Of a stretch of DNA of 64,000 bases, positions 1 to 64,000 are shown one piece after another. The position numbers and the translations under genes were made by a program. This DNA is from Thermococcus onnurineus NA1 (GTDB lineage: Archaea; Methanobacteriota_B; Thermococci; Thermococcales; Thermococcaceae): the NCBI RefSeq assembly GCF_000018365.1, contig NC_011529.1:558001-622000 (forward strand), given 5' to 3'. The notes beneath the pieces were generated by a model. That model did no database searches and was not told where the DNA came from. It saw only the letters and a list, made by a program, of their open reading frames with translations. How positions within the stretch are numbered: the first letter of the stretch is position 1; each line of letters begins with the position of its first letter.

Positions 1-1424
1 TCCCAGTAGCCCCTCGCCGCTCCGAGGATGAGCCTCAGCAGGGTCGTCTTTCCAGCTCCGCTCGCACCGACTACCGCTATCAGCTCTCCAGGCTTTATCT
101 CAAAGTTAAGGTTCCTCAAAACTGGACGCTGTATAACCCTGTGCCTGACTCCAAAGGCTTTCAGCAGTTCTTGGATCTCCTCAGGTAATCCTTTAACGTC
201 GAGCTCGCTCTCGAAGACCTTGCTGACGTTCTTAAAGACTATCGGGCCGCTCAGAGGCTCGACCTTACCGTAGCTCGGCCTCCACAGGCGACCGTCCTCT
301 GGTACGTAGGGGTCTTTGTGAAGGAAGCGCTCGATGTATTCTTTGGCCTCTTCAGTAAGTGGATAGAAGAGGACAGGCCTTCCGCTTGCCGTCTCCCAGA
401 GGAACTTGAAGCCGACCTTCTCGAAGAAGGGGTTGTAGCGGGCCATCTGCGCTATAGTCTCTACTATGTGTTTCCTCTTTCTCATCTCCGGGACCCTGCG
501 CTCGGCTATCCACTCAAGGGCAGCCCTAACACCCAGCTGGCCCAAGCCATCGGAACGGTAGTCCGGATGAACCACAACACGCGCAATTCTAGCGCCAGCG
601 GTGTTGGTTTCTTTCAAAGCTCTCCACTTAGCCTCTTCCCATAGGAGGGAACGCGCTACCTTTCTTCCGTGATTCCTTTTGAGCTCCTCGTAGAGTTCTT
701 TCATGATCTTCTCTGGCCAGAATGCCGGATGGAACCAGTCCTCGGGAAAGACTTTCTCACGGATGTTCCTTTCAATTTCACCGTTGGGCAACCGTCTGTG
801 CATCAGCGGAATCGGCGGATCAATTCTTACGTAGGCTAAAATCCTGGGCTCGTACTCCTCCCTCTCGACGAGTTCAAGGAGCAGGAAGCGAGAAGCTGGA
901 GTAGAGCCTTTAATCTCGAGAATATGGCTTTCAGTGCCGCAGACTGGGCACTTCTGCTTGGTGTTTGCCTCGAAGATGTGGCCGTTCTCACAGCGCCACA
1001 ATGCCACCGTTTCCTTCTGGCTGGCGTAGTGATATTGCTCCAGCTCGGCTATGGCTTCGAAGTCGCTCTCGTATTTGGCTTCTCTCGCTCTCAGCTTGTA
1101 CGTGTAGAGGAGCTCCCCCGTGAGTGGGGAGAAGCGCTTGGCCTCTACCTCCTTCTCCCAGAGGGGCCAGGCCTTTATCTTGTCGCCAGAGTAGAACTTA
1201 TAGAGCTCATAGTCGTCGAAGTTGAGGACTTTAACGCCGTTCTCCTCTTGTGGCTTTTCCTTTACCTTTATCTCCACTTCATCGCCCGTCAGGAACCACT
1301 GGGCAACGTTGCCCGTCATGTAGAGTCTGAACTTTCCTTCCTCAGTTTCAACCTCAAGAATCCCAAACCATCGATGCTTGAAGCGCGGGATTTCGCTCCC
1401 GACAACCCGACCCCGAAGAATCAT
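1..1424 (-). CDS. ABC-type ATPase fused to GNAT acetyltransferase domain (partial, C-terminus off window)
   Basis: The frame stays open from an ATG at 1424 to the left edge, giving about 474 residues without a stop. The order of parts is: an N-terminal beta-rich region; a zinc ribbon near residues 145-165 (CENGH, then CPVCG); a GNAT acetyltransferase-like segment (HPDYRSDGLGQLG, an acetyl-CoA loop of the RxxGxG kind); and the start of an ABC ATPase with Walker A GASGAGKTT near residues 446-455. The start is preceded by GGTGATAGCTG. The protein is probably soluble, because no membrane segment is seen. The combination recalls archaeal ABC-ATPase/acetyltransferase fusions; the substrate is unknown. 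Walker B and the signature motif lie outside the window. Confidence 0.85.
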   Translation of the reverse strand, partial: MILRGRVVGSEIPRFKHRWFGILEVETEEGKFRLYMTGNVAQWFLTGDEVEIKVKEKPQEENGVKVLNFDDYELYKFYSGDKIKAWPLWEKEVEAKRFSPLTGELLYTYKLRAREAKYESDFEAIAELEQYHYASQKETVALWRCENGHIFEANTKQKCPVCGTESHILEIKGSTPASRFLLLELVEREEYEPRILAYVRIDPPIPLMHRRLPNGEIERNIREKVFPEDWFHPAFWPEKIMKELYEELKRNHGRKVARSLLWEEAKWRALKETNTAGARIARVVVHPDYRSDGLGQLGVRAALEWIAERRVPEMRKRKHIVETIAQMARYNPFFEKVGFKFLWETASGRPVLFYPLTEEAKEYIERFLHKDPYVPEDGRLWRPSYGKVEPLSGPIVFKNVSKVFESELDVKGLPEEIQELLKAFGVRHRVIQRPVLRNLNFEIKPGELIAVVGASGAGKTTLLRLILGAARGYW

Positions 1425-1513
1425 CAGCTATCACCATCGATAATTGGAGAAATGAAATTAATAACTGTTCTCCTTCACCATTAATCCCTTCGTGGCACCA
1501 CGAGCCATTCTGA

Positions 1514-1788
1514 TCACTGCTCATCTACTGAAGGAAACTCCCTTGTAAGAAGCTTCCACTCCCGATCCTTCCAGACTTCACGGGACATTACTATGAGTAT
1601 TATCGAATCGGTCACCAAGGCATAATCTTTGAGATTCAAAACCTAAAAACCTGCTGAAAGCTGTTCTTGATAGCGAGATACTCTATGCAGTCTATCAGAA
1701 CGACCTCGGGTGTTTCGTTTTCTTTGATCTTAACATCCTCTGGTTCTTCGCACCTGTTGTAGAAGGAAACAGTGGTGACACTTAGGAA
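1514..1788 (-). pseudogene. Fragment of a DUF835-family protein, frameshifted
   Basis: Two minus-strand frames join into one protein-like text. The first half (1788-1636) contains VVLIDCIEYLAIKNSFQQVF and the second half (about 1641-1514) contains LKDYALVTDSIILIVMSREV and WKDREWKLLTREF before a TGA. This resembles the end of DUF835 domains, which are common in Thermococcales. One missing T in a TTTT run near 1638-1641 would restore a single frame. No start codon is found before an in-frame TAG at 1789-1791, so the N-terminal part is lost. The family assignment is from memory of the motif pattern. Confidence 0.55.
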
Positions 1789-1825
1789 CTATAAACTTTT
1801 ACAATTGGATCGTGCTAACCTACAA

Positions 1826-1876
1826 ATTTGCCAACTACTTACGAATGATTTTTGTCATTTCTACAGACTGGCAAAT
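1826..1876. repeat. Nested inverted repeat
   Basis: The arms ATTTGCCA (1826-1833) and TGGCAAAT (1869-1876) are perfect complements. They enclose a smaller hairpin, AATGA (1844-1848) with TCATT (1855-1859) around TTTTTG. The element lies downstream of ribH and upstream of the DUF835 remnant. It could be a terminator-like structure, an operator pair or a mobile-element scar. Confidence 0.5.
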
Positions 1877-1927
1877 GTTGCAATGATGTTAGTACAGAAA
1901 TTAAAAAATAAAAAACTACAAACTATA

Positions 1928-2392
1928 TCACAGCTTTTTCATCAAGTTCGCCATCTCCAAAGCTGCCATCGCATACTCAAACCCTTTATTGCTCTTTATT
2001 CCAGCCCTGTTCAATCCTTGAAGCTCGTCCTCAACGGCTATGACACCGAAGATAACTGGAACACCAGTGATCAGGCCAGCTTGGGCGACCCCCTTGGATA
2101 CTTCGTTGGCAACGAGATCGAAGTGCTTAGTCTCACCTCTAACAACAACACCTAAAGCCAAAATGGCATCGTATTTTCCACTCTCGGCGAGCTTTTTGGC
2201 TATAATTGGGATCTCAAAGGATCCTGGAACCTTGAAGACGTCCACTCTTTCCACACCGTGCCTCTCGAAGCAGTCTATGGCTCCGCTCAGTAGTTCATCC
2301 GTCAAGAGGTCGTTGAACCTGGCAACAACTATCGCCATGCTGAGGCCATCTCCCTTAAATTCGCCCTCAAACACCCTAACCTCCAATACCAT
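1928..2392 (-). CDS. ribH: 6,7-dimethyl-8-ribityllumazine synthase
   Basis: Condenses 5-amino-6-ribitylaminouracil with 3,4-dihydroxybutanone 4-phosphate to lumazine, the penultimate step of riboflavin synthesis. Family signatures are visible: ARFND near the start, KVPGSFEIP, VVVRGETKHFDLVANEVSKG and KSNKGFEYA. The length of about 154 residues is normal for the family. It is the last gene of the minus-strand rib cluster, 56 bases after ribBA. The start is not certain: GGAGGTG sits almost against the ATG at 2392, and a TTG at 2386 gives better spacing and a more typical N-terminus (EVRVFEG). Confidence 0.95.
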   Translation of the reverse strand: MVLEVRVFEGEFKGDGLSMAIVVARFNDLLTDELLSGAIDCFERHGVERVDVFKVPGSFEIPIIAKKLAESGKYDAILALGVVVRGETKHFDLVANEVSKGVAQAGLITGVPVIFGVIAVEDELQGLNRAGIKSNKGFEYAMAALEMANLMKKL

Positions 2393-2451
2393 CACCTCCG
2401 TTTGTTACTTCGGTAATTGCATAATGACGTGATTACATGATCCTGAATTAA

Positions 2452-3618
2452 TCAAACTTCAAAAGGAAGCTTGTGGCCAAGCTTCTCGGCTTTGATCCTT
2501 AGGTAGGGTCTGTTGTGCTCGGTAACCTCACCCGGGGCGGGAATCATTTCAACTACCTCAATTCCGAGCTCCTCCAGCGCTCTTGCTTTAGTAGGGTTGT
2601 TGGTTATGAGTCTCACCTTCGAGACGCCTAATGCTCTAAGCATCTGGAAGGCCGCCTCGTAAGTCCTCTCGTCCCCCTTATGCCCCAAAGCTTCGTTGGC
2701 TTGGACTGTATCGAGTCCCTTATCCTGAAGCTCATAGGCCTTTATTTTCTCCTTTAACCCTATACCACGCCCCTCTTGATCCATGTAAAGCAGAATTCCC
2801 CCTTCTTGGGCTATCATCCGCAGGACGTTGCTCAGCTGGCTCCCACAGTCACATTTGAGCGACGCCAATGTGTCGCCGGTTAGACACTTGGAATGTATCC
2901 TCACGAGTGGCACTTCACTATAGGGTTCCTTAACTATTGCCACGTGTTCCTTGAAATCTAGCTCGTTTTCAAAGCTTATTATTCTGAACTCCCCATAGCG
3001 CGTCGGCAGTCTCGCGTTGGCATAAACACTCACCAGTTGCTTTCTCCTGACAAACTCCCTCCAGACGTCGTCCGTCGTGAGGACAGGAAGATCATGCTCC
3101 TTAGCGAACTTCAGTACGTAATCATGGTCGTGACTGTCTCCTTCTCCGTTGAGAATCTCCACTATTAGGGCATAGCGTTTGAAGCCGAGTATCTCCATCA
3201 GCTCCAATGAGCTCTCCGTGTGGCCTCTTCTCCAGTTAAGACCTACTCCCCCTAAGAGATGCAGGTGGCCGGGATAGCGGAAGTGCTCGACTTCCAGTCC
3301 CTCCGCTATCTTTCTAGCCGTTAAAGCCCTCTCCTCGGCTGTTATACCAGTGAACGTCTCCTCGTAGTCAACTGGAATCAGGAAGTTCGTCTCTCCTCCC
3401 TTGCTCGGTAGTGGAAAGAAGCCCCTTTTTAAGGCCTGTTCCAGATCTATCGTCAGACAGAGAAGACCTTTCATAGAAAGCATGAAGTTCACAACCTCTG
3501 AATTAGCTAATTCTGCTGGATAAACTAAATCAGCTTCAAACTCCCTCCTATTGTCTACAAGGACAGCGGGTTTTCCATCAATGATTGCCCTCCTGATGCT
3601 TTCCCAGTCCGGTTTCAT
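2452..3618 (-). CDS. ribBA: Bifunctional 3,4-dihydroxy-2-butanone 4-phosphate synthase / GTP cyclohydrolase II
   Basis: Makes both starting compounds of riboflavin, from ribulose 5-phosphate and from GTP. The N-terminal RibB domain (about 1-195) has DNRREFEADL in place of the usual acidic loop, and RRGHTESS. The C-terminal RibA domain (about 200-388) has the zinc site CLTGDTLASLKCDCGSQL and the GTP-binding DQEGRGIGL. The length of 388 residues is typical of the bacterial fusion. The start overlaps the end of ribE by four bases (ATGA), implying translational coupling. Most archaea use unrelated enzymes for these steps, so this is a bacterial-type pathway. Confidence 0.96.
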   Translation of the reverse strand: MKPDWESIRRAIIDGKPAVLVDNRREFEADLVYPAELANSEVVNFMLSMKGLLCLTIDLEQALKRGFFPLPSKGGETNFLIPVDYEETFTGITAEERALTARKIAEGLEVEHFRYPGHLHLLGGVGLNWRRGHTESSLELMEILGFKRYALIVEILNGEGDSHDHDYVLKFAKEHDLPVLTTDDVWREFVRRKQLVSVYANARLPTRYGEFRIISFENELDFKEHVAIVKEPYSEVPLVRIHSKCLTGDTLASLKCDCGSQLSNVLRMIAQEGGILLYMDQEGRGIGLKEKIKAYELQDKGLDTVQANEALGHKGDERTYEAAFQMLRALGVSKVRLITNNPTKARALEELGIEVVEMIPAPGEVTEHNRPYLRIKAEKLGHKLPFEV

Positions 3619-4172
3619 CCTTTCACCTCCTGGATTCTCCTCACGTATCTAGCTAGAACATCTATCTCATAGTTGACTTCATCACCTGGCCTCAGCGAGC
3701 CGAGATTGGTTTTCTTCAGCGTGTAGGGTATCACCTGAACCCAGAAACGTGTAGGCTCAACCTTAGCAACCGTCAGGGAGACACCGTTAATGGCTATGCT
3801 CCCCTTCTCAGCCACTCCCCACCGCTCGGGGGGCATCTCGAAGGCCATCCATGCCGTGTTTTTGCTTTTCCTCGATGCCAGAAATCTCAGCGTGCCGTCC
3901 ACGTGGCCAGTAACTATGTGTCCATTAAGCCTTTCGCCCACCTTCATAGCCCGCTCAAGGTTCACAAACTTTGCCCTAGTCAGATTGGTTCTCTTCCGAG
4001 TTTCTTCGCCGACGTCGAAGGTGGCTATCCTTCCGTCAAAGCTTATGACCGTCAGGCAGGCCCCATTTACTGCCACACTAGCTCCCGGCGTAACCTTGAA
4101 AGGGACTTCGACATGGAGCCTTCCAGCAGAGTATCTCGCCTTGCCTATGGCCTCAATAATGCCGCTGAACAC
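3615..4172 (-). CDS. ribE: Riboflavin synthase, alpha-chain type
   Basis: Dismutates two lumazine molecules to riboflavin and the ribitylaminouracil precursor. The two internally similar lumazine-binding halves are visible: an N-terminal half starting FSGIIEAIGKA with GASVAVNGACLT, and a second half with GHVDG and GSIAINGVSLT. The chosen GTG at 4172 follows GGTGAT, and the preceding GTG at 4175 is also possible. The start lies inside the end of ribD, and the 3' end overlaps ribBA by four bases. This trimeric bacterial-type enzyme is unrelated to the pentameric archaeal riboflavin synthase. Confidence 0.95.
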   Translation of the reverse strand: MFSGIIEAIGKARYSAGRLHVEVPFKVTPGASVAVNGACLTVISFDGRIATFDVGEETRKRTNLTRAKFVNLERAMKVGERLNGHIVTGHVDGTLRFLASRKSKNTAWMAFEMPPERWGVAEKGSIAINGVSLTVAKVEPTRFWVQVIPYTLKKTNLGSLRPGDEVNYEIDVLARYVRRIQEVKG

Positions 4173-5238
4173 CACAATCACCCGGGTAAGCTGTAACAAG
4201 GAGGCTCTCACCGAGCTTCTCGATTGATTCTATCTCTAACACCGGTGCCTCGTTGGCTTCTTTCACGCTGAGGCACTCGAAAGGCTTTATTCCCCTCCCA
4301 AAGAGCTTTGGCCCATAGAAGATGTAGAACTTGTCGGCATAGCTCAAGAACTGGCAGGCTATTCTTCCACCTTCAATCAAGACGCTGTCTATCCCCATCT
4401 CGCCGAGCTTTCTAAGAATTCTTTCAGGATCGGTTTCCTCGACAATAGTGGCGTTTACTTCTCCAAACGCTTCCGGATTTTCTGTGAAGATTATTACGTT
4501 TCCATCATTGAAGAGACGGAAACGTCTACCGCCGCTCAGCTCCTCACCGATAAGGCCGTGTCTGTCGAGGATAACCTTGTATTTTGGGGGACATTCAGGA
4601 AGGCGACAGTTGAGCTTCGGGTTGTCCCTAAGAATCGTTCCGGCTCCAACCATGATTGCCATGTGCCTTCTCCTGAGCTCCTGAACCTTTTGCCTCGCCT
4701 TATCTCCTGTTATCCACTGAGAAGAGAAGCTTTCTGTAGCAATAAAACCGTCGAGAGTTAGGGCGAGCTTTATTGAAACGAATGGTATCTTGGTAGTTAT
4801 ATATTTGATGAAAATCTCATTCAGCTTTTTCGCCTCTTCCTCAAGGATGCCGACATCAACTTCTATGCCTGCTCTCTGCATCTTTTCAATGCCCCTGCCC
4901 GCGACAAGTGAGTGAGGATCCTTCATTGCCACGACCACTCGTTTAAAGCCTTCAGCGATTATTCTATCGGCACATGGTGGCTGCTTTCCCCAGTGAGAGC
5001 ACGGTTCGAGCGTTACATACAATGTTGCTCCCCTAGTGTCGTGTCCCCGATCCTTGGCGTCCTCGATAGCGTTAATTTCGGCATGCTTTTCCCCAAACTT
5101 CCTGTGCCATCCAACACCTATTACCTCACCATCTTTGACTATGACTGCCCCAACCATTGGATTAGGGTTTACCCAGCCCTCTCCGCGCTTTGCCAGCTCC
5201 AGCGCGAGATGCATAAACTTCTTGTCTTCGTCCATCAT
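4153..5238 (-). CDS. ribD: Diaminohydroxyphosphoribosylaminopyrimidine deaminase / 5-amino-6-(5-phosphoribosylamino)uracil reductase
   Basis: Two consecutive steps after GTP cyclohydrolase II. The cytidine-deaminase-like domain (about 1-145) carries the zinc site HAEINAI and PCSHWGKQPPCADRI. The NADPH-dependent reductase domain (about 150-361) starts PFVSIKLALTLDGFIA and has WITGDKARQ and a late LIEGG. The length fits bacterial RibD. It is the first gene of the rib operon. The two adjacent ATGs (5238 and 5235) have no clear Shine-Dalgarno sequence and lie about 25 bases from a TATA-like CTTAAAAATT, so the mRNA may be nearly leaderless. Confidence 0.95.
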   Translation of the reverse strand: MMDEDKKFMHLALELAKRGEGWVNPNPMVGAVIVKDGEVIGVGWHRKFGEKHAEINAIEDAKDRGHDTRGATLYVTLEPCSHWGKQPPCADRIIAEGFKRVVVAMKDPHSLVAGRGIEKMQRAGIEVDVGILEEEAKKLNEIFIKYITTKIPFVSIKLALTLDGFIATESFSSQWITGDKARQKVQELRRRHMAIMVGAGTILRDNPKLNCRLPECPPKYKVILDRHGLIGEELSGGRRFRLFNDGNVIIFTENPEAFGEVNATIVEETDPERILRKLGEMGIDSVLIEGGRIACQFLSYADKFYIFYGPKLFGRGIKPFECLSVKEANEAPVLEIESIEKLGESLLVTAYPGDCGVQRHY

Positions 5239-5249
5239 GTTTCAGAAAA

Positions 5250-5291
5250 TTGTTCCATAATTTTTAAGAATTTGTTCCAAAATTGGAATAA
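5250..5291. promoter_or_regulatory. Palindromic operator between ribD and prolyl oligopeptidase
   Basis: TTGTTCCAA (5272-5280) and TTGGAATAA (5283-5291) form a near-perfect inverted repeat around AA. A further half-site TTGTTCCA lies at 5250-5257. The ribD TATA-like box (5262-5270, minus strand) sits between the palindrome and the extra half-site. A TATA-like box for the plus-strand gene is at about 5296-5305. Archaeal rib genes are known to be controlled by RbkR-type regulators; that this is such a site is inference. Confidence 0.55.
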
Positions 5292-5338
5292 CAGAATCTT
5301 TTTATTGTCTCATTCATAGCGTTAAAGCGGTGATTTCC

Positions 5339-7189
5339 ATGGATGACCCTTACATGTGGATGGAGGACCTCCAGGACGAGCGTGTTCTCAAGCTGGTTGA
5401 GGAAGAGAACAAACGCTTTAGGGAGTTTATTGGAGAGCTGAGCGACGAACTGTTTCCGGAGGTCTGGGAGTACTACTCGATGCCAACCCTCTACGGGGCG
5501 AAGCTAACCGAAAAGGGCATCATAGTGATGTTCAAGGAGAGGGACAGGCAGATAATTAAGTGGCTCGGCGGAAAAATTCTAGTTGACTCCAAGAGGCTTG
5601 AGGAGGAGCTTGGCGACGAGGTTCTCCTTCAGGGGTTCACAGCAGACGATGCTGGGAAACGCCTCGCCTACAGCTTTTCCATCGGAGGCGCCGACGAGGG
5701 GATAACAAGGATCATAGACCTTGAAACTGGAGAGCTCATCGACGAGATGAAGCCCTCGGTCTGGAACGTTGCTTTCCTGGAAAACGGCTACTACTTCGGC
5801 AGGTTCTACCGCCACGACGAGACACCCGATGGCGTTAAGGCTCCAGCCGTGAGGCTCTTCTGGAAGGATGAGGGCGGAGAGAAGATGGTCTTCGGCGAGG
5901 GGCTTAGCTCCGGCTACTTCATCGGGCTGAGGGAGAGCACCGACGGAAAGTGGGCGATGGTAGTTGTGACCTTTGGCTGGAACAAGGCTGAGATATACCT
6001 CGGCCCCATAGAGGAGCCCGAAAAGTGGGAGAAGGTCTACTCGGCCGAGGTTCCGGCACAGCCGATAGAAGTTGTCGATGGAAAGGTCTACATTCTCACG
6101 AAGGAAGGAAAGGGCCTCGGAAAGGTCATCGCAATCGAAGACGGCGAAATCGAGGAGGTTATCCCCGAGGATGAGTTCCCGCTGGAGTGGGCAGTAATAG
6201 TGGGCAACAGAATTCTAGCCGGCAGGCTCGTCCATGCCAGTCACAGACTTGAGGTCTACTCACTTGATGGCAAGAAGCTTGACGAGATTACCTTCGACCT
6301 GCCCGGAAGCCTCTATCCACTCGACGCCGATGGCAAGAAGGTTATCCTTCGATACGAGAGCTTCACCATCCCCTACAGGCTCTACGAGTTTGACGGGGAG
6401 CTGAAGCTTCTCGACGAGAGGAAGATTGAAGGAGACTTTCAGGTGAGCGAGGACTTTGCGATCTCAAAGGACGGAACGAGAATCCACTACTTCATTGTAA
6501 AAGGAGAGAAAGACGAGAAGAAGGCCTGGGTCTTTGGCTACGGCGGCTTCAACATTGCCTTAACTCCGAGGTTCTTCCCGCAGGTGATTCCGTTCATACG
6601 GCGCGGCGGAACCTTTGTGATGGCTAACCTTAGAGGAGGTAGTGAATACGGTGAAGAGTGGCACCGCGCCGGAATGAGAGAAAACAAGCAGAACGTCTTC
6701 GACGACTTCATAGCCGTTCTCGGTAAGCTTAAGGCCGAGGGCTACAAGGTTGCCGCCTGGGGCAGGAGCAATGGTGGACTGCTCGTCTCAGCGACGCTCG
6801 TCCAGCGGCCGGACGTCATGGACGCGGCTCTGATAGGCTACCCCGTCATCGACATGTTCCGCTTCCACAAGCTCTACATCGGCAGCGTTTGGGTTCCTGA
6901 GTACGGCAACCCCGACGATCCGAAGGACAGGGAGTTCCTGCTCAAATACTCGCCCTACCATAACGTTAAAGAGCAAAAATATCCACCAACGCTCCTCTAC
7001 ACTGGCTTATATGATGACAGGGTTCATCCAGCACACGCCCTCAAGTTTTTCATGAAGCTAAGAGCGGTCAGCGCGCCGGTTTATCTGCGCGTGGAAACTA
7101 AGAGCGGCCACATGGGTGCTTCGCCTGAGACGAGGGCAAGAGAATTGACTGACCTGCTGGCGTTTGTTGTTGAGACTCTCGAGGCTTAG
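5339..7189 (+). CDS. Prolyl oligopeptidase (S9A)
   Basis: Cytosolic serine peptidase that cleaves short peptides after proline. It has an N-terminal beta-propeller (about 60-370) and a C-terminal alpha/beta hydrolase domain. The catalytic serine is in GRSNGG (residue 477), the aspartate is D560 in GLYDDRVHPAHA, and the histidine is H591 in KSGHMG. The spacing matches the characterised Pyrococcus furiosus enzyme. The N-terminus DPYMWMED is family typical. The ATG at 5339 follows GGTGAT with good spacing; the upstream GTG at 5330 is part of that site. There is no signal peptide. It is divergent from ribD and shares its control region. Confidence 0.95.
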   Translation: MDDPYMWMEDLQDERVLKLVEEENKRFREFIGELSDELFPEVWEYYSMPTLYGAKLTEKGIIVMFKERDRQIIKWLGGKILVDSKRLEEELGDEVLLQGFTADDAGKRLAYSFSIGGADEGITRIIDLETGELIDEMKPSVWNVAFLENGYYFGRFYRHDETPDGVKAPAVRLFWKDEGGEKMVFGEGLSSGYFIGLRESTDGKWAMVVVTFGWNKAEIYLGPIEEPEKWEKVYSAEVPAQPIEVVDGKVYILTKEGKGLGKVIAIEDGEIEEVIPEDEFPLEWAVIVGNRILAGRLVHASHRLEVYSLDGKKLDEITFDLPGSLYPLDADGKKVILRYESFTIPYRLYEFDGELKLLDERKIEGDFQVSEDFAISKDGTRIHYFIVKGEKDEKKAWVFGYGGFNIALTPRFFPQVIPFIRRGGTFVMANLRGGSEYGEEWHRAGMRENKQNVFDDFIAVLGKLKAEGYKVAAWGRSNGGLLVSATLVQRPDVMDAALIGYPVIDMFRFHKLYIGSVWVPEYGNPDDPKDREFLLKYSPYHNVKEQKYPPTLLYTGLYDDRVHPAHALKFFMKLRAVSAPVYLRVETKSGHMGASPETRARELTDLLAFVVETLEA

Positions 7190-7309
7190 TCCTCTCCCCT
7201 AATTTTCAATGTGTAACTCTCAACTAATACTCCAAGCAGAAGCCAGAATCTGCCAGAGCTCGAAAAGTTCTTATATTTCCGGGGACTAGAATATACCCGG
7301 GGCAGAAAC

Positions 7310-8014
7310 ATGGAGAGCGCAAGGATATCAACGGGCATTCCTGGTCTCGATGCGATGCTCAACGGTGGCCTAATCCCGGGAAGGACTTATCTAGTCAAGG
7401 GAGCTCCCGGAACTGGGAAAACAACGCTCGCGATGCACTTTGCTATGGCAGGCATTGCCAACGGGGAGAACGTTCTCTATGTGACCTTAGAGGAGCCAGC
7501 AGATAACCTCAGGGCGGACATGACCAAGATGGGATTTAACCTCCGCGATCCTAGGTTCACCCTGATAGACGCAACTCCTGCGGCTGAGAGATACGTTCTC
7601 GTGGACGACTTCTTTGAGTCCTTCGCTAAGAACATAGAGAGAATGACGGAGGCCATAAAGCAGCAGCTCCGCACGAGGCACTACACCCGAATAATTCTCG
7701 ATCCCATAACCATGCTCAAGCTGACAGCAACGAAGGAGATAGAGTACAGGAGGGCTTTCCTGGCCTTCATAAAGACGATGATGAGGATGAAAACGACCGT
7801 TCTGCTGACATCGGAGCTCCAGAGAACGGACATCGAGGAGTACCTTGTGAGTGGCGTGATAGAGCTGGAGGCCTTCGAAATCGACGGAAGGCTCTCCAGG
7901 GGCATCAAGATAACCAAATTTAGAGGGAGCGGCTTCGACGGAACCATCAGACCGTATGAAATTACTGACAGAGGGATAGTGATCTACAACGATCGCGTGG
8001 TTTCTTTACCCTGA
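7310..8014 (+). CDS. KaiC/RadA-like RecA-superfamily ATPase
   Basis: A single RecA-fold domain of 234 residues. The N-terminus ARISTGIPGLDAMLNGG and Walker A GAPGTGKTT are hallmarks of the archaeal KaiC-like (RAD55) group. Walker B is in TRIILDP. Further segments YVTLEEP and TSELQ are typical. Such single-domain proteins are abundant in Thermococcales and have no settled role; signalling is often suggested. The promoter is a TATA-like TTCTTATATTT at 7268-7278. The gene ends by overlapping the convergent helicase gene by nine bases. Confidence 0.85.
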   Translation: MESARISTGIPGLDAMLNGGLIPGRTYLVKGAPGTGKTTLAMHFAMAGIANGENVLYVTLEEPADNLRADMTKMGFNLRDPRFTLIDATPAAERYVLVDDFFESFAKNIERMTEAIKQQLRTRHYTRIILDPITMLKLTATKEIEYRRAFLAFIKTMMRMKTTVLLTSELQRTDIEEYLVSGVIELEAFEIDGRLSRGIKITKFRGSGFDGTIRPYEITDRGIVIYNDRVVSLP

Positions 8015-11000
8015 TGCTTCTATCATCGCCATTATCTTTCTGTGCAGCTGCTTGATGAGTTCCCTTCTGTCTTCCATCAGAACGACGTCGCTGGAACCTA
8101 TAACTTCGAGGTTGAAGGCGAATGGACTTGGCAGCTCGTTGTGCTCGATTACAACCCTAACTTTCCCATCGCGAACCCAGCTCAGGAACTGCTCCGCGCT
8201 CTCAACGTCCATTTTGTCCTCCATTATCTCGCGGTAGACCTCCTTCAGGAGCGGGAAGTCGGGGTAGTTCTCCTTGAGCACTTTGAGGAGAGCAACGGCC
8301 ATCATCTGCTGCCTGCCGAGCCTCTTGCTCCTCCCGATATAGCGCCTTAAAATGAGCAGTCCACGGTTGGCCACGTGTCTAAACCTTCTCTTCAGCAGTT
8401 CGGTATTGTCAAGGGCCTTTTTGAGAGTCCCCCTCAAATCCCCAATCTCGAAGAGCGCCCGTATTTCTTCCTCGTTCAACCTCTTCTCCGGCGGGAGGAG
8501 AAGGGCAAAGCCGTTGTCGTTTATCGCTATTCCAACGTTGCAGTTCTTCCACTGGCTGACTATGTAGGCAAAGGCTCTGCTTAAGGCATCGTTTGCTCGC
8601 CTGCCGATGAGCGTATGGAAGAAATAGCGGTTCCTCTTCTCACCAAGGACCTCTTCAACGAGAACCGTGCTGTCGTCCGGAATCACCGAATAGCGCGCCT
8701 GCTCGCGGAAGTAGGATAAAATTGCTCTCGCGGCGCGCTCGTCTATGCCGTATTTCTTCGTGAGAAGCGACTTTGCGCTCTCCTTGTCTAGAAGGTTCTT
8801 AACTTCCCTCCTAAACCTCTGAACGTCCAGGGCAAGGTCAAAGCTCAGCGGAAGCATCTCTGAGAACCAGGCAGGTATGGTTGGCTTCGCACCCTCGCGC
8901 GGGATAACGTAGATCTTGTTGCCCCTGCTCTTGATGAACTCGTAGGTCCTTCCGGCGAGAACGAAGATGTCTCCTGGCATGAGCCTCTCGGCGAACTCCT
9001 CTTCAACCGTCCCGATGAGCTTTTTGTCCATAGTGTAAACCTTTATCTTTGCCTCGTCAGGAATTGTCCCGACGTTCATGTAGTAGATGGCCCTCGTCAT
9101 CTTGCCGCGCCTGCCGAATTTTCCGTCCTCCAGCCATATCTTGGCATAGACCTTCTTCTCCTCGAGGCCGGCGTATTCTCCCGCCAGATACTTCAGCACG
9201 CTCATGAAGTCCTCGTAAGGCAGGTCGTGGAAGGGGTAAGCTCTTCTCACGAGCTTGTATGCCTCATCGACCTCCCAGACCTGGTTCAGTGCCATTCCGA
9301 GCAAATGCTGAACCAGAACATCGAGTGGATTCCTCGGAATTCTAACCCTGTTGAGCCTCCTGTTGCGGGCGTTGTGCGCCAAAACGGTAACCTCAACCAA
9401 ATCGTCCCTGTCGAGGGCCAAAATGATACCTTTGCTCACGTCGTGCAACCTGTGACCGGCCCTTCCAATCCTTTGCAATGCTCTATTGACGCTCTTTGGC
9501 GAACCGATGAGGATAACCAAATCTATTGTACCGATGTCAATTCCTAACTCCAGACTCGTTGAGCTGTTTTTTGAGACGAAACCATTTACCACGTAGTTGC
9601 CCGTTTCCGAGTTTAGAATCCCGTAGGCTTCCTTTATGAACACGGGTTCTATTGATTCTATCCTATCAAAGAAAACGTCCCCTTCCGCGAGCTCCTTCAG
9701 TCTCTGAATCTCGGCGAGTACATCAGACATTTCTCGCTCCTTTGCCACCATCTCATAGAAGTCGAGCAACCTTACCAAGTTTCTCCTGCTGATTTCCCTC
9801 GTGCCAAGTTCGACTTTCATGGGGTTGTAGATCCCCATCTTCTGGAGCCGGTAGGAGCTTATGCCCAGGGTCTCTCGTATCTCTCTAAGCTTTTTGCCGA
9901 GGTTTGGGATAACATCTCTGTTTGAGTAACCTGTGGATAAACCCTTTATTTTTCTCAAGTTTGGACGCCAAGGTTCTATCAGCTCCCCGAACGTCCTAAG
10001 GTAATCCCCTCCAAGAACAGCAACCGTGTAGCTGGTGCCTTTCTTGGGTACGGTCCTTCCCCTAAAGAACTGCTCTTCATCGTAATCCTGACTGCGGAGT
10101 GAGGAAACTATCCCAAGCTGGAGTAGCAGGTTGCGTATTCCCTCGGCGAACTCCGGATTAAATGTGACGAAGCCCGCAGAATATATCCGCCCTCCCTTAA
10201 CTTCGAGGTAGCCATCCCCATCAAAGTATCCTGAGAGAAACTGGATTTTATGCTTCATTGGAAGACGGTAGAGTATCTCTGGAAAAACTCCAAACTTCGA
10301 TTTTTTGTTTTTGCCGACAAGCCCGCTGAAAAGGTGAAGCAAGACGTTAAAGGATAGCTCCAAAGCGTAGGTGCTCTCGTTCTGCCTTCTAATGTGTCCA
10401 TCTATTCCGAATTCCTGCTTGGCGAGTTCTGCGTAGCGTTTGAGCATCTCCAGGTCGCCAGAGAACAGAGTTACCGTGCCCCCCTTCCACGAACCGTCAG
10501 CAAGCCAGAAACCGAGCAACCGCGCCATTCCCGGTGTGAACTTCTTGGATAGTTTATAGCTGTTCTTGTCGGAGGTTATCCTTTCCACGTCGTCTTCTTC
10601 TATGGTCATGTCAACTTCACTGAGAATCAGCTTTAATCTCTCCCAGCTGAAGGGGTACTCCCCCCGGAGTTGTTTCGATAAGTGACTCTCGCCCATGTTC
10701 CATCTTTTTGCGAAGGCCTTAATCGAGCCGAATTTGGCTTGAATATTCCTCTTTAGCTCCCTTAGGAATTCAGCCCGGAGATGCAGATAGGCAGAACCAG
10801 GAAGAACTTCAAAGATTGGCACTTCTTTCTCTGGACTCGGTAGTCTACGGAGAACTCCAACGTAATCACCCGGCTTGAGTTCTCCCGCCTCAACCCAAGT
10901 TAATCTTCCGTCTTTCACGGTGAGGAACTTGTGCCCGAGCGTTGCCTCGACTTCAAAGCCCAATCTCGTTCTGATTTTAACGCCCTTTGTGTTATATTCA

Positions 11001-12175
11001 ATCTTGTGGGTTCCATCAAACCCCACAAAACGACTCCTTGTTTCTTCGACTCCCACAATAGCCGTTTTTTCTCCAAGTCTATCAATTCTCCTTGTTCCTT
11101 CAGCAGTGAAAATCTTAGAATGGCCAGGAACGCAGACAACAGCCTTTAGCTCACCCCTCTTTAGCTTCTCCTCGACGTCCAGACGAACCTCTCGCGAAAG
11201 GCTTGAGTGGTGAGCCTCTATCAGCCCCTCAAACTCAGGATAGCGCTTCTTCAGGTTGAAGGCCACTCTCTCAGCACCGCTCCTAGTGTTGGTGAAGATT
11301 AGCGTCGTCCTGTGTTCCCTTATCAGCTCGGCCAGGCGTTTATAGAGGGCGTCGCTCAGGGTTCCAGCGTCAGTGTAAATCAAATCCTCGACGACGCTCT
11401 CAACCCATATTCTGGTCTCTTTGGCGAAGCTGACGTCAACTATTAGGCCAGGTCTCGGTTTGCCCTCATCATCGAAGCCGAAAACGAACTTGGCGACCTC
11501 CTCGAGGGGGTGAATTGTAGCGCTCAAGCCTATCCTGACGAATTCACTCTCGGCGAGATTTGCCAGGCGTTCAATGCTCAATGCTAGGTGAGAACCGCGC
11601 TTGTTCTCAGCCAGAGCGTGAACCTCATCGATGATGAGGTACTTTACAGTTCTCAGCCTCTCGCGGAACTTCGGCGCGTTGAGCGCTATGGCGAGGCTTT
11701 CTGGAGTGGTTATGAGTATGTGGGGTGGTTTTCTCACCATCTTGCTCTTCTCGTAGCTCGAGGTGTCGCTCGTCCTTATGCCGACCCTTATCTCCGGCAG
11801 CTCGTAGCCGAGCTCTTTTGCCACTTCCTTTATCTCCGCCAATGGTCCCTCAAGATTGCGCTTTATGTCGTTGTTGAGTGCTCTCAGCGGCGAGACGTAA
11901 AGAACGTAGATTTTATCATCCAGCTTCCCCTCCTTCCCCAAAAGAATAAGCTCATTTATTGCCGCGAGAAAAGCAGAGAGAGTCTTTCCAGAACCGGTCG
12001 GCGATGAGATGAGAACATTCTCTCCCTTGTGGATCTCAATAACCGCATATCGCTGGGGCGGAGTGAAGGTGCCGAACTTCCGCTTAAACCACTCCCTAAC
12101 CGGCTCGCTCAGTATCTCGAATATCTCCTCGTCCGCGTATTCTCTCTCGGCGTACCTTATCCTTTCCTCACTCAT
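8006..12175 (-). CDS. lhr: Lhr-type DEAD/DEAH helicase with in-frame intein
   Basis: Superfamily 2 helicase acting on DNA or RNA in repair or RNA metabolism. The N-extein has Walker A SPTGSGKT (residues 58-65), the DEVH box (183-186), SAT motif III and FTNTRSGAERVA. The C-extein continues with LELGIDIG, QRIGRAGHR and the long Lhr C-terminal core. Residues 348-870 are an intein; without it the protein is 866 residues, the usual size for archaeal Lhr. The start ATG at 12175 shares a 91-base divergent region with the small CxxC gene. Similarity suggests the aLhr group; which subtype cannot be told by eye. Confidence 0.93.
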   Translation of the reverse strand: MSEERIRYAEREYADEEIFEILSEPVREWFKRKFGTFTPPQRYAVIEIHKGENVLISSPTGSGKTLSAFLAAINELILLGKEGKLDDKIYVLYVSPLRALNNDIKRNLEGPLAEIKEVAKELGYELPEIRVGIRTSDTSSYEKSKMVRKPPHILITTPESLAIALNAPKFRERLRTVKYLIIDEVHALAENKRGSHLALSIERLANLAESEFVRIGLSATIHPLEEVAKFVFGFDDEGKPRPGLIVDVSFAKETRIWVESVVEDLIYTDAGTLSDALYKRLAELIREHRTTLIFTNTRSGAERVAFNLKKRYPEFEGLIEAHHSSLSREVRLDVEEKLKRGELKAVVCVPGHSKIFTAEGTRRIDRLGEKTAIVGVEETRSRFVGFDGTHKIEYNTKGVKIRTRLGFEVEATLGHKFLTVKDGRLTWVEAGELKPGDYVGVLRRLPSPEKEVPIFEVLPGSAYLHLRAEFLRELKRNIQAKFGSIKAFAKRWNMGESHLSKQLRGEYPFSWERLKLILSEVDMTIEEDDVERITSDKNSYKLSKKFTPGMARLLGFWLADGSWKGGTVTLFSGDLEMLKRYAELAKQEFGIDGHIRRQNESTYALELSFNVLLHLFSGLVGKNKKSKFGVFPEILYRLPMKHKIQFLSGYFDGDGYLEVKGGRIYSAGFVTFNPEFAEGIRNLLLQLGIVSSLRSQDYDEEQFFRGRTVPKKGTSYTVAVLGGDYLRTFGELIEPWRPNLRKIKGLSTGYSNRDVIPNLGKKLREIRETLGISSYRLQKMGIYNPMKVELGTREISRRNLVRLLDFYEMVAKEREMSDVLAEIQRLKELAEGDVFFDRIESIEPVFIKEAYGILNSETGNYVVNGFVSKNSSTSLELGIDIGTIDLVILIGSPKSVNRALQRIGRAGHRLHDVSKGIILALDRDDLVEVTVLAHNARNRRLNRVRIPRNPLDVLVQHLLGMALNQVWEVDEAYKLVRRAYPFHDLPYEDFMSVLKYLAGEYAGLEEKKVYAKIWLEDGKFGRRGKMTRAIYYMNVGTIPDEAKIKVYTMDKKLIGTVEEEFAERLMPGDIFVLAGRTYEFIKSRGNKIYVIPREGAKPTIPAWFSEMLPLSFDLALDVQRFRREVKNLLDKESAKSLLTKKYGIDERAARAILSYFREQARYSVIPDDSTVLVEEVLGEKRNRYFFHTLIGRRANDALSRAFAYIVSQWKNCNVGIAINDNGFALLLPPEKRLNEEEIRALFEIGDLRGTLKKALDNTELLKRRFRHVANRGLLILRRYIGRSKRLGRQQMMAVALLKVLKENYPDFPLLKEVYREIMEDKMDVESAEQFLSWVRDGKVRVVIEHNELPSPFAFNLEVIGSSDVVLMEDRRELIKQLHRKIMAMIEASG
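9566..11134 (-). other. Intein with LAGLIDADG homing endonuclease inside lhr
   Basis: Starts at Cys348 (CVPGHSKIF, block A) and ends in VVNGFVSKN at Asn870, followed by Ser as the +1 residue. Splicing would join LKAVV to SSTSLELGIDIG, rebuilding helicase motif V. The block B TxxH is in ATLGHKFL. Two LAGLIDADG-type motifs, LLGFWLADG and FLSGYFDGDG, indicate an intact homing endonuclease. Two helix-turn-helix-like segments (AFAKRWNMGESHLSKQL and LREIRETLGISSYRLQKM) flank or follow it and may contact DNA. The length of 523 residues is normal for a full intein. Similar insertion in Lhr is known in Pyrococcus and Thermococcus. Confidence 0.93.
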
Positions 12176-12266
12176 CGGCCGACCATTTGCTTTTGGATTT
12201 TTAAACTATTCGGTTGGCTTAACAAACTTTTTAAGTGCTTATGATGAACCCCAATTGGGTGAGAAG

Positions 12267-12542
12267 ATGGAAGTGCTCAAAAAGGTTCTTGAGGAGTTCA
12301 ACCGGCTCCACGGCAGCGAAGCCCAGGCCAGGCTCGTGGGAGTCAATGGCGATGAGGTCGTCATTGAGTTCGAGGGCTCGTTCTGCGCAACCTGCGGGCT
12401 CTACGACTACTTCGACGACATCAAGTGGGAAGCCCTCGACTTTGGGCTGGAGCTTGAGCCCGCCGAGGTCTTGGAGGCTGAAGAGGACGAATTCGAGCAC
12501 GGACGGTACGTTGTGAAGTACAGGCTTGCAGGCAAAAGTTAA
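12267..12542 (+). CDS. Small conserved protein with CxxC motif
   Basis: A 91-residue acidic soluble protein not assigned to a named family. GSFCATCGLYDYFDD contains a CxxC pair followed by aromatic and acidic residues. The preceding hydrophobic strand (VVIEFEGSFC) recalls the NifU C-terminal fold, where a CxxC binds an Fe-S cluster, but the resemblance is weak. The start ATG follows GGTGAG. A TATA-like CTTTTTAA lies about 30-40 bases upstream, in the region shared with lhr. The next gene begins 24 bases later, so the two may be cotranscribed. Confidence 0.8.
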   Translation: MEVLKKVLEEFNRLHGSEAQARLVGVNGDEVVIEFEGSFCATCGLYDYFDDIKWEALDFGLELEPAEVLEAEEDEFEHGRYVVKYRLAGKS

Positions 12543-12566
12543 AAGCGCCCCCTCGATTCTTCCACC

Positions 12567-13616
12567 ATGGACTTCCCCCTCTTGGCCCTTGCGGTAATCC
12601 TTGCTTGGGACGGCTACTTTTTCGTTAATTACATAATTAGCCTTTTCAGCAATTACAGAATTCGGGAATGGACGCCGAAGGTTAGCCTAATAATCCCTGC
12701 CTACAACGAGGGAGAAAGGATCTTGAGGGCCATAAAATCGGCTCTTGCTCAGGATTACCCGGATTTTGAGGTCATAGTTGTTGATGATGGAAGCGAGGAT
12801 GACACATACGAGATTGCGAGCTCTATTAAGGATCCAAGGCTCAGAATTTACAGAAAAGAACACGGCGGGAAGGCGAAAGCCCTCAATTTCGGCCTTGCGA
12901 AGGCGAGCGGTGAGATAATAGCCACCACCGACGCCGACAGCGAGCTCGATAAAAATGCCCTGAAGGGGCTGGTGAGGCGCTTCCACTCTGATGAGATCCT
13001 CGGCGTGGGCGGCCAGGTACGGATTATGGGCTCTTCCTTTCTCGAGAGGGCTCAAGATATTGAGCACCTGAGGATTGCAATGTTCCGACGCGCTAAAGAG
13101 CTCGACGACCTGAGCCTCGCTCCCGGGCCCATAGCGGCCTTCAGGAGGGAAGCACTTGAGAGAATTGGCGGTTTTGTTGAGGACATAGTCGAGGACTATG
13201 CCACGACCAAAGCCATCAAAAAGCTCGGAAAGGTCGTCTACGCCCCAATGGCCAAGGTCTACACCGAGATGCCTAAGACTCTCTCCAAACTCTGGCGCCA
13301 GAGGAAGCGCTGGTTCCTCGGCGATCTGAAGAACCTCGGCGGCGGCTTCACCAAGGATTGGGCGTTCCTGCTGTTTTCCGACTTCGTGGCATTTCTTGAT
13401 GTTATCCTTCCTCCTCTCCTCTTGGTTCTTGGTCGCTTTGAGCTCTTTGCATTTTGGTATGGCTTTGAGGTCATCACGATGCTCGTTCCGACGTTTGTTG
13501 AGGGTGGCTCGTTCTTTAATGCCCTGTTCTTCCCGTTTATAGTCTGGTTCTGGGCGCTGTTCTACCTCACACTCCACGTTTACGGCTATGTTAGACTACT
13601 CCTGGGCAGGCTTTGA
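12567..13616 (+). CDS. Membrane glycosyltransferase, family 2
   Basis: Transfers a sugar from a nucleotide-sugar donor at the cytoplasmic face of the membrane; acceptor unknown. The GT-A domain shows VSLIIPAYNEGERI, VVDDGSEDDT, the DxD-like TTDADSE, VEDYATT and QRKRW, the last being the processive-type QxxRW. One membrane segment lies at the N-terminus (about 4-26) and two or three at the C-terminus (about 270-345). The layout recalls cellulose/hyaluronan synthase-like GT2 enzymes. It could act in surface polysaccharide or glycolipid synthesis. At 349 residues it is complete. Confidence 0.88.
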   Translation: MDFPLLALAVILAWDGYFFVNYIISLFSNYRIREWTPKVSLIIPAYNEGERILRAIKSALAQDYPDFEVIVVDDGSEDDTYEIASSIKDPRLRIYRKEHGGKAKALNFGLAKASGEIIATTDADSELDKNALKGLVRRFHSDEILGVGGQVRIMGSSFLERAQDIEHLRIAMFRRAKELDDLSLAPGPIAAFRREALERIGGFVEDIVEDYATTKAIKKLGKVVYAPMAKVYTEMPKTLSKLWRQRKRWFLGDLKNLGGGFTKDWAFLLFSDFVAFLDVILPPLLLVLGRFELFAFWYGFEVITMLVPTFVEGGSFFNALFFPFIVWFWALFYLTLHVYGYVRLLLGRL

Positions 13617-13672
13617 GAGTGCCTGCTCTCATCCCCATGCGAAACCTTTTTAAATGCTCACTTATGTGCTAC

Positions 13673-13708
13673 ATAGACTATATAGACTATGTGTTAACCA
13701 ATAGACTA
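13673..13708 (+). promoter_or_regulatory. Triple ATAGACTA repeat before the phosphate permease gene
   Basis: ATAGACTA occurs at about 13673, 13682 and 13701, in the same direction, between a TATA-like CTTTTTAAATG (about 13645-13655) and the start codon at 13725. The first two copies are adjacent and the third follows after ten bases. The position downstream of the TATA box is where an archaeal repressor would block transcription. The binding protein is unknown. Confidence 0.5.
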
Positions 13709-13724
13709 AATAGGCGTGATTACG

Positions 13725-14642
13725 ATGATGCTCATAACCGCTGCCCTTTTCATGGCCTGGGCAATAGGTGCGAACGACAGTGCAAAGGCAGTTGGGACCG
13801 CCGTGGGTTCGGGAGTTATTGGATTCAAGCGGGCCGTGCTGCTCATTGGAATATTTACGACTTTGGGTGCCCTCCTTGGTGGTTCGGGCGTTTCAGGAAC
13901 GGTGAGCGGGTTAGCCGAAGGTATGGGAGCCCCGACGCTTGGTTTAGTACTCTTCAGCGCAGCGGTAGCAGTTACAATCGCGAGCCTCTGGGGAAAGCCC
14001 ATCTCAACCACACAGTCCCTCATCGGAGCTTTAACAGGTGCCTCCCTTGCGCTTGGCCTGTCTGTCGACTGGGGAACGCTTGGAAGGATAACCCTCGCAT
14101 GGGTTCTCTCCCCCATCCTGGCGGCCCTTACGGCCATAGTCGTCTATCGTCTCTACTCTCCGGTGTTGAAGAGGATAAAGTGCCTCAAAAACCTGGAGCT
14201 GACCCAGAGGTGGTTGATATTTACGGCGGCTTCTTTCTCAGCTTTCAACCTCGGTGCAAACGAACTCTCCAACGTGGCAGGTATACTAGAAAGCTTGGGC
14301 TTCGATGGGCCGTTCAAGGTCGTCCTTGCCCTCATGCTTGCCATTGGCGCACTGACCTTCAGCTATGAGGTCATGATGACGGTTGGAAGGGACCTCTCCC
14401 CTCTTGGACCGACTTCGGCTTTCTCATCGCAGTTGGGGGCTTCTTTAGCGGTCAGCGCCGCTAACCTGCTGGGCCTCCCGGTCAGCTCTGGTCAGGCAAT
14501 AATAGGCGCCATAAGCGGGCTTAGTGCTTACAAGGGTGAGCATGTAAATGTCAGGGTTCTCCTTGGAATAGTCAGGGGGTGGATTCTCGGTCCTCTGGCT
14601 GCTGGTGGGCTGGCATACCTGCTCGTTGGCCTATTAGCTTAG
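13725..14642 (+). CDS. pitA: Inorganic phosphate permease, PiT family
   Basis: Imports phosphate coupled to a cation. The paired PiT signatures are visible: WAIGANDSAKAVGTAVGSG near the N-terminus, and NLGANELSNVAG with SSGQAIIGAISG in the second half. About nine membrane segments can be seen. The length of about 305 residues is at the short end of the family, without the large central loop. The start ATG at 13725 follows GGCGTGAT; a GTG at 13716 is less likely. The three ATAGACTA repeats upstream suggest specific regulation, possibly by phosphate. Confidence 0.9.
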   Translation: MMLITAALFMAWAIGANDSAKAVGTAVGSGVIGFKRAVLLIGIFTTLGALLGGSGVSGTVSGLAEGMGAPTLGLVLFSAAVAVTIASLWGKPISTTQSLIGALTGASLALGLSVDWGTLGRITLAWVLSPILAALTAIVVYRLYSPVLKRIKCLKNLELTQRWLIFTAASFSAFNLGANELSNVAGILESLGFDGPFKVVLALMLAIGALTFSYEVMMTVGRDLSPLGPTSAFSSQLGASLAVSAANLLGLPVSSGQAIIGAISGLSAYKGEHVNVRVLLGIVRGWILGPLAAGGLAYLLVGLLA

Positions 14643-14683
14643 GCTTTTAAACCGACCGCCGAAGGTTCTTGAGGTGTTGCGAG

Positions 14684-16426
14684 ATGGTCGAGTTTAAGTT
14701 TGAGGTAAAGGCGAGAGACGCCGCTGGTAGGATTGGAAAGCTTGAAGTTAACGGGAAGAAGATAGAAACGCCTGCCATAATGCCAGTCATCAACCCGAAG
14801 CAGCTCACAGTGACGCCGAAGGAACTGAAGGAGATGGGCTTCGGCATAATAATCACCAACTCCTACATCATTTACAAGACACCCGAGCTTAGAGAGAAAG
14901 CCCTTGAGGTCGGCATTCACAGGCTCCTTGACTACGACGGCATCATCGAGGTCGATTCCGGCTCCTTCCAGCTCATGCGCTACGGCGGCGTTGACGTTAC
15001 CAACAGGGAGATAGTCGAGTTCCAGGAGAGGATTGGTGTCGACATCGGGACTTTCCTTGACATCCCCACGCCCCCGGATGCTCCAAGGGAGAAGGCAGAG
15101 GAAGATCTCAGGATAACCCTCGAGCGCGCGAAGGAGGCCGAGGAGATAAAGGGGATAGCGATGAACGCGGCGGTTCAGGGCTCAACGTATCCGGACCTGA
15201 GAACATATGCCGCCAGAAAGCTCAGCGAGATGAACTTCGAGATTCATCCTATTGGCGCTGTCGTGCCGCTGATGGAGAGCTACCGCTACAGGGATTTGGT
15301 TGATGTGGTCATAGCCTCCAAGCAGGGCTTGAGGTCCGACAGACCGGTTCACCTCTTCGGCGCTGGCCACCCGATGATATTCGCTTTAGCTGTGGCGATG
15401 GGGATAGACCTCTTTGACTCGGCGAGCTATGCCCTCTACGCCAAGGACGACCGCTACCTGACGCCAGAAGGGACGAAGCACCTGAGTGAGCTCGAGTACT
15501 TCCCGTGCTCCTGTCCAGTGTGTAGCCGCTACACCCCTCGGGAGCTCCGCGAGATGCCGAAGGAAGAGCGCACGAGGCTTCTTGCTCTCCACAACCTCTG
15601 GGTAATCAGGGAGGAGCTCAACCGCGTGAAGCAGGCCATCAAGGAGGGCGAACTCTGGAGGTTAGTTGACGAGAGGGCGCGCTCACATCCGAAGCTCTAC
15701 GCGGCCTACAAGCGCCTCCTCGAGTATCAAGACTACCTCGAAAAGAACGAGCCGATAACCAAGGCGAGCGCCTTCTTCAAGGTGAGCGAAGAATCCTTGA
15801 AGTGGCCGATAGTCCAGAGGGCCAAAGCGAGGGCAGAGCGCGTTAAGGCGAAGTTCCCTGAAACAATCAACCATCCGATATTCGGGGAGATTCCCAAGTA
15901 TTTAAGCCTCAGCTACCCCTTTGCCCAGAGTGAGGGCGAGGAGGACTTTACGATAGAGAAGCCAGGGAAGCGTGAGGTCAGGAACTACGTTATGGCTGTA
16001 GCCGAGTACCAGTTCGGAGAGGGTACTAGGGAGGCCTTTAAGGACGCCTTTGTCGAGCTGTCGAGGAAGACGGGGATGCCAAGACAGATCAAGGCAAAGG
16101 GCAAGCACCTCGCAACCTTCAGAGCGGAGGATGGGCTTTTAACGCTCGGTATCGAAGGTGCTAAGAGGCTCCACGAAATCCTGCCGTTCCCGAGGATGCG
16201 CGTGGTGGTCGATGAGGACGCCGAACCCTTCGCGAGGAAGGGCAAGAACGTCTTCGCGAAGTTCGTGATTGATGCTGACGAGAACATAAGGCCATACGAC
16301 GAGGTTCTTATCGTGAACAGAAACGATGAGCTCCTGGCAACCGGGCAGACACTGCTGAACGGAAGGGAGCTCAAGCTCTTCCAGAGCGGTCTGGCCGTGA
16401 AGGTCAGGAGAGGAGTTGAGAAGTAG
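14684..16426 (+). CDS. tgtA: Archaeosine tRNA-guanine transglycosylase
   Basis: Replaces G15 in the D-loop of archaeal tRNAs by preQ0, the first tRNA-bound step towards archaeosine. The TIM-barrel domain has TNSYIIY and the catalytic DSGSFQ. The zinc site is CSCPVC followed by a histidine in LLALHNLW. The C-terminal extension of about 230 residues includes a PUA domain (MRVVVDEDAEPFARKGKNVF). The length of 580 residues matches the Pyrococcus enzyme. GAGGTG precedes the ATG at 14684. It is followed by tRNA-Val on the same strand. Confidence 0.96.
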   Translation: MVEFKFEVKARDAAGRIGKLEVNGKKIETPAIMPVINPKQLTVTPKELKEMGFGIIITNSYIIYKTPELREKALEVGIHRLLDYDGIIEVDSGSFQLMRYGGVDVTNREIVEFQERIGVDIGTFLDIPTPPDAPREKAEEDLRITLERAKEAEEIKGIAMNAAVQGSTYPDLRTYAARKLSEMNFEIHPIGAVVPLMESYRYRDLVDVVIASKQGLRSDRPVHLFGAGHPMIFALAVAMGIDLFDSASYALYAKDDRYLTPEGTKHLSELEYFPCSCPVCSRYTPRELREMPKEERTRLLALHNLWVIREELNRVKQAIKEGELWRLVDERARSHPKLYAAYKRLLEYQDYLEKNEPITKASAFFKVSEESLKWPIVQRAKARAERVKAKFPETINHPIFGEIPKYLSLSYPFAQSEGEEDFTIEKPGKREVRNYVMAVAEYQFGEGTREAFKDAFVELSRKTGMPRQIKAKGKHLATFRAEDGLLTLGIEGAKRLHEILPFPRMRVVVDEDAEPFARKGKNVFAKFVIDADENIRPYDEVLIVNRNDELLATGQTLLNGRELKLFQSGLAVKVRRGVEK

Positions 16427-16469
16427 CTTCGAAAATTTTATAACCTTCCCCCTTTTCTTTACTCTGGGC

Positions 16470-16546
16470 GGGCCCGTGGTCTAGATGGTTATGACGCCAC
16501 CCTTACAAGGTGGAGGTCCGGGGTTCGAATCCCCGCGGGCCCACCA
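16470..16546 (+). tRNA. tRNA-Val (anticodon TAC), CCA encoded
   Basis: The acceptor stem pairs GGGCCCG with CGGGCCC and is followed by A and an encoded CCA. The anticodon arm is CCACC, loop CTTACAA, GGTGG, giving anticodon TAC. The T arm contains GGTTCGAAT flanked by CCGG/CCCCG. No intron. A TATA-like TTTTATAAC lies about 30 bases upstream (16436-16443). A hairpin repeat begins five bases after the end, and the AT-rich accessory region starts here. Confidence 0.96.
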
Positions 16547-16827
16547 TAAGAAACTTTTGCCAAACAAAAGTTTGATCAAAGATTCTGTTGAACTGAAAAT
16601 TTTGAAAAAGCAGGGCTTATTGTTTAGTGAGACTTTCTTCTACACTTCTCGGAGGGTTAATTGCCCTTATCCCCGATAATTTGCCTGCTCAAAGTTTGAT
16701 CATATCGCCTCTAAACTCAATAGTTCTTATATCAGTTTCTCTGCAATTCTGTGCTTGTTGCTGGTACTCTATAAGTGCCAAGATAAAATGAAACTTAACT
16801 GTTTAAAGAATAGTAAAAATAGAGGTT
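16547..16827. other. AT-rich intergenic region after tRNA-Val
   Basis: 281 bases without a supported gene. It holds a nine-base-pair hairpin (16551-16573) with tail GATCAAAG, and a second copy of AAAGTTTGATCA at 16691-16702, 124 bases further on. Base composition shifts to AT-rich here and stays so through the following 741-residue gene. No second copy of the tRNA 3' end was found beyond that gene, so classical integrase attachment is not shown. Confidence 0.6.
16551..16581 (+). repeat. Hairpin repeat, copy 1
   Basis: AAACTTTTG (16551-16559) pairs perfectly with CAAAAGTTT (16565-16573) around CCAAA, followed by GATCAAAG. TTTGATCAAA within it is a ten-base palindrome. A related element lies on the minus strand at 57382-57424 with stem AAACTTTGC/GCAAAGTTT and tail CATCGAAAG. 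In both cases the stem starts within a few bases after the end of a gene. Confidence 0.6.
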
Positions 16828-19053
16828 TTATAATTCTCTCTCTACCCACTGTGGAGGGAATTCGGGAACATGCGCTCCAATCATCCGTTTGAGATCATCA
16901 ATTATCTGTTTTTCATATTCTATGAGAGTAGAAAGGTCTCCAGTTTCTATTGAATTATTAACTGCTTGTATAAATGCACTTGTTATACGTGGTCTCATAT
17001 TGCGAGCCCCGACTAGGTTTTTGTGCTCCCTAAATATTTTGAACAACTCCAGAATGAATTCTAATGTTATAATTCCCATCTCTATATCAGTGCCAAGATT
17101 AGATATTTCCTTTCTTGCTGGAAGATTAAGAGATTCCGTCTGTAGTTTTGAACTGCTAATAATAAACACACCCTTTTTTGTTATTCTGACATTACCCAAG
17201 TTCATTTTCTGGAGATATCCTTCGAGATATTCCCACATCTTCCGTATCTCGTCTCGCTCTAGGCGTTTGTGCTGTTTAGAATCAATGACATAAGTATGGA
17301 CTATTGGAGTATCCCTGTCCTCCACCCAGAGTATTAGTATCCCGTCAGGTTCAGCTTCATTATAGATATATCCTTTGGGAATGAAACTACCATAAAGATA
17401 TTTCAATACAATGCCCAGGTGTTCTTCAACTTTTTCTCCTGATAGTGTATCTAACTGGTTGCTTAATAAACGATAAGATACCGTAGCTTCATTTTCTATG
17501 AGTTCTGAATAGTAATAGTCTAAATACTCCAAAGTTTTGATATAAATCTCGAACACAGCATCCTCTTTATTGTTCTCTAATAAGCTTTTGAGGACTTTAT
17601 ATAGATCTAGGTTGTCTAAAAATACATACGTCAATCGTTGATATCTGCTTTTTTTAGTACTTTTTGCTTGGTTGCTTAATGGAATCACGATAGTTATGAA
17701 AAATTGATAGCTTCCACCTTTTGGATAATCCCACCGTCTGACTCCCTGGAGAACTATGGACTTGTCCTCTGTTTTATACTCTATATTAAAGATTTTAAAC
17801 TCCTCATTTATTCCAAAACTATTAGTGAATGAGAATGTTTTCCCTTTAACTTTGTGGAGCTCATTTTCTAGAAGTGTTCCAAATTTATCCGTTGATATCC
17901 GATAGGACTTTTTGGTTTTTGATATAATCTTCTGTTCTTTAAGCTTGTTGAGAACGATATCATCACTGGATAATTTTTCTAAGATCTTGTAATATCTTAC
18001 CCTATTCTGCTTGTCAAGGATCATTTTATTAAAGTAGTACGAGACTGGAGCTTCGTAAGGACTATTTAATTTTATCCCACTTCTTTCCAGTATTCCAATG
18101 ATTTTTTTCTTGTCACTCTCTGGAACATCATGCTCAAATGATATCTTTATTTCAAAGATGTATTTTCTTTGATTAGTCTTCTCGTCAAGGCCCTCTATTT
18201 TCGCTTTTGATCTCACGAGAGTCAAAGTGAACAAAATTGGAGATTCTTTTTGCCGATATTCTAAATGAACTTCTCTTAACTTCAAAATATCCTCAGGATT
18301 ATGTAATAATTTGTCAATATTAAACCGGGTAATAGGTACATACATGTCACTCCATGCATTTATTTTCACAGTGTAGGGATATCCTGAAAGTTTTATTTTA
18401 GTCACATATATGCCTTCATTACTCAACTTCTCAAAGATCTCTGCGGGAGAGTTATTAAAAACCTCAGCTTCATTGATAATTTTTGTGATATCCTGTGCAA
18501 AGTGTTTATATGCTCTTGTAATTGTTCGCCTTGTCGCTGCGATTTCTACATTATTCATTTTTTGGCGTATTAAGATCAATGGATAGTATCGCCTTTCCTT
18601 GGAAACTAATGGCTGAATATATTTTCTTTCGACAGTTTCAAGAGGATAAAATATCAAGTTTTCATTTTCTTGCATGCCTTTGAGAATTATGGCATTTTGG
18701 CTTTTTTCTGTAATTTTCTTGAGAAATTCTTCAGGATTCTCTCCAGTAATTTTATACGTTTCTTTGGGAAGGGCTTCAAATTCTAGTTCAAATCGAATTC
18801 TCAATAAGGTAGAGATTATTTTTTCTTTATCATACATTTCTAAGGAAATATCTCCTACTTTATCCTTTCCATACACTAGTCTAGCCAGTTCAATTAACTT
18901 CTTTAGGAATGTTTTTTCATCATTTTCCTGTGTTAGGTTAACAAGATCTTCTTCGGCAATTCCTGTAACTGGTCTTCCAAGGTAATCCGTAAATAAAATG
19001 CTAACAATTTCCTCCCTCTTAAGAGTCTCAACACTCGTAGCCATATCTACCAT
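16828..19053 (-). CDS. Large accessory protein with FokI-like PD-(D/E)xK nuclease C-terminus
   Basis: 741 residues, not recognised as a whole. Residues 1-500 show no familiar motif; they are rich in Lys, Glu and Ile, with mixed alpha/beta character and no membrane segment. The C-terminal 200 residues carry EPDGILIL (D570), a spacer, then VIDSK (D591, K593), the order PD...DxK of the FokI cleavage domain. A candidate helix glutamate lies near E543/E544 and a strand GVFIISSS follows, again as in FokI. Codon use is AT-rich, unlike the neighbours, which suggests transfer. It stands alone: no methylase or helicase is adjacent. ATG 19053 follows GGTGAT; ATG 19065 is an alternative. A restriction or defence nuclease is inferred. 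Confidence 0.75.
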   Translation of the reverse strand: MVDMATSVETLKREEIVSILFTDYLGRPVTGIAEEDLVNLTQENDEKTFLKKLIELARLVYGKDKVGDISLEMYDKEKIISTLLRIRFELEFEALPKETYKITGENPEEFLKKITEKSQNAIILKGMQENENLIFYPLETVERKYIQPLVSKERRYYPLILIRQKMNNVEIAATRRTITRAYKHFAQDITKIINEAEVFNNSPAEIFEKLSNEGIYVTKIKLSGYPYTVKINAWSDMYVPITRFNIDKLLHNPEDILKLREVHLEYRQKESPILFTLTLVRSKAKIEGLDEKTNQRKYIFEIKISFEHDVPESDKKKIIGILERSGIKLNSPYEAPVSYYFNKMILDKQNRVRYYKILEKLSSDDIVLNKLKEQKIISKTKKSYRISTDKFGTLLENELHKVKGKTFSFTNSFGINEEFKIFNIEYKTEDKSIVLQGVRRWDYPKGGSYQFFITIVIPLSNQAKSTKKSRYQRLTYVFLDNLDLYKVLKSLLENNKEDAVFEIYIKTLEYLDYYYSELIENEATVSYRLLSNQLDTLSGEKVEEHLGIVLKYLYGSFIPKGYIYNEAEPDGILILWVEDRDTPIVHTYVIDSKQHKRLERDEIRKMWEYLEGYLQKMNLGNVRITKKGVFIISSSKLQTESLNLPARKEISNLGTDIEMGIITLEFILELFKIFREHKNLVGARNMRPRITSAFIQAVNNSIETGDLSTLIEYEKQIIDDLKRMIGAHVPEFPPQWVEREL

Positions 19054-19167
19054 AGATATCACCATGCTTAATTTAATTTTTAATAAATTTCGTAATTGAA
19101 GAATTTAAAATTTTTCATGAGGAGGCACTATATTTGATCTTCTCCGTATTTGATGTATCTGGCATCT

Positions 19168-20334
19168 CTAAGTCGCCCTCTTCTCTTCCTCCGGGAACTT
19201 CCAGTTCTTCGTTATTTTCGTCACGTTGCGGACGAGGGCCTTCTCCTGTAGGTTCTTCTCGACGAGCTTTTCGAGGAATGAAATCAGCTCGTCGTAGGTG
19301 CCGCGCTCGACCGGGAATGGCACCCTGTCTTTGCCACCCACGGCATAGGTGAACTTGAAGGGATCTGGCGGGTGCGTTACAGGGTCCTTCCACGACGGGT
19401 GGACGTCGTAGACGAGCTCCAGAACGAGCGATAGAGCCCTCAGCGTGCTCGGGCCGAGGCCCTTCAGGAGGAGAAGCTCTTCGTAGTTATTCACACTCAG
19501 CTCGCGGGCAAACTCAAGGGCTCTTCTGTTCAGCTCCAGCTTGCCTAGGCTTTCGTACTTCTGAATAAGGGTCTTCTCATCCACATCGCGGGGCTTGTAA
19601 TAAACCAGCGGTCGGTAGCCCCTCGCTATGGCCTTGAGGCTCTCAAGCTCGCGCTCTATCTTCACGGGCTTTTCCTGGATGATATCGAGGAGCGTCTTCT
19701 GATATTTCCTGGCCTCGTTCGAGACAGTGTTCAGCGCAAACTCCCTCTTTAAACCTGCAATCCCCTTGTGGGGGTCGAGTGTGAAAACCTCTGCATCAAA
19801 CCAGTGGAAGCGCCTCGCCATCCTCTCGGCCTCGTTCATACCCTGCTGTATCACTGCCCAGTTGCCCTCTTCGTCCAGGAAGAAGACGTGGTGGTACAGC
19901 TGATAGCCAGTCTGGAGGGCAACGGTGTCGACCTTTGCCACAAGCCTGGACGTTCTGACGTATGGAGTCGGGTCGAGGTCGTAGATCTCGGCTATGGTTT
20001 TCAGTTCCTCCGGTGTTGCCCTGCTCTTCTTGCCCTTTCCGCCAGCGGCCTTAACGCCCAGCTCCTCCCGCCAGAGGGCGTCCTTTATCATCCCAGCCGT
20101 TACCGTAGTACTCCCAGATGAGTCCCAGTCCATGCCGATGACGTTGTTGAAGGCCTGAAACCACACCGGGTCTGAGAGCCTCTCCAAGAGACCTTTAGTC
20201 CCGTACTCCTCGACGGCGAGAATCAGGACTAAGCGCGTCAGCTTCCTCATCCTCTGGGCGAGCCATGGCGGAACGTGGCCGCCGTGGAGGGGTAAATCAG
20301 CGACGTTCCTCATCAGGGTTATATCATCACTCAA
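19168..20334 (-). CDS. DUF763 family protein
   Basis: A 388-residue soluble protein whose N-terminus (VADLPLHGGHVPPWLAQRM) and central GMDWDSSGSTTVTAGMIK are diagnostic of DUF763, an archaeal and bacterial family without an established function. Near residues 290-310, LLLLKGLGPSTLRALSLV looks like a helix-hairpin-helix, a nucleic-acid-binding element. Basic stretches (GGKGKKSR) support contact with nucleic acid. The C-terminus is charged. It is divergent from the SerK gene, and the AT-rich accessory region begins about 100 bases after its stop. Confidence 0.85.
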   Translation of the reverse strand: MSDDITLMRNVADLPLHGGHVPPWLAQRMRKLTRLVLILAVEEYGTKGLLERLSDPVWFQAFNNVIGMDWDSSGSTTVTAGMIKDALWREELGVKAAGGKGKKSRATPEELKTIAEIYDLDPTPYVRTSRLVAKVDTVALQTGYQLYHHVFFLDEEGNWAVIQQGMNEAERMARRFHWFDAEVFTLDPHKGIAGLKREFALNTVSNEARKYQKTLLDIIQEKPVKIERELESLKAIARGYRPLVYYKPRDVDEKTLIQKYESLGKLELNRRALEFARELSVNNYEELLLLKGLGPSTLRALSLVLELVYDVHPSWKDPVTHPPDPFKFTYAVGGKDRVPFPVERGTYDELISFLEKLVEKNLQEKALVRNVTKITKNWKFPEEEKRAT

Positions 20335-20483
20335 GGTTTTAACCCTTGTTCCGGAAAATCCTCATGTGAGGGCCAGGTGAGATGCATAATCATCGGTTTA
20401 ACCTGACAGTAAAACAAGGAAAGCCTTTTTACCCTCTACTTCGATTTTCGTCTGCAGGTTTAATACTGAAGGAGGTCGCGGTA

Positions 20484-21212
20484 ATGGGAGTTGAAAAGGT
20501 TCCGAAGTACGACATCCCCACGATTAAGGTCGATTACGTTTTTATTGAGCTCGACAAGATGAAGCCCCACGAGCAGCTCGTCCAGAAGGAGCTCGAGGCA
20601 TTCATCGAGAGCGTTACCGGCTCCGGCCTCTTCTGGAAGCCAATGCTCCTCGCGAAGGTCCCGGGCGAGGACATGTACCTCATCGTTGACGGCCACCACC
20701 GCTGGGCCGGCCTTCAGAAGCTCGGCGCCAAGCGCGCCCCGTCGGTCATCCTCGACTACTTCAGCGACGATGTGAAGGTCTACACCTGGTACCCTGCCTT
20801 CAAGGGCAGTCTTGAGGAGGTTCTCGAGAGGCTCAAGGCCGAGGGTCTTGAAGTCATCGAGGACCCAGAGGCCGAGGAGAAGGCTGAGAAGGGCGAGATA
20901 GCATTCGCCCTCGTCGGCGAAAAGAGCTTTGCCATCCCCGGCGGCCTTGATGAGCAGAAGAAGGTCAGTAAGGTTCTCGACGAGATGAGCGTTGAGGGCA
21001 AGATTGAGCTCATCTACTACGGTCTCAAGGAAGACGCCAGAGAGGACATGGCAAAGGGCGAGATTGACTACGTCTTCATCAGGAAGGCTCCGAGCAAGGA
21101 AGAGGTCATGGAGCTCGTCAAGCGCGGCGAGGTCTACTCCCCGAAGACCACCAGGCACGTCCTTCCGTTCAACCCGGACAAGATAGACGTCAAGCTCGAG
21201 GAGCTGTTCTGA
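20484..21212 (+). CDS. serK: ADP-dependent serine kinase, SerK-like
   Basis: Phosphorylates free serine to O-phosphoserine with ADP, feeding cysteine synthesis, as shown for the Thermococcus kodakarensis protein. The N-terminal ParB/sulfiredoxin-like fold carries MKPHEQLVQKELE and VDGHHRWAGLQKLG, the active-site signature of this group. The C-terminal domain (about 115-242) is alpha/beta. From the ATG at 20484 the protein is 242 residues. GGAGGTCGCG precedes this start at good spacing, so the longer frame from 20382 is rejected. The gene is probably monocistronic, followed by a guide RNA. Confidence 0.85.
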   Translation: MGVEKVPKYDIPTIKVDYVFIELDKMKPHEQLVQKELEAFIESVTGSGLFWKPMLLAKVPGEDMYLIVDGHHRWAGLQKLGAKRAPSVILDYFSDDVKVYTWYPAFKGSLEEVLERLKAEGLEVIEDPEAEEKAEKGEIAFALVGEKSFAIPGGLDEQKKVSKVLDEMSVEGKIELIYYGLKEDAREDMAKGEIDYVFIRKAPSKEEVMELVKRGEVYSPKTTRHVLPFNPDKIDVKLEELF

Positions 21213-21241
21213 AACCTTTTAACCTCTTTTTCCTACTCCCT

Positions 21242-21316
21242 TTGCCGATGAAGAAGGATCAACCGGCTGAGACCGCGCTTCGCGGTAAAGTGATGAACAG
21301 TCCAGGAGGCTGAGGC
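21242..21316 (+). ncRNA. Box C/D guide sRNA, predicted to target 16S rRNA 5' end
   Basis: Ordered elements: terminal stem GCC (21244-21246), box C CGATGA (21246-21251), guide AGGATCAACCGG (21255-21266), box D' CTGA (21267-21270), a hairpin CCGCG-CTT-CGCGG, box C' GTGATGA (21290-21296), a second guide, box D CTGA (21310-21313) and stem GGC (21314-21316). The first guide is a 12-base perfect complement of CCGGTTGATCCT, the conserved archaeal 16S rRNA start. The D'+5 rule points to the first U of that stretch. A TATA-like CCTTTTTAACC lies about 25 bases upstream. Box C deviates in its first positions. The RNA ends directly at the ATG of the next gene. Confidence 0.8.
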
Positions 21317-21970
21317 ATGCTTAAGGGGATAATCTTCGACGTGGATGAGACCCTCGTCTACTATGAGGGCTACGATCACCGCGGATGGTACGAGAACTGG
21401 GTGATGCCCGCTTTAAGAAAGCATAGCATCGAACTGGATTATGGGACTTACAAAAAGACCGTAACAGGCGAGCTGCCGAGGAGCTACATCGAGCGCTTCG
21501 GCATCAACCACGTCGAGTTCTGGCGGATTGTTGACAAGGTAAACCTTGAATACCGCAAAAGAATGGCGGAACTCGGGCGAATAAAGCCCTTCCCTGACGT
21601 TGATGCTCTGGGAGAGCTGAGGAAGATGGGTCTGAAGCTTGCTGCAGTGAGCAACGCCTCCCAAGACTGCACCGAGTTCGTTCTGAACCTCTTCGACCTG
21701 AGGAAGTACTTCGACGTCGTCTACGGCAAGGACTACTCCAATCTCGATGGGGTTAAGCCGAATCCCTACCTCGTGGAGAAAGCCCTCAGAGCGCTCAGTC
21801 TCAAGCCAGAAGGGGCCCTGATGGTCGGCGATAGTGCTCATGATGTTCTGGCCGGTCATCGTGCGGGAATGAGGGTGGCCAACGTTACCCGTCTCGGAAA
21901 GGTTGATGGGGCGGATTACTACGTGAAGGATCTCTGGGAGTTGGTCGAACTTGTAAAGAAGCTTAGGTAA
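21317..21970 (+). CDS. HAD superfamily phosphatase
   Basis: 217-residue hydrolase of the phosphoglycolate-phosphatase/haloacid-dehalogenase type. Motif I is FDVDETLV, motif II is AVSNAS, motif III is GVKPNPY and motif IV is MVGDSAHD; all catalytic residues are present. An alpha-helical cap lies between residues 15 and 95. The substrate cannot be predicted. GGAGG upstream of the ATG is shared with the box D region of the guide RNA, so processing of the RNA and translation of this gene may interfere or be linked. Confidence 0.88.
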   Translation: MLKGIIFDVDETLVYYEGYDHRGWYENWVMPALRKHSIELDYGTYKKTVTGELPRSYIERFGINHVEFWRIVDKVNLEYRKRMAELGRIKPFPDVDALGELRKMGLKLAAVSNASQDCTEFVLNLFDLRKYFDVVYGKDYSNLDGVKPNPYLVEKALRALSLKPEGALMVGDSAHDVLAGHRAGMRVANVTRLGKVDGADYYVKDLWELVELVKKLR

Positions 21971-22157
21971 TCGTTGATCTGTGTGCTGGATAACCCACTG
22001 GGCCTAATAACACTACTTTGCCTGTGAAACACACAGCCCTAGGGTTTACTGCTCTGTGCACTTTTAGTTTTTGAAGTCGTAACCGAAAACAGTTTAGAGT
22101 CTGGGTGCGGCATGCTTAAATACGGAGAAATCCATTTAATACAGAGAGTGGTGCACT

Positions 22158-23144
22158 ATGAACGGCTTTAAATGTGAGAGGTGCGGTGCGCCTCTCGAGG
22201 TCTCTCCTGAAACGATAGTCGCTATCTGCCCCTACTGCGGCCATCCAAATCACATAAGCGGCAACCTGAAGACTGAGCACATCTACATCGTTCCTTCTCT
22301 GGACAAAAACGCCATAGCCAAAGCCTTCTGGGAGCGTGTTGGGAAAGACTTCGACTTAAAGCGCATCAAGGACGAGATAGAAATCGTGGGGATAGAAGGC
22401 CACTACGCCCCCTACTGGGAGGGTAAGGTTCACGTAGAGGGCACCGTCGAGTACATAAAGAAGGAGACAAAATGTCACACCGATTCTCAGGGGAGGACGC
22501 ACTGTCGCACGGTAGAACGCCGCTATCGAGAGAGGGTGGACGAAACCCTACGCCTTCTCGGTTCTGCAAGGAGGCAGGTAAGGAGTTTTGGCGTTGATGA
22601 CCTAATAACCCACTACTCCAAGACCCGACCCTCCGGAAAAAGACTTCTTGACCTTGAAGAGGACGAGTGGGGGCGGATAAAGCTTGAAATCCTGAACACC
22701 GAGATGGACGAGCACCATGCAGAACTCATGATGCACGAAGATGCAATAGACATTATTAGAGACAGATTTGCCAAAAAGTCCGACAGAATACTTCGCTTTG
22801 ATGTTACTGCTGGGGAACCTGAAAACGTTAGGCTTCTCCTCCTGCCCATGTGGACTGTATATTACCGCTACGGCAACTCCATCTTCCAGACAGTCTTTGC
22901 CGGCTGGGATGGAAAGGACGTCGCGGCTACGGAGCCCATGAGCACGGTTAGGCGTGCCCAATACCTTGCGGGGGTCGGCATTGGGACCTTCATTGCAGCC
23001 TTCGGTGCCGGGGCAATTGCGGAGTCACTGGTCTTTGCAGTCCTGGCCATAGTCGGCGGCGCCGCCTTGAGCTGGTTCGCTGGAAGCAAAGTCCTTGAGG
23101 GCCAGAGAATTGAGAGGGAGAGCTCCAGCCTCCTGGGGGTGTGA
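22158..23144 (+). CDS. Zinc-ribbon membrane protein (first of SPFH operon)
   Basis: 328 residues. The N-terminus has a zinc ribbon, CERCG and CPYCG within the first 30 residues. Residues 40-260 form a soluble region with CHTDSQGRTHC, a second possible metal site. Two adjacent membrane segments lie near the C-terminus (about 270-310) and a short charged tail follows. A similar architecture is found in the next gene, so the two are likely paralogues. The stop overlaps the following start. The function is unknown. The four-gene arrangement with an SPFH protein points to membrane organisation or envelope stress. Confidence 0.75.
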   Translation: MNGFKCERCGAPLEVSPETIVAICPYCGHPNHISGNLKTEHIYIVPSLDKNAIAKAFWERVGKDFDLKRIKDEIEIVGIEGHYAPYWEGKVHVEGTVEYIKKETKCHTDSQGRTHCRTVERRYRERVDETLRLLGSARRQVRSFGVDDLITHYSKTRPSGKRLLDLEEDEWGRIKLEILNTEMDEHHAELMMHEDAIDIIRDRFAKKSDRILRFDVTAGEPENVRLLLLPMWTVYYRYGNSIFQTVFAGWDGKDVAATEPMSTVRRAQYLAGVGIGTFIAAFGAGAIAESLVFAVLAIVGGAALSWFAGSKVLEGQRIERESSSLLGV

Positions 23145-23146
23145 TG

Positions 23147-24040
23147 ATGGAGGTTACCTGTCCTACGTGTTCCGCCACGTTTAAGGTTCCAGATACGGTC
23201 TCAGTGGCTACCTGCCCCTACTGCGGGACAACCTTTAGGGTAAAGACGAGTGAAGAGCTCATCGAGCACTTCTTCTTCCCACCCATGAAGGAGGATCCAG
23301 CCGGAAAGCTTCTCAAGTTTCTTTCGAGGCAGTACGGTGCGCCAGCAGACATAACGGGGGCGAAGGTCACGAAAAAAGAGCTACACTGGATTCCGGTTTA
23401 CTTTTTCTACCTCCACGGGAAGAGCGGCTCAAAGGAAACCGTTGAAGAAGTCTGCTTCCTCGGAATTCCTGCTGGTTCTCCCCTTAAAGTCCTCCTGCAT
23501 AACTATCCCTTTCCAGTCAGGGGAAAGAGGTTCTTTGAGGAGAGTGTAGTAAAGAAGGGAAAGTACTACGAGCCGGAAATGACGAAGGAGCAGGCAGAGG
23601 CCATAGCACGCTCCAACCTCGAAACTGCCCTTAAGTGGGAGGCCAAGGGGGAAGGGAGCAGGATAGGCGACCTTGAGCTTGAAGTGAAGTTCCTTGGTCT
23701 CGTCCACTATCCCGTCTGGGAGGTGCACTACGAGTACGGAGGGCAGACCTTTAGGAACTACGTTGACGGTACTGACGGGCGGGTTGTGAGGGGAGAGTAC
23801 CCCCTCATGAGCGAAGCGAGGAAAAAAGCCACGATCCTGGGCTTTGGAGTTATCGGGGGCAGTATTCTCATCGGTTTAATCGCCACCGCAGCAACCGGCA
23901 ATGGGATTGGACTTTTGGGTGCTTTTGTCGCCGGTGTTGCCGGTGCCGCGGGGATATTCTCCAAAGGCTCCGTCAGCAAAAGGGTGGTAAGTGAAGTCAT
24001 GAGGGTGGACAAAGAGAATGCTTATTTCCGCACAGTTTAG
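23147..24040 (+). CDS. Zinc-ribbon membrane protein (second of SPFH operon)
   Basis: About 298 residues. The N-terminal zinc ribbon has CPTC and CPYCG. A soluble middle part contains ELHWIPVYFFYLHG and HYPVWEVHYEYGG, echoing PYWEGKV and PMWTVYYRYGN in the preceding protein, which supports a shared repeat unit. Two membrane segments lie at about 225-270. Three candidate starts are stacked (GTG 23141, ATG 23144, ATG 23147); the last has the best spacing from GGGGGTG. Translationally coupled to the preceding gene. No function is known. Confidence 0.75.
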   Translation: MEVTCPTCSATFKVPDTVSVATCPYCGTTFRVKTSEELIEHFFFPPMKEDPAGKLLKFLSRQYGAPADITGAKVTKKELHWIPVYFFYLHGKSGSKETVEEVCFLGIPAGSPLKVLLHNYPFPVRGKRFFEESVVKKGKYYEPEMTKEQAEAIARSNLETALKWEAKGEGSRIGDLELEVKFLGLVHYPVWEVHYEYGGQTFRNYVDGTDGRVVRGEYPLMSEARKKATILGFGVIGGSILIGLIATAATGNGIGLLGAFVAGVAGAAGIFSKGSVSKRVVSEVMRVDKENAYFRTV

Positions 24041-24051
24041 GGGGTGTTGGA

Positions 24052-24546
24052 ATGGGGAAAGAGACTTCGATATGGGAAAAGCTTGAGCTGGTCATACCCG
24101 GTTTTCATGGGTACAAGAAGAAGGAGCTCCTGAGGGAAGACGAGAGGCTTGTCAGGGAAAAGGTGGCCGAAATACTAGCGGGAGCGAGAAGAGAGCTCGA
24201 AAGGGCCCTTCAGAGATGTGCGATGGTGAACTGCGGCCAGCTAGTGGCGATAGATAACCTGCGCAAGAGACTGGTAATGCTTGAGGGTAAGGTCAGGCAC
24301 GCTGAAGCGGGGTATGCGGGCTTTTTTGACAGGGTAAAGGTGAAGGAGCCGGAGCTTGAAAAGCTCATCCAGTATGACGCAAGGATGGTGGAGCTCGCTG
24401 AGGAGATCGCCAAGATGGCTGGGGTTATAAGGGGTGCAGTTTCTGACCCCGCAAGGCTCGGCGTGGAAGTCCTGAATCTCGATGACAAGATTAGAGAGTT
24501 TGAGGACACAGTTGAGGGCAGAAGCATGATTCTGAGAGGTGAGTGA
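24052..24546 (+). CDS. Coiled-coil protein of SPFH operon
   Basis: 164 residues, highly charged and almost wholly helical, with heptad-like stretches (residues 30-60, 65-95 and 105-150). The N-terminus LVIPGFHGYKKKELLREDE resembles the start of small bacterial helical proteins encoded near SPFH or zinc-ribbon genes; that comparison is from memory. There is no signal peptide or membrane segment, so it is probably a cytosolic partner at the membrane. It lies 11 bases after the preceding gene and ends one base before the SPFH gene begins. Confidence 0.7.
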   Translation: MGKETSIWEKLELVIPGFHGYKKKELLREDERLVREKVAEILAGARRELERALQRCAMVNCGQLVAIDNLRKRLVMLEGKVRHAEAGYAGFFDRVKVKEPELEKLIQYDARMVELAEEIAKMAGVIRGAVSDPARLGVEVLNLDDKIREFEDTVEGRSMILRGE

Positions 24547-24547
24547 A

Positions 24548-25531
24548 ATGGTGCAGGTCATAGAGTGGGTCAACCCCGGTGAAGACGAGATAATCTGGCG
24601 CTACCCCAACGAGGTCATCAAGTGGGGTGCCCAGCTGATAGTCCACGAGTATGAAGTGGCAGTCTTCATGCGCGACGGCAAAATATACGACGTTCTCGGC
24701 CCTGGGAGGCACACGCTGACGACCCAAAACCTTCCGCTCCTCTACAAGCTCGTTGGCGGTTCAAACAGCCCGTTTAAGGCGACGGTAATCTTCGTCAGCA
24801 TGAAGGAGTTCCAGGGACGCTATGGGGGAGAGACGCAGACAAGGGAGCTTGCTCCGATAAAGTACTACGGTGTCTACTGGTTTAAGGTGGCCGATCCCGT
24901 GCTTTTCATCACCGAGGTCGTCGGCGGTCAGAGCCTCTACGACGCTAATGATGTCACCAGATTCATCAGGGCCTACTTCAACGAGGGCATGATGAAGCAC
25001 CTCTCGGCTTACTCAATCGTCGACCTTTTCCAGAACCTTGATATGGTCAGCACACAGGTCAAGGTCAAGCTCATAGAGGACTTCAGGCGGCTTGGCCTTG
25101 AGCTGGTTGACGTCAAGATTGAGGGGGTAAACACGACCGACGAGTGGCGCCAGAGGCTCTTCTGGATTATGCAGACAGGAAACGCTCAATACGTCATGCA
25201 GATGGACACCACCAAGCAAGTTGCAGCGGAGCTCGGAAAGAGCTCTGGAGCGGCTATGGGCACAGGAATGGTGCTCATCCCGCAGTTGATGCAGCCTCCC
25301 GCACAGCCGGCTCAACCCTATGCCGGAGCTGGAGTTCCGCCCGCTCAGCCGCAGCAGCCAGCTGCTCCAGCAGCACAGCAACAGGAGATATGTCCCTACT
25401 GCGGCAAGCCCCTCCCCCCAGGAGCACGCTTCTGCCCCTACTGCGGACACCAGATCCACCGCTGTCCAAATGGGCATATAGTTCCTGAGGGAGCGAAGTT
25501 CTGCCCTGTTTGTGGGGCTAAGATTGAGTGA
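24548..25531 (+). CDS. SPFH (band 7) domain protein with two C-terminal zinc ribbons
   Basis: 327 residues. The N-terminal VIEWVNPGEDEIIWRYPNEV and VHEYEVAVFMRDGKIYDVLGPGRHTL are typical of the YdjI/virion-core type SPFH family; the domain runs to about residue 200. A proline/alanine/glutamine linker (about 240-280) leads to two zinc ribbons, CPYCG with CPYCG, and CPNGH with CPVCG. There is no N-terminal membrane anchor, so it probably associates with membranes through partners. The start at ATG 24548 follows GAGGTGAG. It is the last gene of the operon, and the zinc ribbons match those of the two membrane proteins. Confidence 0.85.
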   Translation: MVQVIEWVNPGEDEIIWRYPNEVIKWGAQLIVHEYEVAVFMRDGKIYDVLGPGRHTLTTQNLPLLYKLVGGSNSPFKATVIFVSMKEFQGRYGGETQTRELAPIKYYGVYWFKVADPVLFITEVVGGQSLYDANDVTRFIRAYFNEGMMKHLSAYSIVDLFQNLDMVSTQVKVKLIEDFRRLGLELVDVKIEGVNTTDEWRQRLFWIMQTGNAQYVMQMDTTKQVAAELGKSSGAAMGTGMVLIPQLMQPPAQPAQPYAGAGVPPAQPQQPAAPAAQQQEICPYCGKPLPPGARFCPYCGHQIHRCPNGHIVPEGAKFCPVCGAKIE

Positions 25532-25574
25532 GAGCCTATCATTTCTTTTCTAATTTTACATGCTATAGTGAAAT

Positions 25575-26633
25575 TTATCCGTTTTCACTGGATCCAAATA
25601 AATCATCAATTTTATCGGCAATATCTGAAGTAATATTTTTCAATGCCACAGTCTCATTTTTAACGAGATTTATAAAAGACTCTGAGAATTTTTCAAGCTG
25701 CTCGCGATCACTGGTATTGGATATGAGGGAATAAACCATTGAAGGGTTGTTTCCAAATTCATCAAGGTACTTGTTTATCAAGCCTCTAAACTCCCAGTGG
25801 GTAACACTCATTGCAACTTTCAGAGCAGTGACACCTCCATACCTATATATTACGTGGAACAACCGAGTCTTCCAGAAAAGTTTGCCAACAACTTTATAGG
25901 ATACTTTATACGTTAGATTCTCCTTAATGAAGACTATTTTAAGCACCACAATGAATAAGCGCATGTAAAACTCCGTATATGTATCTCTTTTTCCTAGCTC
26001 TACTTTTCTCGCAGACTCTATAAGCCCATTATAATCGTTGATAAGACCACACGCCATAATCATGTTCTCAACACTTGAAGGTTCCACTTTTCCTATGAAT
26101 TCATCGATCTCCTTATCGTTCAAATAGGGAAGTTGTACTTCGTACTGTTTTAAGATGCCTTCTGCGAGGTTTTTGTACTCATGAAGAAGAACGTTCAAAT
26201 TGGAAACATTATCGTGGTATCCCATAAGATCCCCGTATTCCGAGATATTGTCACATTCTGGAAGCTTAGATAGATTTCCAATTTGCATTGCCAACACTAC
26301 AGTTAAATTGTCATAACCATATTTGGAGACACTCTTATTTAGACTCTCAGTGAAATTTTGGACCCATTCCCTAAGGTTTGCTTCTTCTTGAGCAGTTAGG
26401 TTCAAATGGATGGAACTATCTTCTTGGAAAACAGTATTCTCTGTATCATCTGACAGTTCCAAAGGAAAAGGATCAGAGGAGCTTTTCTTGGATGTTGTAT
26501 TACAATGTTCAAATTCTGATGTTATTGGAGAAGTTAATGTTGATCTAGGAATGCTGTCTCTCTGTATACATCCTCCCATGGCAGTTGCTCCAAAAAGCAG
26601 AAGTATAATGACCACTGAGGCCCACTTTTTCAT
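25575..26633 (-). CDS. Putative lipoprotein, unknown function
   Basis: About 352 residues. The N-terminus has basic residues, a hydrophobic stretch and a lipobox-like AMGGC (Cys22), so it is probably exported and lipid-anchored. A Ser/Thr-rich linker follows (about 25-65), then a helical domain with several possible N-glycosylation sites. No known domain was recognised. It is clearly more AT-rich than the flanking genes, a sign of transfer or fast evolution. The ATG at 26633 follows GGTGACGG; the 46 extra residues of the longer frame lack a good signal peptide. It lies downstream of, and on the same strand as, the M42 peptidase. Confidence 0.7.
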   Translation of the reverse strand: MKKWASVVIILLLFGATAMGGCIQRDSIPRSTLTSPITSEFEHCNTTSKKSSSDPFPLELSDDTENTVFQEDSSIHLNLTAQEEANLREWVQNFTESLNKSVSKYGYDNLTVVLAMQIGNLSKLPECDNISEYGDLMGYHDNVSNLNVLLHEYKNLAEGILKQYEVQLPYLNDKEIDEFIGKVEPSSVENMIMACGLINDYNGLIESARKVELGKRDTYTEFYMRLFIVVLKIVFIKENLTYKVSYKVVGKLFWKTRLFHVIYRYGGVTALKVAMSVTHWEFRGLINKYLDEFGNNPSMVYSLISNTSDREQLEKFSESFINLVKNETVALKNITSDIADKIDDLFGSSENG

Positions 26634-26767
26634 TAGATCCGTCACCAGAAGCAAAATTGGGTCGCTCAAGTATAAAAATTTTCTTTTAACATAGTCATAT
26701 GTAACGAACAAGTTGGTAATACACTCATTAAAGGTTCTAGATAAATTGGGAAGAAATAGAAGTACAT

Positions 26768-27790
26768 TCATTCAAGGCGGTATTTACTCTCAATGTATGC
26801 CCTCACCAGATCCTTCGTCGCCTTAAGCCCCTTGACGTGAGTCCTCTCCATGCCGTGGCTGGCATGAACTCCCGGCCCGATGAGTGCAACCCTGACGTCC
26901 CAGCCCGCCCTTAAGGCCGCTGAACCGTCGGAGCCGTAGTAGGGGAAGACGTCGATGACGTGGGGGATTTCATGCTTCTCGGCCAGCTCGATAAGCTTCG
27001 TCGTCATGCCGTAGTCGTAGGGGCCGCTTGAATCCTTAGCCGCTATTGAAACGGCAGTCTCTTTGCCAGCAACGCCCTCGCCAACGACGCCCATGTCCAC
27101 GACTAAAAGTTCCTTCATGCTCGGCGGATAACCCGCCGAACCACCGTGGCCGACCTCCTCGTAGGGCGAGAAGAAGAACGCCACGGGGAGCTTTTCGAGG
27201 GTTTCCGCTCCAAGGTCAAGCATGAGGTCCATCATAACCGCAACGCTGGCCTTGTCGTCGAGGAAGTGGGCCTTGACGAAGCCGTTGACGTACTCAAACT
27301 TCGGATCGAAGGCTATGAAGTCCCCGGGCCTTATCCCGAGCTTCTCGGTGTCTTCCTTCTTCTCGACGAGTTCATCAAGGCGGATGTACATGTTCTCCTC
27401 TTTGCGTTCCTTCTTTCCTGCCTCCTTATTCACGTGAACACTCGGGTTCCTAAGGAGTAGCGTTCCGCGGTAGCGCTTGCCCGAGCGGGTGATTATTGTG
27501 CAGTACTCCCCTTCAAACGTCGGGAGGAGAAGGCCGCCGATTCTGGTGAAGCTCAGATGCCCGTTGGGAAGTATTCCCCTCACCATCGCCCCGAGGGTGT
27601 CAACATGGGCCGCTATCACAAGCTCCGGCTCCGAGTGATTGCCAGCTATCAGAGCCCCTTTGTTGGTGTAGTACGTCTTTACGCCGTTCTCGTTCAGGAG
27701 CTTCTCAATGTGGGCTAAAACCTCCTGAGTGTATCCTGTCGGGGAAGGTATCTCCAGAATCTCCTTGAGTATCCTAACGACTCTCTCCAT
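26768..27790 (-). CDS. M42 family metallo-aminopeptidase (TET-like)
   Basis: Large self-assembling aminopeptidases that trim peptides from the proteasome and other proteases. The metal-binding residues are in AAHVDT, FLDDKASVA, PYEEVGHGG, VVDMG and HASHGMERTH. The intervening PA-like dimerisation domain spans about residues 70-170 and includes a charged insert (KKERKEEN). The length of 340 residues is normal. The ATG at 27790 follows GGTGATTA. Which TET specificity it has cannot be judged by eye. The short distance to the downstream lipoprotein may be chance. Confidence 0.9.
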   Translation of the reverse strand: MERVVRILKEILEIPSPTGYTQEVLAHIEKLLNENGVKTYYTNKGALIAGNHSEPELVIAAHVDTLGAMVRGILPNGHLSFTRIGGLLLPTFEGEYCTIITRSGKRYRGTLLLRNPSVHVNKEAGKKERKEENMYIRLDELVEKKEDTEKLGIRPGDFIAFDPKFEYVNGFVKAHFLDDKASVAVMMDLMLDLGAETLEKLPVAFFFSPYEEVGHGGSAGYPPSMKELLVVDMGVVGEGVAGKETAVSIAAKDSSGPYDYGMTTKLIELAEKHEIPHVIDVFPYYGSDGSAALRAGWDVRVALIGPGVHASHGMERTHVKGLKATKDLVRAYIESKYRLE

Positions 27791-27843
27791 ATTAATCACC
27801 GCTGGAGATTCATCGCTGAGATTTAAAACCCCACTGGAGGTCC

Positions 27844-28728
27844 TCAGACCCCGAGTGCCCTAAGAACCATGAAGAGCCCGATAGCTGTCAATGTCAGTAC
27901 AAAAGTCACGCTTATTGCCTCCTCCGCTTTGAGCTTATACTGTGCCAGAATAGCGTTGGCCGCTATTGCTGGCGGCATCGAGGCTTCGACAAGAACAGAG
28001 TAGAAGATGTCTTTACTAGCAAAGTGCAGAGTAAGGAACACGAACAGGAAGGGCACAACTATTCTGAACGTTCCAACTTCCAAGAGCTTCCTCACCTCAA
28101 AGCGGCTGAAGGTAATCCTCGATCCGAAGTAGATGAGAAGCAACGGGATGCTCCACCAGCCAATGGTTTTTATCGGTTCAAGGATGACATCAGGAACTCT
28201 CACTCCTGCTATCACAAGCCCCAGGGCGAGCAGGTTTGCCATAGTCGGGGGGAACTTAAGGGCCTTTAGAAAGCTCTTCTTCACCGAGGCTCCGCCGCTG
28301 GAGTAGTGGGCGGCTATGAAGGTAACGATTGGAAGCACTATCATAGAGTTGGTGGTGGAGTATAGTATCGCCGGCGTTATGTCGTCAAGGAAAAGGCTCG
28401 CTATGGGGAAGCCAAGGGCAGCGGTGTTCGGATAGATGGAAAGCACCATCAGCGCACCTGCCCACAGCTCGTCGCTTTTCAAGAAGAGGCGGCCGTAGAG
28501 ATAGGAGAGACTCAGACTGAGACCAACGATAATGAACACGTACATAAAAACTGTCTTTATGCTGAGGAGATAGGCTAGATCCTTGCTTGCCACGTTGCCG
28601 AAGATAAAGAGGGCCAGGAGAAAGTCATTTACAAGGATTCTAAGGTAGTTGAAGGGCTTCTCATCCTTGAGGACGAGCTTAAGGACGTAGCCGATGATTA
28701 TGAGCGCGAGCATCTGGACGATGTTCAT
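27844..28728 (-). CDS. AEC (auxin efflux carrier) family transporter
   Basis: 294 residues with about nine or ten membrane segments covering the whole protein. The glycine- and proline-containing segment SIYPNTAALGFPIASLF in the first half, and a matching MPPAIAANAILA in the second half, mark the inverted-repeat AEC fold. Prokaryotic members carry organic acids or are uncharacterised. Located 53 bases upstream of the M42 peptidase gene on the same strand, and divergent from the ArsR-type regulator, whose operators lie between them. Confidence 0.85.
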   Translation of the reverse strand: MNIVQMLALIIIGYVLKLVLKDEKPFNYLRILVNDFLLALFIFGNVASKDLAYLLSIKTVFMYVFIIVGLSLSLSYLYGRLFLKSDELWAGALMVLSIYPNTAALGFPIASLFLDDITPAILYSTTNSMIVLPIVTFIAAHYSSGGASVKKSFLKALKFPPTMANLLALGLVIAGVRVPDVILEPIKTIGWWSIPLLLIYFGSRITFSRFEVRKLLEVGTFRIVVPFLFVFLTLHFASKDIFYSVLVEASMPPAIAANAILAQYKLKAEEAISVTFVLTLTAIGLFMVLRALGV

Positions 28729-28809
28729 GGAGACGATTTAGATTTGAGCGTTAAAACGTTTTTGGCATATTGAATCGATAAATTTTTATATACTAAACGA
28801 ACTAGCTAA

Positions 28810-28840
28810 GTACAGAGAATTGTACTACAAAAATCTGTAC
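28810..28840. promoter_or_regulatory. GTACA-n6-TGTAC operator at the ArsR-type promoter
   Basis: A perfect inverted repeat GTACA (28810-28814) and TGTAC (28821-28825), with a third TGTAC at 28836-28840. It lies directly downstream of a TATA-like AAATTTTTATATAC and upstream of the regulator start at 28852. The position suggests repression by the encoded regulator itself. Confidence 0.6.
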
Positions 28841-28851
28841 CTGGTGGTAGC

Positions 28852-29256
28852 ATGGAAGACCTGAGAACCCAGCTCGAGGAGCTGAAGAAGAGGTTGGAGG
28901 CGCTCGAGGAGAGCATCGACCCCGTAGACGAGGTCATGCTCTCCATCAAGATGCGCCTCAAAAAGAAGCTCGAGAGCCTTCCAGAGCTCGACGAGGAAAA
29001 GGCAGCAAGGACGCTGAAGGCTTTGGCAAACCCTGATAGGATTAGAATCCTCAAGATGCTCTCCGAGAGGCCAATGGGCTTCAAGGAGATAAAGGAAGCG
29101 CTGGGTGTGGAGAGCCCCACCGTTTCACACCATCTCAAGCTTCTCGTCAAAACGAGGATGGTCAGGAAAGGTGACAAGTACGAGATATCGCCCGACGGTC
29201 GTTTGTTTTTGCGTTTGCTAGAGATAATTACTGCCCTTGAGGAGGTGGAAGAATGA
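28852..29256 (+). CDS. ArsR-type winged-helix transcriptional regulator
   Basis: 134 residues. An N-terminal coiled coil (about 1-50, LRTQLEELKKRLEALEES) precedes a winged helix with LANPDRIRILKML, MGFKEIKEALG and the recognition helix SPTVSHHLKLL. No metal-binding cysteines are present, so it is not a classic metal sensor. It overlaps the next gene by four bases. It probably controls its own operon through the GTACA palindrome. The coiled coil may mediate dimerisation or contact with the membrane protein encoded next. Confidence 0.88.
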   Translation: MEDLRTQLEELKKRLEALEESIDPVDEVMLSIKMRLKKKLESLPELDEEKAARTLKALANPDRIRILKMLSERPMGFKEIKEALGVESPTVSHHLKLLVKTRMVRKGDKYEISPDGRLFLRLLEIITALEEVEE

Positions 29257-30584
29257 GTTATGTGTTTGGAACTTGGTCCTTTGAGGAGGATAGTCTGAGG
29301 TTTAAGATTGCCGATTTACTCAAAAAGCTGACGGCAGTGTTGCTCATAGTGTGGCTCTTTAAGGGGCCGCTTAAGCTTGAGGCCTACAACGAATACATAG
29401 TCTGGGGAATAATAGCTTTGATATTCGCCTTTGAGTTAATGAGCGTCGGCAAGTGGTTCGGAGTAACCGTTACAGGGCTCATCTTTGCTCTCTCCAAGGC
29501 ATTCTTCTGGACGGCGCTGTTCCTGTTCTTCGGCAAGTGGCTCGGTCTGCCGGAGACATTTCAGGGTGACGAGGCCATATTAACCGCCAGTACGGCCTTT
29601 GCCTACGCGGTAGTGCTCGGTATAGCTGGCCTGCTCGTCGGGAAGACTGGTTTTGGAAAGATGAAGTCCAAGAGGTGGTTCAAGGTCGAAAAAAAGGCCT
29701 ATGAATTCGGCGGAGTAGACCTTGGCGACGTTAAGGTTGACGGAACGGGAAAGGCCTACCCTGTCCTGGTGGGCAAGAAGAGGGTCGGCTGGGTCATTGA
29801 TGGAGAGGTGGAGGTAGAAGCAGAGACCCCAATAGGTAAAGTGCGTAAGATTCTTCACTCGCCCGTTGTGGTCTGGACTTCTCAAAAACTCGCGGAGACA
29901 AAGGTGGAAGCCGACCCAAGCTTTGTCGAGCGCGTACAGGCCCTCCTCAACCCGGACAAGCTCTACAAGAACAAGGAGAGCGCTAAGGTCGTTGACCTCG
30001 GGATCATCAAGGTCTACGAGGGGGACGGCTTCCAGTACGTCAAGTTGCCGTTTATAGAGGTCATTGAGACCCCCCACGGCGAGCGCGTGAAGGTCGGTCC
30101 AATCCGCGTCCATGAGGGCAGCGTCGTGTCTCCTCTTGAGGACATGGTCACCATCAGGGAGCTTGGCAACGGCTTCCAGCTGACGAAGGCGGGAGACAGA
30201 CTCGCTATCCAGACGGACGAGTACACCATCGAGGTCGCTGGGAACAAGGTGACCTATAGGAGCGGAAACGAGGTTTTGAAACTCTCGAAGGACTACGTCT
30301 CACTCAAGTCCGGTGAGATTTCAATAACCGTCGGCAAGAACAGGGCAAAGTTACGGATAGACGACACCATAATTTCCGCCTCTGATGGGAAGGTGCGCAT
30401 AAGGGTCGGTGGCAAAAGCTACACAATAGAGAACAAAGGCGCCTGTAACCTGGTTATCCGGAAAGCGAAGGACATCATAGAGGAACAGAGTGTAGAGCTG
30501 ATAGAGGGCCTTGGAATCAATAGAGCAGCACTGAACAGGCGCGTTAAGGAGCTGATAGATGAACTGATGGAGCATCTAGGGTGA
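29253..30584 (+). CDS. Membrane protein with long beta-rich cytoplasmic domain
   Basis: 443 residues. Four membrane segments occupy about residues 20-135. The rest is soluble and beta-rich, with repeated short strands (VKVDGTGKAYPVLVGKK, ISITVGKNRAKLRIDD, KVRIRVGGKSYTIE), and ends in a helical segment. No named family was recognised. The layout, a membrane part plus a beta-helix-like part next to DUF4097 genes, recalls LiaF/PspC-type envelope sensors. The gene is translationally coupled to the regulator. Confidence 0.72.
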   Translation: MSYVFGTWSFEEDSLRFKIADLLKKLTAVLLIVWLFKGPLKLEAYNEYIVWGIIALIFAFELMSVGKWFGVTVTGLIFALSKAFFWTALFLFFGKWLGLPETFQGDEAILTASTAFAYAVVLGIAGLLVGKTGFGKMKSKRWFKVEKKAYEFGGVDLGDVKVDGTGKAYPVLVGKKRVGWVIDGEVEVEAETPIGKVRKILHSPVVVWTSQKLAETKVEADPSFVERVQALLNPDKLYKNKESAKVVDLGIIKVYEGDGFQYVKLPFIEVIETPHGERVKVGPIRVHEGSVVSPLEDMVTIRELGNGFQLTKAGDRLAIQTDEYTIEVAGNKVTYRSGNEVLKLSKDYVSLKSGEISITVGKNRAKLRIDDTIISASDGKVRIRVGGKSYTIENKGACNLVIRKAKDIIEEQSVELIEGLGINRAALNRRVKELIDELMEHLG

Positions 30585-30589
30585 GGGCT

Positions 30590-30682
30590 GTGACATCGCG
30601 CCCAGAAAAGGAGAGGAGCGAAGGGAACCCAAGAGAGCACCCTCTTGACTTTCATTTCTACCTTCCGGAGGGATGGCTGTGA
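30590..30682 (+). CDS. Possible small protein (30 residues)
   Basis: A GTG at 30590 preceded by GGTGAGGG opens a short frame that ends at a TGA overlapping the next start by ten bases. The product is polar at the N-terminus (RPEKERSEG) and aromatic at the end (FHFYLPEGW). It fills exactly the gap between two operon genes. It may instead be a non-coding spacer or the remnant of a larger protein. Confidence 0.35.
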   Translation: MTSRPEKERSEGNPREHPLDFHFYLPEGWL

Positions 30683-31359
30683 GGTTCGAGAACGTTGAAA
30701 GGGTCTGGATAAATGTGGCTGATGCTGAAATAAATGTCGAAGAGTCGGAAGGGAGAGCCGTCGAGGTCCAGGTTAGCCCTGAAAATAGGCTAACAATCTC
30801 AAAGGATGGAAACTTGCTTAATATAACGGTTCCGCTGGGCCAGAAGTTCAAGAACCTCCTCAAGAAGGATAATGGAAGTACAAGGGTCTCGCTAAAAGTA
30901 CCTAAGAGTGTCAAAGTGGAAATTGCCGTGAAGAGGGGCAAGGTTGATGCTGAAGACGTGAGAATCTCCAAACTCCTGCTCGGGGAGGGCGAAGCTGAAC
31001 TCTCCCGCTGCACTGTTGAAACGATAAACGTGGCGACGGCAGTTATCAGAGGCTCTGTTAGGGTAAATGGCGACATGAACATTGTGACCGCGGCGGGAAT
31101 CATAGACCTCTCTATCACTGAGCTTGAGGGGGACGTGAACTTAATGGCCGCGACAGGAAGTATAAAGCTAACTCTCCCGGGGGATGCGGACGCGAGAGTT
31201 GTTCTAAACGACGGGAAAGGTCTCATCCCTGGAAATATCATACTTAAGGGCATTAACCCTGAGGATCCCGTTCTTGGAACCGGTGAACGCAAGATAATCG
31301 TGAATGTAGCCGCTGGAAACGTGGTCATTTCAACAGAAGGTGGGGAAGATGATATATGA
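30673..31359 (+). CDS. DUF4097 (toastrack-like) beta-repeat protein
   Basis: 228 residues made of short repeated strands of the DUF4097 type: RVWINVADAEINVEESEG, VSLKVPKSVKVEIAVKRG, VNGDMNIVTAAGIIDLS and GDVNLMAATGSIKLTLP. It ends GINPEDPVLGTGERKIIVNVAAGNV. There is no signal peptide, so it is presumably cytosolic. DUF4097 proteins accompany Lia/Psp envelope-stress systems in bacteria; here it follows a four-segment membrane protein. CCGGAGGG precedes the ATG at 30673. The next gene is a paralogue and overlaps its end. Confidence 0.82.
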   Translation: MAVRFENVERVWINVADAEINVEESEGRAVEVQVSPENRLTISKDGNLLNITVPLGQKFKNLLKKDNGSTRVSLKVPKSVKVEIAVKRGKVDAEDVRISKLLLGEGEAELSRCTVETINVATAVIRGSVRVNGDMNIVTAAGIIDLSITELEGDVNLMAATGSIKLTLPGDADARVVLNDGKGLIPGNIILKGINPEDPVLGTGERKIIVNVAAGNVVISTEGGEDDI

Positions 31360-32006
31360 AAACGTCAAGAAAGTTGAGATAAAAGTCGTTAACGGTGTCA
31401 TTACGATAGAAGGCTGGGATGAGAACTTCGCCGAAGTGGACTACACCGTTCACGGTGAAGTGGAGGTCATTATCGAGCAACTGGAAGACAAATTGGTCAT
31501 CGAGGAGAAACCCAAGGGAATGCCCCTCAACCTACGGAACAAAAGTGGATGGGCAAAGATTGAAATCATGATTCCAAAGAGTGCAGTTATAGCTGCAAAA
31601 AATGTGAACGGGACCCCTCCGGGCTAAAGATGTGTGCTTTGGCAGTGTTGTGACTGTCAATGGAAAAATGAAGCTTGAGGACTGTGAAATCCGGGAGGAA
31701 ATGAAGACCGTGGACGGTGAAGCCAATGCCACGTTGAAGATCATGGAACCGGTAACCATCTCCACCGTTAACGGGGAAATAGAGCTTACCATTGAGGAGC
31801 TTAAGGACAACTTGGCCATGAAGACCGTTAACGGTGACATAAGCCTGAAGCTCACAGACTTCTGCGATGCAAGGATAGTGACGAAAAAGGTAAACGGGGA
31901 CATCGAGCTGATTGGGATCAACCCAGAAAACCCAGTGATCGGAACCGGCGAATTCGAGGTGAAGGTAACGACTGTGAACGGCGACATAAAGGCGGTGCTT
32001 GTCTGA
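31349..32006 (+). pseudogene. DUF4097 paralogue with single-base frameshift
   Basis: The first part (ATG 31349, MIYENVKKVEIKVVNG) runs to a stop at 31625-31627. The second part continues in another frame as VCFGSVVTVNGKMKLEDCEI and ends GTGEFEVKVTTVNGDIKAVL, matching the preceding paralogue. Removing one C from the CCCC run at 31614-31617 gives VNGTLRAKDVCFGS and an uninterrupted protein of about 218 residues. Because the repeats continue normally after the shift, the break is either very recent or a sequencing error. The start follows GGTGGGG inside the previous gene. Confidence 0.8.
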
Positions 32007-32078
32007 CCCCTACATCTTTTCACATTGCCTAACACGATTGCCGGTTGTCTAATTACACCGCTTGGGTGAGGGATGACT

Positions 32079-33314
32079 ATGAAATTAGGCCCCAACAGGA
32101 ATTTCTGGCTCTTCGCGGTCGGCCGCTTCATCTCGCAGCTCGGCTGGGCGGTGCAGGAAGTCGCTTTGCCGCTCTACGTGCTCGACCAGACCCACAGTGG
32201 TGGCATGATGACACTCTTCGTTTTAGCGGACATCATCCCCTCTCTTATTATAATGCCGTTCGCGGGTGTGATAGGTGATCGCTACAACAGGAAGAAGCTC
32301 ATGGTGGGCTTTGACCTCGCGAGGGGAGTTCTCCTCTTCGCGGTCATAGCGTTCAACTTCCTCGGCATCTACCAGCTACTCACAATTCAGGTCGTCATGG
32401 CGGTCATGGGGACGTTCTTTGGGGCCGCCACGAGCGCGATGTTTCCGGATCTCGTTGAGCCTGAAGAGCTGGAGAAGGCAAACTCCACGGTGAGTTCGTT
32501 CTCAATAATAGCGAGGCTCGTTGGCCCGGCCTTGGGTGGCTTCATCTACGCCTTCGGCGGAATAAAGCTCGCCCTGCTCATAAACGCGGTGAGCTTCTTT
32601 GGCTCCGGACTGTTTGAAGCTCTAATACACTACGAGTGGAAGACAAGGGAGCTTGAGAGCGCCAGACAGGTCATCGAGGACATAAAGGAGGGAATAGCGT
32701 TCCTGCGCTCCAGTCACTACCTCATGGTTCTCATGTTTTTCGCCCTCTTCATGAATGCACTCGGTCAGCCCTTCGGCGCGGTTATAATGCCCTACTCCTT
32801 TAGGGAGATCCTCAAGTTTTCCAGCCAGCAGTTTGGACTGCTCGAAAGCGCCTTCATGGGCGGCATGCTCCTCGGCAACCTCCTCATAGCCGTGAAGCTG
32901 AAGAGGCCGGGTAGGCTGTTCTTCAAGGCGCTTGCATTCAACGGCGCCATGATGTTAGTCTTCATATGGGTGGTCTCGCCTTATGCAGAGCTTGCCACGA
33001 CCATTGCATTCTTTACCCTCGCCGGAGTGTCCATATTATGGGGCTTTAGCAACGCGCTGATTAACGTTCCCCTCAACGCTAAGATACAGCGTGCTATTCC
33101 CACAGAACTCCGCGGTAGGGTTTTCTCCGCCCTTGCCCTGCTCATAAACCTATCCGCGCCTCTCGGCCTTGTGGTTGTGGGGGCTCTGATGGACCGCCTC
33201 CCTGTCTGGCAGATAAGCGCTGTCCTTTGGATTATGATGGGGGCCGTGATACTCTACTACTACATCGAGCACAGGGAGACCCTACTCAGGGAGCAAAAAT
33301 ACGGAGAGAGCTGA
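32079..33314 (+). CDS. Major facilitator superfamily transporter (EntS/MFS_3-like)
   Basis: About 411 residues with 12 membrane segments. The MFS motif A is GVIGDRYNRKKLM between segments 2 and 3, and the second half has RAIPTELRGRVFS. The pattern fits drug or siderophore exporters of the EntS type; the substrate is unknown. Two start codons are available (32073 and 32079); the second has better spacing from GGTGAGG. It follows the DUF4097 operon by about 70 bases and may be read separately. Confidence 0.88.
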   Translation: MKLGPNRNFWLFAVGRFISQLGWAVQEVALPLYVLDQTHSGGMMTLFVLADIIPSLIIMPFAGVIGDRYNRKKLMVGFDLARGVLLFAVIAFNFLGIYQLLTIQVVMAVMGTFFGAATSAMFPDLVEPEELEKANSTVSSFSIIARLVGPALGGFIYAFGGIKLALLINAVSFFGSGLFEALIHYEWKTRELESARQVIEDIKEGIAFLRSSHYLMVLMFFALFMNALGQPFGAVIMPYSFREILKFSSQQFGLLESAFMGGMLLGNLLIAVKLKRPGRLFFKALAFNGAMMLVFIWVVSPYAELATTIAFFTLAGVSILWGFSNALINVPLNAKIQRAIPTELRGRVFSALALLINLSAPLGLVVVGALMDRLPVWQISAVLWIMMGAVILYYYIEHRETLLREQKYGES

Positions 33315-33325
33315 AGCGGAGAGAG

Positions 33326-33841
33326 CTACTTGACCTCTTTTATCTTTCCCTCCCTCTTTTCTATTGCCCGTGCCATTATGAATAACAGGTCGCTGAGCCT
33401 ATTAAGGTAGATGAGGGCGCTGCTTCCAAAGCCGTAATCAAGAACGAGCCGTGCAACGGCCCTCTCGGCCCTCCTTGCAACTGTCCTGCACACATCGAGC
33501 TTGGCGCTGGCGATGGTGGAGCCCGGCAGGACGAAGGCGCGGAGCTGGACTTCTTCTTCATACTTATGAATAAGTTCCTCAAGCCACTTGACTTCCCCTT
33601 CCCCGACCTTTTTGTACTTGCCCTTACTGGCTATCTCAGCCATGAGCGAGTAAAGCTCGACCTGGATTTTTTCTAGTACCTCTGCCATCTCTTTGGGCAC
33701 GTAGTGTTTGGCCTCGCCCAGAAAGCTGCTCAGCTCGTCTATGGTGCCGTTAGCTTCCATTATGGGTGAGTACTTCGCAATTCTGTCGCCTGTAAAGAGG
33801 CCTGTTAAACCCTTATCACCGGTTTTGGTCGTTATTGGCAT
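33326..33841 (-). CDS. ATP:cob(I)alamin adenosyltransferase, PduO type
   Basis: Transfers adenosyl from ATP to cob(I)alamin or its precursor, making coenzyme B12. The signatures TKTGDKGLTGLF, ANGTIDELSSFLG, FVLPGSTIASAKLDVCRTVARRAER and LNRLSDLLFIMAR are all present. The length of 171 residues is normal. The ATG at 33841 follows GGTGAT; the upstream extension of 20 residues in the longer frame is not family-like. Convergent with the MFS gene. Confidence 0.93.
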   Translation of the reverse strand: MPITTKTGDKGLTGLFTGDRIAKYSPIMEANGTIDELSSFLGEAKHYVPKEMAEVLEKIQVELYSLMAEIASKGKYKKVGEGEVKWLEELIHKYEEEVQLRAFVLPGSTIASAKLDVCRTVARRAERAVARLVLDYGFGSSALIYLNRLSDLLFIMARAIEKREGKIKEVK

Positions 33842-33979
33842 GGGATCACCGAGGTGGGTATTGTGTGACCAAGTTTTATTAATTTCGGAATTTCTGAACA
33901 CGGTGAGTGATAAATTGTCGGAGTAAGTTATGGAAAAACTTATTTATACATGAACGCCGTTTCTGATTAGGTGGTTCAC

Positions 33980-36619
33980 ATGAAAAGGTGGAGCTTGGTC
34001 TTAATGGCACTGTTGATTCTAAGTCTAGTACCGGCGTGGGCGATAAAGCCGGTGCAGGCAGCCACGTATGTTCCAATCCAAGAAATCCAGAGCAACACTA
34101 CGGACGGTGACGCCTCTGCCTATGTCGGCCAGATTGTTACTACGAGGGGAGTCGTCACGGCAGTGACATCAAAAGGCTTTTTCATTCAGAACGGTACTGG
34201 CCCATGGAGCGGAATTTATGTCTATCTGGGAAGCAGCCCCAATGTTAATGTGGGTGACTACGTGGAAGTCACAGGCACAGTAAAAGAGTACAAAGCTACT
34301 TGGAGCGATAGTCGTGGATTTACTGAGATTGGCTATGTGACATCAATTACAAAGCTTGGAGAAGCTCCTGTACCAGATCCAGTGATCCTCCCAACGGGCG
34401 ATGTTGCCCAGGAGCAGTGGGAAAGCGTTCTCGTCAAGGTTGAAAACGTTGTCGTTACCAATCCGGATCTTGGCTACGGTGAGTGGGAAATTGACGATGG
34501 GAGCGGACCGGTTAGGGTTGATGATCTGATTTATGCCTACACCCCACTGGACGGTCAGGAGCTCGAGTACGTCACCGGTGTTGTGTACTATTCCTTCGAG
34601 AACTTTAAGATCGAGCCTAGGAGTGCCGACGACATAGCGCTCCCGCCCGAGTACCAGCCCATCAAGGAGATAAGGGAGAACTGGGAGACCGGCAAGCAGG
34701 TCGTCACCAGCGGAATAGTCATAGGCACCAAGTACAACGGCTTCTTCATCCAGAACGGTACCGAGCCTAACAGCGGCATATACGTTTACGTTGGCAAGTC
34801 CTTCGCCAGGGACGTCAAGCCGGGTGACGTGGTTCAGGTCAACGGAACGACTGCCATGTGGAACGGCCTCTACGAGCTGGATGACCCATCTTACAGGGTC
34901 ATTGGACACGCCGAGGTGCCTGAGCCGGTCGTCGTCAAGGCCGGAGAGATGAACGACGCCTACCAGAGCATGCGCGTCAAGCTCGAGTGGATCAGGGTCA
35001 CCGACGTCAACGGTTCCGTCATAACGGTCGAAGATGACACTGGAAGCCTCGTTCTGTACGACTACTACGGCATAATGGATGTCGTCCCGGGCAAGATTCT
35101 GGAGCACGTCATCGGTATTGGGTACAAGTACGGGGTTATAGAAGTCTACCCGACCGATTATAAACTGTACATACCGCCAATTGGGATATCCAATGTCGTT
35201 AAACCGAGCTACGCCATAAAGGGCGTCCCCATGAAGTTCAAGGTCACCGTCGTTAACAACGGCAATGTGACCGACAACATAACCGTGGCACTCTATGCCA
35301 ACGGCGCCTTCGTCGACAACGTCACTTATGAGATAGACGTCGGAGAAAGCGCGGTTTACGAGTTCACCTACGTGTCCGTCGAGCTGGGTGACCTCAAGAT
35401 CGACATACAGGTTCACGAGAGCGGGTGGGGAATCATCGACGAGAGGATCTACGAGTACAAGGTCGTTCCCCACCCCAACGTCGTCGCCTACGGCTTCACA
35501 CCTTACTACGAGAGACTCTATATCAAGGAGGAGAACAACCTCGCAGAACTCTACGAAAACTTCACCTACACCGTTAACAAACTCAAGCAGTACGGGGTTG
35601 ACTTTGGAGACCTTGAACCAAAGATTCAGTGGATAAACGAGACCATGAAGGAGATACAGCGGGAGTACAGCATCTATAACAGCCTCAAGGGTCTGCTCGT
35701 CCAGCAGAATCCATACAGAGCATCCTACTACTATCCAGTTATGGTGCACATCAGAAAGGCAGCGCTCATGAGCAAAGAAGTCATGCAGGAGATAGAGTTT
35801 GTCCTGCCGCACCTCCAGGACGTTCTTGAGGAAGTTGAAGCAACATACCAGCCACCCACTCCAACGCCCGGAAACGAGACCAACATGACCCAGCCAGGTA
35901 ACATAACCATCACCATCACCAAGGTGCTAATCGACGCCTCTCACGGCCAGTACTACGTTGAGGAAGTCGGCGTTAACGGGCTCGCCGAGAAGGTCAAGAG
36001 CGATCTAGGCTGGGAGGTAGAGATCAACAAGCTACCGCTCACCTACGACCTGCTTAAGGAGTACGACGTTGTGATAATCCTCAACCCGAAGGAAGACCTA
36101 ACTCCAAACGAGGTGGCGGCACTTCAGGAGTACGTCGAAAACGGTGGTGGGCTCTTCATAGCTGGAGACTGGTACAAGTACTCCAACGTCGAGAGCCTCA
36201 ATGCCGTGGTCGAGAAGTATGGCATCAAGTTCAACGCTGATGAGCTTATGGACGATGATGTGAACAGCGGAAGGCCGTACTATCCGTTCGTTGGAATCTA
36301 CAACACCGCCCATCCGGCGATGAAGTTCGTTCCTGAGGCCTGGAAGACCTACTACAACGGCCAGACCCTTACCATCAGCGGCGAAGTTACCTGGTTGATC
36401 AAGGCATACGACACCTCATACTCCGTCGATGCCAACGGAAACGTGGTTAGGGGCAAGGGCACAAACCCGATAGTCGCGGCTGCCGTAGAAGCCGGAAACG
36501 GTAGAATAGTTGCCTATGGCTCGAGCAAGGCCATTAGTGACTCCTACTACGGCAAGTACATAGACAGCAACTGGCCGTTCGTCAAGGGCGTCCTTCTCTG
36601 GCTGGCCCACGAAATTTGA
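33980..36619 (+). CDS. Large secreted protein with OB-fold repeats and GATase-like C-terminal domain
   Basis: 879 residues. A signal peptide covers about 1-28. Two OB-fold repeats follow (about 30-210 and 215-390), each with GFFIQNGT, IYVY and GDYVEVTGT-like elements, as in extracellular nuclease accessory domains. A CARDB-like adhesion domain (about 400-490), a helical stretch, a Pro/Thr linker (about 625-640) and a C-terminal alpha/beta domain (LIDASHGQYY, NGGGLFIAGDW, AYGSSKAISD) of the DUF4350/GATase kind complete it. Many NxT/NxS sites suggest glycosylation. No C-terminal anchor is seen. TATA-like TTATTTATAC lies upstream and GGTGG precedes the start. It may bind nucleic acid or polysaccharide outside the cell. 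Confidence 0.82.
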   Translation: MKRWSLVLMALLILSLVPAWAIKPVQAATYVPIQEIQSNTTDGDASAYVGQIVTTRGVVTAVTSKGFFIQNGTGPWSGIYVYLGSSPNVNVGDYVEVTGTVKEYKATWSDSRGFTEIGYVTSITKLGEAPVPDPVILPTGDVAQEQWESVLVKVENVVVTNPDLGYGEWEIDDGSGPVRVDDLIYAYTPLDGQELEYVTGVVYYSFENFKIEPRSADDIALPPEYQPIKEIRENWETGKQVVTSGIVIGTKYNGFFIQNGTEPNSGIYVYVGKSFARDVKPGDVVQVNGTTAMWNGLYELDDPSYRVIGHAEVPEPVVVKAGEMNDAYQSMRVKLEWIRVTDVNGSVITVEDDTGSLVLYDYYGIMDVVPGKILEHVIGIGYKYGVIEVYPTDYKLYIPPIGISNVVKPSYAIKGVPMKFKVTVVNNGNVTDNITVALYANGAFVDNVTYEIDVGESAVYEFTYVSVELGDLKIDIQVHESGWGIIDERIYEYKVVPHPNVVAYGFTPYYERLYIKEENNLAELYENFTYTVNKLKQYGVDFGDLEPKIQWINETMKEIQREYSIYNSLKGLLVQQNPYRASYYYPVMVHIRKAALMSKEVMQEIEFVLPHLQDVLEEVEATYQPPTPTPGNETNMTQPGNITITITKVLIDASHGQYYVEEVGVNGLAEKVKSDLGWEVEINKLPLTYDLLKEYDVVIILNPKEDLTPNEVAALQEYVENGGGLFIAGDWYKYSNVESLNAVVEKYGIKFNADELMDDDVNSGRPYYPFVGIYNTAHPAMKFVPEAWKTYYNGQTLTISGEVTWLIKAYDTSYSVDANGNVVRGKGTNPIVAAAVEAGNGRIVAYGSSKAISDSYYGKYIDSNWPFVKGVLLWLAHEI

Positions 36620-36676
36620 TTTCTTTTCTTTCCTTCCGTTCTTTCTAGATTGTGAAGATGACAAGAAAAGAGGACT

Positions 36677-37504
36677 TTAAATCTCCTTCGGAGGCACCAG
36701 AATTCCGAGTTCAGTTACTATCCCCCTAACGTATTTCCAGGGCGTGATGTCAAAGAGATAGTTCCTGACGCGGTAGCCCTGTCTCGCGTAGGGTCTCTCG
36801 ACTATTTCAACCTCCTCGGAGTTCAGCTCAGGATGGAGTTTAAAGCTCTCCGCCGCGACGTAGAAAGGAACGCCATTGTCATGACAGGCTAGGGCAAGGA
36901 GGTACGTGCCAGCCTTGTTGACAACCGCCCCATCACGCGTAACGTTATCGGCACCGACGAAGGCCAGGGTGGCTTTTTTGACAAAGATGCCTATCTGAGC
37001 GTCGGTGATAACCTCGAAGGGAATTTCTAAGGCCTCAAGCTCCCCGGCTAAGGCCAGCCCCTCGTAGTCCGGTGCGCTCTCCGTTAGAATTACCTTGAAG
37101 CGCTTGCCCTTCCTCTTCGCGGCCTTAAAAATCTCCAGAACAGCCGAGGAGAAGGAGTGGGTTATTATTACCTCATTCTCGTCTATCAGCTCGCTCCCGA
37201 TGTTGCCGATCTCCCTTTTGGCTTCCTCGCTCAGGCGGATGAATTCCTCGGCCTTTGATATTACAAGGTCGGGGTTATCCGTGATGGGTATGAATCTGGC
37301 CAGGTTGTAGAGTGAGGCCATCGTCCTGTTCACGGCAGGAATCTCTTCTCTCATATCCTTAAGAGCTTCTCGTAGTCCATCGCCGCTTAAAAGCTCAGCG
37401 AGCTTTATATATACTTCTGCGCCTCTCTTGGCCAGGTAACTCGCGCCTCTTATGCGCTCGGCCCGCATCTCTTCGAGGATGGAGCGAATTTCCGGAGGAA
37501 GCAT
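36677..37504 (-). CDS. eIF2B alpha/beta/delta-like protein (sugar-phosphate isomerase family)
   Basis: 275 residues of the aIF2B/methylthioribose-1-phosphate isomerase/ribose-1,5-bisphosphate isomerase superfamily. The N-terminus is helical (about 1-100), and the Rossmann-like part has THSFSSAVLEIF, LTESAPDYEGLALA, FVGADNVTRDGAVVNKAGT and YLFDITPWKYV. GADNVTRDGAVVNKAGT is the family hallmark. Thermococcales have three such paralogues, one of which is the ribose-1,5-bisphosphate isomerase of the AMP pathway. At 275 residues it is shorter than that enzyme, so this is more likely the regulatory or undefined paralogue. Confidence 0.85.
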   Translation of the reverse strand: MLPPEIRSILEEMRAERIRGASYLAKRGAEVYIKLAELLSGDGLREALKDMREEIPAVNRTMASLYNLARFIPITDNPDLVISKAEEFIRLSEEAKREIGNIGSELIDENEVIITHSFSSAVLEIFKAAKRKGKRFKVILTESAPDYEGLALAGELEALEIPFEVITDAQIGIFVKKATLAFVGADNVTRDGAVVNKAGTYLLALACHDNGVPFYVAAESFKLHPELNSEEVEIVERPYARQGYRVRNYLFDITPWKYVRGIVTELGILVPPKEI

Positions 37505-37587
37505 GGCTCACACCACAACAGCGGTTGGTTCCCCTTCGGCTGGATTTGACCCGATAGAATTGCCCGTTTATCCTTATCACTCTTTCG

Positions 37588-38346
37588 CTACCAGCCCTCC
37601 TCGAAGCGAATGCCTCTCTCCTCCATGAAGGCCTTGGCCTTTTCTATCTCCTCTTCGCTCTCTCCGAAGATGATTATCCCAATGTATTTGCCGAAGCCCT
37701 TTGGCGAGGAGTGTATTCTGACCTCAAAGCGCTCCAGCGTCTCGATGAGGATTGGAGCCAGCTTCGACTCATCGGTTATTTCTGCCAGAAGCTTCCTCTG
37801 GATGAACTTTCTCTCCCCAAGCCTCGGAAGAACCTCCTTTTCCAGCATCGCCTTCATCTCACGCGGCATCCCGGGAAGGACGAAAATCTTAACACCCCCG
37901 TGCTCTATGAGCGCCCCAGGTGCGGCTCCCTCGGTGTTCTCCAGGGGGACGGCCCCTTCCGGAAGGTAGGCCATCTTTTTCCTCCCCTCGTTCAGCTTGG
38001 GGTCATCGATGTAACCTTCCTTATAAAGGCGCTCATAGAATGCTTTAATTCTTTCAATGCAGGGCTCACAAAGGGTTAGATTCTTCCCGAGGGCCTCGGC
38101 AACGGCAAGCATAGTCACGTCGTCGTGGGTTGGTCCCAGACCTCCAGAGATGATGAGAACCTCTGGTTTCCTATCTAGGATCTCATGGATAACCTTCTTT
38201 ATCTCCTCAACGTCATCGCCGACGGTGGTTTTTCTCCTCACCCAGTAGCCCCTCTCGGTAAGCTTCTGGGCGATAAAGGCCGAGTTGCTGTCCACAGTGT
38301 TTCCGGTGAGGAGCTCGTCTCCTATAGTCAGGATTTCGGCGAACAT
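37588..38346 (-). CDS. Molybdopterin-binding-domain (CinA N-terminal-like) protein
   Basis: 252 residues. The MoCF/CinA domain begins AEILTIGDELLTGNTVDSNSAF and contains SGGLGPTHDDVTM and VLPGMPREMKAML. In bacteria this domain forms the N-terminal half of CinA, an ADP-ribose/NMN-handling enzyme. The C-terminal deamidase domain is absent, as is usual for archaeal stand-alone forms. The role is probably nucleotide clean-up or is unknown. GTGATGAC precedes the ATG at 38346. It is divergent from gap. Confidence 0.87.
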   Translation of the reverse strand: MFAEILTIGDELLTGNTVDSNSAFIAQKLTERGYWVRRKTTVGDDVEEIKKVIHEILDRKPEVLIISGGLGPTHDDVTMLAVAEALGKNLTLCEPCIERIKAFYERLYKEGYIDDPKLNEGRKKMAYLPEGAVPLENTEGAAPGALIEHGGVKIFVLPGMPREMKAMLEKEVLPRLGERKFIQRKLLAEITDESKLAPILIETLERFEVRIHSSPKGFGKYIGIIIFGESEEEIEKAKAFMEERGIRFEEGW

Positions 38347-38438
38347 GTCATCACCGCGGGATATTTTGAAGCCCCCCTTATAATCCCAGCGGGGGAAGTT
38401 TTCTATCTATATGTCAAAAATTTCTTTCTCGACGTTGT

Positions 38439-38457
38439 TTTTCACCACGAGTGAAAA
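38439..38457. promoter_or_regulatory. Thermococcales glycolytic-motif-like operator upstream of gap
   Basis: TTTTCAC, five bases, GTGAAAA form a perfect inverted repeat. It differs by one base per half from TATCAC-N5-GTGATA, the known Tgr (TrmBL1) site. It lies directly upstream of the TATA-like CTTAAGTATTT at 38463-38473, the arrangement seen where Tgr activates gluconeogenic genes. The assignment to Tgr is inference from that match. Confidence 0.65.
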
Positions 38458-38500
38458 CAAGGCTTAAGTATTTCACAGCCATAAAATTCTTGGTGGTATC

Positions 38501-39505
38501 ATGAAGGTTAAGGTGGGAATTAACGGCTACGGAACCATAGGAAAGCGCGTCGCTTACGCGGTCACTAGGCAGGACGATATGAAGCTGATCGGAGTTACCA
38601 AGACAAAGCCAGATTTTGAGGCTTACCGGGCTAAAGAGCTCGGCATTCCAGTCTACGCTGCGGGTGAGGAGTTTTTGCCGAGGTTTGAGAATGCTGGCTT
38701 TGAGGTCGCCGGTACGCTCAGCGACCTGCTGGAAAAGGTCGACGTCATAGTCGACGCCACCCCTGGCGGCATGGGAGCAAAGAACAAGGCAGTTTATGAA
38801 AAGGCCGGCGTCAAGGCCATCTTCCAGGGCGGCGAGAAGGCAAGCACCGCGGAAGTTTCCTTCGTAGCCCAAGCTAACTACGAGAAGGCCCTCGGCAAGG
38901 ACTACGTTAGAGTCGTCTCCTGCAACACCACCGGCCTCATAAGAACCCTCAGCGCAGTTCAGGAGTACATCGACTACGTCTACGCCGTGATGATCCGTCG
39001 TGCTGCCGACCCGAACGATATCAAGCATGGACCGATAAACGCCATAAAGCCGAGCGTTACGGTTCCGTCCCACCACGGACCGGACGTCCAGACGGTAATT
39101 CCGATAAACATCGAGACTTCAGCTTTCGTTGTGCCAACCACAATAATGCACGTTCACAGCATAATGGTCGAGCTGAAGAAGCCGCTCGAAGCAAAGGACG
39201 TCATAGACATCTTCGAGAACACCACGCGCGTTCTGCTCTTCGAGAAGGAAAAGGGCTTCGAGAGCACGGCCCAGCTCATAGAGTTTGCAAGAGACCTTCA
39301 CAGGGAGTGGAACAACCTCTACGAGATAGCCGTCTGGAAGGAGAGCATAAGCGTCCGCGGAAACAGGCTCTTCTACATCCAAGCGGTCCATCAGGAGAGC
39401 GATGTAGTACCTGAGAACATCGATGCGATAAGGGCTATGTTCGAGATGGCCGACAAGTGGGAGAGCATAAGGAAGACGAACCAGAGCCTTGGGATTTTGA
39501 AGTGA
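38501..39505 (+). CDS. gap: Glyceraldehyde-3-phosphate dehydrogenase, archaeal class II
   Basis: Phosphorylating GAPDH, used mainly for gluconeogenesis in Thermococcales, where glycolysis runs through ferredoxin-linked GAPOR. The Rossmann start is [14 protein letters not shown] and the catalytic cysteine is C141 in [30 protein letters not shown] and the C-terminal QSLGILK are typical of the archaeal enzyme. The length of 334 residues is normal. GGTGGTATC precedes the ATG. The palindrome upstream suggests activation when sugar is scarce. Confidence 0.96.
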
Positions 39506-39574
39506 ATCTCTCCAATTTATCCTTTTCTAGTTCTCCATATATGAATACCTGCCCTAGGGAATAAAAAGAAAGGT

Positions 39575-40681
39575 TCAGACCAGTGACACCACTGAATATA
39601 TGAAAACTAGGAAGAAAATCGCTCCAACAAAGTAAGCAACGCCGTGTGGAATCCTCACACACTTCGGCGGGCAGACCTTCTTCGTTTTGACGTACATCGC
39701 CACCGGCAGGATTCCCGCGTAGAGAAGGCCGCCGAATGTTCCAGCGAGCCAGAGGGCGCTGACGAAGCTCTTCAGACCGGCAAAGTATATCAGCAGGGGC
39801 GGAACCACCGTCAGGAGCCATGCACTTCTCTTGTCAAGCTTGAAGGCCTCGCGAAGGTTGTCCATCTGGGCGAAGCCTATGCCGATGTAGCTCGTGCTTA
39901 TGGCCGCGAGCGGAAGGATAAGACCGAGCACCTTGCCTAAGCCACCATAGTAGTCTTCGAGAGCCGACGTGGCCAGCTGAGGGGTGTTCCCTCCTAGCGC
40001 ACCAACGAAGGCAAAGACAAAGAGAGCGTAGAATGCCATCGGTACAAGATAACCTATGAGGACGGCCTTTTTGGTCTTCTCCACGCTTTCGAGCCCCTTA
40101 TACATCTCGGGAACAACCATGTGACTTACGTAGGCAAAGATGGCGACACCTATCCCGGAGACCAGGGCGGAGGTATCTACCGTTGCCATGTTCTCAACGT
40201 TCACCCTCGGCAGCATCAAAGCCACTGCAACTGCCAGCGCACCAAGCAGGAGGAAGTTGAACATCAGCTCTGCCTCGCCCGATGCTTTGAGGCCCATGAG
40301 CACGATCCCGCTCATAATCATCCAGAAAAATATAGCGCAGATGGATCTGTCAATTCCAAGCAGAGAGGATAGTATGTCACCGCTTCCAGCGATGTAGGCT
40401 ATGAGAGCTCCATAGCTGAGAACGGATATGCTCGCGAGCATCAGCCAGCCGCCCGCCTTCCCAAGCGTCTCTCGCGCAAGTGAAGTAAGCGTTCCTCCCC
40501 TCTGGACGGCCAGCTCAAGCACGAAAAGGGCTGTGAGGAGTGTGAGAATGCCAACGGCGACGATAATTGCTATTCCGGCAAAGCCCGCATTCTTAAGCGC
40601 GTACGGCAAGCCCAGAACACCCGCCCCGATTTGAGTCCCAATGAGTATAGCACTTGCCTCTGCCAGCGTGAGCTTTTTCAT
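39575..40681 (-). CDS. Aromatic/hydroxy amino acid permease-like transporter
   Basis: About 368 residues with 11 membrane segments. The N-terminus AEASAILIGTQIGAGVLGLPYA, with a G-x-G unwound helix, is typical of the tyrosine/tryptophan permease (HAAAP) and APC superfamily. AIFAYVSHMVVPEMYKG is a second characteristic stretch. It probably imports an amino acid with protons or sodium; the exact substrate is unknown. The C-terminal CPPKCVRIP contains a cysteine pair of unknown meaning. The ATG at 40681 follows GGTGATG. Convergent with gap. Confidence 0.86.
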   Translation of the reverse strand: MKKLTLAEASAILIGTQIGAGVLGLPYALKNAGFAGIAIIVAVGILTLLTALFVLELAVQRGGTLTSLARETLGKAGGWLMLASISVLSYGALIAYIAGSGDILSSLLGIDRSICAIFFWMIMSGIVLMGLKASGEAELMFNFLLLGALAVAVALMLPRVNVENMATVDTSALVSGIGVAIFAYVSHMVVPEMYKGLESVEKTKKAVLIGYLVPMAFYALFVFAFVGALGGNTPQLATSALEDYYGGLGKVLGLILPLAAISTSYIGIGFAQMDNLREAFKLDKRSAWLLTVVPPLLIYFAGLKSFVSALWLAGTFGGLLYAGILPVAMYVKTKKVCPPKCVRIPHGVAYFVGAIFFLVFIYSVVSLV

Positions 40682-40785
40682 GACCATCACCGAGAGATGA
40701 AGAAAGGTTCATGAATTTAAGCGTTGCTCTGAAAAAAGGTGTTCGCCACTGGTACCTGAAAAAGAGTAGAGAACAGACTTGGACG

Positions 40786-41070
40786 TTAGAGTCCAAGTTT
40801 TTTAAGGACTTCTTTGCTGGAAAAACCCTTAACCAGGAGATCTTTCTCACGAGAAGTTCCACCCCGAATTATTTCGACCTCAGTCCCAAGCATCTTGGAG
40901 AAGAACCTGACTACTTCTTTATTCGCCTTTCCTTCCACTGGTGGGGCTTTGATTTTGACTTTAAGCCTACCACGCCACTCATCAACGCCTTCAATCTCGT
41001 TCTTCTTCGCCTTTGGCTGGACGTAAAGCAGGATTACAGCGCCGTCCTTGGTTTCCCTGATGAACTTCAT
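40786..41070 (-). CDS. DUF167 (YggU) family protein
   Basis: 94 residues of the UPF0235/DUF167 family, small alpha/beta proteins of unknown role found in all domains. The pattern VQPKAKKNEIEG, LKVKIKAPPVEGKANKEVVRFFSKMLG and IIRGGTSREKDLLV is diagnostic. It overlaps the upstream DUF402 gene by four bases. A hairpin ACTTGGA/TCCAAGT lies across and just beyond its stop and could act in termination, though no long T-run follows on the coding strand. Confidence 0.92.
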   Translation of the reverse strand: MKFIRETKDGAVILLYVQPKAKKNEIEGVDEWRGRLKVKIKAPPVEGKANKEVVRFFSKMLGTEVEIIRGGTSREKDLLVKGFSSKEVLKKLGL

Positions 41071-41573
41071 TCCCGACCCTCCAGCCTGTACTCCCAGACC
41101 ATTTTCGGTGGAAACTCACCACGCTTAAGCTTTTCGAGTATCTCCCTCGCGATGCGGTAGGCGAAGTCGAAGGTCTCCCTGTCAATCAGGCCGTAGTTGA
41201 GGGCCATCTCAAGCTCGTCCTCGTCGAGAAGAAAGGCCTCGCCACCGGGAAAGACAAAGATGTCGAGAAACAGGTCAAGCATCTCTATCGTGTTCCCTTC
41301 GCGCTTCGTGTAGGCCAGAACGTCGATGTAGAGGCCTTTGAACTTACCGTTTTCGTCATAGACCTTCAGGATGTCGTAGTTCTCACCAACGAAGGCGAAG
41401 TAGACCATCGTGTAGCCGTTCTTGATGACCTCAACGCCGTTCACCCTGAGAGGAACGAGCATACCCTCAAAGCGGGATTTGGCCACGATGACGTCCCCTA
41501 AGTCAGCCACGACATCATCATACCTCTCAAGAACCCTGTTCGGAAGGCGACGGTAGATGAGGTGGATCTTCAT
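41067..41573 (-). CDS. DUF402 family protein
   Basis: About 168 residues. KIHLIYRRLPNRV at the N-terminus, YFAFVGENYDILKVYDENGKFKGLYIDV and MLDLFLDIFVFPGGEAFLLDEDEL match the DUF402 (FAU-1/Ntdp-like) fold, whose members include nucleotide phosphatases and RNA-binding proteins. The acidic pairs of that motif are kept. The start at ATG 41573 removes a hydrophobic 16-residue N-terminal run that belongs to the upstream sequence. It lies 38 bases after the glyS stop and is coupled to the DUF167 gene. Confidence 0.82.
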   Translation of the reverse strand: MKIHLIYRRLPNRVLERYDDVVADLGDVIVAKSRFEGMLVPLRVNGVEVIKNGYTMVYFAFVGENYDILKVYDENGKFKGLYIDVLAYTKREGNTIEMLDLFLDIFVFPGGEAFLLDEDELEMALNYGLIDRETFDFAYRIAREILEKLKRGEFPPKMVWEYRLEGRE

Positions 41574-41610
41574 GAGAGACACCAGAAAGGATATTAGAAA
41601 AAAGAAGAAC

Positions 41611-43314
41611 TCACTCCCCAAAAATCAGTTCTCTCAGCTTCTCCGGGAGCTCCTCTATCTTCACCCTGACCTGCTCCCTCGTGTCGCGGTCCCTGATCGT
41701 TACCGTGCCATCCTCGGGTGTCTGGTTGTCTATCGTGACGCAGTAGGGCGTTCCAATCTCGTCGTACCTGATGTAGCGCCTCCCTATCGTGTCCTTCTCG
41801 TCATACACCGCTATGAAGCCCGCTTTCTGGAGCTTTCTAAACACCTCGTAGGCTATACTCTTGAGCGGTTCCTTCGCAACGAGCGGAAGGACGGCAACTT
41901 CAATCGGTGCCATGTCCTTCTTGAGCCTGAGGTATGTCCTATCATCCTCTATGACGAGAGAGTTCTCGAGGAGCAGGTAGAACGGCCTGTCGATACCAAA
42001 GCTTGGCTCGAGGACATGGGGCACTATCTTCTCGCCAGTTATCTTCTCCTCGACTTCTTTGATTATGAAGTCATCCTTCTCAAGCTCGTAGCCCTCGATG
42101 GTTATCCTGCCGTCCCTCTCCAGCACATCCACCAGGTTCCTGAGCTTCTCCTCGTCCCAGCTCTGGATCAGCTCGTTTATCCTCTTGGCGTCGCCTTTGA
42201 GCTTCGGTCCGACACGCTTCATGTTGAGGCTGACAACCAGGCGTTTGACTATCTTTGGTTCGTCATAATGGATGAGGACGGTTAAATCTGCCCCGCTCAT
42301 CTTCATGTGCTTGCTGAGGTCATAATCTCCACGGTATGCTATGCCGACGCACTCCACCCACCCAAAGCGCTCGCTGTGTATCTCAACATCCCATGTGTCG
42401 CTGGAGTAGTGGGCCCTCTCCTCGGGTAGCTGCTGGCGGAAGCGTATGGCACTCTCGGGAATGCCTATGTCGAGGAGAACGCGCTTGACCATAACCATGT
42501 AGTATGCGAAGAATGTGTTCATGATGTAGCCCTTCTTGACTGCCTCTTCAGCCGTCATCTCGATTTCCCCGAGGTTCTTGAGCTGGTTCTCTATCGGATA
42601 GAGCCTCAGAACCTCGTCCTTGACCTCGTCGAAGTGCGGATGTTCAGTCTCCTTCGGGTTGAAGAATATCTCCGCCTCGGCCTGCGTGAACTCCCTCAGG
42701 CGGAGCATTCCCTGTCTCGGTGAGATCTCATTACGGTAGGCCTTGCCTATCTGGAAAACGCCGAAGGGAAGTTTGTTCCTTGCGAAAGCGTTTAGGCGCC
42801 TGAAGTTCACGAAAATGCCCTGGGCCGTTTCAGGCCTCAGATAACCCTTCTGGTCGCCGTAGGGACCGATTTTAGTCTCGAACATGAGGTTGAAGTACCA
42901 GACATCGGAAAGCTCACCGCCGCACTCGGGGCATTTTATGTCGTGCTCCCTTATGAGCCGGGTCAAATGGTCGGCACTCATACCCTCGGTGTCTATGCCG
43001 AGGGCCTCCTCAACGAGGTGGTCGGCCCTGAACCTGGCGCCGCACTTCCTACACTCAACAAGCGGGTCAACGAACTTGTCAACGTGGCCGCTCGCTATGA
43101 AGACCTTTTCGGGGGTTATGTCCGGGGTTTCAAGCTCGAAGAAACCCTCCCTCTGGAAGGCTTCCCTTATCTTCTGCTCTATTTTGCGCTTTATTGTAGC
43201 CCCCAGAGGACCGTAATCGTAAAAACCTCTCGTACCACCGTAGATTTCAAAGCTACCCCAGGCAAAGCCTCTCCTCCTCATGAGGTCCTGAAGAATCTCG
43301 TACTTATCCGCCAT
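41611..43314 (-). CDS. glyS: Glycyl-tRNA synthetase
   Basis: Charges tRNA-Gly; class II enzyme of the eukaryal/archaeal alpha2 type. Motif 1 includes GPLGATIKRKIEQKIREAF, motif 2 YRNEISPRQGMLRLREFTQAE and motif 3 EPSFGIDRPFYLLL. A zinc-binding insertion has CRKCG and CPECGG. The C-terminal anticodon-binding domain contains VAVLPLVAKEPL and IGRRYIRYDEIGTPYCVTID. The 567-residue length is normal. GGTGGTGAGT precedes ATG 43314. It heads a minus-strand group with the DUF402 and DUF167 genes. Confidence 0.96.
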   Translation of the reverse strand: MADKYEILQDLMRRRGFAWGSFEIYGGTRGFYDYGPLGATIKRKIEQKIREAFQREGFFELETPDITPEKVFIASGHVDKFVDPLVECRKCGARFRADHLVEEALGIDTEGMSADHLTRLIREHDIKCPECGGELSDVWYFNLMFETKIGPYGDQKGYLRPETAQGIFVNFRRLNAFARNKLPFGVFQIGKAYRNEISPRQGMLRLREFTQAEAEIFFNPKETEHPHFDEVKDEVLRLYPIENQLKNLGEIEMTAEEAVKKGYIMNTFFAYYMVMVKRVLLDIGIPESAIRFRQQLPEERAHYSSDTWDVEIHSERFGWVECVGIAYRGDYDLSKHMKMSGADLTVLIHYDEPKIVKRLVVSLNMKRVGPKLKGDAKRINELIQSWDEEKLRNLVDVLERDGRITIEGYELEKDDFIIKEVEEKITGEKIVPHVLEPSFGIDRPFYLLLENSLVIEDDRTYLRLKKDMAPIEVAVLPLVAKEPLKSIAYEVFRKLQKAGFIAVYDEKDTIGRRYIRYDEIGTPYCVTIDNQTPEDGTVTIRDRDTREQVRVKIEELPEKLRELIFGE

Positions 43315-43463
43315 ACTCACCACCTGAAACTCAAGTAAGGGATTTTCATAAAAACCTTTTGGGCGTTCGTTCGTCTAATCGTCAAGATAGGCAGAGGGAA
43401 AGAGTTATAAACCGATTGCCTCGTTATGGCTATGAGCTTTGATTATTTGGGAGGTGCGTGAAA

Positions 43464-43700
43464 ATGGCGGAAAGACCACTCGACGTTATCCACAGGTCCC
43501 TCGATAAGGACGTGCTCGTCATCCTGAAGAAGGGGTTCGAGTTCAGAGGCAAGCTCATCGGTTACGACATTCACCTGAACATCGTCCTCGCCGGTGCCGA
43601 GATGATCCAGGACGGCGAGGTCGTTAAGAAGTACGGTAAAATTGTTATCAGGGGAGACAACGTCCTGGCAATTTCCCCGGTTGATGTTGGTGTTGAGTGA
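43464..43700 (+). CDS. Lsm (Sm-like) RNA-binding protein
   Basis: 78 residues. Sm1 motif region DVLVILKKGFEFRGKLIGYDIHLNIVL and Sm2 motif KIVIRGDNVLAISP. Archaeal Lsm proteins form heptameric rings that bind U-rich RNA. The ATG at 43464 follows GGGAGGTG. A TATA-like GTTATAAACC lies upstream near 43410. Followed after 24 bases by the L37e gene, a pairing conserved in many archaea. Confidence 0.95.
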   Translation: MAERPLDVIHRSLDKDVLVILKKGFEFRGKLIGYDIHLNIVLAGAEMIQDGEVVKKYGKIVIRGDNVLAISPVDVGVE

Positions 43701-43724
43701 GCTTGAGTTTAGCGGGGTGATACC

Positions 43725-43913
43725 ATGGGAAGCGGAACCGCGCCGAAGGGCAGGAGAAACCATACTCCCACTCACATCAAGTGCCGCAGATGCGGTAAGA
43801 GGTCATACAACATAAAGAAAGGCTACTGCGCCTCGTGCGGCTTCGGCAGGAGCAGGCGCATGAGGAAGTACAGCTGGTCCCACAAGTGGAAGAAGAAGAG
43901 GAACCTCCTCTGA
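43725..43913 (+). CDS. rpl37e: 50S ribosomal protein L37e
   Basis: 62 residues, strongly basic. Zinc-binding CRRCG and CASCGFG, and the start [19 protein letters not shown], are diagnostic of L37e in the large ribosomal subunit. Cotranscribed with the Lsm gene. A T-rich tract directly after the stop (CTTTTTTCTCTTTCC) fits an archaeal U-tract terminator. Confidence 0.97.
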
Positions 43914-44028
43914 ACTTTTTTCTCTTTCCTTTAGTTCGGTCTCTTCTCAGTGCGTATAACAAATCATACTATAGACCACAATCCTTTTAAGTTCCTATAT
44001 TAGTTTTACCGTTTAGAGGGACGTCTTA

Positions 44029-45396
44029 ATGATGTTGAATGAGGATCAGCGAAGGCTATGGAAGCTTGCCTGGCCGGCCATCATGGGCAACATATCCCAG
44101 ACCCTCCTCAACTTAGTTGACATGATGATGGTCGGCCAGCTCGGGGCGCTTGCCCTGGCCGCAGTTGGCCTCGGTGGACAGGTCAGCTGGTTCATGATGC
44201 CGATTATGGCAGCGGTTGCGACAGGAACTCTTGCCCTTGTAGCGCGTTTCGTTGGGGCAAGGAACGCAGAGAACGCGACTTTAGCTCTGGAGCAGAGTAT
44301 TTACCTGTCTTTTCTCCTTGGAATCCCCGTGATGCTCTTCGGCTGGTTCTTCGGCGATGACATACTCAGGATAATGGGCGCGAGCGATAATGTCGTTGAG
44401 CTCGGCTACGAGTACATAAAGGTGCTCTTTGCCTTCTACCCCATAAGGTTCGCGGGATTCACGGCATTTTCGGCTCTGAGGGGTGCTGGCGACACAAAAA
44501 CGCCTATGAAGCTTGGAATACTCATGAACATTGTCAACGCGATCCTCGATTACCTGCTCATCTTCGGAGAGTTCGGTTTTCCAAAGCTCGGTCCGGTCGG
44601 AGCGGCGTGGGCTTCCGGAATCGGCATAACGACGTCTTTCCTCATCGGGCTCTACCTCCTCTGGAGCGGAAAACTGGTGCTCCGGTTCAGGCCTAGCTGG
44701 TCGTTCCATGTAGAAATGGCAAGGAGAATCCTCCGCATAGGCATCCCCACGATGGTGGAGCGTGGCCTATTCAGCTTCTACAACTTCCTCTACATGAGCA
44801 TAGTGACGCGCTTTGGAACCATCGCTTTGGCCGCACACCAGGTCGGCCTTAGGGTGGAGAGCATAGCCTACATGCCAGCCTTTGGCTTCAACGTGGCCAC
44901 GGCCGCTTTAGTTGGCCAGAGTCTCGGTGAAGGAAAACCAGATAAAGCTGAAAAGACCGTCTACGAGGCAATTAAGATGGTCAGCCTCTTCATGACGACG
45001 ATGGCGGTAATCCTCATAGTCTTCCCGCGCTATCTGGTTATGCCCTTCATAAGCACGAGCGACCCGAACTACGAGGAAGTCCTCCGCCTCGCGGCAATAT
45101 ATCTAATAATCGTCGGTATAAGCGAGATACCCCTTGGCTGGCTCTTCGTCCTCGGAGGTGCCCTGAGGGGAGCGGGAGACACCAGGAGTCCTATGTACAT
45201 AACCGCGGTGAGCAAGCTGCTCTTCAGGATAGTCCCAGCCTATCTGCTCGGTTTTGGCTTCACAATAGGTTCGTTCCACTTTGAAGGCCTCGGCGTTATA
45301 GCGGCGTGGATAGCCATGAGCCTTGAGACCTTCACAACAGCGGCACTCTTCTGGTTGGTGTTCAAGCGTGGAAAGTGGAAGTACGTGAAGGTGTGA
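44029..45396 (+). CDS. MATE family efflux transporter
   Basis: 455 residues with 12 membrane segments in two homologous halves. LAWPAIMGNISQTLLNLVDMMMVGQLG, AFRFSALRGAGDTKTP-like AFSALRGAGDT in the first half and GGALRGAGDTRSPMYI in the second are the MATE repeats. It probably exports cationic compounds in exchange for sodium or protons. TATA-like CCTTTTAAG lies at about 43983. It is convergent with the ferritin-like/VIT1 gene. Confidence 0.9.
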   Translation: MMLNEDQRRLWKLAWPAIMGNISQTLLNLVDMMMVGQLGALALAAVGLGGQVSWFMMPIMAAVATGTLALVARFVGARNAENATLALEQSIYLSFLLGIPVMLFGWFFGDDILRIMGASDNVVELGYEYIKVLFAFYPIRFAGFTAFSALRGAGDTKTPMKLGILMNIVNAILDYLLIFGEFGFPKLGPVGAAWASGIGITTSFLIGLYLLWSGKLVLRFRPSWSFHVEMARRILRIGIPTMVERGLFSFYNFLYMSIVTRFGTIALAAHQVGLRVESIAYMPAFGFNVATAALVGQSLGEGKPDKAEKTVYEAIKMVSLFMTTMAVILIVFPRYLVMPFISTSDPNYEEVLRLAAIYLIIVGISEIPLGWLFVLGGALRGAGDTRSPMYITAVSKLLFRIVPAYLLGFGFTIGSFHFEGLGVIAAWIAMSLETFTTAALFWLVFKRGKWKYVKV

Positions 45397-45426
45397 TTGC
45401 CTGAGAAAATCCAAAGAGAAGGAAGT

Positions 45427-46521
45427 TTAAAGTGCCGAAACGTGGAACACTGCCTCCATCAGCCTTCCGAAGAGGTAGCTCAGGAACGCTGCACCGAGAC
45501 CCGTTGCAACCATCTCGGCGACCTTCTTCCTTATCGAGATTCCTGATAGGAGCGATATGATGGTTGCCACTATCGCCAGGGCAGAACCGGCCAAGAGTAT
45601 TGAGAACGGCAGAGCCGTTAGGGAGCTTGAAGCGAGGAAGTACGGCGTGACCGGGAATGCAACGCCTAACAGATAGGATATTCCAGTGTAGAGCGCCGCC
45701 CTTATCTCGTTTTCCTCTGCCTCTGGAATGAGAAGCTTCATGATGGCTTCGCTGTTGTTAGCGAGTTCCTTGGCAACTTCTTTGGCAACTTCCTCGGGCA
45801 TGCCGCCTTCGGTGAGTTTATCAATGAGCTCTTCCATGGCCTTCTCAGGAGAAACCCGGAAGAGAACCTCCATCCTGTCCCGAATTGCCTCCTTAATCTG
45901 CCTCTGGGAACGGACCGAGACAAAGGTTCCTATCGCCATCGAGAGTGCCCCAGCAACGCCGACGATGAGACCACTTATTCCGACGAGCTGGGGATTGTTG
46001 GGGTAGACCGCGGAGAGACCTGTTACAGCACCAAGGATCTCAACGAGACCATCGTTCATGCCAAGAACTAAGTCGCGCGTGTTTTCGACGTGGAAGCGCT
46101 GCTTGCTCTCATAGAAGAACTTCTCGTGCTCCAGCTCGTCGAGAATGACCTCTTTTATTTGCTCCATCTCTTCGGGAGTAAAGCGGTCAGCGTAAGTCGT
46201 GAGGTACCTGAAGTACTTCTGAATTGCACTGTTCTCGCCCATCTCAAGGAGGGAAGCGACCGAGCCAGGACCGAGTATCTTCCGGAGCAGCTTGACGCTC
46301 CAGATGGTGAGCCTCTTAACGCTTGGCTTCGGGACTTCTCCGCCGTGCTGTGTTATGAAATCATACCAGAACTTAGCGTGCTTTGATTCTATGTTCGAGA
46401 GCCTGAGAAACTCCTTCCTTATTTCGTCGTCCTTCTCTATCTTTGCCAGCTGGGCGTAGAGAACCGAGTCTGCATACTCGTCCTTGTAGAACTCCTTCGC
46501 GAGTTTAAGCATCTCGTCCAT
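45427..46521 (-). CDS. Ferritin-like/VIT1 fusion membrane protein (MbfA-like)
   Basis: 364 residues. The N-terminal ferritin-like domain (about 1-150) has the di-iron pattern YADSVLYAQLAK, NIESKHAKFW and LDELEHEKFF. The C-terminal VIT1/CCC1 domain starts DLVLGMNDGLVEILGAVTGL and has IVGVAGALSMAIGTFVSVRSQ, with four to five membrane segments. Related proteins export or sequester ferrous iron and oxidise it under stress. GGAGGTGGGC precedes ATG 46521. An inverted repeat ATCGGAA/TTCCGAT lies upstream of its promoter. Confidence 0.9.
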   Translation of the reverse strand: MDEMLKLAKEFYKDEYADSVLYAQLAKIEKDDEIRKEFLRLSNIESKHAKFWYDFITQHGGEVPKPSVKRLTIWSVKLLRKILGPGSVASLLEMGENSAIQKYFRYLTTYADRFTPEEMEQIKEVILDELEHEKFFYESKQRFHVENTRDLVLGMNDGLVEILGAVTGLSAVYPNNPQLVGISGLIVGVAGALSMAIGTFVSVRSQRQIKEAIRDRMEVLFRVSPEKAMEELIDKLTEGGMPEEVAKEVAKELANNSEAIMKLLIPEAEENEIRAALYTGISYLLGVAFPVTPYFLASSSLTALPFSILLAGSALAIVATIISLLSGISIRKKVAEMVATGLGAAFLSYLFGRLMEAVFHVSAL

Positions 46522-46564
46522 TTGCCCACCTCCGTAAGAAATCCGAAGAAAAGTTAAAATGCCT

Positions 46565-46588
46565 ATCGGAAGGTTGAGGAATTCCGAT
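46565..46588. promoter_or_regulatory. Inverted repeat upstream of ferritin-like/VIT1 gene
   Basis: ATCGGAA (46565-46571) and TTCCGAT (46582-46588) are perfect complements around ten bases. The repeat lies just upstream of an AT-rich promoter-like TTTTAACTTTT (minus strand) for the iron protein gene and just downstream of trm1. It could be an operator or the trm1 terminator. Confidence 0.4.
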
Positions 46589-46605
46589 CGTTCTTCAATA
46601 TGAAA

Positions 46606-47739
46606 TCACTGAAGTTCCCTCAGCGCCTCAAGCACCTCTTCAAATGGTGCGTCCGTTTTAAGGGCCGTCGGCGAGAAGTGCGTCCTCGTTGCCTTATAGC
46701 CCTTCTCGTAGAGTATCTCGATGACTCCAGCGAGCTTCCTGACCTCAAGCCCGTGCCTCCTCGCTACCGCGTGGGTGTCGTAGAAAAATGGGACTTCAAG
46801 CTCGTCTTTTAAGAGTCCCAAGAATTTCTGTGTTTTTTTACTTCCGAGTGGATGTTCAGCACTCAGCCTATGAAGCTCCTCGACGAACTCCTGGTTCTTC
46901 AGCGGGCCAAGCCACAGCGGCCCATGGGCGGTGGCTTTCGATGGGAGGAAGGTGTTTTCAAACTCGAACTTTCCGCTCTCGTCTTGGTAAAGGTAGCCAA
47001 GCTGCTTCATGCTTTTATCTGCCGTCTTTGCTCCGTTCCTCAGCTGGAGGAAGGCCCTGAAGTAGTGGTCACGGTAGTAGGCCAGAAGAACCTCAACGCC
47101 GAGGTCGTATTTGGCAGCGTACCTGACGAGGGTCCCAATGAGGATCCTAAGGCCTGCCTCATGGCAGAGCTCGCCCCTTATGGGCTCTGCAAGGTATTTG
47201 CGCAGGCAAGCGTTCCTGTAGGCTCCGCAGAGGACTCCAGTGTCGGTCGCAGTGATAGCCAAAACGCCGCGCCTTTTTACGGCTCTAAGAGCCGAATCAA
47301 GGAACTCCATCGGCGAGCCGAATGGGTCCAAGTCAACGAAGTCGAAGTATCTAAACTGCTCGTTCATCAGCCTGTTAGCGTCGGCGTTGGTTACAACCAA
47401 CGTTTTTTCTCCCTCGAGAACGGCCATCTTCCCTTCGATTTCGAGCTCTCCGGAGAAGTTCAGTTTCACGTTATCGACTATAAGCCTGAACGCATTGGGA
47501 TTTATGTCGTTGAGCCATATCTCCCCAGCAGGGGTTTCGAGGGCGTAGCGGATGCCTCTTATCCCTGTCGCAGAGAGCGCATCAAGAACGCGCCTGGAGC
47601 CGAGAGCCTTCAGAGCAAGAACGCTTATGTCTCTGTTCAGAGCCATAAGGGGATTGTAGAAGACTGGCGCATCGTAAATCCTCTCGGCCTTTGGAACCAA
47701 AATCCTCGCGAGACCTTCCCTCACTTCCTTTAGCTCCAT
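46606..47739 (-). CDS. trm1: tRNA (guanine(26)-N2)-dimethyltransferase
   Basis: Dimethylates G26 of tRNAs with S-adenosylmethionine. The N-terminus [14 protein letters not shown] and [15 protein letters not shown], the SAM motif [16 protein letters not shown], and [20 protein letters not shown] are diagnostic. C-terminal domain with [13 protein letters not shown]. The length of 377 residues is normal. Of two adjacent ATGs the second (47739) has better spacing from GGTGAG. Located between L35Ae and the iron protein on the same strand. Confidence 0.95.
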
Positions 47740-47771
47740 CATCTCACCAGAGAAAGAAAAGGTTGGGGGGT

Positions 47772-48038
47772 TTAAAGGATTTCGACGTAGTCGCCGAGGG
47801 CCTGTCCGGGAAGGCCTGGCTTGAAGTAGGCCTTGACCTCACCGCGGTTGCCGTGAGGTTTGAGAATCTTTCCAACCATCTTCTTTCCGGTCGGCGTCCT
47901 CCAGACGACCTTCCTGCCGATGAGCCTGGCAGCCTGCTCCCTTCCGTCAACGCCGAGCGGCTTGAGAATCATGTGGTGGTTGTCCTGGTGTTCGTGGGTA
48001 CCGGCGTAGGCAAGGACGATGGCCTTTCCACGTGGCAT
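47772..48038 (-). CDS. rpl35ae: 50S ribosomal protein L35Ae
   Basis: 88 residues, basic. [37 protein letters not shown] and [17 protein letters not shown] are diagnostic of L35Ae. The ATG at 48038 is preceded by GAGGTGAGG; the GTG/ATG of the longer frame lies inside that site. It is 32 bases upstream of trm1, probably in one transcript. Confidence 0.96.
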
Positions 48039-48086
48039 CGCCCTCACCTCCACCGAAGGGGGTTCACTGGAGGGAACTTTTAAGCT

Positions 48087-48743
48087 TTATCCTTCAAACC
48101 CGGCGAGCCCATCATCTATATCAAGTATCTCCCTAATGTCCTTGATTTTGACGAAGTTCTGCCTCTCGAAGAGCAGAGCCACGTCGCTCTTGTAGGGAGA
48201 GGCCTTCTGGACGAGGAGTGTGTTATCATCGAGGATGTAGGTGAACCTTCCCGGGCTGTCATCAACCCACACGAATGGCTCATCAGGATAGAGCGCCCTG
48301 AGGGTCTCGAACTTCTGGAGCATGTCCTTCGTACCCTTAAATGTTATAACCTCATCGAACTCGTCGTACCAGTTCGTCTTCTTCATGAAGATGACCTTTC
48401 CGCCTGGATAAGTGTGCTCGCCAGAGAAGCTTATAACGCGCCTTCCGCGCTTTCTCAGCGTTCTGATTACCTCCTTCGCGAAGGGGAAGTCCTTAATGTA
48501 CTTCGGCATCAGCTTGTAGTACTCGTGTATCGTTCCCTGGGCCACCAGCTCGTGGATGACGCCAAGGTACTGGTAGGTCAGCTTGCCCTTGATGAAAAGG
48601 AAAAGTGCCTTGTAGTACTCGTCATAGAGGTCGCTCTCTATCACGGCGGGAATGGTTTTCTCTATAGCTATCGTGAGAGCCTTCTCAACGGCACCCGTGC
48701 TGTCAACGAGCGTCCCATCGAAGTCAAAGAGGTAAACTACCAT
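48087..48743 (-). CDS. HAD superfamily hydrolase
   Basis: 218 residues. Motif I FDFDGTLVDS, motif II ISFSGEH, a conserved lysine in FMKKTNWYDEF or FKGTKDML, and motif IV FVWVDDSPGR. A helical cap lies at about 20-95. The substrate is unknown; the VDDSP ending differs from the phosphoglycolate type and resembles nucleotide or protein phosphatases. GGTGATACC lies upstream of ATG 48743. The same-strand L35Ae gene begins 49 bases after its stop. Confidence 0.82.
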   Translation of the reverse strand: MVVYLFDFDGTLVDSTGAVEKALTIAIEKTIPAVIESDLYDEYYKALFLFIKGKLTYQYLGVIHELVAQGTIHEYYKLMPKYIKDFPFAKEVIRTLRKRGRRVISFSGEHTYPGGKVIFMKKTNWYDEFDEVITFKGTKDMLQKFETLRALYPDEPFVWVDDSPGRFTYILDDNTLLVQKASPYKSDVALLFERQNFVKIKDIREILDIDDGLAGFEG

Positions 48744-48830
48744 GATTGAGGGTATCACCTACGGAGTTATAACGCTTTCTTCCCGAAAGGATTTTATTAA
48801 TGAAGCCCATCATCACGTCTGGTGGTTGTG

Positions 48831-49877
48831 ATGAGAATCGAGAGACTCCAGGAGTACATCTCAGAGAAGGGTCTTGACGCCGCTCTAATAACGAGAAGGG
48901 AGAACCTCTTCTACTTTACCGGAAGCTCACCCGTCCTTGGTGGCTATCTCGTTGTTACCCCAGACGAGAGCGTGTTTCTCGTTCCAGAGCTCGAGTATGA
49001 GGAGGCGAAGGAGACTTCAAAGGTCCCCGTTGAAAAGTTCAAGGCTGGAAAGGGGCTGTACGAGAGGCTGAAAAGCTTCAAACTAAGAAAGCTCGGCATT
49101 GAAGGCAGAACGAGCTTTTCAATGGTTCAGGCCCTCAGGGAAAAGGCCGGTGTTGAGGACTTCGACGTTCTCGATGAGGTCATCAAGGAGCTCAGAATCA
49201 TTAAGACAAAGGAAGAGATAGAGGTCATTGAAGCTGCCTGCAAGATAGCCGATATGGCCATGATGGCGGCGCTGGAAGAGATAAGTGAGGGCAAGCGTGA
49301 AAGGGAAATAGCCGCGGAGATGGAGTACGTCATGAAGATGAACGGCGCGGAAAAGCCAGCCTTCGACACTATAATAGCCAGCGGCTGGCGCTCTGCTCTG
49401 CCCCACGGCGTTGCCAGCGACAAAAGGATAGAGCGCGGCGAGCTGGTCGTTATCGACGAGGGCGCCCTTTACAGACACTACCATTCCGATATGACCAGAA
49501 CCATTGTTGTTGGCTCCCCGAACGAGAAGCAGAAGGAGATCTACGAAATAGTCCTTGAGGCCCAGAAGAAGGGTGTGGAGGCAGCAAGGCCTGGAATAAC
49601 GGCCAAAGAGCTTGACACCATTGTCAGGAATATCATAGCCGAGTACGGCTACGGCGACAACTTCATCCACTCCACCGGCCACGGCGTAGGCCTTGAAATC
49701 CACGAGTGGCCTCGTGTGAGCCAGCAGGACGACACAGAGCTCAAGCCGGGCATGGTAATAACTATCGAGCCCGGTATATACATTCCCAAGTTCGGTGGAG
49801 TTCGCATAGAGGACACCGTTCTCATAACCGAGAACGGCGCAAAGAGGCTTACCAAGACTGAGAGGGAGCTCATCTGA
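48831..49877 (+). CDS. pepQ: Xaa-Pro dipeptidase (prolidase, M24B)
   Basis: Cleaves Xaa-Pro dipeptides and thus complements the prolyl oligopeptidase encoded near 5.3 kb. The N-terminal creatinase-like domain (1-120) has ITRRENLFYFTGSSP. The pita-bread domain has the metal ligands in VVIDEGALYRHYHSDMTRT, HSTGHGVGLEIHEWP, TIEPGIYI and GGVRIEDTVL. The dinuclear-metal first ligand is in IDEGA. Length 348 residues, matching the Pyrococcus enzyme. The ATG at 48831 follows GGTGGTTGTG. Confidence 0.95.
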   Translation: MRIERLQEYISEKGLDAALITRRENLFYFTGSSPVLGGYLVVTPDESVFLVPELEYEEAKETSKVPVEKFKAGKGLYERLKSFKLRKLGIEGRTSFSMVQALREKAGVEDFDVLDEVIKELRIIKTKEEIEVIEAACKIADMAMMAALEEISEGKREREIAAEMEYVMKMNGAEKPAFDTIIASGWRSALPHGVASDKRIERGELVVIDEGALYRHYHSDMTRTIVVGSPNEKQKEIYEIVLEAQKKGVEAARPGITAKELDTIVRNIIAEYGYGDNFIHSTGHGVGLEIHEWPRVSQQDDTELKPGMVITIEPGIYIPKFGGVRIEDTVLITENGAKRLTKTERELI

Positions 49878-49941
49878 CTCCTTCCCCATTTCTCTCACAA
49901 CTTTTTAAAGCCCGATACCTATTTTTTCAGGGGGTGAGAAG

Positions 49942-51015
49942 GTGCAGATAATCCACGAGGATCCCAAGGAGGGCAAGGTGAAGGTCAAGGCAGAGACTCT
50001 CGATGATCTCTGGCACCTCTACCACATCATCGACGAGGGAGACGTCGTTTACGCCAAAACGCTCAGAAAGCAGAGCCAGAGGAGCGACTCCCTGAGAGCG
50101 GAGAAGGTCGAGGTTATCCCAGTCTTCCTTGGAGTTAGGGCGGAGAAGATAAACTTCCACAAGTTCGCCAACCAGGTACGCGTTACCGGGCCGATAGTCT
50201 ACGCGAGCAGGGAGGACGTTCCCCTCGGGAAGTACCACACCATAGCCATCGAGGAGGGCACGGTAGTCACAATCCAGAAGCCACGCTGGAAGGAGCATCA
50301 CATCGAGCGCTTGAGGGAAGCGGTCAGCGCCTCCAAGCGCGCCAGGGTCATGATAGTCGTTATCGATGATGGCGAGGCCGACATGGCGCTGGTGAGGGAA
50401 TATGGCGTGGAAATACTCACGAGCATAAGGCACAACCTCGGCGGAAAGCGTTACAACACGGACAGGGAAGCCGAGGAGAAGAGGTTCTTCCACGATGTGG
50501 CAAAGACCATGGAGGAGATAATGAACCGTGAGAAGGTCGAGAAGGCCATAGTTGCCGGCCCTGGTTTCGTCAAGGAAGACTTCTACAAGTTCCTCCGAGA
50601 GAACTATCCAGAGCTGGTCAAGAAGGTCGTCATCGAGGACACGAGCGTGACCGGCAGAACGGGCATCTACGAGGTTATCAAACGTGGAACCGTCGATAGG
50701 GTCTACCACGAGAACCGCGTTGCGAAAGAAGTCCAGCTCATTGAAAAGGTGCTCGAGAACATAGCGAAGAACAACGGCCTAGTTGCCTATGGCCTCAGGG
50801 AAGTCGAGGAAGCAGCGAACTACGGCGCGGTTGAGACGCTCCTGGTTCTCGACGAACTGCTCAAGGGGGAGATGAGAGAGAAGATCGAGGAACTAATGGA
50901 CGCTGTTAGATACTCTCGCGGTGAGGTCGTCATCGTCAGCTCAGAGCATGAAGGAGGGGAGAAGCTGAAAGCCCTTGGAGGCCTGGCGGCTCTGCTGAGG
51001 TTTAGAGTGAAATGA
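49942..51015 (+). CDS. pelA: mRNA surveillance protein Pelota
   Basis: 357 residues, an eRF1-like protein that rescues stalled ribosomes together with aEF1A in archaea. The N-terminal Sm-like domain (about 1-130) contains DLWHLYHIIDEGDVVYAKTL. The central domain (ARVMIVVIDDGEADMALVREYGVE) and the C-terminal domain (GAVETLLVLDELL, VVIVSSEHEGGEKLKALGG) follow. There is no GGQ loop, as expected for Pelota. GTG start at 49942, preceded by GGGGGTGAGAAG. Convergent with the PurM-like gene. Confidence 0.95.
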   Translation: MQIIHEDPKEGKVKVKAETLDDLWHLYHIIDEGDVVYAKTLRKQSQRSDSLRAEKVEVIPVFLGVRAEKINFHKFANQVRVTGPIVYASREDVPLGKYHTIAIEEGTVVTIQKPRWKEHHIERLREAVSASKRARVMIVVIDDGEADMALVREYGVEILTSIRHNLGGKRYNTDREAEEKRFFHDVAKTMEEIMNREKVEKAIVAGPGFVKEDFYKFLRENYPELVKKVVIEDTSVTGRTGIYEVIKRGTVDRVYHENRVAKEVQLIEKVLENIAKNNGLVAYGLREVEEAANYGAVETLLVLDELLKGEMREKIEELMDAVRYSRGEVVIVSSEHEGGEKLKALGGLAALLRFRVK

Positions 51016-51018
51016 GCT

Positions 51019-52017
51019 CTACCCCTCTCCGTACAGCTCTGTGTAGGGGTCCCTTTCAAAAGTCGGGAAGGTCTTTTCTTTCCCTCCTTTCACAAGAACC
51101 CGTTCTTTTTCCTCCGTGAACTCCCCGAGCTCAAATGCCATAATTCCATTTTTATTTAATTCTGTAATTAAAGCATCAGCTTTCTCTGGCGGCGTTATGG
51201 CTATCAGCGTTCCCGTTGAGGAAACGCTCCACGGCTCAAGGCCGTAGAACTCAAGCACCTTCCTTACCAGAGGGTCGAGGTAGAGCCTATCCGCATAGAC
51301 CCTGAACCCAACCCCCGAATTCTCAGCTATCTCGTGGAGCGCTGTTAGGCCGCCTTCGGTGGCATCGTGCATGCCCCTGACGAACGGCCTCGCAATCAGG
51401 GCGTCAGGAAGGGCAGTCTCAAATGTGAAAAGCCTCTTAAGCCTCTCGATCTCCTTGAATGTTAGAAACTTCCTTAGCTCCTCCTCCCGAAAATACGCGG
51501 CAGAAACGGCAAACTCGAGGCCGATCTTGGCGGTAACGATTATTTTATCGCCCGGCTCCGCCAGCGGGAGCTTTAGTTCGTCTTTTCTCACCAGACCCAT
51601 CGCGGTGGTCGTTGAAGTGGGCTCTGCTATAGTTGGGTAAGCCCCAGTGTGGCCACCAATTATGGAGCTTCCATACTTGCGGCACTCGGTGTTTAGGCTT
51701 CTCATGATGTTCTCCAGGAAACTTCTCTCGGTCCCAGGGGGAAAGAGCAGATCAACTATCAGCCACCTTGGTCTTGCACCAAAAACTGCAACATCACTCG
51801 CTGCAAAATGGTAGGTGAAGAATCCGAAGGTTTCTTCGGGCACGCCAAGTGTCGGGTCTGTGGCGACGATTAAGTAGTGCTCGTGGTCGTATTCGAGGAC
51901 TGCCGAGTCGAACCCTTCCCGCGGGCCGTAAATAACCCGAACATCCTCAATTCCAATGTTTGGAAAGACAACTTCTCTCAGAACATCATTCCTTAACTTT
52001 CCGGGTGGGAGTCTCAC
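51019..52017 (-). CDS. PurM/HypE/SelD-superfamily ATP-binding protein
   Basis: 332 residues. The N-terminus (LPPGKLRNDVLREVVF, FDSAVLEYDHEHYLIVATDPTLG) and GGHTGAYPTIAEPTSTTTAMG fit the AIR-synthase fold shared by PurM, HypE, SelD and ThiL. GMHDATEGGLTALHEIAENSGVGFR resembles HypE. The C-terminal cysteine of true HypE is absent, so it is not the hydrogenase cyanyl-transfer enzyme. A GTG start overlaps the PP-loop gene stop by four bases (GTGA). Such proteins activate carbonyl or carboxamide groups as phosphates. The shared operon implies a joint function with the PP-loop protein; the substrate is unknown. Confidence 0.82.
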   Translation of the reverse strand: MRLPPGKLRNDVLREVVFPNIGIEDVRVIYGPREGFDSAVLEYDHEHYLIVATDPTLGVPEETFGFFTYHFAASDVAVFGARPRWLIVDLLFPPGTERSFLENIMRSLNTECRKYGSSIIGGHTGAYPTIAEPTSTTTAMGLVRKDELKLPLAEPGDKIIVTAKIGLEFAVSAAYFREEELRKFLTFKEIERLKRLFTFETALPDALIARPFVRGMHDATEGGLTALHEIAENSGVGFRVYADRLYLDPLVRKVLEFYGLEPWSVSSTGTLIAITPPEKADALITELNKNGIMAFELGEFTEEKERVLVKGGKEKTFPTFERDPYTELYGEG

Positions 52018-52808
52018 CCCTCAACCCTCCGGAACTTCGCGATTATTTCCTGTGCATCCCTTAGGGTTTCTTCATCGCAGTCCCAGCACATGATTTCGAA
52101 GCTCGGAACGCGGACGCTCATGCGAACCTTTTTTCTCCTCGCGAGCTTACTTATCTCGTAGTTTACTCTATAAGCCAAATCCATGAGCTTGGGAGTTACA
52201 ATTTCCTCACGGTCTATGTACTGCAACGGACAGCCCTCGCGCCACTGCCTTCTGCGGGCGTGTTCATACATGCGGTATGGCCTTATTCTGGCCTCTTCCG
52301 CAAGAGCTTCAACTTCCTCGGCGGTGTACTTAATCAATGGCCTGAAAAATGGGATGCCAATTCTCGGGAGGCCGCAGAGCCGTATATCCGTCCTGCACTG
52401 GTCGAGCAGGGCGCCAATTATCTTGTCGTTGGCGTTATCACCTTTAGCCAAAACATCAAAGCCGTTGTTGATGGCAAACCACTTGGCGTTCCAAAGCATC
52501 ACTTTCTTGCAGTTGATACATATGGGACCCTTTCTGCCAGCTGTCTCACGGAGAAGACCATCAGTTACGTCCACAAGGTAGTGTTCAACGCCGAGCTTTT
52601 TCGTAAATTTCATGGCCCAGTTGAGCGTTTCCCTCCAGCTCCAGCGGTGGAAGAATGTGAGGGCTGAAACGTTGAGACCTGCTTCATTGAGCAGGTAGAG
52701 GGCCAAGCTGCTGTCCTTTCCCCCGGAGAATAGGACAAGAATCCGTTTCTCATAAAGCCCGCTTCGTTTAGAGAACTCCCGTATTTCATTAACGACACTC
52801 TCAATCAT
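52014..52808 (-). CDS. PP-loop ATPase, tRNA-thiolation-like
   Basis: 264 residues. The PP-loop is LFSGGKDSSLALYLL. Cysteines are arranged as CINCKKVMLW, CRTDIRLCGLPRI, CPLQY and CWDCDEE, which recalls the TtcA/TtuA/Ncs6 group with metal or Fe-S sites. GDNANDKIIGALL and PFFRPLIKYTAEEVEALAEE are typical of this group. The N-terminal zinc finger of TtuA is missing. It adenylates a substrate with ATP, most likely for sulfur transfer to RNA or a small molecule. It is the first gene of a two-gene operon with the PurM-like protein. Confidence 0.82.
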   Translation of the reverse strand: MIESVVNEIREFSKRSGLYEKRILVLFSGGKDSSLALYLLNEAGLNVSALTFFHRWSWRETLNWAMKFTKKLGVEHYLVDVTDGLLRETAGRKGPICINCKKVMLWNAKWFAINNGFDVLAKGDNANDKIIGALLDQCRTDIRLCGLPRIGIPFFRPLIKYTAEEVEALAEEARIRPYRMYEHARRRQWREGCPLQYIDREEIVTPKLMDLAYRVNYEISKLARRKKVRMSVRVPSFEIMCWDCDEETLRDAQEIIAKFRRVEG

Positions 52809-52845
52809 GGGGAAAAATACTGAAAGAGGCTTAAAAATCTAAGCC

Positions 52846-53244
52846 TCAGATGTTAATCTTGCCGACCCACTTCTCGGCGAGATTGCCGAAGATCGGGAAC
52901 TTGTAGTACTCACCCTGGTAAGCCTTAAGTATTCCAAGTATCAAAAAGACAAGCCACGCCAACCACACCAACATACCCAGTAATGTGAAGAGAAGTCCTA
53001 GTGGTCCAGCAATGATACTCAGAATTGCACCTAGTATCCACAGAACTATCCAGATAATGGTGAGACCTATGAACGTAATCGTTGACTGCATAGCATGGAA
53101 ACGGACAAAATCACTTTCCTTCTCTAGCACCAGAAAGAGTATGCCAGTGAGCCATCCGAGCACATACGCCAGCAAAGCCTCAACGTTCTCCTCCATGCCC
53201 AGAGAAGTCTTCTTTTTGGGTTCTTCGGGTGGAATCTCCTCCAT
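52846..53244 (-). CDS. DUF4870 (Tic20-like) small membrane protein
   Basis: About 132 residues. A charged N-terminus (EEIPPEEPKKK) is followed by three to four membrane segments: NVEALLAYVLGWLTGILFLVL, then FVRFHAMQSTITF, WIVLWILGAIL and a last pair. FVRFHAMQS is the DUF4870 hallmark. Role unknown; related proteins occur in bacteria and archaea. GGAGGTG lies upstream of ATG 53244. It is divergent from feoA. A palindrome CTTACGTAAG lies in the shared region. Confidence 0.85.
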   Translation of the reverse strand: MEEIPPEEPKKKTSLGMEENVEALLAYVLGWLTGILFLVLEKESDFVRFHAMQSTITFIGLTIIWIVLWILGAILSIIAGPLGLLFTLLGMLVWLAWLVFLILGILKAYQGEYYKFPIFGNLAEKWVGKINI

Positions 53245-53441
53245 AGACAACACACCTCCGAAATTCAATTAATTGTATTCTCTTTAATTCCTTAAATATC
53301 TTTCCAAAGTTTTAACATAGGCTCCAAAGAAGAAATCTTACGTAAGCCTACATCTAAACCAACAGTTTTCTGATTTCGAACCATCGGGCTTTGTTAGGCC
53401 CACCAAAGCTTTTTAAGGCTATCTACATACCCAAAATAGAA

Positions 53442-53455
53442 TTAGGATAACCTAA
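53442..53455. promoter_or_regulatory. DtxR/IdeR-type operator at the feo promoter
   Basis: TTAGG (53442-53446), ATAA, CCTAA (53451-53455) is a perfect inverted repeat of the form bound by iron-dependent DtxR-family repressors. It lies between the TATA-like CTTTTTAAGG (about 53409-53418) and the feoA start, where a repressor would act. That iron controls it is inference. Confidence 0.7.
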
Positions 53456-53466
53456 CGGTGATGCTC

Positions 53467-53694
53467 ATGATTGTACCCTTAAACACCCTAAGACCCGGAG
53501 AAGGGGGAATCGTGGTTAACATAGTGGCTGGGTCCTATGCAAGACAGAGACTGGTTTCTATGGGGCTTACACCTGGAACCACGGTTCAAATCATCGAATC
53601 GCACTCAATGGGCCCAATGATTATCTCCGTTGGAGGAGTAAAGTTTGCCATTGGTAACGGATTAGCCGCCAAAGTCATGGTCAGAAAGCTCTGA
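53467..53694 (+). CDS. feoA: FeoA iron-transport accessory protein
   Basis: 75 residues with an SH3-like FeoA fold: LNTLRPGEGGIVVNIVAG, RQRLVSMGLTPGTTVQIIE and VKFAIGNGLAAKVMVRKL. FeoA supports ferrous iron uptake by FeoB. ATG 53467 follows GGTGATGCTC. First gene of feoA-feoB-feoC, 11 bases before feoB. Controlled by the DtxR-type operator upstream. Confidence 0.95.
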   Translation: MIVPLNTLRPGEGGIVVNIVAGSYARQRLVSMGLTPGTTVQIIESHSMGPMIISVGGVKFAIGNGLAAKVMVRKL

Positions 53695-53705
53695 GGTGGT
53701 TCTCC

Positions 53706-55682
53706 ATGATGAAGGTCATTGCTCTGACCGGAAATCCTAATGTTGGGAAGACCACTATTTTCAACGCCTTGACCGGCATGCGCCAGCACGTCGGCAACTG
53801 GCCGGGAGTTACCGTTGAAAAGAAGGAGGGAATCCTGGAGTACAGGGGGCAGAAGTTTCTCGTGGTAGATCTCCCGGGAACTTATTCTCTTACCGCTCAT
53901 TCTGTTGACGAGCTCGTGGCGAGAGATTTTCTCCTCAAGGGGAGCGCGGATGTTGTTGTGAACGTCGTGGATGCGACGGCCCTAATGAGAAACCTCTTTC
54001 TCACGATGGAGATACTCGAAATGAGCCTTGACAACGTGATCATAGCGCTCAATAAGACAGACCTCGCTGAGAAGAGAGGCATCGAGATAAACGTTAAGAG
54101 GATGGAGGAAGTCCTTGGCGTTCCTATCGTCCCACTTAACGCGAAGGAGGGCATCGGTATTGAGGAGCTCAAGGAAAGGATATACCAGATGGCGAACGGC
54201 AAGCTGAAGGCTCACCCCGTCATCCCGACCTATGACCCAGAAGTCGAAAGGGAAATCGAACACATAACCGCGGCCCTCAGAAATACTCCCCTGGCAGAAA
54301 AGTACAGCCTCCGATGGCTCGCCATAAAGCTCCTCCAGAGGGACGACGGAGTAATAAAGCTCATCCTCAGGCACCTTGGAAAGGAGAAGCTCGACGAGAT
54401 AATGACTCACATAGAGGAAGTCGAAGAGCGGTATAAGCGCGCGATGGATCTCATAATAGCCAGCCAGAAGTATGAGTTCATAGATGGACTCATGCACAGG
54501 TTCGTGAGGTATTCCCATGAGCAAGGAGAGACCTTCAGCGACCAACTCGACCGGATTCTGACGCATCCAGTTTACGGCCTCTTGGCACTCTTTGGAGTGT
54601 TCTACCTTGTCTTTAAGTTCGTCTTCACCTTTGGAATGCCCCTTCAGGAACTGCTTGATGGGGCTTTCTCGAACTTTGGAGAGTGGCTAGCCCCCCAAAT
54701 AGCTAGCGAGATCCTCCGCGGTTTGGTTGTTGATGGAATCATTGCCGGAGTCGGCTCGGTTCTAAGCTTCTTCCCGCTGGTGTTCCTCCTGTTCCTTGCC
54801 ATGTCCCTGCTCGAGGACGTCGGCTACATGGCCAGGGCCGCCGTCGTGATGGAGAGAATAATGCGCAAGTTCGGCCTCCCCGGGAAGAGCTTCATACCCA
54901 TGGTCCTCGCCTTCGGCTGCAACGTTCCCGCAGTGATGGCCACCAGAACCCTTGACGATGAGAGGGACAGACTCGTTACGATGCTTGTAAACCCATTAAT
55001 CCCGTGCAGCGCGAGGCTGAGCGTCATAAGCTTCCTCGCAGGGGCCTTCTTTATCGAGAGGCGGGCCCTCGTGGCAGTCAGCATTTACGCCACTGCCATA
55101 CTCCTCGCGCTCCTCACGGCATGGGTCATCAGCAGGTTCATAATCAAAGGGGAAGAAAGCCCCTTCATCATCGAGCTACCAGAATACCTTGTGCCCTCAT
55201 GGAAGACGATACTGCTCCACTCCTGGGAGAGGAGCAAGGAGTTCGTCAAGAAGGCAGGAACGATAATACTCCTGGGATCGATAGCAATATGGTACCTCAG
55301 CAGCTACCCCGTCGAGATAGGCACCGGCCAGAGCTACGCTGAGAGGCTCGGCACCTTTTTCGAGCCCTACATGAAGTTCATGGGCCTTGACTGGAAGGCT
55401 GCGGTAGGCCTGCTCTTCGGTATAATCGCCAAGGAGAACGTCATCTCGACTTACGGTATAATCTACGGAAATGAGGAGGTAATAGCGAGCGTCATGACAC
55501 CCCTTCAGGCGTATGTGCTGGCCCTTGTTACGACCCTCTACGTCCCGTGTATCGCCACAATCGGTGCGATAAGGGCTGAGAGCAACTGGAAGTGGGCGGC
55601 ATTTACGGTTTTTTACATGATAGCGCTGGCTTCCATAGTAGGAATAATAGTCTGGCAAATCGGCACGGCTCTGGGTCTTTGA
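53706..55682 (+). CDS. feoB: Ferrous iron transporter FeoB
   Basis: 658 residues. The cytosolic GTPase domain has G1 GNPNVGKTT, G3 DLPGTYSL and G4 NKTD. A helical spacer (about 170-275) precedes a membrane part with about ten segments, including the paired gate motifs FIPMVLAFGCNVPAVMATRT and VTTLYVPCIATIGAI. It takes up Fe2+ across the cytoplasmic membrane. GGTGG precedes the ATG pair at 53706/53709. The arrangement with feoA and a FeoC-like gene is complete. Confidence 0.97.
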   Translation: MMKVIALTGNPNVGKTTIFNALTGMRQHVGNWPGVTVEKKEGILEYRGQKFLVVDLPGTYSLTAHSVDELVARDFLLKGSADVVVNVVDATALMRNLFLTMEILEMSLDNVIIALNKTDLAEKRGIEINVKRMEEVLGVPIVPLNAKEGIGIEELKERIYQMANGKLKAHPVIPTYDPEVEREIEHITAALRNTPLAEKYSLRWLAIKLLQRDDGVIKLILRHLGKEKLDEIMTHIEEVEERYKRAMDLIIASQKYEFIDGLMHRFVRYSHEQGETFSDQLDRILTHPVYGLLALFGVFYLVFKFVFTFGMPLQELLDGAFSNFGEWLAPQIASEILRGLVVDGIIAGVGSVLSFFPLVFLLFLAMSLLEDVGYMARAAVVMERIMRKFGLPGKSFIPMVLAFGCNVPAVMATRTLDDERDRLVTMLVNPLIPCSARLSVISFLAGAFFIERRALVAVSIYATAILLALLTAWVISRFIIKGEESPFIIELPEYLVPSWKTILLHSWERSKEFVKKAGTIILLGSIAIWYLSSYPVEIGTGQSYAERLGTFFEPYMKFMGLDWKAAVGLLFGIIAKENVISTYGIIYGNEEVIASVMTPLQAYVLALVTTLYVPCIATIGAIRAESNWKWAAFTVFYMIALASIVGIIVWQIGTALGL

Positions 55683-55692
55683 GGTGAAAAAG

Positions 55693-55947
55693 ATGCTTGA
55701 GCAAATCCTTGAGCTGATCAAGGAAGGGAAAAGCCTCGATGAGATAGCCGAGAGGCTCTCGCTCCCGCGGGAAGAAGTTGAGGGGGCGCTGAAGATCCTG
55801 GAAACTCTGGGCTACATTGAACGGGTAGAACTCGGAAGCTCGACCTGTGAAACATGCCCTCTCAAGAGTGTCTGCCCCGGCTCCTGTTTCCGCTTTAAGG
55901 GGCAGATATACATCGTTCCGGAATTAAATCTCAGTGGACAGAAATGA
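55693..55947 (+). CDS. feoC: FeoC-like winged-helix protein with cysteine cluster
   Basis: 84 residues. The winged helix (about 1-48) contains LDEIAERLSLPREEVEGALKIL. Four cysteines follow, CETCPLKSVCPGSC, matching the Fe-S or metal site of FeoC. FeoC proteins regulate or stabilise FeoB. ATG 55693 follows GAGGTG at good spacing; the GTG at 55684 is part of that site. Last gene of the feo operon. Confidence 0.88.
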   Translation: MLEQILELIKEGKSLDEIAERLSLPREEVEGALKILETLGYIERVELGSSTCETCPLKSVCPGSCFRFKGQIYIVPELNLSGQK

Positions 55948-56034
55948 ACTCCTCCTCCTTTTCGTTCATTGTGGGACATATTTAATGGCCGTAAAATATA
56001 TAAGTTTCCAGCAGGAGTGTTAAATGGTGATACT

Positions 56035-57276
56035 ATGAAAGCCGTTATTCTTGCTGGTGGTTTTGGAACTAGGTTAAGGCCACTTTCATCAACCAGACCA
56101 AAGCCGATGGTTCCAGTTCTTGGCAAGCCGAACCTTCAGTACCTTCTGGAGAGCCTTGAGAAGATATCCGAAATCGACGAAGTTGTTCTTTCGGTTCACT
56201 ATATGAAGGGGGAGATAAGAGAGTTCATCGACGAGAAGATGAGCGATTATCCCAAAGACATCCGCTTCGTTAACGATCCCATGCCGCTTGAAACCGGTGG
56301 TGCGCTCAAGAACGTTGAGGACTACGTGAGCGAGGACTTCCTCGTTATCTACGGTGATGTCTTCACGAACTTTGACTTCAAAGAGCTTATAGAGGCTCAC
56401 AGAAAGAACGGTAGCCTCATCACTGTTGCCGTCACCAAGGTCTATGATCCCGAGAAGTACGGTGTCGTTGAGGTCGATGAAGAAGGCAAGATTGTTCACT
56501 TCGAAGAGAAGCCCAAGAGGCCGAAGACTAACCTCGTCGATGCCGGAATATACATGGTGAACAAAAAGGTTCTTGATGCCATTCCAAAGAACAAGGAGGT
56601 CTACTTTGAGAAGGAAGTTCTTCCGAAGTTTGTCGCCCAGGGAGAGGTTTATGCCCACCAGATACCACGCGGGCACTACTGGATTGACCTCGGAACGCCA
56701 GATGATCTTTTCTACGCCCACCAAATAGCGATGGACGAGATAACTAAGCAGAATGGCTACTACACCATCAAAGAAGGTGCAGAGGTTCCAGAGGACGTTG
56801 AGATTCAGGGACCTGTCTACATCGACGAAGGGGTCAAGATAGGCCATGGCGCCAAGATAAAGGCCTACACGTATATCGGTCCGAACAGCATAATCGAGGA
56901 CAAGGCATATCTCAAAAGGGCCATCCTGATAGGAAGCGACATAGTCAAGGAGAGGGCGGAGATAAAGGACTCCATACTTGGAGAAGGCGTCGTTATTAGC
57001 AGGAACGTCCTCCTCAAAGAGAACGCCGTCGTCGGTGACTATGCCAAGATATACGACAACCTCGTCATCTACGGTGCGAAGGTACTCCCGTGGAAAAAGG
57101 TCGAGGAGTACGAAGCCTACATCAAGATAAAGCTCGATCCAACCAAGGTCAGACCCGGCGTTACGCCGGAGCGCTGTCCGCTTGGACTGCCCGAGTGCAT
57201 CTACACCAAATTCAAGGCCATAGCAGGAGAAAAACCATCCTGTGACGAGTGTATCGAGAACCAGTGGCTCTTCTGA
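56035..57276 (+). CDS. Sugar-1-phosphate nucleotidyltransferase with left-handed beta-helix
   Basis: 413 residues. The N-terminal nucleotidyltransferase domain begins KAVILAGGFGTRLRPLSST and KPMVPVLGKP. PLETGGALKN, VIYGDVFTNFD and YWIDLGTPDD are typical of mannose-1-phosphate guanylyltransferase/NDP-glucose synthase-like enzymes. Hexapeptide repeats run from about 255 to 370. The last 35 residues carry CPLGLPEC and CDEC, an unusual four-cysteine tail that may bind metal. A TATA-like AAAATATATAAG lies upstream. Base specificity cannot be told by eye. Likely supplies activated sugar for glycans or compatible solutes. Confidence 0.88.
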   Translation: MKAVILAGGFGTRLRPLSSTRPKPMVPVLGKPNLQYLLESLEKISEIDEVVLSVHYMKGEIREFIDEKMSDYPKDIRFVNDPMPLETGGALKNVEDYVSEDFLVIYGDVFTNFDFKELIEAHRKNGSLITVAVTKVYDPEKYGVVEVDEEGKIVHFEEKPKRPKTNLVDAGIYMVNKKVLDAIPKNKEVYFEKEVLPKFVAQGEVYAHQIPRGHYWIDLGTPDDLFYAHQIAMDEITKQNGYYTIKEGAEVPEDVEIQGPVYIDEGVKIGHGAKIKAYTYIGPNSIIEDKAYLKRAILIGSDIVKERAEIKDSILGEGVVISRNVLLKENAVVGDYAKIYDNLVIYGAKVLPWKKVEEYEAYIKIKLDPTKVRPGVTPERCPLGLPECIYTKFKAIAGEKPSCDECIENQWLF

Positions 57277-57331
57277 GCCTTTCCTCTTTTTGAACCTTTA
57301 GGACAAGCTTTAAATGCTCGTGAAAGAAGGA

Positions 57332-57376
57332 AATCAAAACTGACCTCCTCCCCACCCTGAAGGGCGATGCCTGAAG
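57332..57376 (-). repeat. Possible IS200/IS605 right-end remnant
   Basis: On the minus strand the order is GGCATCGCCCTTCAGGGTG, GGGAGGAGGTCAG, then TTTTGATT. A short stem CCCT/AGGG followed by GGGGAGGAGGTCA resembles the 3' end of TnpB-type transposons and their guide RNA, as remembered from Thermococcales. No tnpA or tnpB sequence is adjacent. The stretch lies next to hairpin repeat copy 2. The assignment is tentative. Confidence 0.35.
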
Positions 57377-57381
57377 AAGAA

Positions 57382-57424
57382 AAATGTCAAAAACTTTCGA
57401 TGAAACTTTGCGCCAGCAAAGTTT
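57382..57424 (-). repeat. Hairpin repeat, copy 2
   Basis: A perfect nine-base-pair stem AAACTTTGC/GCAAAGTTT around a four-base loop, followed on the minus strand by CATCGAAAG and TTTTTGACA. It begins a few bases after the stop codon of the diadenylate cyclase gene. It is related in stem, loop size and tail to the element after tRNA-Val at 16551-16581. Confidence 0.6.
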
Positions 57425-57427
57425 TCT

Positions 57428-58231
57428 TCAGTACCTAATTCTCGGGTTGTACTCGAGGAGCATCAGGCCGTTCTTGAATATTCTTATCGTGCCGCTCTCG
57501 GAGAGGCTTATGGAGATGGCTTTAGTCAGCTTCGTTATTCCAGCAGCTGCTATGTGCCTGCTGCCGAGTCCCGGCGGGAGCATCAGGTCTATGGCCCTGG
57601 GATCAACCTCTATGTACCTTCCCGCCGCTATGATCCTCCCAGTATTGCTTACGACGAACGCCCCGTCAAGCTGGGCAAATTCTTTAATGATCTCCTTGCT
57701 GTCCCTGTCAAGAACGTTTATCTTGTGGCCCTTGAAGGGGTTGGGTATCATCTGGTGGGAGTGCTTCAGCACGTTCCTCGTGTCGCCGATTATGAAGAGC
57801 GTTCCTACAGGTGTGCCCTCCCTTCCTTCTATGCTCAGCTCGATGGTTATCTCAAGCAACCGCTGAAGGACGTTCTGGTTCTGGGCAAAGAAGCCTCTCA
57901 TGGCGGAGATGCTTTTCTTGACAGTTTTGATTCCGATCAGCTCGCTGGTAACGTAAACGAAAGAATCCCCCTCTTTAACTATATCATGCTCAAGGAGAAA
58001 TGCCGAGATTAAGTTGAGAATGTTGTTCAGATCAAGATTCTGGGGAATTGAAACTCTTTTGATCTTCTCGTTCTCAACGTCAAAGGAAGAGCTCACTATT
58101 ACAACAGTAACTCCTATGTCCGGAATTCTTCCCTGCTCAACGTCTTCGAGTATCACCAGCGATTTCCCTTCGAGTTCTTTTACGATATCGATCGCGCTTT
58201 TTATCAGTATCTCGGGGATTCTCTTGCCCAT
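57428..58231 (-). CDS. dacZ: Diadenylate cyclase, archaeal DacZ type
   Basis: 267 residues. The C-terminal DAC domain has LDGAFVVSNTGRIIAAGRYIE (DGA at 189-191) and LPPGLGSRHIAAAGITK (RH at 225-226), the two active-site motifs for making c-di-AMP from ATP. The usual RHR is RHI here. The N-terminal about 110 residues form a pyruvate-kinase-like alpha/beta domain (SLVILEDVEQGR, TVVIVSS), as in euryarchaeal DacZ. c-di-AMP controls osmotic and potassium balance. Convergent with the nucleotidyltransferase gene and followed by hairpin repeat copy 2. Confidence 0.9.
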   Translation of the reverse strand: MGKRIPEILIKSAIDIVKELEGKSLVILEDVEQGRIPDIGVTVVIVSSSFDVENEKIKRVSIPQNLDLNNILNLISAFLLEHDIVKEGDSFVYVTSELIGIKTVKKSISAMRGFFAQNQNVLQRLLEITIELSIEGREGTPVGTLFIIGDTRNVLKHSHQMIPNPFKGHKINVLDRDSKEIIKEFAQLDGAFVVSNTGRIIAAGRYIEVDPRAIDLMLPPGLGSRHIAAAGITKLTKAISISLSESGTIRIFKNGLMLLEYNPRIRY

Positions 58232-58331
58232 ATTAACCAGCCATTAATGAAGTGACTTTGGGTAGTATAAAAATCTACCGTCTTCAGAAAACGTTAAAAC
58301 TAAGCGTGCTATATGGCATTTGGTGTGAAAC

Positions 58332-58864
58332 ATGAGGATCGTGGTTGCAATAACCGGGGCAAGTGGTGTAATCTATGGTGTGAGGTTGATCGAAGTTCTG
58401 CGTGAGCTGGGGCATGATGTTGTGACGGTAGCTTCTAAAACAGGTCTGGCAGTGATAAGGCACGAGCTTGGAATAGATTTCAAGCCGGATTACCGAGAGG
58501 AAAATCTCTTCGCGCCGATAGCTTCTGGCTCCAACCGCTTCGATGCCGTGGTAATAGCCCCCTGTTCGATGAAGACTCTTTCCGCAATAGCCAATGGCTA
58601 CGCCGACAACCTGATAACAAGGGTAGCCGATGTTGCTTTAAAGGAACGCAGAAAACTTATCCTACTCGTCAGGGAAACCCCCTTAAACTTGATACATCTG
58701 CAAAATATGGTGCTGGCCACCCAAGCTGGTGCAGTCGTTATGCCAGCTTCCCCAGGATTTTACACAAAACCCAAAACTTTGGACGAAATGGTAAACTTTA
58801 TAATTGGAAAATCCTAGATCTTCTTGGGATCGAGAACGAGATATACCCTCGGTGGAGGAGTTGA
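58332..58864 (+). pseudogene. ubiX: UbiX-type flavin prenyltransferase, frameshifted near the C-terminus
   Basis: Makes prenylated FMN for UbiD decarboxylases. The N-terminus [20 protein letters not shown], the central [21 protein letters not shown], and [18 protein letters not shown] are diagnostic. The frame stops early at 58815 (IIGKS), but the next frame continues [15 protein letters not shown] before a TGA at 58862, exactly the expected UbiX end. One extra A in the AAAA run at 58808-58811 would restore a protein of about 177 residues. This is either a sequencing error or a very recent mutation removing 17 residues, including ones near the active site. Confidence 0.85.
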
Positions 58865-58865
58865 T

Positions 58866-59348
58866 ATGGTCCAGCTTGATGACCTTGATAGGGCAATCCT
58901 CCGCATTCTGAAGGAGGATGCAAGGTTGACAATATCCGAGATAGCCGAGAGGCTTAATAGGCCGGAATCCACGATCCATTTTAGGATTAAAAAGCTACAA
59001 GAGCGAAACATCATTGATAAATACACTATAATCATTGGCAAAGAGCTCCAGCCGAAGAGTCTCGCCATAGTTTACATTCAGGCCGAGACCCCTATTATAG
59101 AAGACTTCCTCGAGAGGTATATTAATTACATTATGAAAACTCTTTCCATGCTTCCCAACGTCTTGGCAGTTTCTAGGAGTGGAAAGGATGGAGTTATTGC
59201 GTTGGTAGGGGAAGAAAGTCACGAGAAGCTCAACCGCTTTGTGGACGAGACTATAAGAGTCCTTCCGACCCTCAAGCGAGTCGAAGTATTCACGCTGGAC
59301 GAGTTCAGCAAGGGCGAGGGACTCGTTGGGTTCCTAGTGGGGGTCTAA
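58866..59348 (+). CDS. Lrp/AsnC family transcriptional regulator
   Basis: 160 residues. The N-terminal helix-turn-helix (LDDLDRAILRILKEDARLTI, RPESTIHFRIKKLQERNII) is followed by an AsnC-like ligand-binding RAM domain (SLAIVYIQAET, VLAVSRSGKDGVIALV). Typically an octamer responding to amino acids or other small ligands. GGAGGAG precedes ATG 58866. It begins one base after the restored ubiX stop and is followed without a gap by the CYTH gene. Confidence 0.88.
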   Translation: MVQLDDLDRAILRILKEDARLTISEIAERLNRPESTIHFRIKKLQERNIIDKYTIIIGKELQPKSLAIVYIQAETPIIEDFLERYINYIMKTLSMLPNVLAVSRSGKDGVIALVGEESHEKLNRFVDETIRVLPTLKRVEVFTLDEFSKGEGLVGFLVGV

Positions 59349-59870
59349 ATGGAGATAGAGGTTAAGTTTCGCGTTGAATTTAATGAGACCAAAGACGCAA
59401 TAGAATCTCTCGGTGCCATATTCATCAGAGAAGAGCTTCAGGAAGACCTCTACTTTTCTCTTTCCCTTCCAGAGCTCCTTAGGCTTAGGCGGATAACCAA
59501 CCTTGGAAAGTCTTTCCTCACGTACAAAAGGATAAAGGATCCCGGAAAGAACGAGGAGTTCGACGAAATAGAAGTTGAAGTTTCGGATTTTGAAAAAACC
59601 CGGGAGATTCTAAAACGTCTCGGCTTCAAAGAGGACGTATGGGTTAGGAAAAGGCGTCTGGTTTATAAGCTCGATGATGTAACGTTTGAGCTGAGCGAAG
59701 TTGAGGGACTGGGGGCTTTTCTTGATATAGAGGTCATGAGCAACGACATTGAAGGCGCGAAAAAGCGGATATGGAAAATTGCAGAAAAGCTCGGATTAAC
59801 GGAAAAAGACGTTGAGCCAAGGCTGTATCAGGAGCTCCTCCGCGAGGTTGATAGCAGGGGCAAAATGTAA
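59349..59870 (+). CDS. CYTH domain protein (class IV adenylate cyclase/triphosphatase-like)
   Basis: 173 residues. The CYTH signature EIEVKFRV (ExExK) opens the protein. Further tunnel residues are in LRLRRI, FLTYKRIKD, FDEIEVEV, KRRLVYKLDDVTFELSEVEGLGAFLDIEV. Members include adenylate cyclase CyaB and inorganic or thiamine triphosphatases; archaeal forms mostly hydrolyse triphosphates. The start is one base after the Lrp-type gene stop, so the two are coupled. Specificity cannot be assigned. Confidence 0.9.
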   Translation: MEIEVKFRVEFNETKDAIESLGAIFIREELQEDLYFSLSLPELLRLRRITNLGKSFLTYKRIKDPGKNEEFDEIEVEVSDFEKTREILKRLGFKEDVWVRKRRLVYKLDDVTFELSEVEGLGAFLDIEVMSNDIEGAKKRIWKIAEKLGLTEKDVEPRLYQELLREVDSRGKM

Positions 59871-59906
59871 ATACTTCAAACCCCATAAAGACTATCTGGG
59901 GGTACC

Positions 59907-60345
59907 ATGGGGGGTTAATAGGGGCCAAGGTTCTCTCGAGTACCTCTTCATGATAGTGGCCGCTCTGGTGATAATCCTGGTCGTGGTACGCGCGATAAGC
60001 GGCATATCTGCACCGTACTCAACCGCACTCACAGTGGATCCTGAAAGCCTGACCAGCCAAGTTGAGGACCAGGAGAGCTTTAAGGTTGAAGCATGGGTTG
60101 AGGACAGCGGCGATGGTACATACAAGGTTTACTACCGCATATGGGCTCTTGAAAAACCCCTTACGGGCGCAGAGGTTCAGCTGGTGTGTTTCGGCCCCAC
60201 CAACAACGTCGCTGGCCTTGACCCCATTAAACACGAAGGTACCCTCGAGCCGGTCAATTACTGGGCGAACTACTGGACACCAGTTCCGAGGGAAGCGTTT
60301 CCATGCCAGGTGCAGTTCACACTCTGGAAGAGGGGACTGGGATGA
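59907..60345 (+). pseudogene. Class III signal peptide (pilin-like) protein, start frameshifted
   Basis: The product contains RGQGSLEYLFMIVAALVIILVVV, the class III/DUF361 archaeal signal sequence cut before Q and used by type IV pilin-like proteins. About 120 extracellular residues follow, with aromatic and Pro-rich segments. No usable start codon lies in this frame near the signal. The ATG at 59907 would give MGVNRGQGSLEY if the six-G run at 59909-59914 had five Gs. So a one-base insertion is proposed. The stop overlaps the next start (ATGA). It is likely a surface or pilus component. Confidence 0.7.
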
Positions 60346-61295
60346 AGTGGGCCAGGTTTTTCGTTTTGCTAGCTTTAATCTGCTTTTCAATCTTTACAAC
60401 ACGCGTCTCAGCAAGCTTCACGGTCTACTACGGCCAGATAGGACCCTCAGAGTACTCTGAGCTCGGTAGCTTTGACATAATAATCCTCTCACCTACCGTA
60501 AACTCGACCTACGTTTCGAAGCTATCGTCTAACCACACCGCTGTCGGCTACGTCAGCCTTGCGACAATAGGTGGCTGGGAACCATGGGCAAAGAACCTCC
60601 CGAAGGGCCTGCTAATAGGAGAAAACCAGAACTGGGATGAAGGAGTAGTGGACTTTTCGTCGCCTGAATGGGAGCGTATAATTTTGGAAGAGGCGATTCC
60701 ATATATCCTTTCCCAGGGCTTTGATGGAGTCTTCCTCGACAACCTCGATTACGTTGATCTATATCCTGATAAAAAGGACGCAATGGTCAATCTCGTGAGG
60801 GCCATTAGGGAGCGCTATCCCAACATTACAATAATCGCCAACAGAGGCTTCTCGATAGCTAAGGAAATAGCGCCCTACGTTGACTACCTCCTCCTTGAGG
60901 ACTTCGTGACATACTACAACTTCTCAAGCGACCGCTACGAGGTTTTTGATGAGAGCGAACTTCAATGGGAGTTCGACCAGATTCAAAAGCTTAAGTCCCT
61001 AAACGTCTCAATACTCGCCCTAAGCTACGCTGACCTAACCAACGAATCGCAGGTGAGGGAGTTCTCTGCATTAATCTGCATGCACGCGGAGGAATACAAT
61101 ATCTCCGAGGTCTATCTCGCCGACCTGAGCCTCCAGAGGATAGGTTTTGACCCGTGTGGGCGTCAGAGGGAGGGCGCAAGGACTACCTGGAAAGGCACAC
61201 CTCAAGAAACGTCCAGTGAAGAAAATGAAGAGGCCGTCTGTGGGCCAGTGATTTTCCTCCCGCTGATTATTCTTGGTCGTTTCATCTTGCGGTAG
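60342..61295 (+). CDS. GH114-like secreted protein with CGP-CTERM anchor
   Basis: 317 residues. A signal peptide (1-26) is followed by a TIM-barrel domain of the GH114/TM1410 type: HTAVGYVSLATIGGWEPW, GFDGVFLDNLDYVDLYP and ITIIANRGFSIAKEIAPYVDYLLLEDF. Members act on galactosaminoglycans. The C-terminus is Glu/Thr-rich, then [19 protein letters not shown], a CGP-CTERM tail proposed to be processed and lipid-anchored in Thermococcaceae. The ATG at 60342 overlaps the pilin-like gene stop. It ends 14 bases inside the convergent YchF gene. Possibly trims surface glycans or biofilm material. Confidence 0.85.
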   Translation: MKWARFFVLLALICFSIFTTRVSASFTVYYGQIGPSEYSELGSFDIIILSPTVNSTYVSKLSSNHTAVGYVSLATIGGWEPWAKNLPKGLLIGENQNWDEGVVDFSSPEWERIILEEAIPYILSQGFDGVFLDNLDYVDLYPDKKDAMVNLVRAIRERYPNITIIANRGFSIAKEIAPYVDYLLLEDFVTYYNFSSDRYEVFDESELQWEFDQIQKLKSLNVSILALSYADLTNESQVREFSALICMHAEEYNISEVYLADLSLQRIGFDPCGRQREGARTTWKGTPQETSSEENEEAVCGPVIFLPLIILGRFILR

Positions 61296-62475
61296 CGACA
61301 ATCTTGATGATGTCGTTGAACCCGAGCTCGTAGTCCTCTCCAACACGCCTGTGGGTTCTGGCGTTGACGGCGTAGAGGAAGGTCTTTCCGAGGTCTGTGT
61401 GGACTTTGTAGGCTAAGTCCCTCGGCGTTGAGCCCTTGGGTAGTAAGTGGACGTGCGGCAGAACGTTGCCGAACTGGTCTGTGAGCTTGTGCTCGTCCTC
61501 GACCGGGTAAACCGGAACCAACTGGAGTAACTCGAAGACGGCCCTGTTTATGACTTCCTGCACGCCGGTAGAGCCAAACCTGTCGAGAACTTTCTCCTTG
61601 ATGAGCTGGAGAGCCTTTTCCTGCTTGGCGCTCATTGGCTTCAGGATCTTGAAGTCGCTTGAGCCAGGGACGTAGTCTATGAAGCCAGCCTTTGCGGCTT
61701 TTCTGAGGGTGAGCTCAGCCGCCGCTGAAGTCGGAACAACTATGTATCCCCTCTTCTCGCCCTCCTTGATAAGCCTCTCAATATGTTCATCGGTAGCTGC
61801 ATCGGCCTTGTTGGCAGCGATGATAATCGGCTTGTTCACCTTCCTTAGTTCCCTTACGAAGGCCAAAAGATCCTTATCGCTCCATTTCGTGGGATCGTTG
61901 TCCAGACCGAGCCTGTGGATTGCCTCAAAGGCATCTTCCTCGCTTACGCCTATTCCCGTCAGCTGGTCAGCTATCGCCTGCGCCAATTTGAGGTGCTGGA
62001 GCTTTATCCTCTTGGCAAACTTTTCCCAGTTCTTCCTGAGAATGCCGTATATCCAGTAGTCTATCTCCTTCTCCAGGAACTCTATGTCCTCGACCGGGTC
62101 GTGGTAGTCAGTCGGCTGCCCCTCGGCATCGGTCTTGCCCGTAACGTCAACGACGTGGATGAGCGCGGAGGCCATTCTGAGGTCGTCGAGGAACTTGTTG
62201 CCCAGACCGCGGCCCTCGTGGGCGCCGGGGACGAGACCGGCGACGTCGATCATCTTTATCGGGATGAGTGCGAGGCCATCCTTGTATTCGTAGTTCTGCG
62301 GGTTTGGCTTACAGCCGAGCTCCTTGCAGGGGTGCTCCGCTACCGCGTAAGTGACGCCGACGTTGGCATCTATCGTCGTGAAAGGGTAATTGGCAATTTG
62401 AACGTCAACGAGGGTTGCCGCCGAGAAGAAGGTCGATTTTCCAACGTTTGGCTTGCCAACGACACCTATCTCCAT
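61282..62475 (-). CDS. ychF: Obg-like GTPase/ATPase YchF family
   Basis: 397 residues. G1 [16 protein letters not shown], the G2 region [10 protein letters not shown]3 [14 protein letters not shown] and the G4-like NKADAA are present, with a helical insert and a C-terminal TGS domain ([28 protein letters not shown]). Archaeal members associate with ribosomes. The length is normal. ATG 62475 follows GGTGAGC; upstream GTG is unlikely. Convergent overlap with the GH114-like gene. Confidence 0.93.
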
Positions 62476-62582
62476 GCTCACCACCGAGGTAAATTAGTCA
62501 GGGGGTTTTAAAGGGCTATGGTCTGCTACAACTCCGAAAACTATAACTCTCCAAGCATCCTAATCTTTTTTGGTGAATCCCT

Positions 62583-62870
62583 ATGAAAATCTACACCCTC
62601 GTCGAGGACTACTCCGACTATGAGAGCCCATTCCTGGCGCAGCACGGTGTGAGCTTTCTCATCGAAAAAACGGGAAAAGAATCCTCTTCGACGTCGTCGG
62701 CGCGCTGTAAGATAGATGGCGATAGAGGGGATAAGAGCAATCATTGGAAACTTTCACCTGATTGATGCAAGTAAAGAGCGGATAGAGAAAACAATAAACG
62801 GCTTTCTTGAGGTGGACGTGGAGGAGGTTTACACCGGCCACTGCACGGGGCTGAAGGCGGAGGTAGCTTT
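62583..62870 (+). pseudogene. Metallo-beta-lactamase-fold hydrolase with large internal deletion
   Basis: The first part reads MKIYTLVEDYSDYESPF and QHGVSFLIEK; with one more A in the A6 run near 62665 it continues NGKRILFDV, the normal start of an MBL hydrolase of the pterin-phosphate-synthase-like group. The second part, in another frame from about 62716, reads IRAIIGNFHLIDASKERIEK and VEEVYTGHCTGLKAEVAF, the end of the same family. The middle with the HxHxDH site is missing (roughly 100 residues). It is not functional. It joins directly to a CorA fragment. Confidence 0.75.
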
Positions 62871-63083
62871 CTGGAGATCTATGGCAGGAACGACATTATC
62901 AGAATTCTGACCGTTGTCTCAGCGGTTTTCATCCCATTGACGTTCATAACGGGCATCTACGAAATGAACTTCCGCTACATGCCCGAACTGGGGTGGCGCT
63001 ACGGCTACTTCATGACAATATCCGGCATGCTGCTCACTGCCGTTGGGATGCTCCACTACTTCAAAAGAAAGGGGTGGTTATAA
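62871..63083 (+). pseudogene. C-terminal fragment of a CorA magnesium transporter
   Basis: The frame from about 62871 to the TAA at 63081 encodes the two membrane segments of CorA: RILTVVSAVFIPLTFITGIY, then MNFRYMPEL and the final segment ending YFKRKGWL. The family GMN motif reads EMN here. All of the cytosolic funnel domain (about 250 residues) is absent and the fragment follows the MBL remnant without spacer. It is a decayed fusion of two unrelated genes produced by deletion. Confidence 0.75.
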
Positions 63084-63770
63084 ACCGAGGGCCAGCCTCA
63101 CAGCCATTTCCGCTATCACATCGAGCGGGTCAATAAGAGGGACGCTCAAATCCTCGGGCTTTAGCGCAACACTGACCTCCGTGCAACCGGCTATTATGCC
63201 TTCGCTCCTCTTTTCCAGCCTCCTGGCAACCCGGAGGAGAAGTTCCCTGCCCAGCTCGAGGTTTCCAGCTTTAACCCCCTCGTAAATACCCTTCATGACG
63301 AGCTCCTGATCCTTTTTGATGGGCACTGCTATCTGAATCCCCCTGTCAAGGAGGGCACGGTGATAAACAAGGCCCTTAATGGTTCCATCGGTGGCCAAAA
63401 GACCGACCTTCTTAAGTCCCATCTCCTCTATTCTCTTCGCGGTTTCTTCCACCATACTGACGAGTGGTATGCTTATCTTCCTCTGAATGCTTTCCGCGAA
63501 GAAGTGGGCGGTATTGCAGGGCATTATTATAAAGTCCGCCCCCCAGCTCTCGAGCTTTCTGGCGCTCTCTACAAGCTCTGGCCTCGGATCTTCGCCCTCC
63601 CCGAGGATGAACGCCGTCCTGTCGGGTATCTTCGGGTTGTTGTAGATGATTATCCTCGGGTGATCCTGATCCCTCTTTGCTGGTGTCTTCTCGATTATCC
63701 TTCTGAAGAGTTCTGCAGTGGCTAACGGTCCCATGCCGCCGAGTATTCCGATGACCCTCTCGGTCATCAT
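63078..63770 (-). CDS. Aspartate/glutamate racemase family protein
   Basis: 230 residues. Two catalytic cysteines are seen in MPCNTAH (C85) and AGCTEVS (C197), with the start [17 protein letters not shown]. This is the pattern of the well-studied Pyrococcus horikoshii aspartate racemase, a PLP-independent enzyme. The start ATG overlaps the stop of the upstream cupin gene by one base (TAATG), so the two are coupled. Converges on the CorA fragment with a six-base overlap. Confidence 0.92.
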
Positions 63771-64000
63771 TACTCCTCCAGCCAGACGGAATCGTCGCCG
63801 TAGTAATTCAGCTTGACCACGAAGAGCCTGAAGGGCTCGTCGCGCTCGTTGATGACCCAGTGGACGGTTTTTGGCTTGACGAGGAAGATGTCGCCCGGTT
63901 TTGCAAGGTACTCGGTATCACCGATGCCGAGCCTGGCCTCGCCGCTTATTATGTAGAACAGCTCGTACTGCTTCTCGTGATAGTGCTTTTTAACCGTCTG
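63770..64000 (-). CDS. Cupin-domain protein (partial, N-terminus off window)
   Basis: The frame is open from the right edge to a TAA at 63770-63772, giving the last 76 residues. Cupin motif 1 is [22 protein letters not shown] and motif 2 is [18 protein letters not shown], as in small mannose-6-phosphate-isomerase-like cupins. It ends [11 protein letters not shown]. It is coupled to the racemase gene downstream. Function unknown. Confidence 0.88.

Follow-up and report, generated by a model that had tools for sequence, protein, structure and literature searches.

Several genes embedded in type I restriction-modification (R-M) operons have been described, namely PrrC, the RLO genes and TgvAB (PMC3710099, PMC2610378, PMC11411939). 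PrrC is under the control of its own R-M enzyme (PMC3710099). RloC is mostly unlinked to R-M genes and is sometimes found in hosts with no suitable R-M system (PMC2610378); TgvAB of Vibrio cholerae protects Escherichia coli against T-even-type phages in the absence of hsd genes (PMC11411939).

We analysed a gene, designated P0001, from Thermococcus onnurineus NA1. All positions refer, if not stated otherwise, to the window, i.e. the whole analysed stretch of 64 000 nt (positions 558 001 to 622 000 of NC_011529.1). The family to which P0001 belongs is undescribed in the libraries that we searched; the type of arrangement in which its relative was found, that of R-M cargo, is already known.

The orphan gene, its site and its host

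P0001 is a single intact open reading frame of 741 codons (Table 1). Its GC content is 34.4% (GC3 of 32.5%) versus 51.8% in the remaining window; judged by composition, the gene is apparently of foreign origin. The start was placed at the ATG at 19053, for which the sequence GGTGAT, four bases upstream, fits a Shine-Dalgarno sequence; an alternative in-frame ATG at 19065 would add four amino acids. A preliminary description of this DNA had reported a 741-residue gene of foreign composition between tRNA-Val and a DUF763 gene, and the intact frame, the low GC content and the identification of both flanks bear this out.

Table 1. Coordinates of P0001, its predicted parts and its flanks in the window
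Feature	Position	Strand	Evidence
tRNA-Val(TAC), flank, outside the system	16470..16546	+	tRNA identified
Non-homologous interval housing P0001, tRNA-Val to DUF763	16579..19166		DNA comparison with genome G031
P0001, candidate defence nuclease, orphan copy	16828..19053	-	Intact ORF; 34.4% GC; 51% identical full-length relative in genome G057
C-terminal domain, residues 494-741, predicted PD-(D/E)xK nuclease	16831..17574	-	58% identical to relative; AlphaFold model
Predicted catalytic motif P569-D570 ... D591-S-K593	17275..17349	-	Invariant in both members; flanked-motif statistics
Central region of high conservation, residues 201-350, possibly for recognition or sensing	18004..18453	-	62-70% identity to relative
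GGTGAT, Shine-Dalgarno-like, for ATG 19053	19058..19063	-	Direct sequence reading
DUF763 gene, flank, outside the system	19168..20334	-	PF05559, E=6e-123

In a comparison with the corresponding locus of a related genome (G031, locus L021) DNA homology ends at 16578 and restarts at 19167. DUF763 lies close to tRNA-Val in G031 as well; there, an ARMT1-like gene (PF01937, E=2e-72) occupies the interval in place of P0001, and the interval thus varies between species. We considered two histories of the site. Loss of the ARMT1-like gene from the host is not indicated, as another ARMT1-like copy, 57% identical to that of G031, persists elsewhere in the host genome, and either state of the interval could be ancestral. 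Neither is tRNA-directed integration into an empty site, as no integrase gene lies beside P0001 and the interval in G031 is filled by another gene. No further defence genes adjoining P0001 were noticed within the window. Elsewhere in the window (8006-12175, minus strand) an Lhr-type helicase gene (DEAD, WH_Lhr, DEAD_assoc) is split by a LAGLIDADG-domain intein.

The host genome (1.85 Mb, one contig) was found to contain neither HsdM (at E<=1e-30) nor Methylase_S, the HsdS domain. Its N6_Mtase matches are a type II pair of AccI/Eco57I type and one weak match; its HSDR_N match, a protein of 320 aa, is no HsdR subunit. The earlier statement that no methylase is nearby holds in the window; the type II pair lies elsewhere. 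This pair, an AccI-type restriction enzyme and an Eco57I-type methylase (L018:5549-8359, about 1255548-1258358 of the chromosome), is located near a recombinase-like gene. The genome search with HSDR_N matched the 320-aa protein (L017:4912-5874, above cut-off) and, in G057, a 297-aa protein (L016:14649-15542); the two genes share a type of neighbour and look like a conserved stand-alone nuclease-like gene. As the host has neither HsdM nor HsdS, P0001, if active, must work without a type I system of its own; independent action is favoured for the same reason, and P0001 would presumably act without HsdM, HsdS and HsdR alike.

A relative in the cargo slot of a type I operon

When P0001 was searched whole and in pieces, none of the libraries Pfam, NCBIfam, PADLOC and PHROGs gave a usable match. 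No relative was found by tblastn in plasmids and phages, or in species genomes and viral contigs by a pattern scan, which detects close relatives only. Among 94 Thermococcaceae genomes we observed one full-length relative, a protein of 762 aa with 51% identity, encoded on C9, a contig of G057; when 115 genomes of the phylum were searched with a profile, no further one came to light. A match in another genome (G084, E=0.004) contains in-frame stops and was attributed to chance. The family is known, then, from two members only, a thin basis on which all conservation figures given here rest.

The relative (C9, 8874-11162) is situated on the same strand between hsdM (7232-8791) and hsdS (11244 to the contig end), so that inspection of the neighbourhood of homologues, suggested in the preliminary description, has placed the sole relative found in a type I R-M operon; P0001 itself is outside any hsd operon. 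The hsdM gene was confirmed (N6_Mtase, E=3e-116; HsdM_N, E=3e-17), while the partial HsdS matched Methylase_S with E=7e-4 and 20.3 bits, just below the 22-bit cut-off. The GC content of the relative is 32.8% versus 50.8% in the adjoining hsdM, and the AT-rich region upstream of the gene and the ribosome-binding site seem to be its own. Contig C70 of the same genome carries a further type I operon, made up of a partial hsdM, a different AT-rich gene, hsdS and hsdR; the slot gene of this operon reads PIN-like by eye, though it had no PIN match in Pfam.

In 29 further Thermococcaceae loci located with N6_Mtase, we examined which gene follows hsdM, taking longer stretches for 20 operons. About two thirds of the roughly 30 loci bear variable, mostly AT-rich cargo between hsdM and hsdS. 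PIN genes (PF01850/PF10130 above cut-off) occupy the slot in six loci (L080, L082, L084, L086, L089 and L090), a Fic gene in L062 (PADLOC SoFic, E=2e-60) and Kiwa genes in L093 (KwaA, PADLOC E=2e-18; KwaB, PF16162 with 28.9 bits at a cut-off of 26.3). The slots of L078 and L079 hold HEPN-like (DUF4145) proteins with sub-threshold matches, several others hold proteins without a family, and in L070-L077, which have other hsdM types, hsdS follows hsdM directly with no cargo. Most of the cargo has 31-41% GC, with certain PIN genes reaching 47%; the hsdR genes of these loci have mostly about 50% GC, in some 36-43%. No other slot cargo could be recognized by hmmsearch or hhalign as a distant relative of P0001.

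The hsdM-hsdS gap is, in these operons, a slot for changing defence cargo. As it elsewhere holds varied known or likely defence genes, the position of the relative is that of defence cargo, and the proposal of a defence role for P0001 is strengthened because its sole relative is type I cargo in just such a slot.

Some further proteins of these loci were noted. A 595-aa protein with 31% GC (L087:1244-3031) has the C-terminal sequence DPDIDIAIL...GISVKNG, perhaps a PD-(D/E)xK motif; it does not match the stricter flanked pattern described below. Large proteins of 552-619 aa with C-termini that look alike are encoded at L079:2595-4271, L088:2075-3781, L095:7775-9433 and L080:2361-4220; those of L079 and L088 are clearly similar by eye, and no Pfam matches were obtained where searched. 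Between hsdS and hsdR, two loci (L093:5504-7369 and L097:5690-7558) encode a protein that appears DUF262/GmrS-like by eye (LPQFQRDFVW), in the position reported for RloF. Among the slot genes that remain without a family, new archaeal defence systems may well be found.

Predicted nuclease and N-terminal parts

The preliminary description had pointed to a PD (D570) and a VIDSK (D591, K593) near the C-terminus of P0001. Both are present, in the sequence PDGILIL...HTYVIDSK, and the sole relative retains D570, D591 and K593 unchanged, within a motif block that is 72-74% identical between the two members. Taken bare, a PD...(D/E)xK motif is weak evidence because 28% of shuffled P0001 sequences carry PD-x(8-30)-[DE]xK. 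Hydrophobic strands flanking the motif are typical of the PD-(D/E)xK superfamily, to which HsdR subunits belong; once hydrophobic residues were also required behind PD and ahead of (D/E)xK, the pattern arose in 33 of 20 000 shuffles. When 416 ORFs of at least 100 aa from the window, L018 and 20 slot loci were scanned, this flanked motif was found in P0001 and 13 others, apparently HsdR subunits to judge from their length and sequence.

An AlphaFold model of residues 494-741, made from the two sequences, is of low confidence (pTM 0.63, pLDDT 57); its order of elements, helix-strand-strand-helix-strand-strand-helix and further helices, with one strand after PD (571-578) and another before D591 (583-590), is compatible with the alpha-beta-beta-beta-alpha-beta core of PD-(D/E)xK nucleases, while fold searches returned no match with E<0.001. 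Motif statistics, conservation and the predicted succession of secondary-structure elements together support the assignment of residues 494-741 as a putative PD-(D/E)xK nuclease.

The likeness to FokI claimed in the preliminary description fared less well. The FokI model PF09254 had no match at E<=10 in the host genome or in G057, and hhalign gave P0001 and FokI a probability of 0.3%. In pairwise local alignments with FokI, with the motifs out of register, the score of P0001 was equalled or exceeded by 38 of 2000 shuffles and that of the relative by 1033 of 2000. What does agree is the order of helices and strands and a weak fold match: among the 50 matches listed for the C-terminal model, the nickase N.BspD6I, which we take to carry a FokI-like cleavage domain, had the top query TM-score (0.37, with E=1.8). 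These two observations are suggestive of a kinship with FokI. The top hits of the same model, APOBEC3 proteins (E of about 0.1, TM of about 0.2), were regarded as noise, and fold matches of the full-length model (pLDDT 51) as meaningless. A viral fold library yielded nothing for the C-terminal model, and PDB sequences searched with protein and profile queries yielded noise only.

The best-conserved blocks of P0001, as far as two members can tell, are residues 201-350 and 551-650. The former are 62-70% identical to the relative versus just 28-38% in residues 1-200. Pfam gave no meaningful match for either N-terminal piece, and Pfam searches of P0001 detected no known modified-base reader (SRA, EVE, GmrS), no known DNA-binding domain and no ABC-ATPase or HEPN (R...H) domain. 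We infer that the N-terminus may sense a signal or bind DNA.

Possible functions and known systems

The proposed defence role of P0001 is well supported by the genomic context of its relative. The reading we prefer, and hold with moderate confidence, is that P0001 is an acquired antiviral or anti-plasmid effector nuclease of an R-M-cargo family, with a C-terminal PD-(D/E)xK DNase and an N-terminal recognition part. The gene would have been gained horizontally, the present copy lying at a chromosomal site without R-M genes. The N-terminal part of roughly 490 residues, chiefly residues 201-350, would recognize an invader or a signal of infection and then release the nuclease; DNA would be cut by the C-terminal roughly 250 residues, in which helices and strands probably follow one another as in FokI, with D570, D591 and K593 in the active site. 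Given that the relative is linked to R-M genes, such a nuclease could form a second layer of defence. The single-gene defence nuclease of the preliminary description has thus gained from the cargo position of the relative and from a host without HsdM and HsdS, while its attributes 'modification-dependent' and 'abortive' remain proposals. A bolder version is tentative: P0001 may represent a new single-gene defence family of hyperthermophilic archaea, standalone or as type I cargo, in which a novel recognition domain (about residues 1-490, core 201-350) senses an undescribed feature of viral infection and is joined to a FokI-like PD-(D/E)xK nuclease. In either version the predicted active site is open to testing and the N-terminal part probably holds the recognition; a heat-stable nuclease would also have practical interest.

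We think it unlikely that P0001 is a stand-alone restriction enzyme, either of type IV, cleaving modified DNA, or similar to type IIS with built-in recognition. A big N-terminus with a C-terminal nuclease is the layout of FokI, no methylase lies beside P0001, and the type IV system TgvAB occurs within a type I operon (PMC11411939); however, neither a modified-base-binding domain nor a known DNA-binding one was detected, and a methylation-sensitive enzyme of the IIS kind without a methylase would cleave its own host.

The location of the relative between hsdM and hsdS, inside an hsd locus like PrrC, could also indicate a guard of the R-M system, silent on the type I complex and harming the cell upon inhibition of the complex by a virus; PrrC is indeed kept silent by its R-M enzyme, and an anti-restriction peptide activates it (PMC3710099, PMC12707154). 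Yet a toxic nuclease left unguarded in a host without HsdM and HsdS would need another silencer, and the relative seemingly has an upstream region and a ribosome-binding site of its own, which makes a guard rather improbable.

Presence of the family in two of 94 genomes and the variability of the tRNA-Val/DUF763 interval would fit a decaying or selfish remnant, a foreign gene now functionless; given 741 codons free of stops, a ribosome-binding site and the retention of all three motif residues between proteins that are 51% identical, there is little chance of this. That P0001 is not a nuclease at all, with PD...DSK arisen by chance in a protein of different function, is very improbable: the frequency of the bare motif in shuffles and the insignificance of all fold matches would allow it, but the flanked motif is rare in shuffles and its other carriers among the 416 ORFs are apparently all HsdR subunits, its block is among the best conserved, and the model places helices and strands in a suitable order.

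The preferred reading, that of an effector nuclease from R-M cargo, can be set against the described systems. PrrC (EcoprrI, type Ic hsd locus) is, like the G057 relative, an effector encoded within a type I locus, with a C-terminal nuclease behind a regulatory N-terminus, both of which are predicted for P0001; it differs in being an ABC-ATPase with a HEPN RNase, neither detected in P0001, which has a PD-(D/E)xK motif and itself lies outside any R-M locus. The RLO genes of Campylobacter jejuni are cargo of hsd loci too, and RloC also occurs away from R-M genes; their protein families are unlike that of P0001. TgvAB, from VPI-2 of V. cholerae, is embedded in a type I operon as is the G057 relative, but it comprises two proteins of the GmrSD family as opposed to a single protein with no such domain detected. 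The N-terminal nuclease of HsdR (PF04313) has the pattern PDhhh...hhh(D/E)xK in common with P0001, which shows neither a helicase nor an HsdR match. P0001 differs from FokI and N.BspD6I in lacking a significant sequence or profile match, the fold match being weak; what it shares with them is a putative nuclease at the C-terminus and a similarly spaced PD ... (D/E)xK, and, with FokI, a late strand followed by a helix, with TLEE in FokI and TLEF in P0001.

What the first reader, a model, noticed from the sequence alone, without database searches (positions are those of the whole stretch)
22158..25531. Four-gene zinc-ribbon/coiled-coil/SPFH operon
Two paralogous membrane proteins with N-terminal zinc ribbons, a helical protein and an SPFH protein with two C-terminal zinc ribbons are tightly linked. 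The shared zinc ribbons suggest physical assembly. SPFH proteins organise membrane microdomains; similar bacterial sets are tied to envelope stress. This archaeal arrangement appears to be a coherent, poorly described membrane system.
Basis: partly seen in the sequence, partly recalled or inferred. Interest (0 to 1): 0.65.

Follow-up and report, generated by a model that had tools for sequence, protein, structure and literature searches.

The report
PspA-free SPFH membrane-scaffold operon
A four-gene archaeal operon, probably a membrane-upkeep scaffold like one known from Bacillus but with an uncharacterised helical protein where the usual repair protein PspA would be; its two core genes sit side by side across many archaea and some bacteria.

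Summary
The four genes are at the stated place and the described features hold. A (22158-23144) and B (23144-24040) are paralogues with one N-terminal zinc ribbon and C-terminal membrane helices. C (24052-24546) is a helical bundle. D (24548-25531) is an SPFH protein (Pfam Band_7_1) without a membrane helix, ending in a double zinc ribbon. A-B-C-D order holds in 28 of the 30 same-genus genomes with A; the other two are cut by contig ends. The system is not special to Thermococcales. Searching with C alone gave 80 loci in many archaea and some bacteria, and D is next to C in 79. C has no Pfam model; its only clear relative is the functionally unnamed NCBIfam NF047596. The layout resembles Bacillus subtilis pspA-ydjGHI, but PspA is not over the cut-off in any of 61 genomes near the window, and C shows no detectable PspA relationship. 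Best reading: a PspA-free variant of the YdjGHI membrane scaffold, with C as the SPFH partner. Envelope-stress function is inferred from Bacillus, not shown. Unexpected: two species seem to have separately lost the operon by deletion between A and D zinc-ribbon codons.

The parts
22115..22123 (+). TATA-like box CTTAAATAC, likely operon promoter
   Evidence: exact CTTAAATAC in the 80 nt before A in 15 of 24 upstream regions, and [CG]TTAWAWA in 23 of 24 (L034 has CTTAAAAG). No significance test.
22158..23144 (+). Gene A: zinc ribbon - middle domain - C-terminal membrane helices, 328 aa
   Evidence: no Pfam model over its cut-off.
22173..22238 (+). A zinc ribbon (CxxC at residues 6 and 24)
   Evidence: (weak zinc-ribbon matches).
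22227..22240 (+). 14-nt word TGCCCCTACTGCGG in A's ribbon, repeated in D; deletion junction in two relatives lies in this word
   Evidence: G021 keeps 13 of the 14 bases.
22962..23081 (+). A hydrophobic membrane region (residues 269-308)
   Evidence: Hydropathy.
23144..24040 (+). Gene B: paralogue of A, 298 aa; weak PepSY/YPEB match at 146-216
   Evidence: PepSY E=0.0017, 19.1 bits, cut-off 24; model pLDDT 79.8.
23159..23224 (+). B zinc ribbon
   Evidence: Zn_ribbon_5 E=2.7e-6, 27.5 bits, cut-off 29.3.
23810..23971 (+). B predicted membrane helices (residues 223-276)
24052..24546 (+). Gene C: helical-bundle protein, 164 aa, distant relative of NF047596
24097..24126 (+). C signature PGFHGYKKKE (residues 16-25)
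   Evidence: P16 G17 G20 Y21 K22 E25, and beyond it R28 and R35, invariant in 51 sequences.
24298..24330 (+). C second signature HAEAGYAGFFD (residues 83-93)
   Evidence: G87 and F92 invariant; A84, Y88, G90 at least 90%.
24548..25531 (+). Gene D: SPFH protein with double zinc ribbon, 327 aa
24593..25159 (+). D SPFH (Band_7_1) domain
   Evidence: PF13421 residues 16-204, E=3.4e-32.
25391..25516 (+). D C-terminal double zinc ribbon
   Evidence: PF12773 residues 282-323, E=3.4e-10.
25433..25446 (+). Second copy of TGCCCCTACTGCGG, in D's first ribbon

Best explanation
The operon encodes a membrane-surface scaffold of the YdjGHI type that works without PspA. D, a soluble SPFH protein, forms the oligomeric scaffold on the inner face of the membrane. 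A and B, held by C-terminal membrane helices with their zinc ribbon and middle domain in the cytoplasm, recruit it (ribbon-to-ribbon or ribbon-to-D contacts). C, a compact helical bundle made in step with D, is D's direct partner and stands where PspA stands in B. subtilis, as effector or as part of the scaffold. The complex would maintain or repair the membrane under stress. Shown here: gene set, order, spacing, domain content, breadth of the C-D pair, absence of PspA over the cut-off. Inferred: contacts, topology, oligomers, membrane upkeep.
For: Order kept in every copy with all four genes in the genus. D is directly downstream of C in 79 of 80 loci chosen by C alone; two of the 80 seeded the query, leaving 77 of 78. 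D 89-94% identical to the window in 10 relatives against 57-79% for C in 22. A/B relatives in 47 of the 80 loci. In 37 loci a single B-like ribbon protein, without a membrane stretch in 36, is present; in 29 of these a small protein of 3-4 membrane stretches follows D. B. subtilis also has a Band_7_1 protein (control line), and YdjI is a soluble SPFH protein with a low-complexity region and C-terminal zinc finger that needs YdjG/YdjH for the membrane (PMC8581546). YdjG is reported to have zinc ribbons, a YpeB-related domain and a membrane segment (PMC11237479); B has a weak PepSY/YPEB match. PspA over cut-off in 0 of 61 genomes and in 4 of 33 genomes picked from the 80 C loci (two of these 33 seem to be among the 61 as well). 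In the phylum of G087 (Chloroflexota by its record title) C and PspA coincide less than expected: both in 5 of 121 against 19 and 61 singly, Fisher p=0.026; p=0.019 without the centre genome.
Against: No experiment. C shows no PspA similarity, so 'stands in for PspA' rests on gene set and on PspA's absence. Neither A nor B matches the TPM domain of YdjH. Of six C-bearing genomes opened, D adjoins C in one, lies about 5 kb off in one, and is absent from the fetched stretch in four. The C-PspA association is not corrected for kinship. D was not aligned with YdjI itself. Seven of 37 genus genomes lack the operon (one, G033, is 73% complete; one, G022, has a variant), so it is dispensable. Three of the 30 A matches are flagged with one TGA inside the matched stretch (G016, G020, G031), not examined.
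Confidence: 0.55

Rival explanations
1. It is a membrane-protein quality-control scaffold (HflK/C- or prohibitin-like): D encloses or organises membrane proteins or proteases, C and A/B are adaptors, and membrane repair is not its job.
For: SPFH proteins are proposed as chaperone-like scaffolds (discussion of PMC8581546; passages of PMC11237479). In one Chloroflexota locus C and D lie on the same strand on either side of molybdenum-hydroxylase genes (L165), which would suit a complex-assembly role.
Against: No protease match in the four proteins nor in the neighbours that were scanned, of a few loci only. D lacks a hydrophobic membrane stretch, unlike HflK/C (recalled).
Confidence: 0.25
2. It is an ordinary psp operon: C is a divergent PspA/ESCRT-III protein.
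For: C is helical and sits in a Ydj-like operon; C-family proteins are among the top sub-threshold hits of a PspA profile (E 0.035 and worse).
Against: Profile-profile comparison of C with PspA: probability 0.19%, E 0.32, score 14.1, inside the range of 20 heptad-block shuffles (9.7 to 22.0) and below reversed PspA (17.6) (PspA profile of only six sequences). PspA_IM30 is not among the 25 Pfam families shown (of 82) for 51 C members. Best structural matches are unrelated helical bundles.
Confidence: 0.08
3. A and B are membrane-tethered regulators whose zinc ribbons bind nucleic acid, and D and C are their docking platform.
For: Ribbons resemble RNA-polymerase and TFIIB ribbons weakly; PMC9239133 suggests DNA binding for the YdjG ribbon (passage).
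Against: D carries ribbons too, and SHOCT stands in their place in the Sulfolobales D, which fits protein contact rather than DNA binding.
Confidence: 0.07
4. It serves vesicle budding, which many Thermococcus strains show without ESCRT-III.
For: Thermococcus strains release vesicles and lack CdvB, and SPFH proteins are said to facilitate membrane curvature (PMC6524685, passages).
Against: No direct link found; seven genus members lack the operon and their vesicle output was not looked up.
Confidence: 0.05

Closest known systems
Bacillus subtilis pspA-ydjGHI operon (YdjI SPFH system)
   Same: Soluble SPFH protein with low-complexity stretch and C-terminal zinc finger; a zinc-ribbon membrane partner; two membrane proteins; one helical protein; four-gene operon (PMC8581546, PMC11237479).
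   Different: No PspA; C, not detectably related to it, is present instead and directly precedes D; second membrane protein is a paralogue of the first, not a TPM-domain protein; gene order differs (A-B-C-D against pspA-G-H-I).
NCBIfam NF047596 (LIMLP_15305 family, Leptospira by its name)
   Same: All 51 aligned C-family members match it at E up to 0.1, best 1.2e-19; five others match over most of its length.
   Different: No score shown reaches the curated 210 bits (window C 18.2 bits; best shown 61.4). No function named; the one paper found names the locus only as a neighbour of a non-coding RNA (PMC7567364, passage).
SPFH-NfeD operons (stomatin/flotillin type, SPFH1/2/5)
   Same: SPFH gene in a conserved small operon.
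   Different: No NfeD partner in the operon and no hydrophobic anchor in D (PMC2636767 passages).
Meth_adaptin ESCRT loci with an SPFH-coiled-coil-zinc-ribbon protein
   Same: Archaeal SPFH protein with zinc ribbon in a proposed membrane-remodelling locus (PMC10936438 passages).
   Different: The operon holds no such gene and its upstream neighbours are HAD and SerK (genes further off not scanned); no Snf7 match in the genome (a search whose only control hit, Sulfolobus, was itself under the cut-off).

Membership tests
pspA-ydjGHI operon | PspA (PF04012) encoded in the set | tested here: not met
   No PF04012 match shown for the four proteins; 0 of 61 genomes over cut-off; C against PspA profile no better than shuffles.
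pspA-ydjGHI operon | Soluble SPFH protein with C-terminal zinc ribbon | tested here: met
   D: PF13421 E=3.4e-32, DZR E=3.4e-10, no hydrophobic stretch.
pspA-ydjGHI operon | Zinc-ribbon membrane protein (YdjG-like) with YpeB-related domain | tested here: inconclusive
   Ribbon and membrane helices present; PepSY/YPEB match only E=0.0017, below cut-off, and in 4 of 32 relatives at E up to 0.1.
pspA-ydjGHI operon | TPM-domain membrane protein (YdjH) | tested here: not met
   No TPM match in A (all 13 rows shown) or B (25 of 29 rows shown) up to E=1.
pspA-ydjGHI operon | Stress-dependent membrane recruitment | not testable with these tools
   Needs cell work.
Pfam Band_7_1 (PF13421) | Score over curated cut-off (24 bits) | tested here: met
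   D 112.2 bits.
NF047596 LIMLP_15305 family | Score over curated cut-off (210 bits) | tested here: not met
   Window C 18.2 bits; best shown elsewhere 61.4 bits; a related but separate branch.
ESCRT-III/PspA superfamily | ESCRT-III fold | tested here: inconclusive
   Not among the listed matches of the C model; absence from such a list is not proof.
SPFH-NfeD operons | NfeD gene beside the SPFH gene | tested here: not met
   No NfeD match among A, B, C, HAD, SerK.
Anti-phage defence systems | Match to a PADLOC model | tested here: not met
   0 matches for the four proteins at E up to 0.01.

The most novel reading that the evidence does not exclude
C-D is an old, PspA-independent membrane-maintenance module shared by archaea and bacteria, in which an unnamed helical family, not ESCRT-III/PspA, is the SPFH scaffold's partner, with a zinc-ribbon (or SHOCT) adaptor layer that lineages rebuild in their own way.
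Probability: 0.35. Interest if true: 0.75.

Novelty: new variant of a known kind. Interest (0 to 1): 0.56.

Why it matters
None of the 37 genus genomes has PspA over the cut-off, so how these archaea mend or organise membranes is open. This operon is a small, bounded candidate in a group with working genetics (T. kodakarensis, recalled). It gives the unnamed C family a strong functional link, to YdjI-type SPFH proteins, across archaea and bacteria, and offers a direct test of whether PspA is replaceable in such scaffolds. The ten searches of the held open-access library (listings seen, up to 20 titles each) showed no paper that I could tell describes this archaeal gene set or the C-D pair; subscription papers and supplements were not covered.

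Tried and rejected
C as PspA/ESCRT-III: rejected on sequence; PspA and ESCRT-III chains are not among the 50 rows shown for the C model in either list, which does not exclude the fold. C fold identity: VIA-align best IncA Z 14.3, rmsd 2.8 over 140 residues, then V-ATPase rotor chains and designed bundles; Foldseek had 0 matches at E 0.001 or better; I read this as a common helical arrangement, no relative named. B fold: no Foldseek match at 0.001; the best VIA rows cover the membrane-helix region (SPCS1 Z 8.0, 57 residues). Solved structures by sequence: nothing better than E=0.067 for D and 0.027 for the C profile. Defence system: no PADLOC match. Plasmid-borne C: none; D-like SPFH on 22 plasmid records at under 60% identity, not followed.

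First-pass counting of D beside C gave 74 of 80; five of the six misses came from my ORF picker, and a stop-to-stop search with an iterated D profile gave 79 of 80. Both numbers are reported. The iterated profile was built from D hits in these same loci. The 80 are the best 80 of 270 relatives, so lineages close to the query are favoured.

The C-against-PspA table (p=0.026) has no kinship correction and is weak evidence. The 33 genomes are 33 of the 80 loci, picked by me for spread. The 14 Bacillota loci were picked from the 30 strongest of 46 genomes over the cut-off, not at random. NF047596 searched against whole genomes missed the window's own C, so that model alone under-detects C.

'Chloroflexota' and 'Bacillota' for searches come from the record titles of the centre loci L137 and L112.
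Full report
WHAT IS THERE. The window lies at 558001-622000 of a 1,847,607-base single-contig genome; by size I recall Thermococcus onnurineus NA1, which no call confirms. Four genes on the + strand fill 22158-25531 with almost no spacing. A (328 aa) and B (298 aa) each have one zinc ribbon (CxxC at residues 6 and 24), a middle region (beta strands and helices in B's model) and C-terminal membrane helices, and they are paralogues. C (164 aa) is predicted as a helical bundle with good confidence (pLDDT 85.9, pTM 0.79). D (327 aa) has an SPFH domain (Band_7_1), a proline/glutamine-rich linker and a double zinc ribbon, and no membrane stretch. A HAD-family gene ends 187 nt before the set and the next gene downstream runs the other way. 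A TATA-like element (CTTAAATAC in the window) precedes A; [CG]TTAWAWA is found in 23 of 24 upstream regions examined.

CONSERVATION NEAR HOME. Of 37 genomes of the genus, 30 have A at E below 1e-100 and 29 have C at E below 1e-60; the one mismatch, G026, ends at a contig edge inside B. In 25 fetched loci the order is A-B-C-D on one strand; with the window, G006 and G017 that is 28, D being cut by a contig end in G017 and G025. In G031 A-B and C-D are on two contigs. Seven lack the set: G007, G019, G023 (no trace found just downstream of the HAD gene; SerK and HAD kept), G008 and G021 (remnants), G033 (73% complete draft, paralogue pair only) and G022 (a variant, below). D is by far the most constant member (89-94% identity to the window in 10 others; C 57-79% in 22 others). 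In the other 21 genomes of the class, A was found in none and C in six, all with D beside it, one D partial.

BREADTH. A scan of genome contigs with a C alignment gave 270 relatives, the best 80 kept: 34 of the 80 records are named Bathyarchaeota/Bathyarchaeia/Bathycorpusculum; others are Nitrososphaeria, Brockarchaeota, Geothermarchaeota, Jordarchaeia, Sulfolobales/Desulfurococcaceae, Theionarchaea, Chloroflexota, one WOR-3 and one Bacillota. Two of the 80 (L070, L074) are the loci that seeded the query. A/B relatives occur in 47 of 80 at E below 1e-3: full A-B-(small membrane gene)-C-D in L130; C-D followed, sometimes after another ORF, by a small membrane gene and A-B in four (L094, L108, L119, L131); divergent A/B-like pairs in five Geothermarchaeota/Nitrososphaeria loci; a single B-like ribbon protein in 37 (32 of them named Bathyarchaeota or the like), without a membrane stretch in all but one (L118), with a small protein of 3-4 membrane stretches right after D in 29 of the 37. 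Some Chloroflexota loci carry a 172-173 aa membrane protein upstream of C (L113, L137, L145, L164); in L137 a DUF2207 gene precedes it and in L113 it has a C-terminal ribbon. In 14 Bacillota loci, picked from the strongest of 46 genomes with Band_7_1 over cut-off (98 searched), C lies within 1.5 kb of D in 13. Against constancy: in six genomes opened out of 19 of 121 Chloroflexota genomes with C, D is adjacent in only one.

WHAT C IS. No Pfam family is convincing: the best of the 25 families shown reaches E=0.0027 and no family matches more than four of 51 members. All 51 match NCBIfam NF047596 (a family named after a Leptospira locus, without function) at E up to 0.1, best 1.2e-19, though the window's C scores 18 bits against a cut-off of 210. 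Two signatures mark it: PGxxGYKxKExxRE near the start and HAxxGYxGFFD in the middle. It is not detectably PspA, and its fold matches only common helical bundles.

HOW IT PROBABLY WORKS. The closest studied system is B. subtilis pspA-ydjGHI. There YdjI (SPFH, zinc finger, no anchor) needs the membrane proteins YdjG/YdjH to reach the membrane and is itself needed to place PspA (PMC8581546: abstract and sections 3, 5, 7, 11 read). The window set has the same kinds of part except PspA and the TPM domain. PspA is not over the cut-off in any of 61 genomes near the window (19 had weak hits, eight genomes of them in open frames of about 1190 aa) and not in 29 of 33 genomes picked from the 80 C loci (the four exceptions lie behind L100, L110, L137, L145, all Chloroflexota by their titles). 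No PspA gene was found among the ORFs called in the 80 C loci. In one of the Chloroflexota genomes opened (G117) a PspA gene lies 7 kb from C, on the other strand. I therefore propose a PspA-free variant: A/B anchor and sense, D scaffolds, C is D's partner. Steps shown: the parts, their linkage, PspA's absence. Steps inferred: contacts, inner-face topology, oligomerisation, membrane upkeep. The negative C-PspA association in Chloroflexota (both in 5 of 121, against 19 and 61, p=0.026; p=0.019 without the centre genome) fits but is weak.

VARIANTS AND LOSS. G022 carries, at another place, C'-D'-328 aa-503 aa, where D' (frame broken in this draft) ends in a SHOCT domain instead of ribbons; Sulfolobales L141 has the same layout, with SHOCT E=1.7e-8. 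This looks like a transferred variant in which SHOCT takes the place of ribbons; no tree was made. In G008 and G021 a remnant joins the start of A's ribbon to the last ribbon of D at the codons for the shared CPYC(G) word. A single-gene tree of the neighbouring HAD gene (23 sequences) puts G008 with intact G003 (support 0.99) and G021 with intact G011 and G030 (0.78 and 0.95), so the loss seems to have happened twice. Such a deletion removes all four genes at once.

NOVELTY. The kind (zinc-ribbon/SPFH membrane set) is known from Bacillus, and an SPFH-zinc-ribbon protein is noted in methanogen ESCRT loci (PMC10936438, passages). The PspA-free four-gene form, the C family and its tie to D were not found in the literature searches listed under Why it matters. 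Hence 'new variant of a known kind'.

Noticed in passing
L023 7204-7362 (G021) and L024 6876-7041 (G008): Two apparently independent operon deletions joined A's first zinc ribbon to D's last one at the shared TGCCCCTACTG word; the start codon is lost in G021 and the frame is broken in G008.
   Followed up: yes
L154 1398-5474 (G022 contig C46): Divergent C-D pair with SHOCT in place of D's zinc ribbons, plus 328-aa and 503-aa cysteine-bearing proteins, laid out as in Sulfolobales L141; possibly acquired from elsewhere. D-like gene has a broken frame in this draft.
   Followed up: partly
L016 6894-8869 (own genome 426893-428868): A second A/B-like pair (about 31-33% identity to A and B) without C or D, next to a gene I take from its sequence for a TIP49-type ATPase (by eye, no family search). 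Such an A-like gene is seen in ten genomes of the genus, with its B-like partner in nine (the tenth, G016, is at a contig end).
   Followed up: partly
L165 1214-7740: Chloroflexota locus where C and D lie on the same strand on either side of xanthine/CO-dehydrogenase-type genes and XdhC.
   Followed up: no
L079 9487-9822 and 28 other loci: A small protein of 3-4 predicted membrane stretches follows D where the B-like protein lacks membrane helices; it may supply the anchor in trans.
   Followed up: partly
L113 270-785, L137 7424-7942: Chloroflexota membrane protein upstream of C has a winged-helix-like segment (PCI E=1.1e-5 in L113; HTH_DeoR E=4e-4 in L137), and in L113 a C-terminal ribbon.
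   Followed up: no
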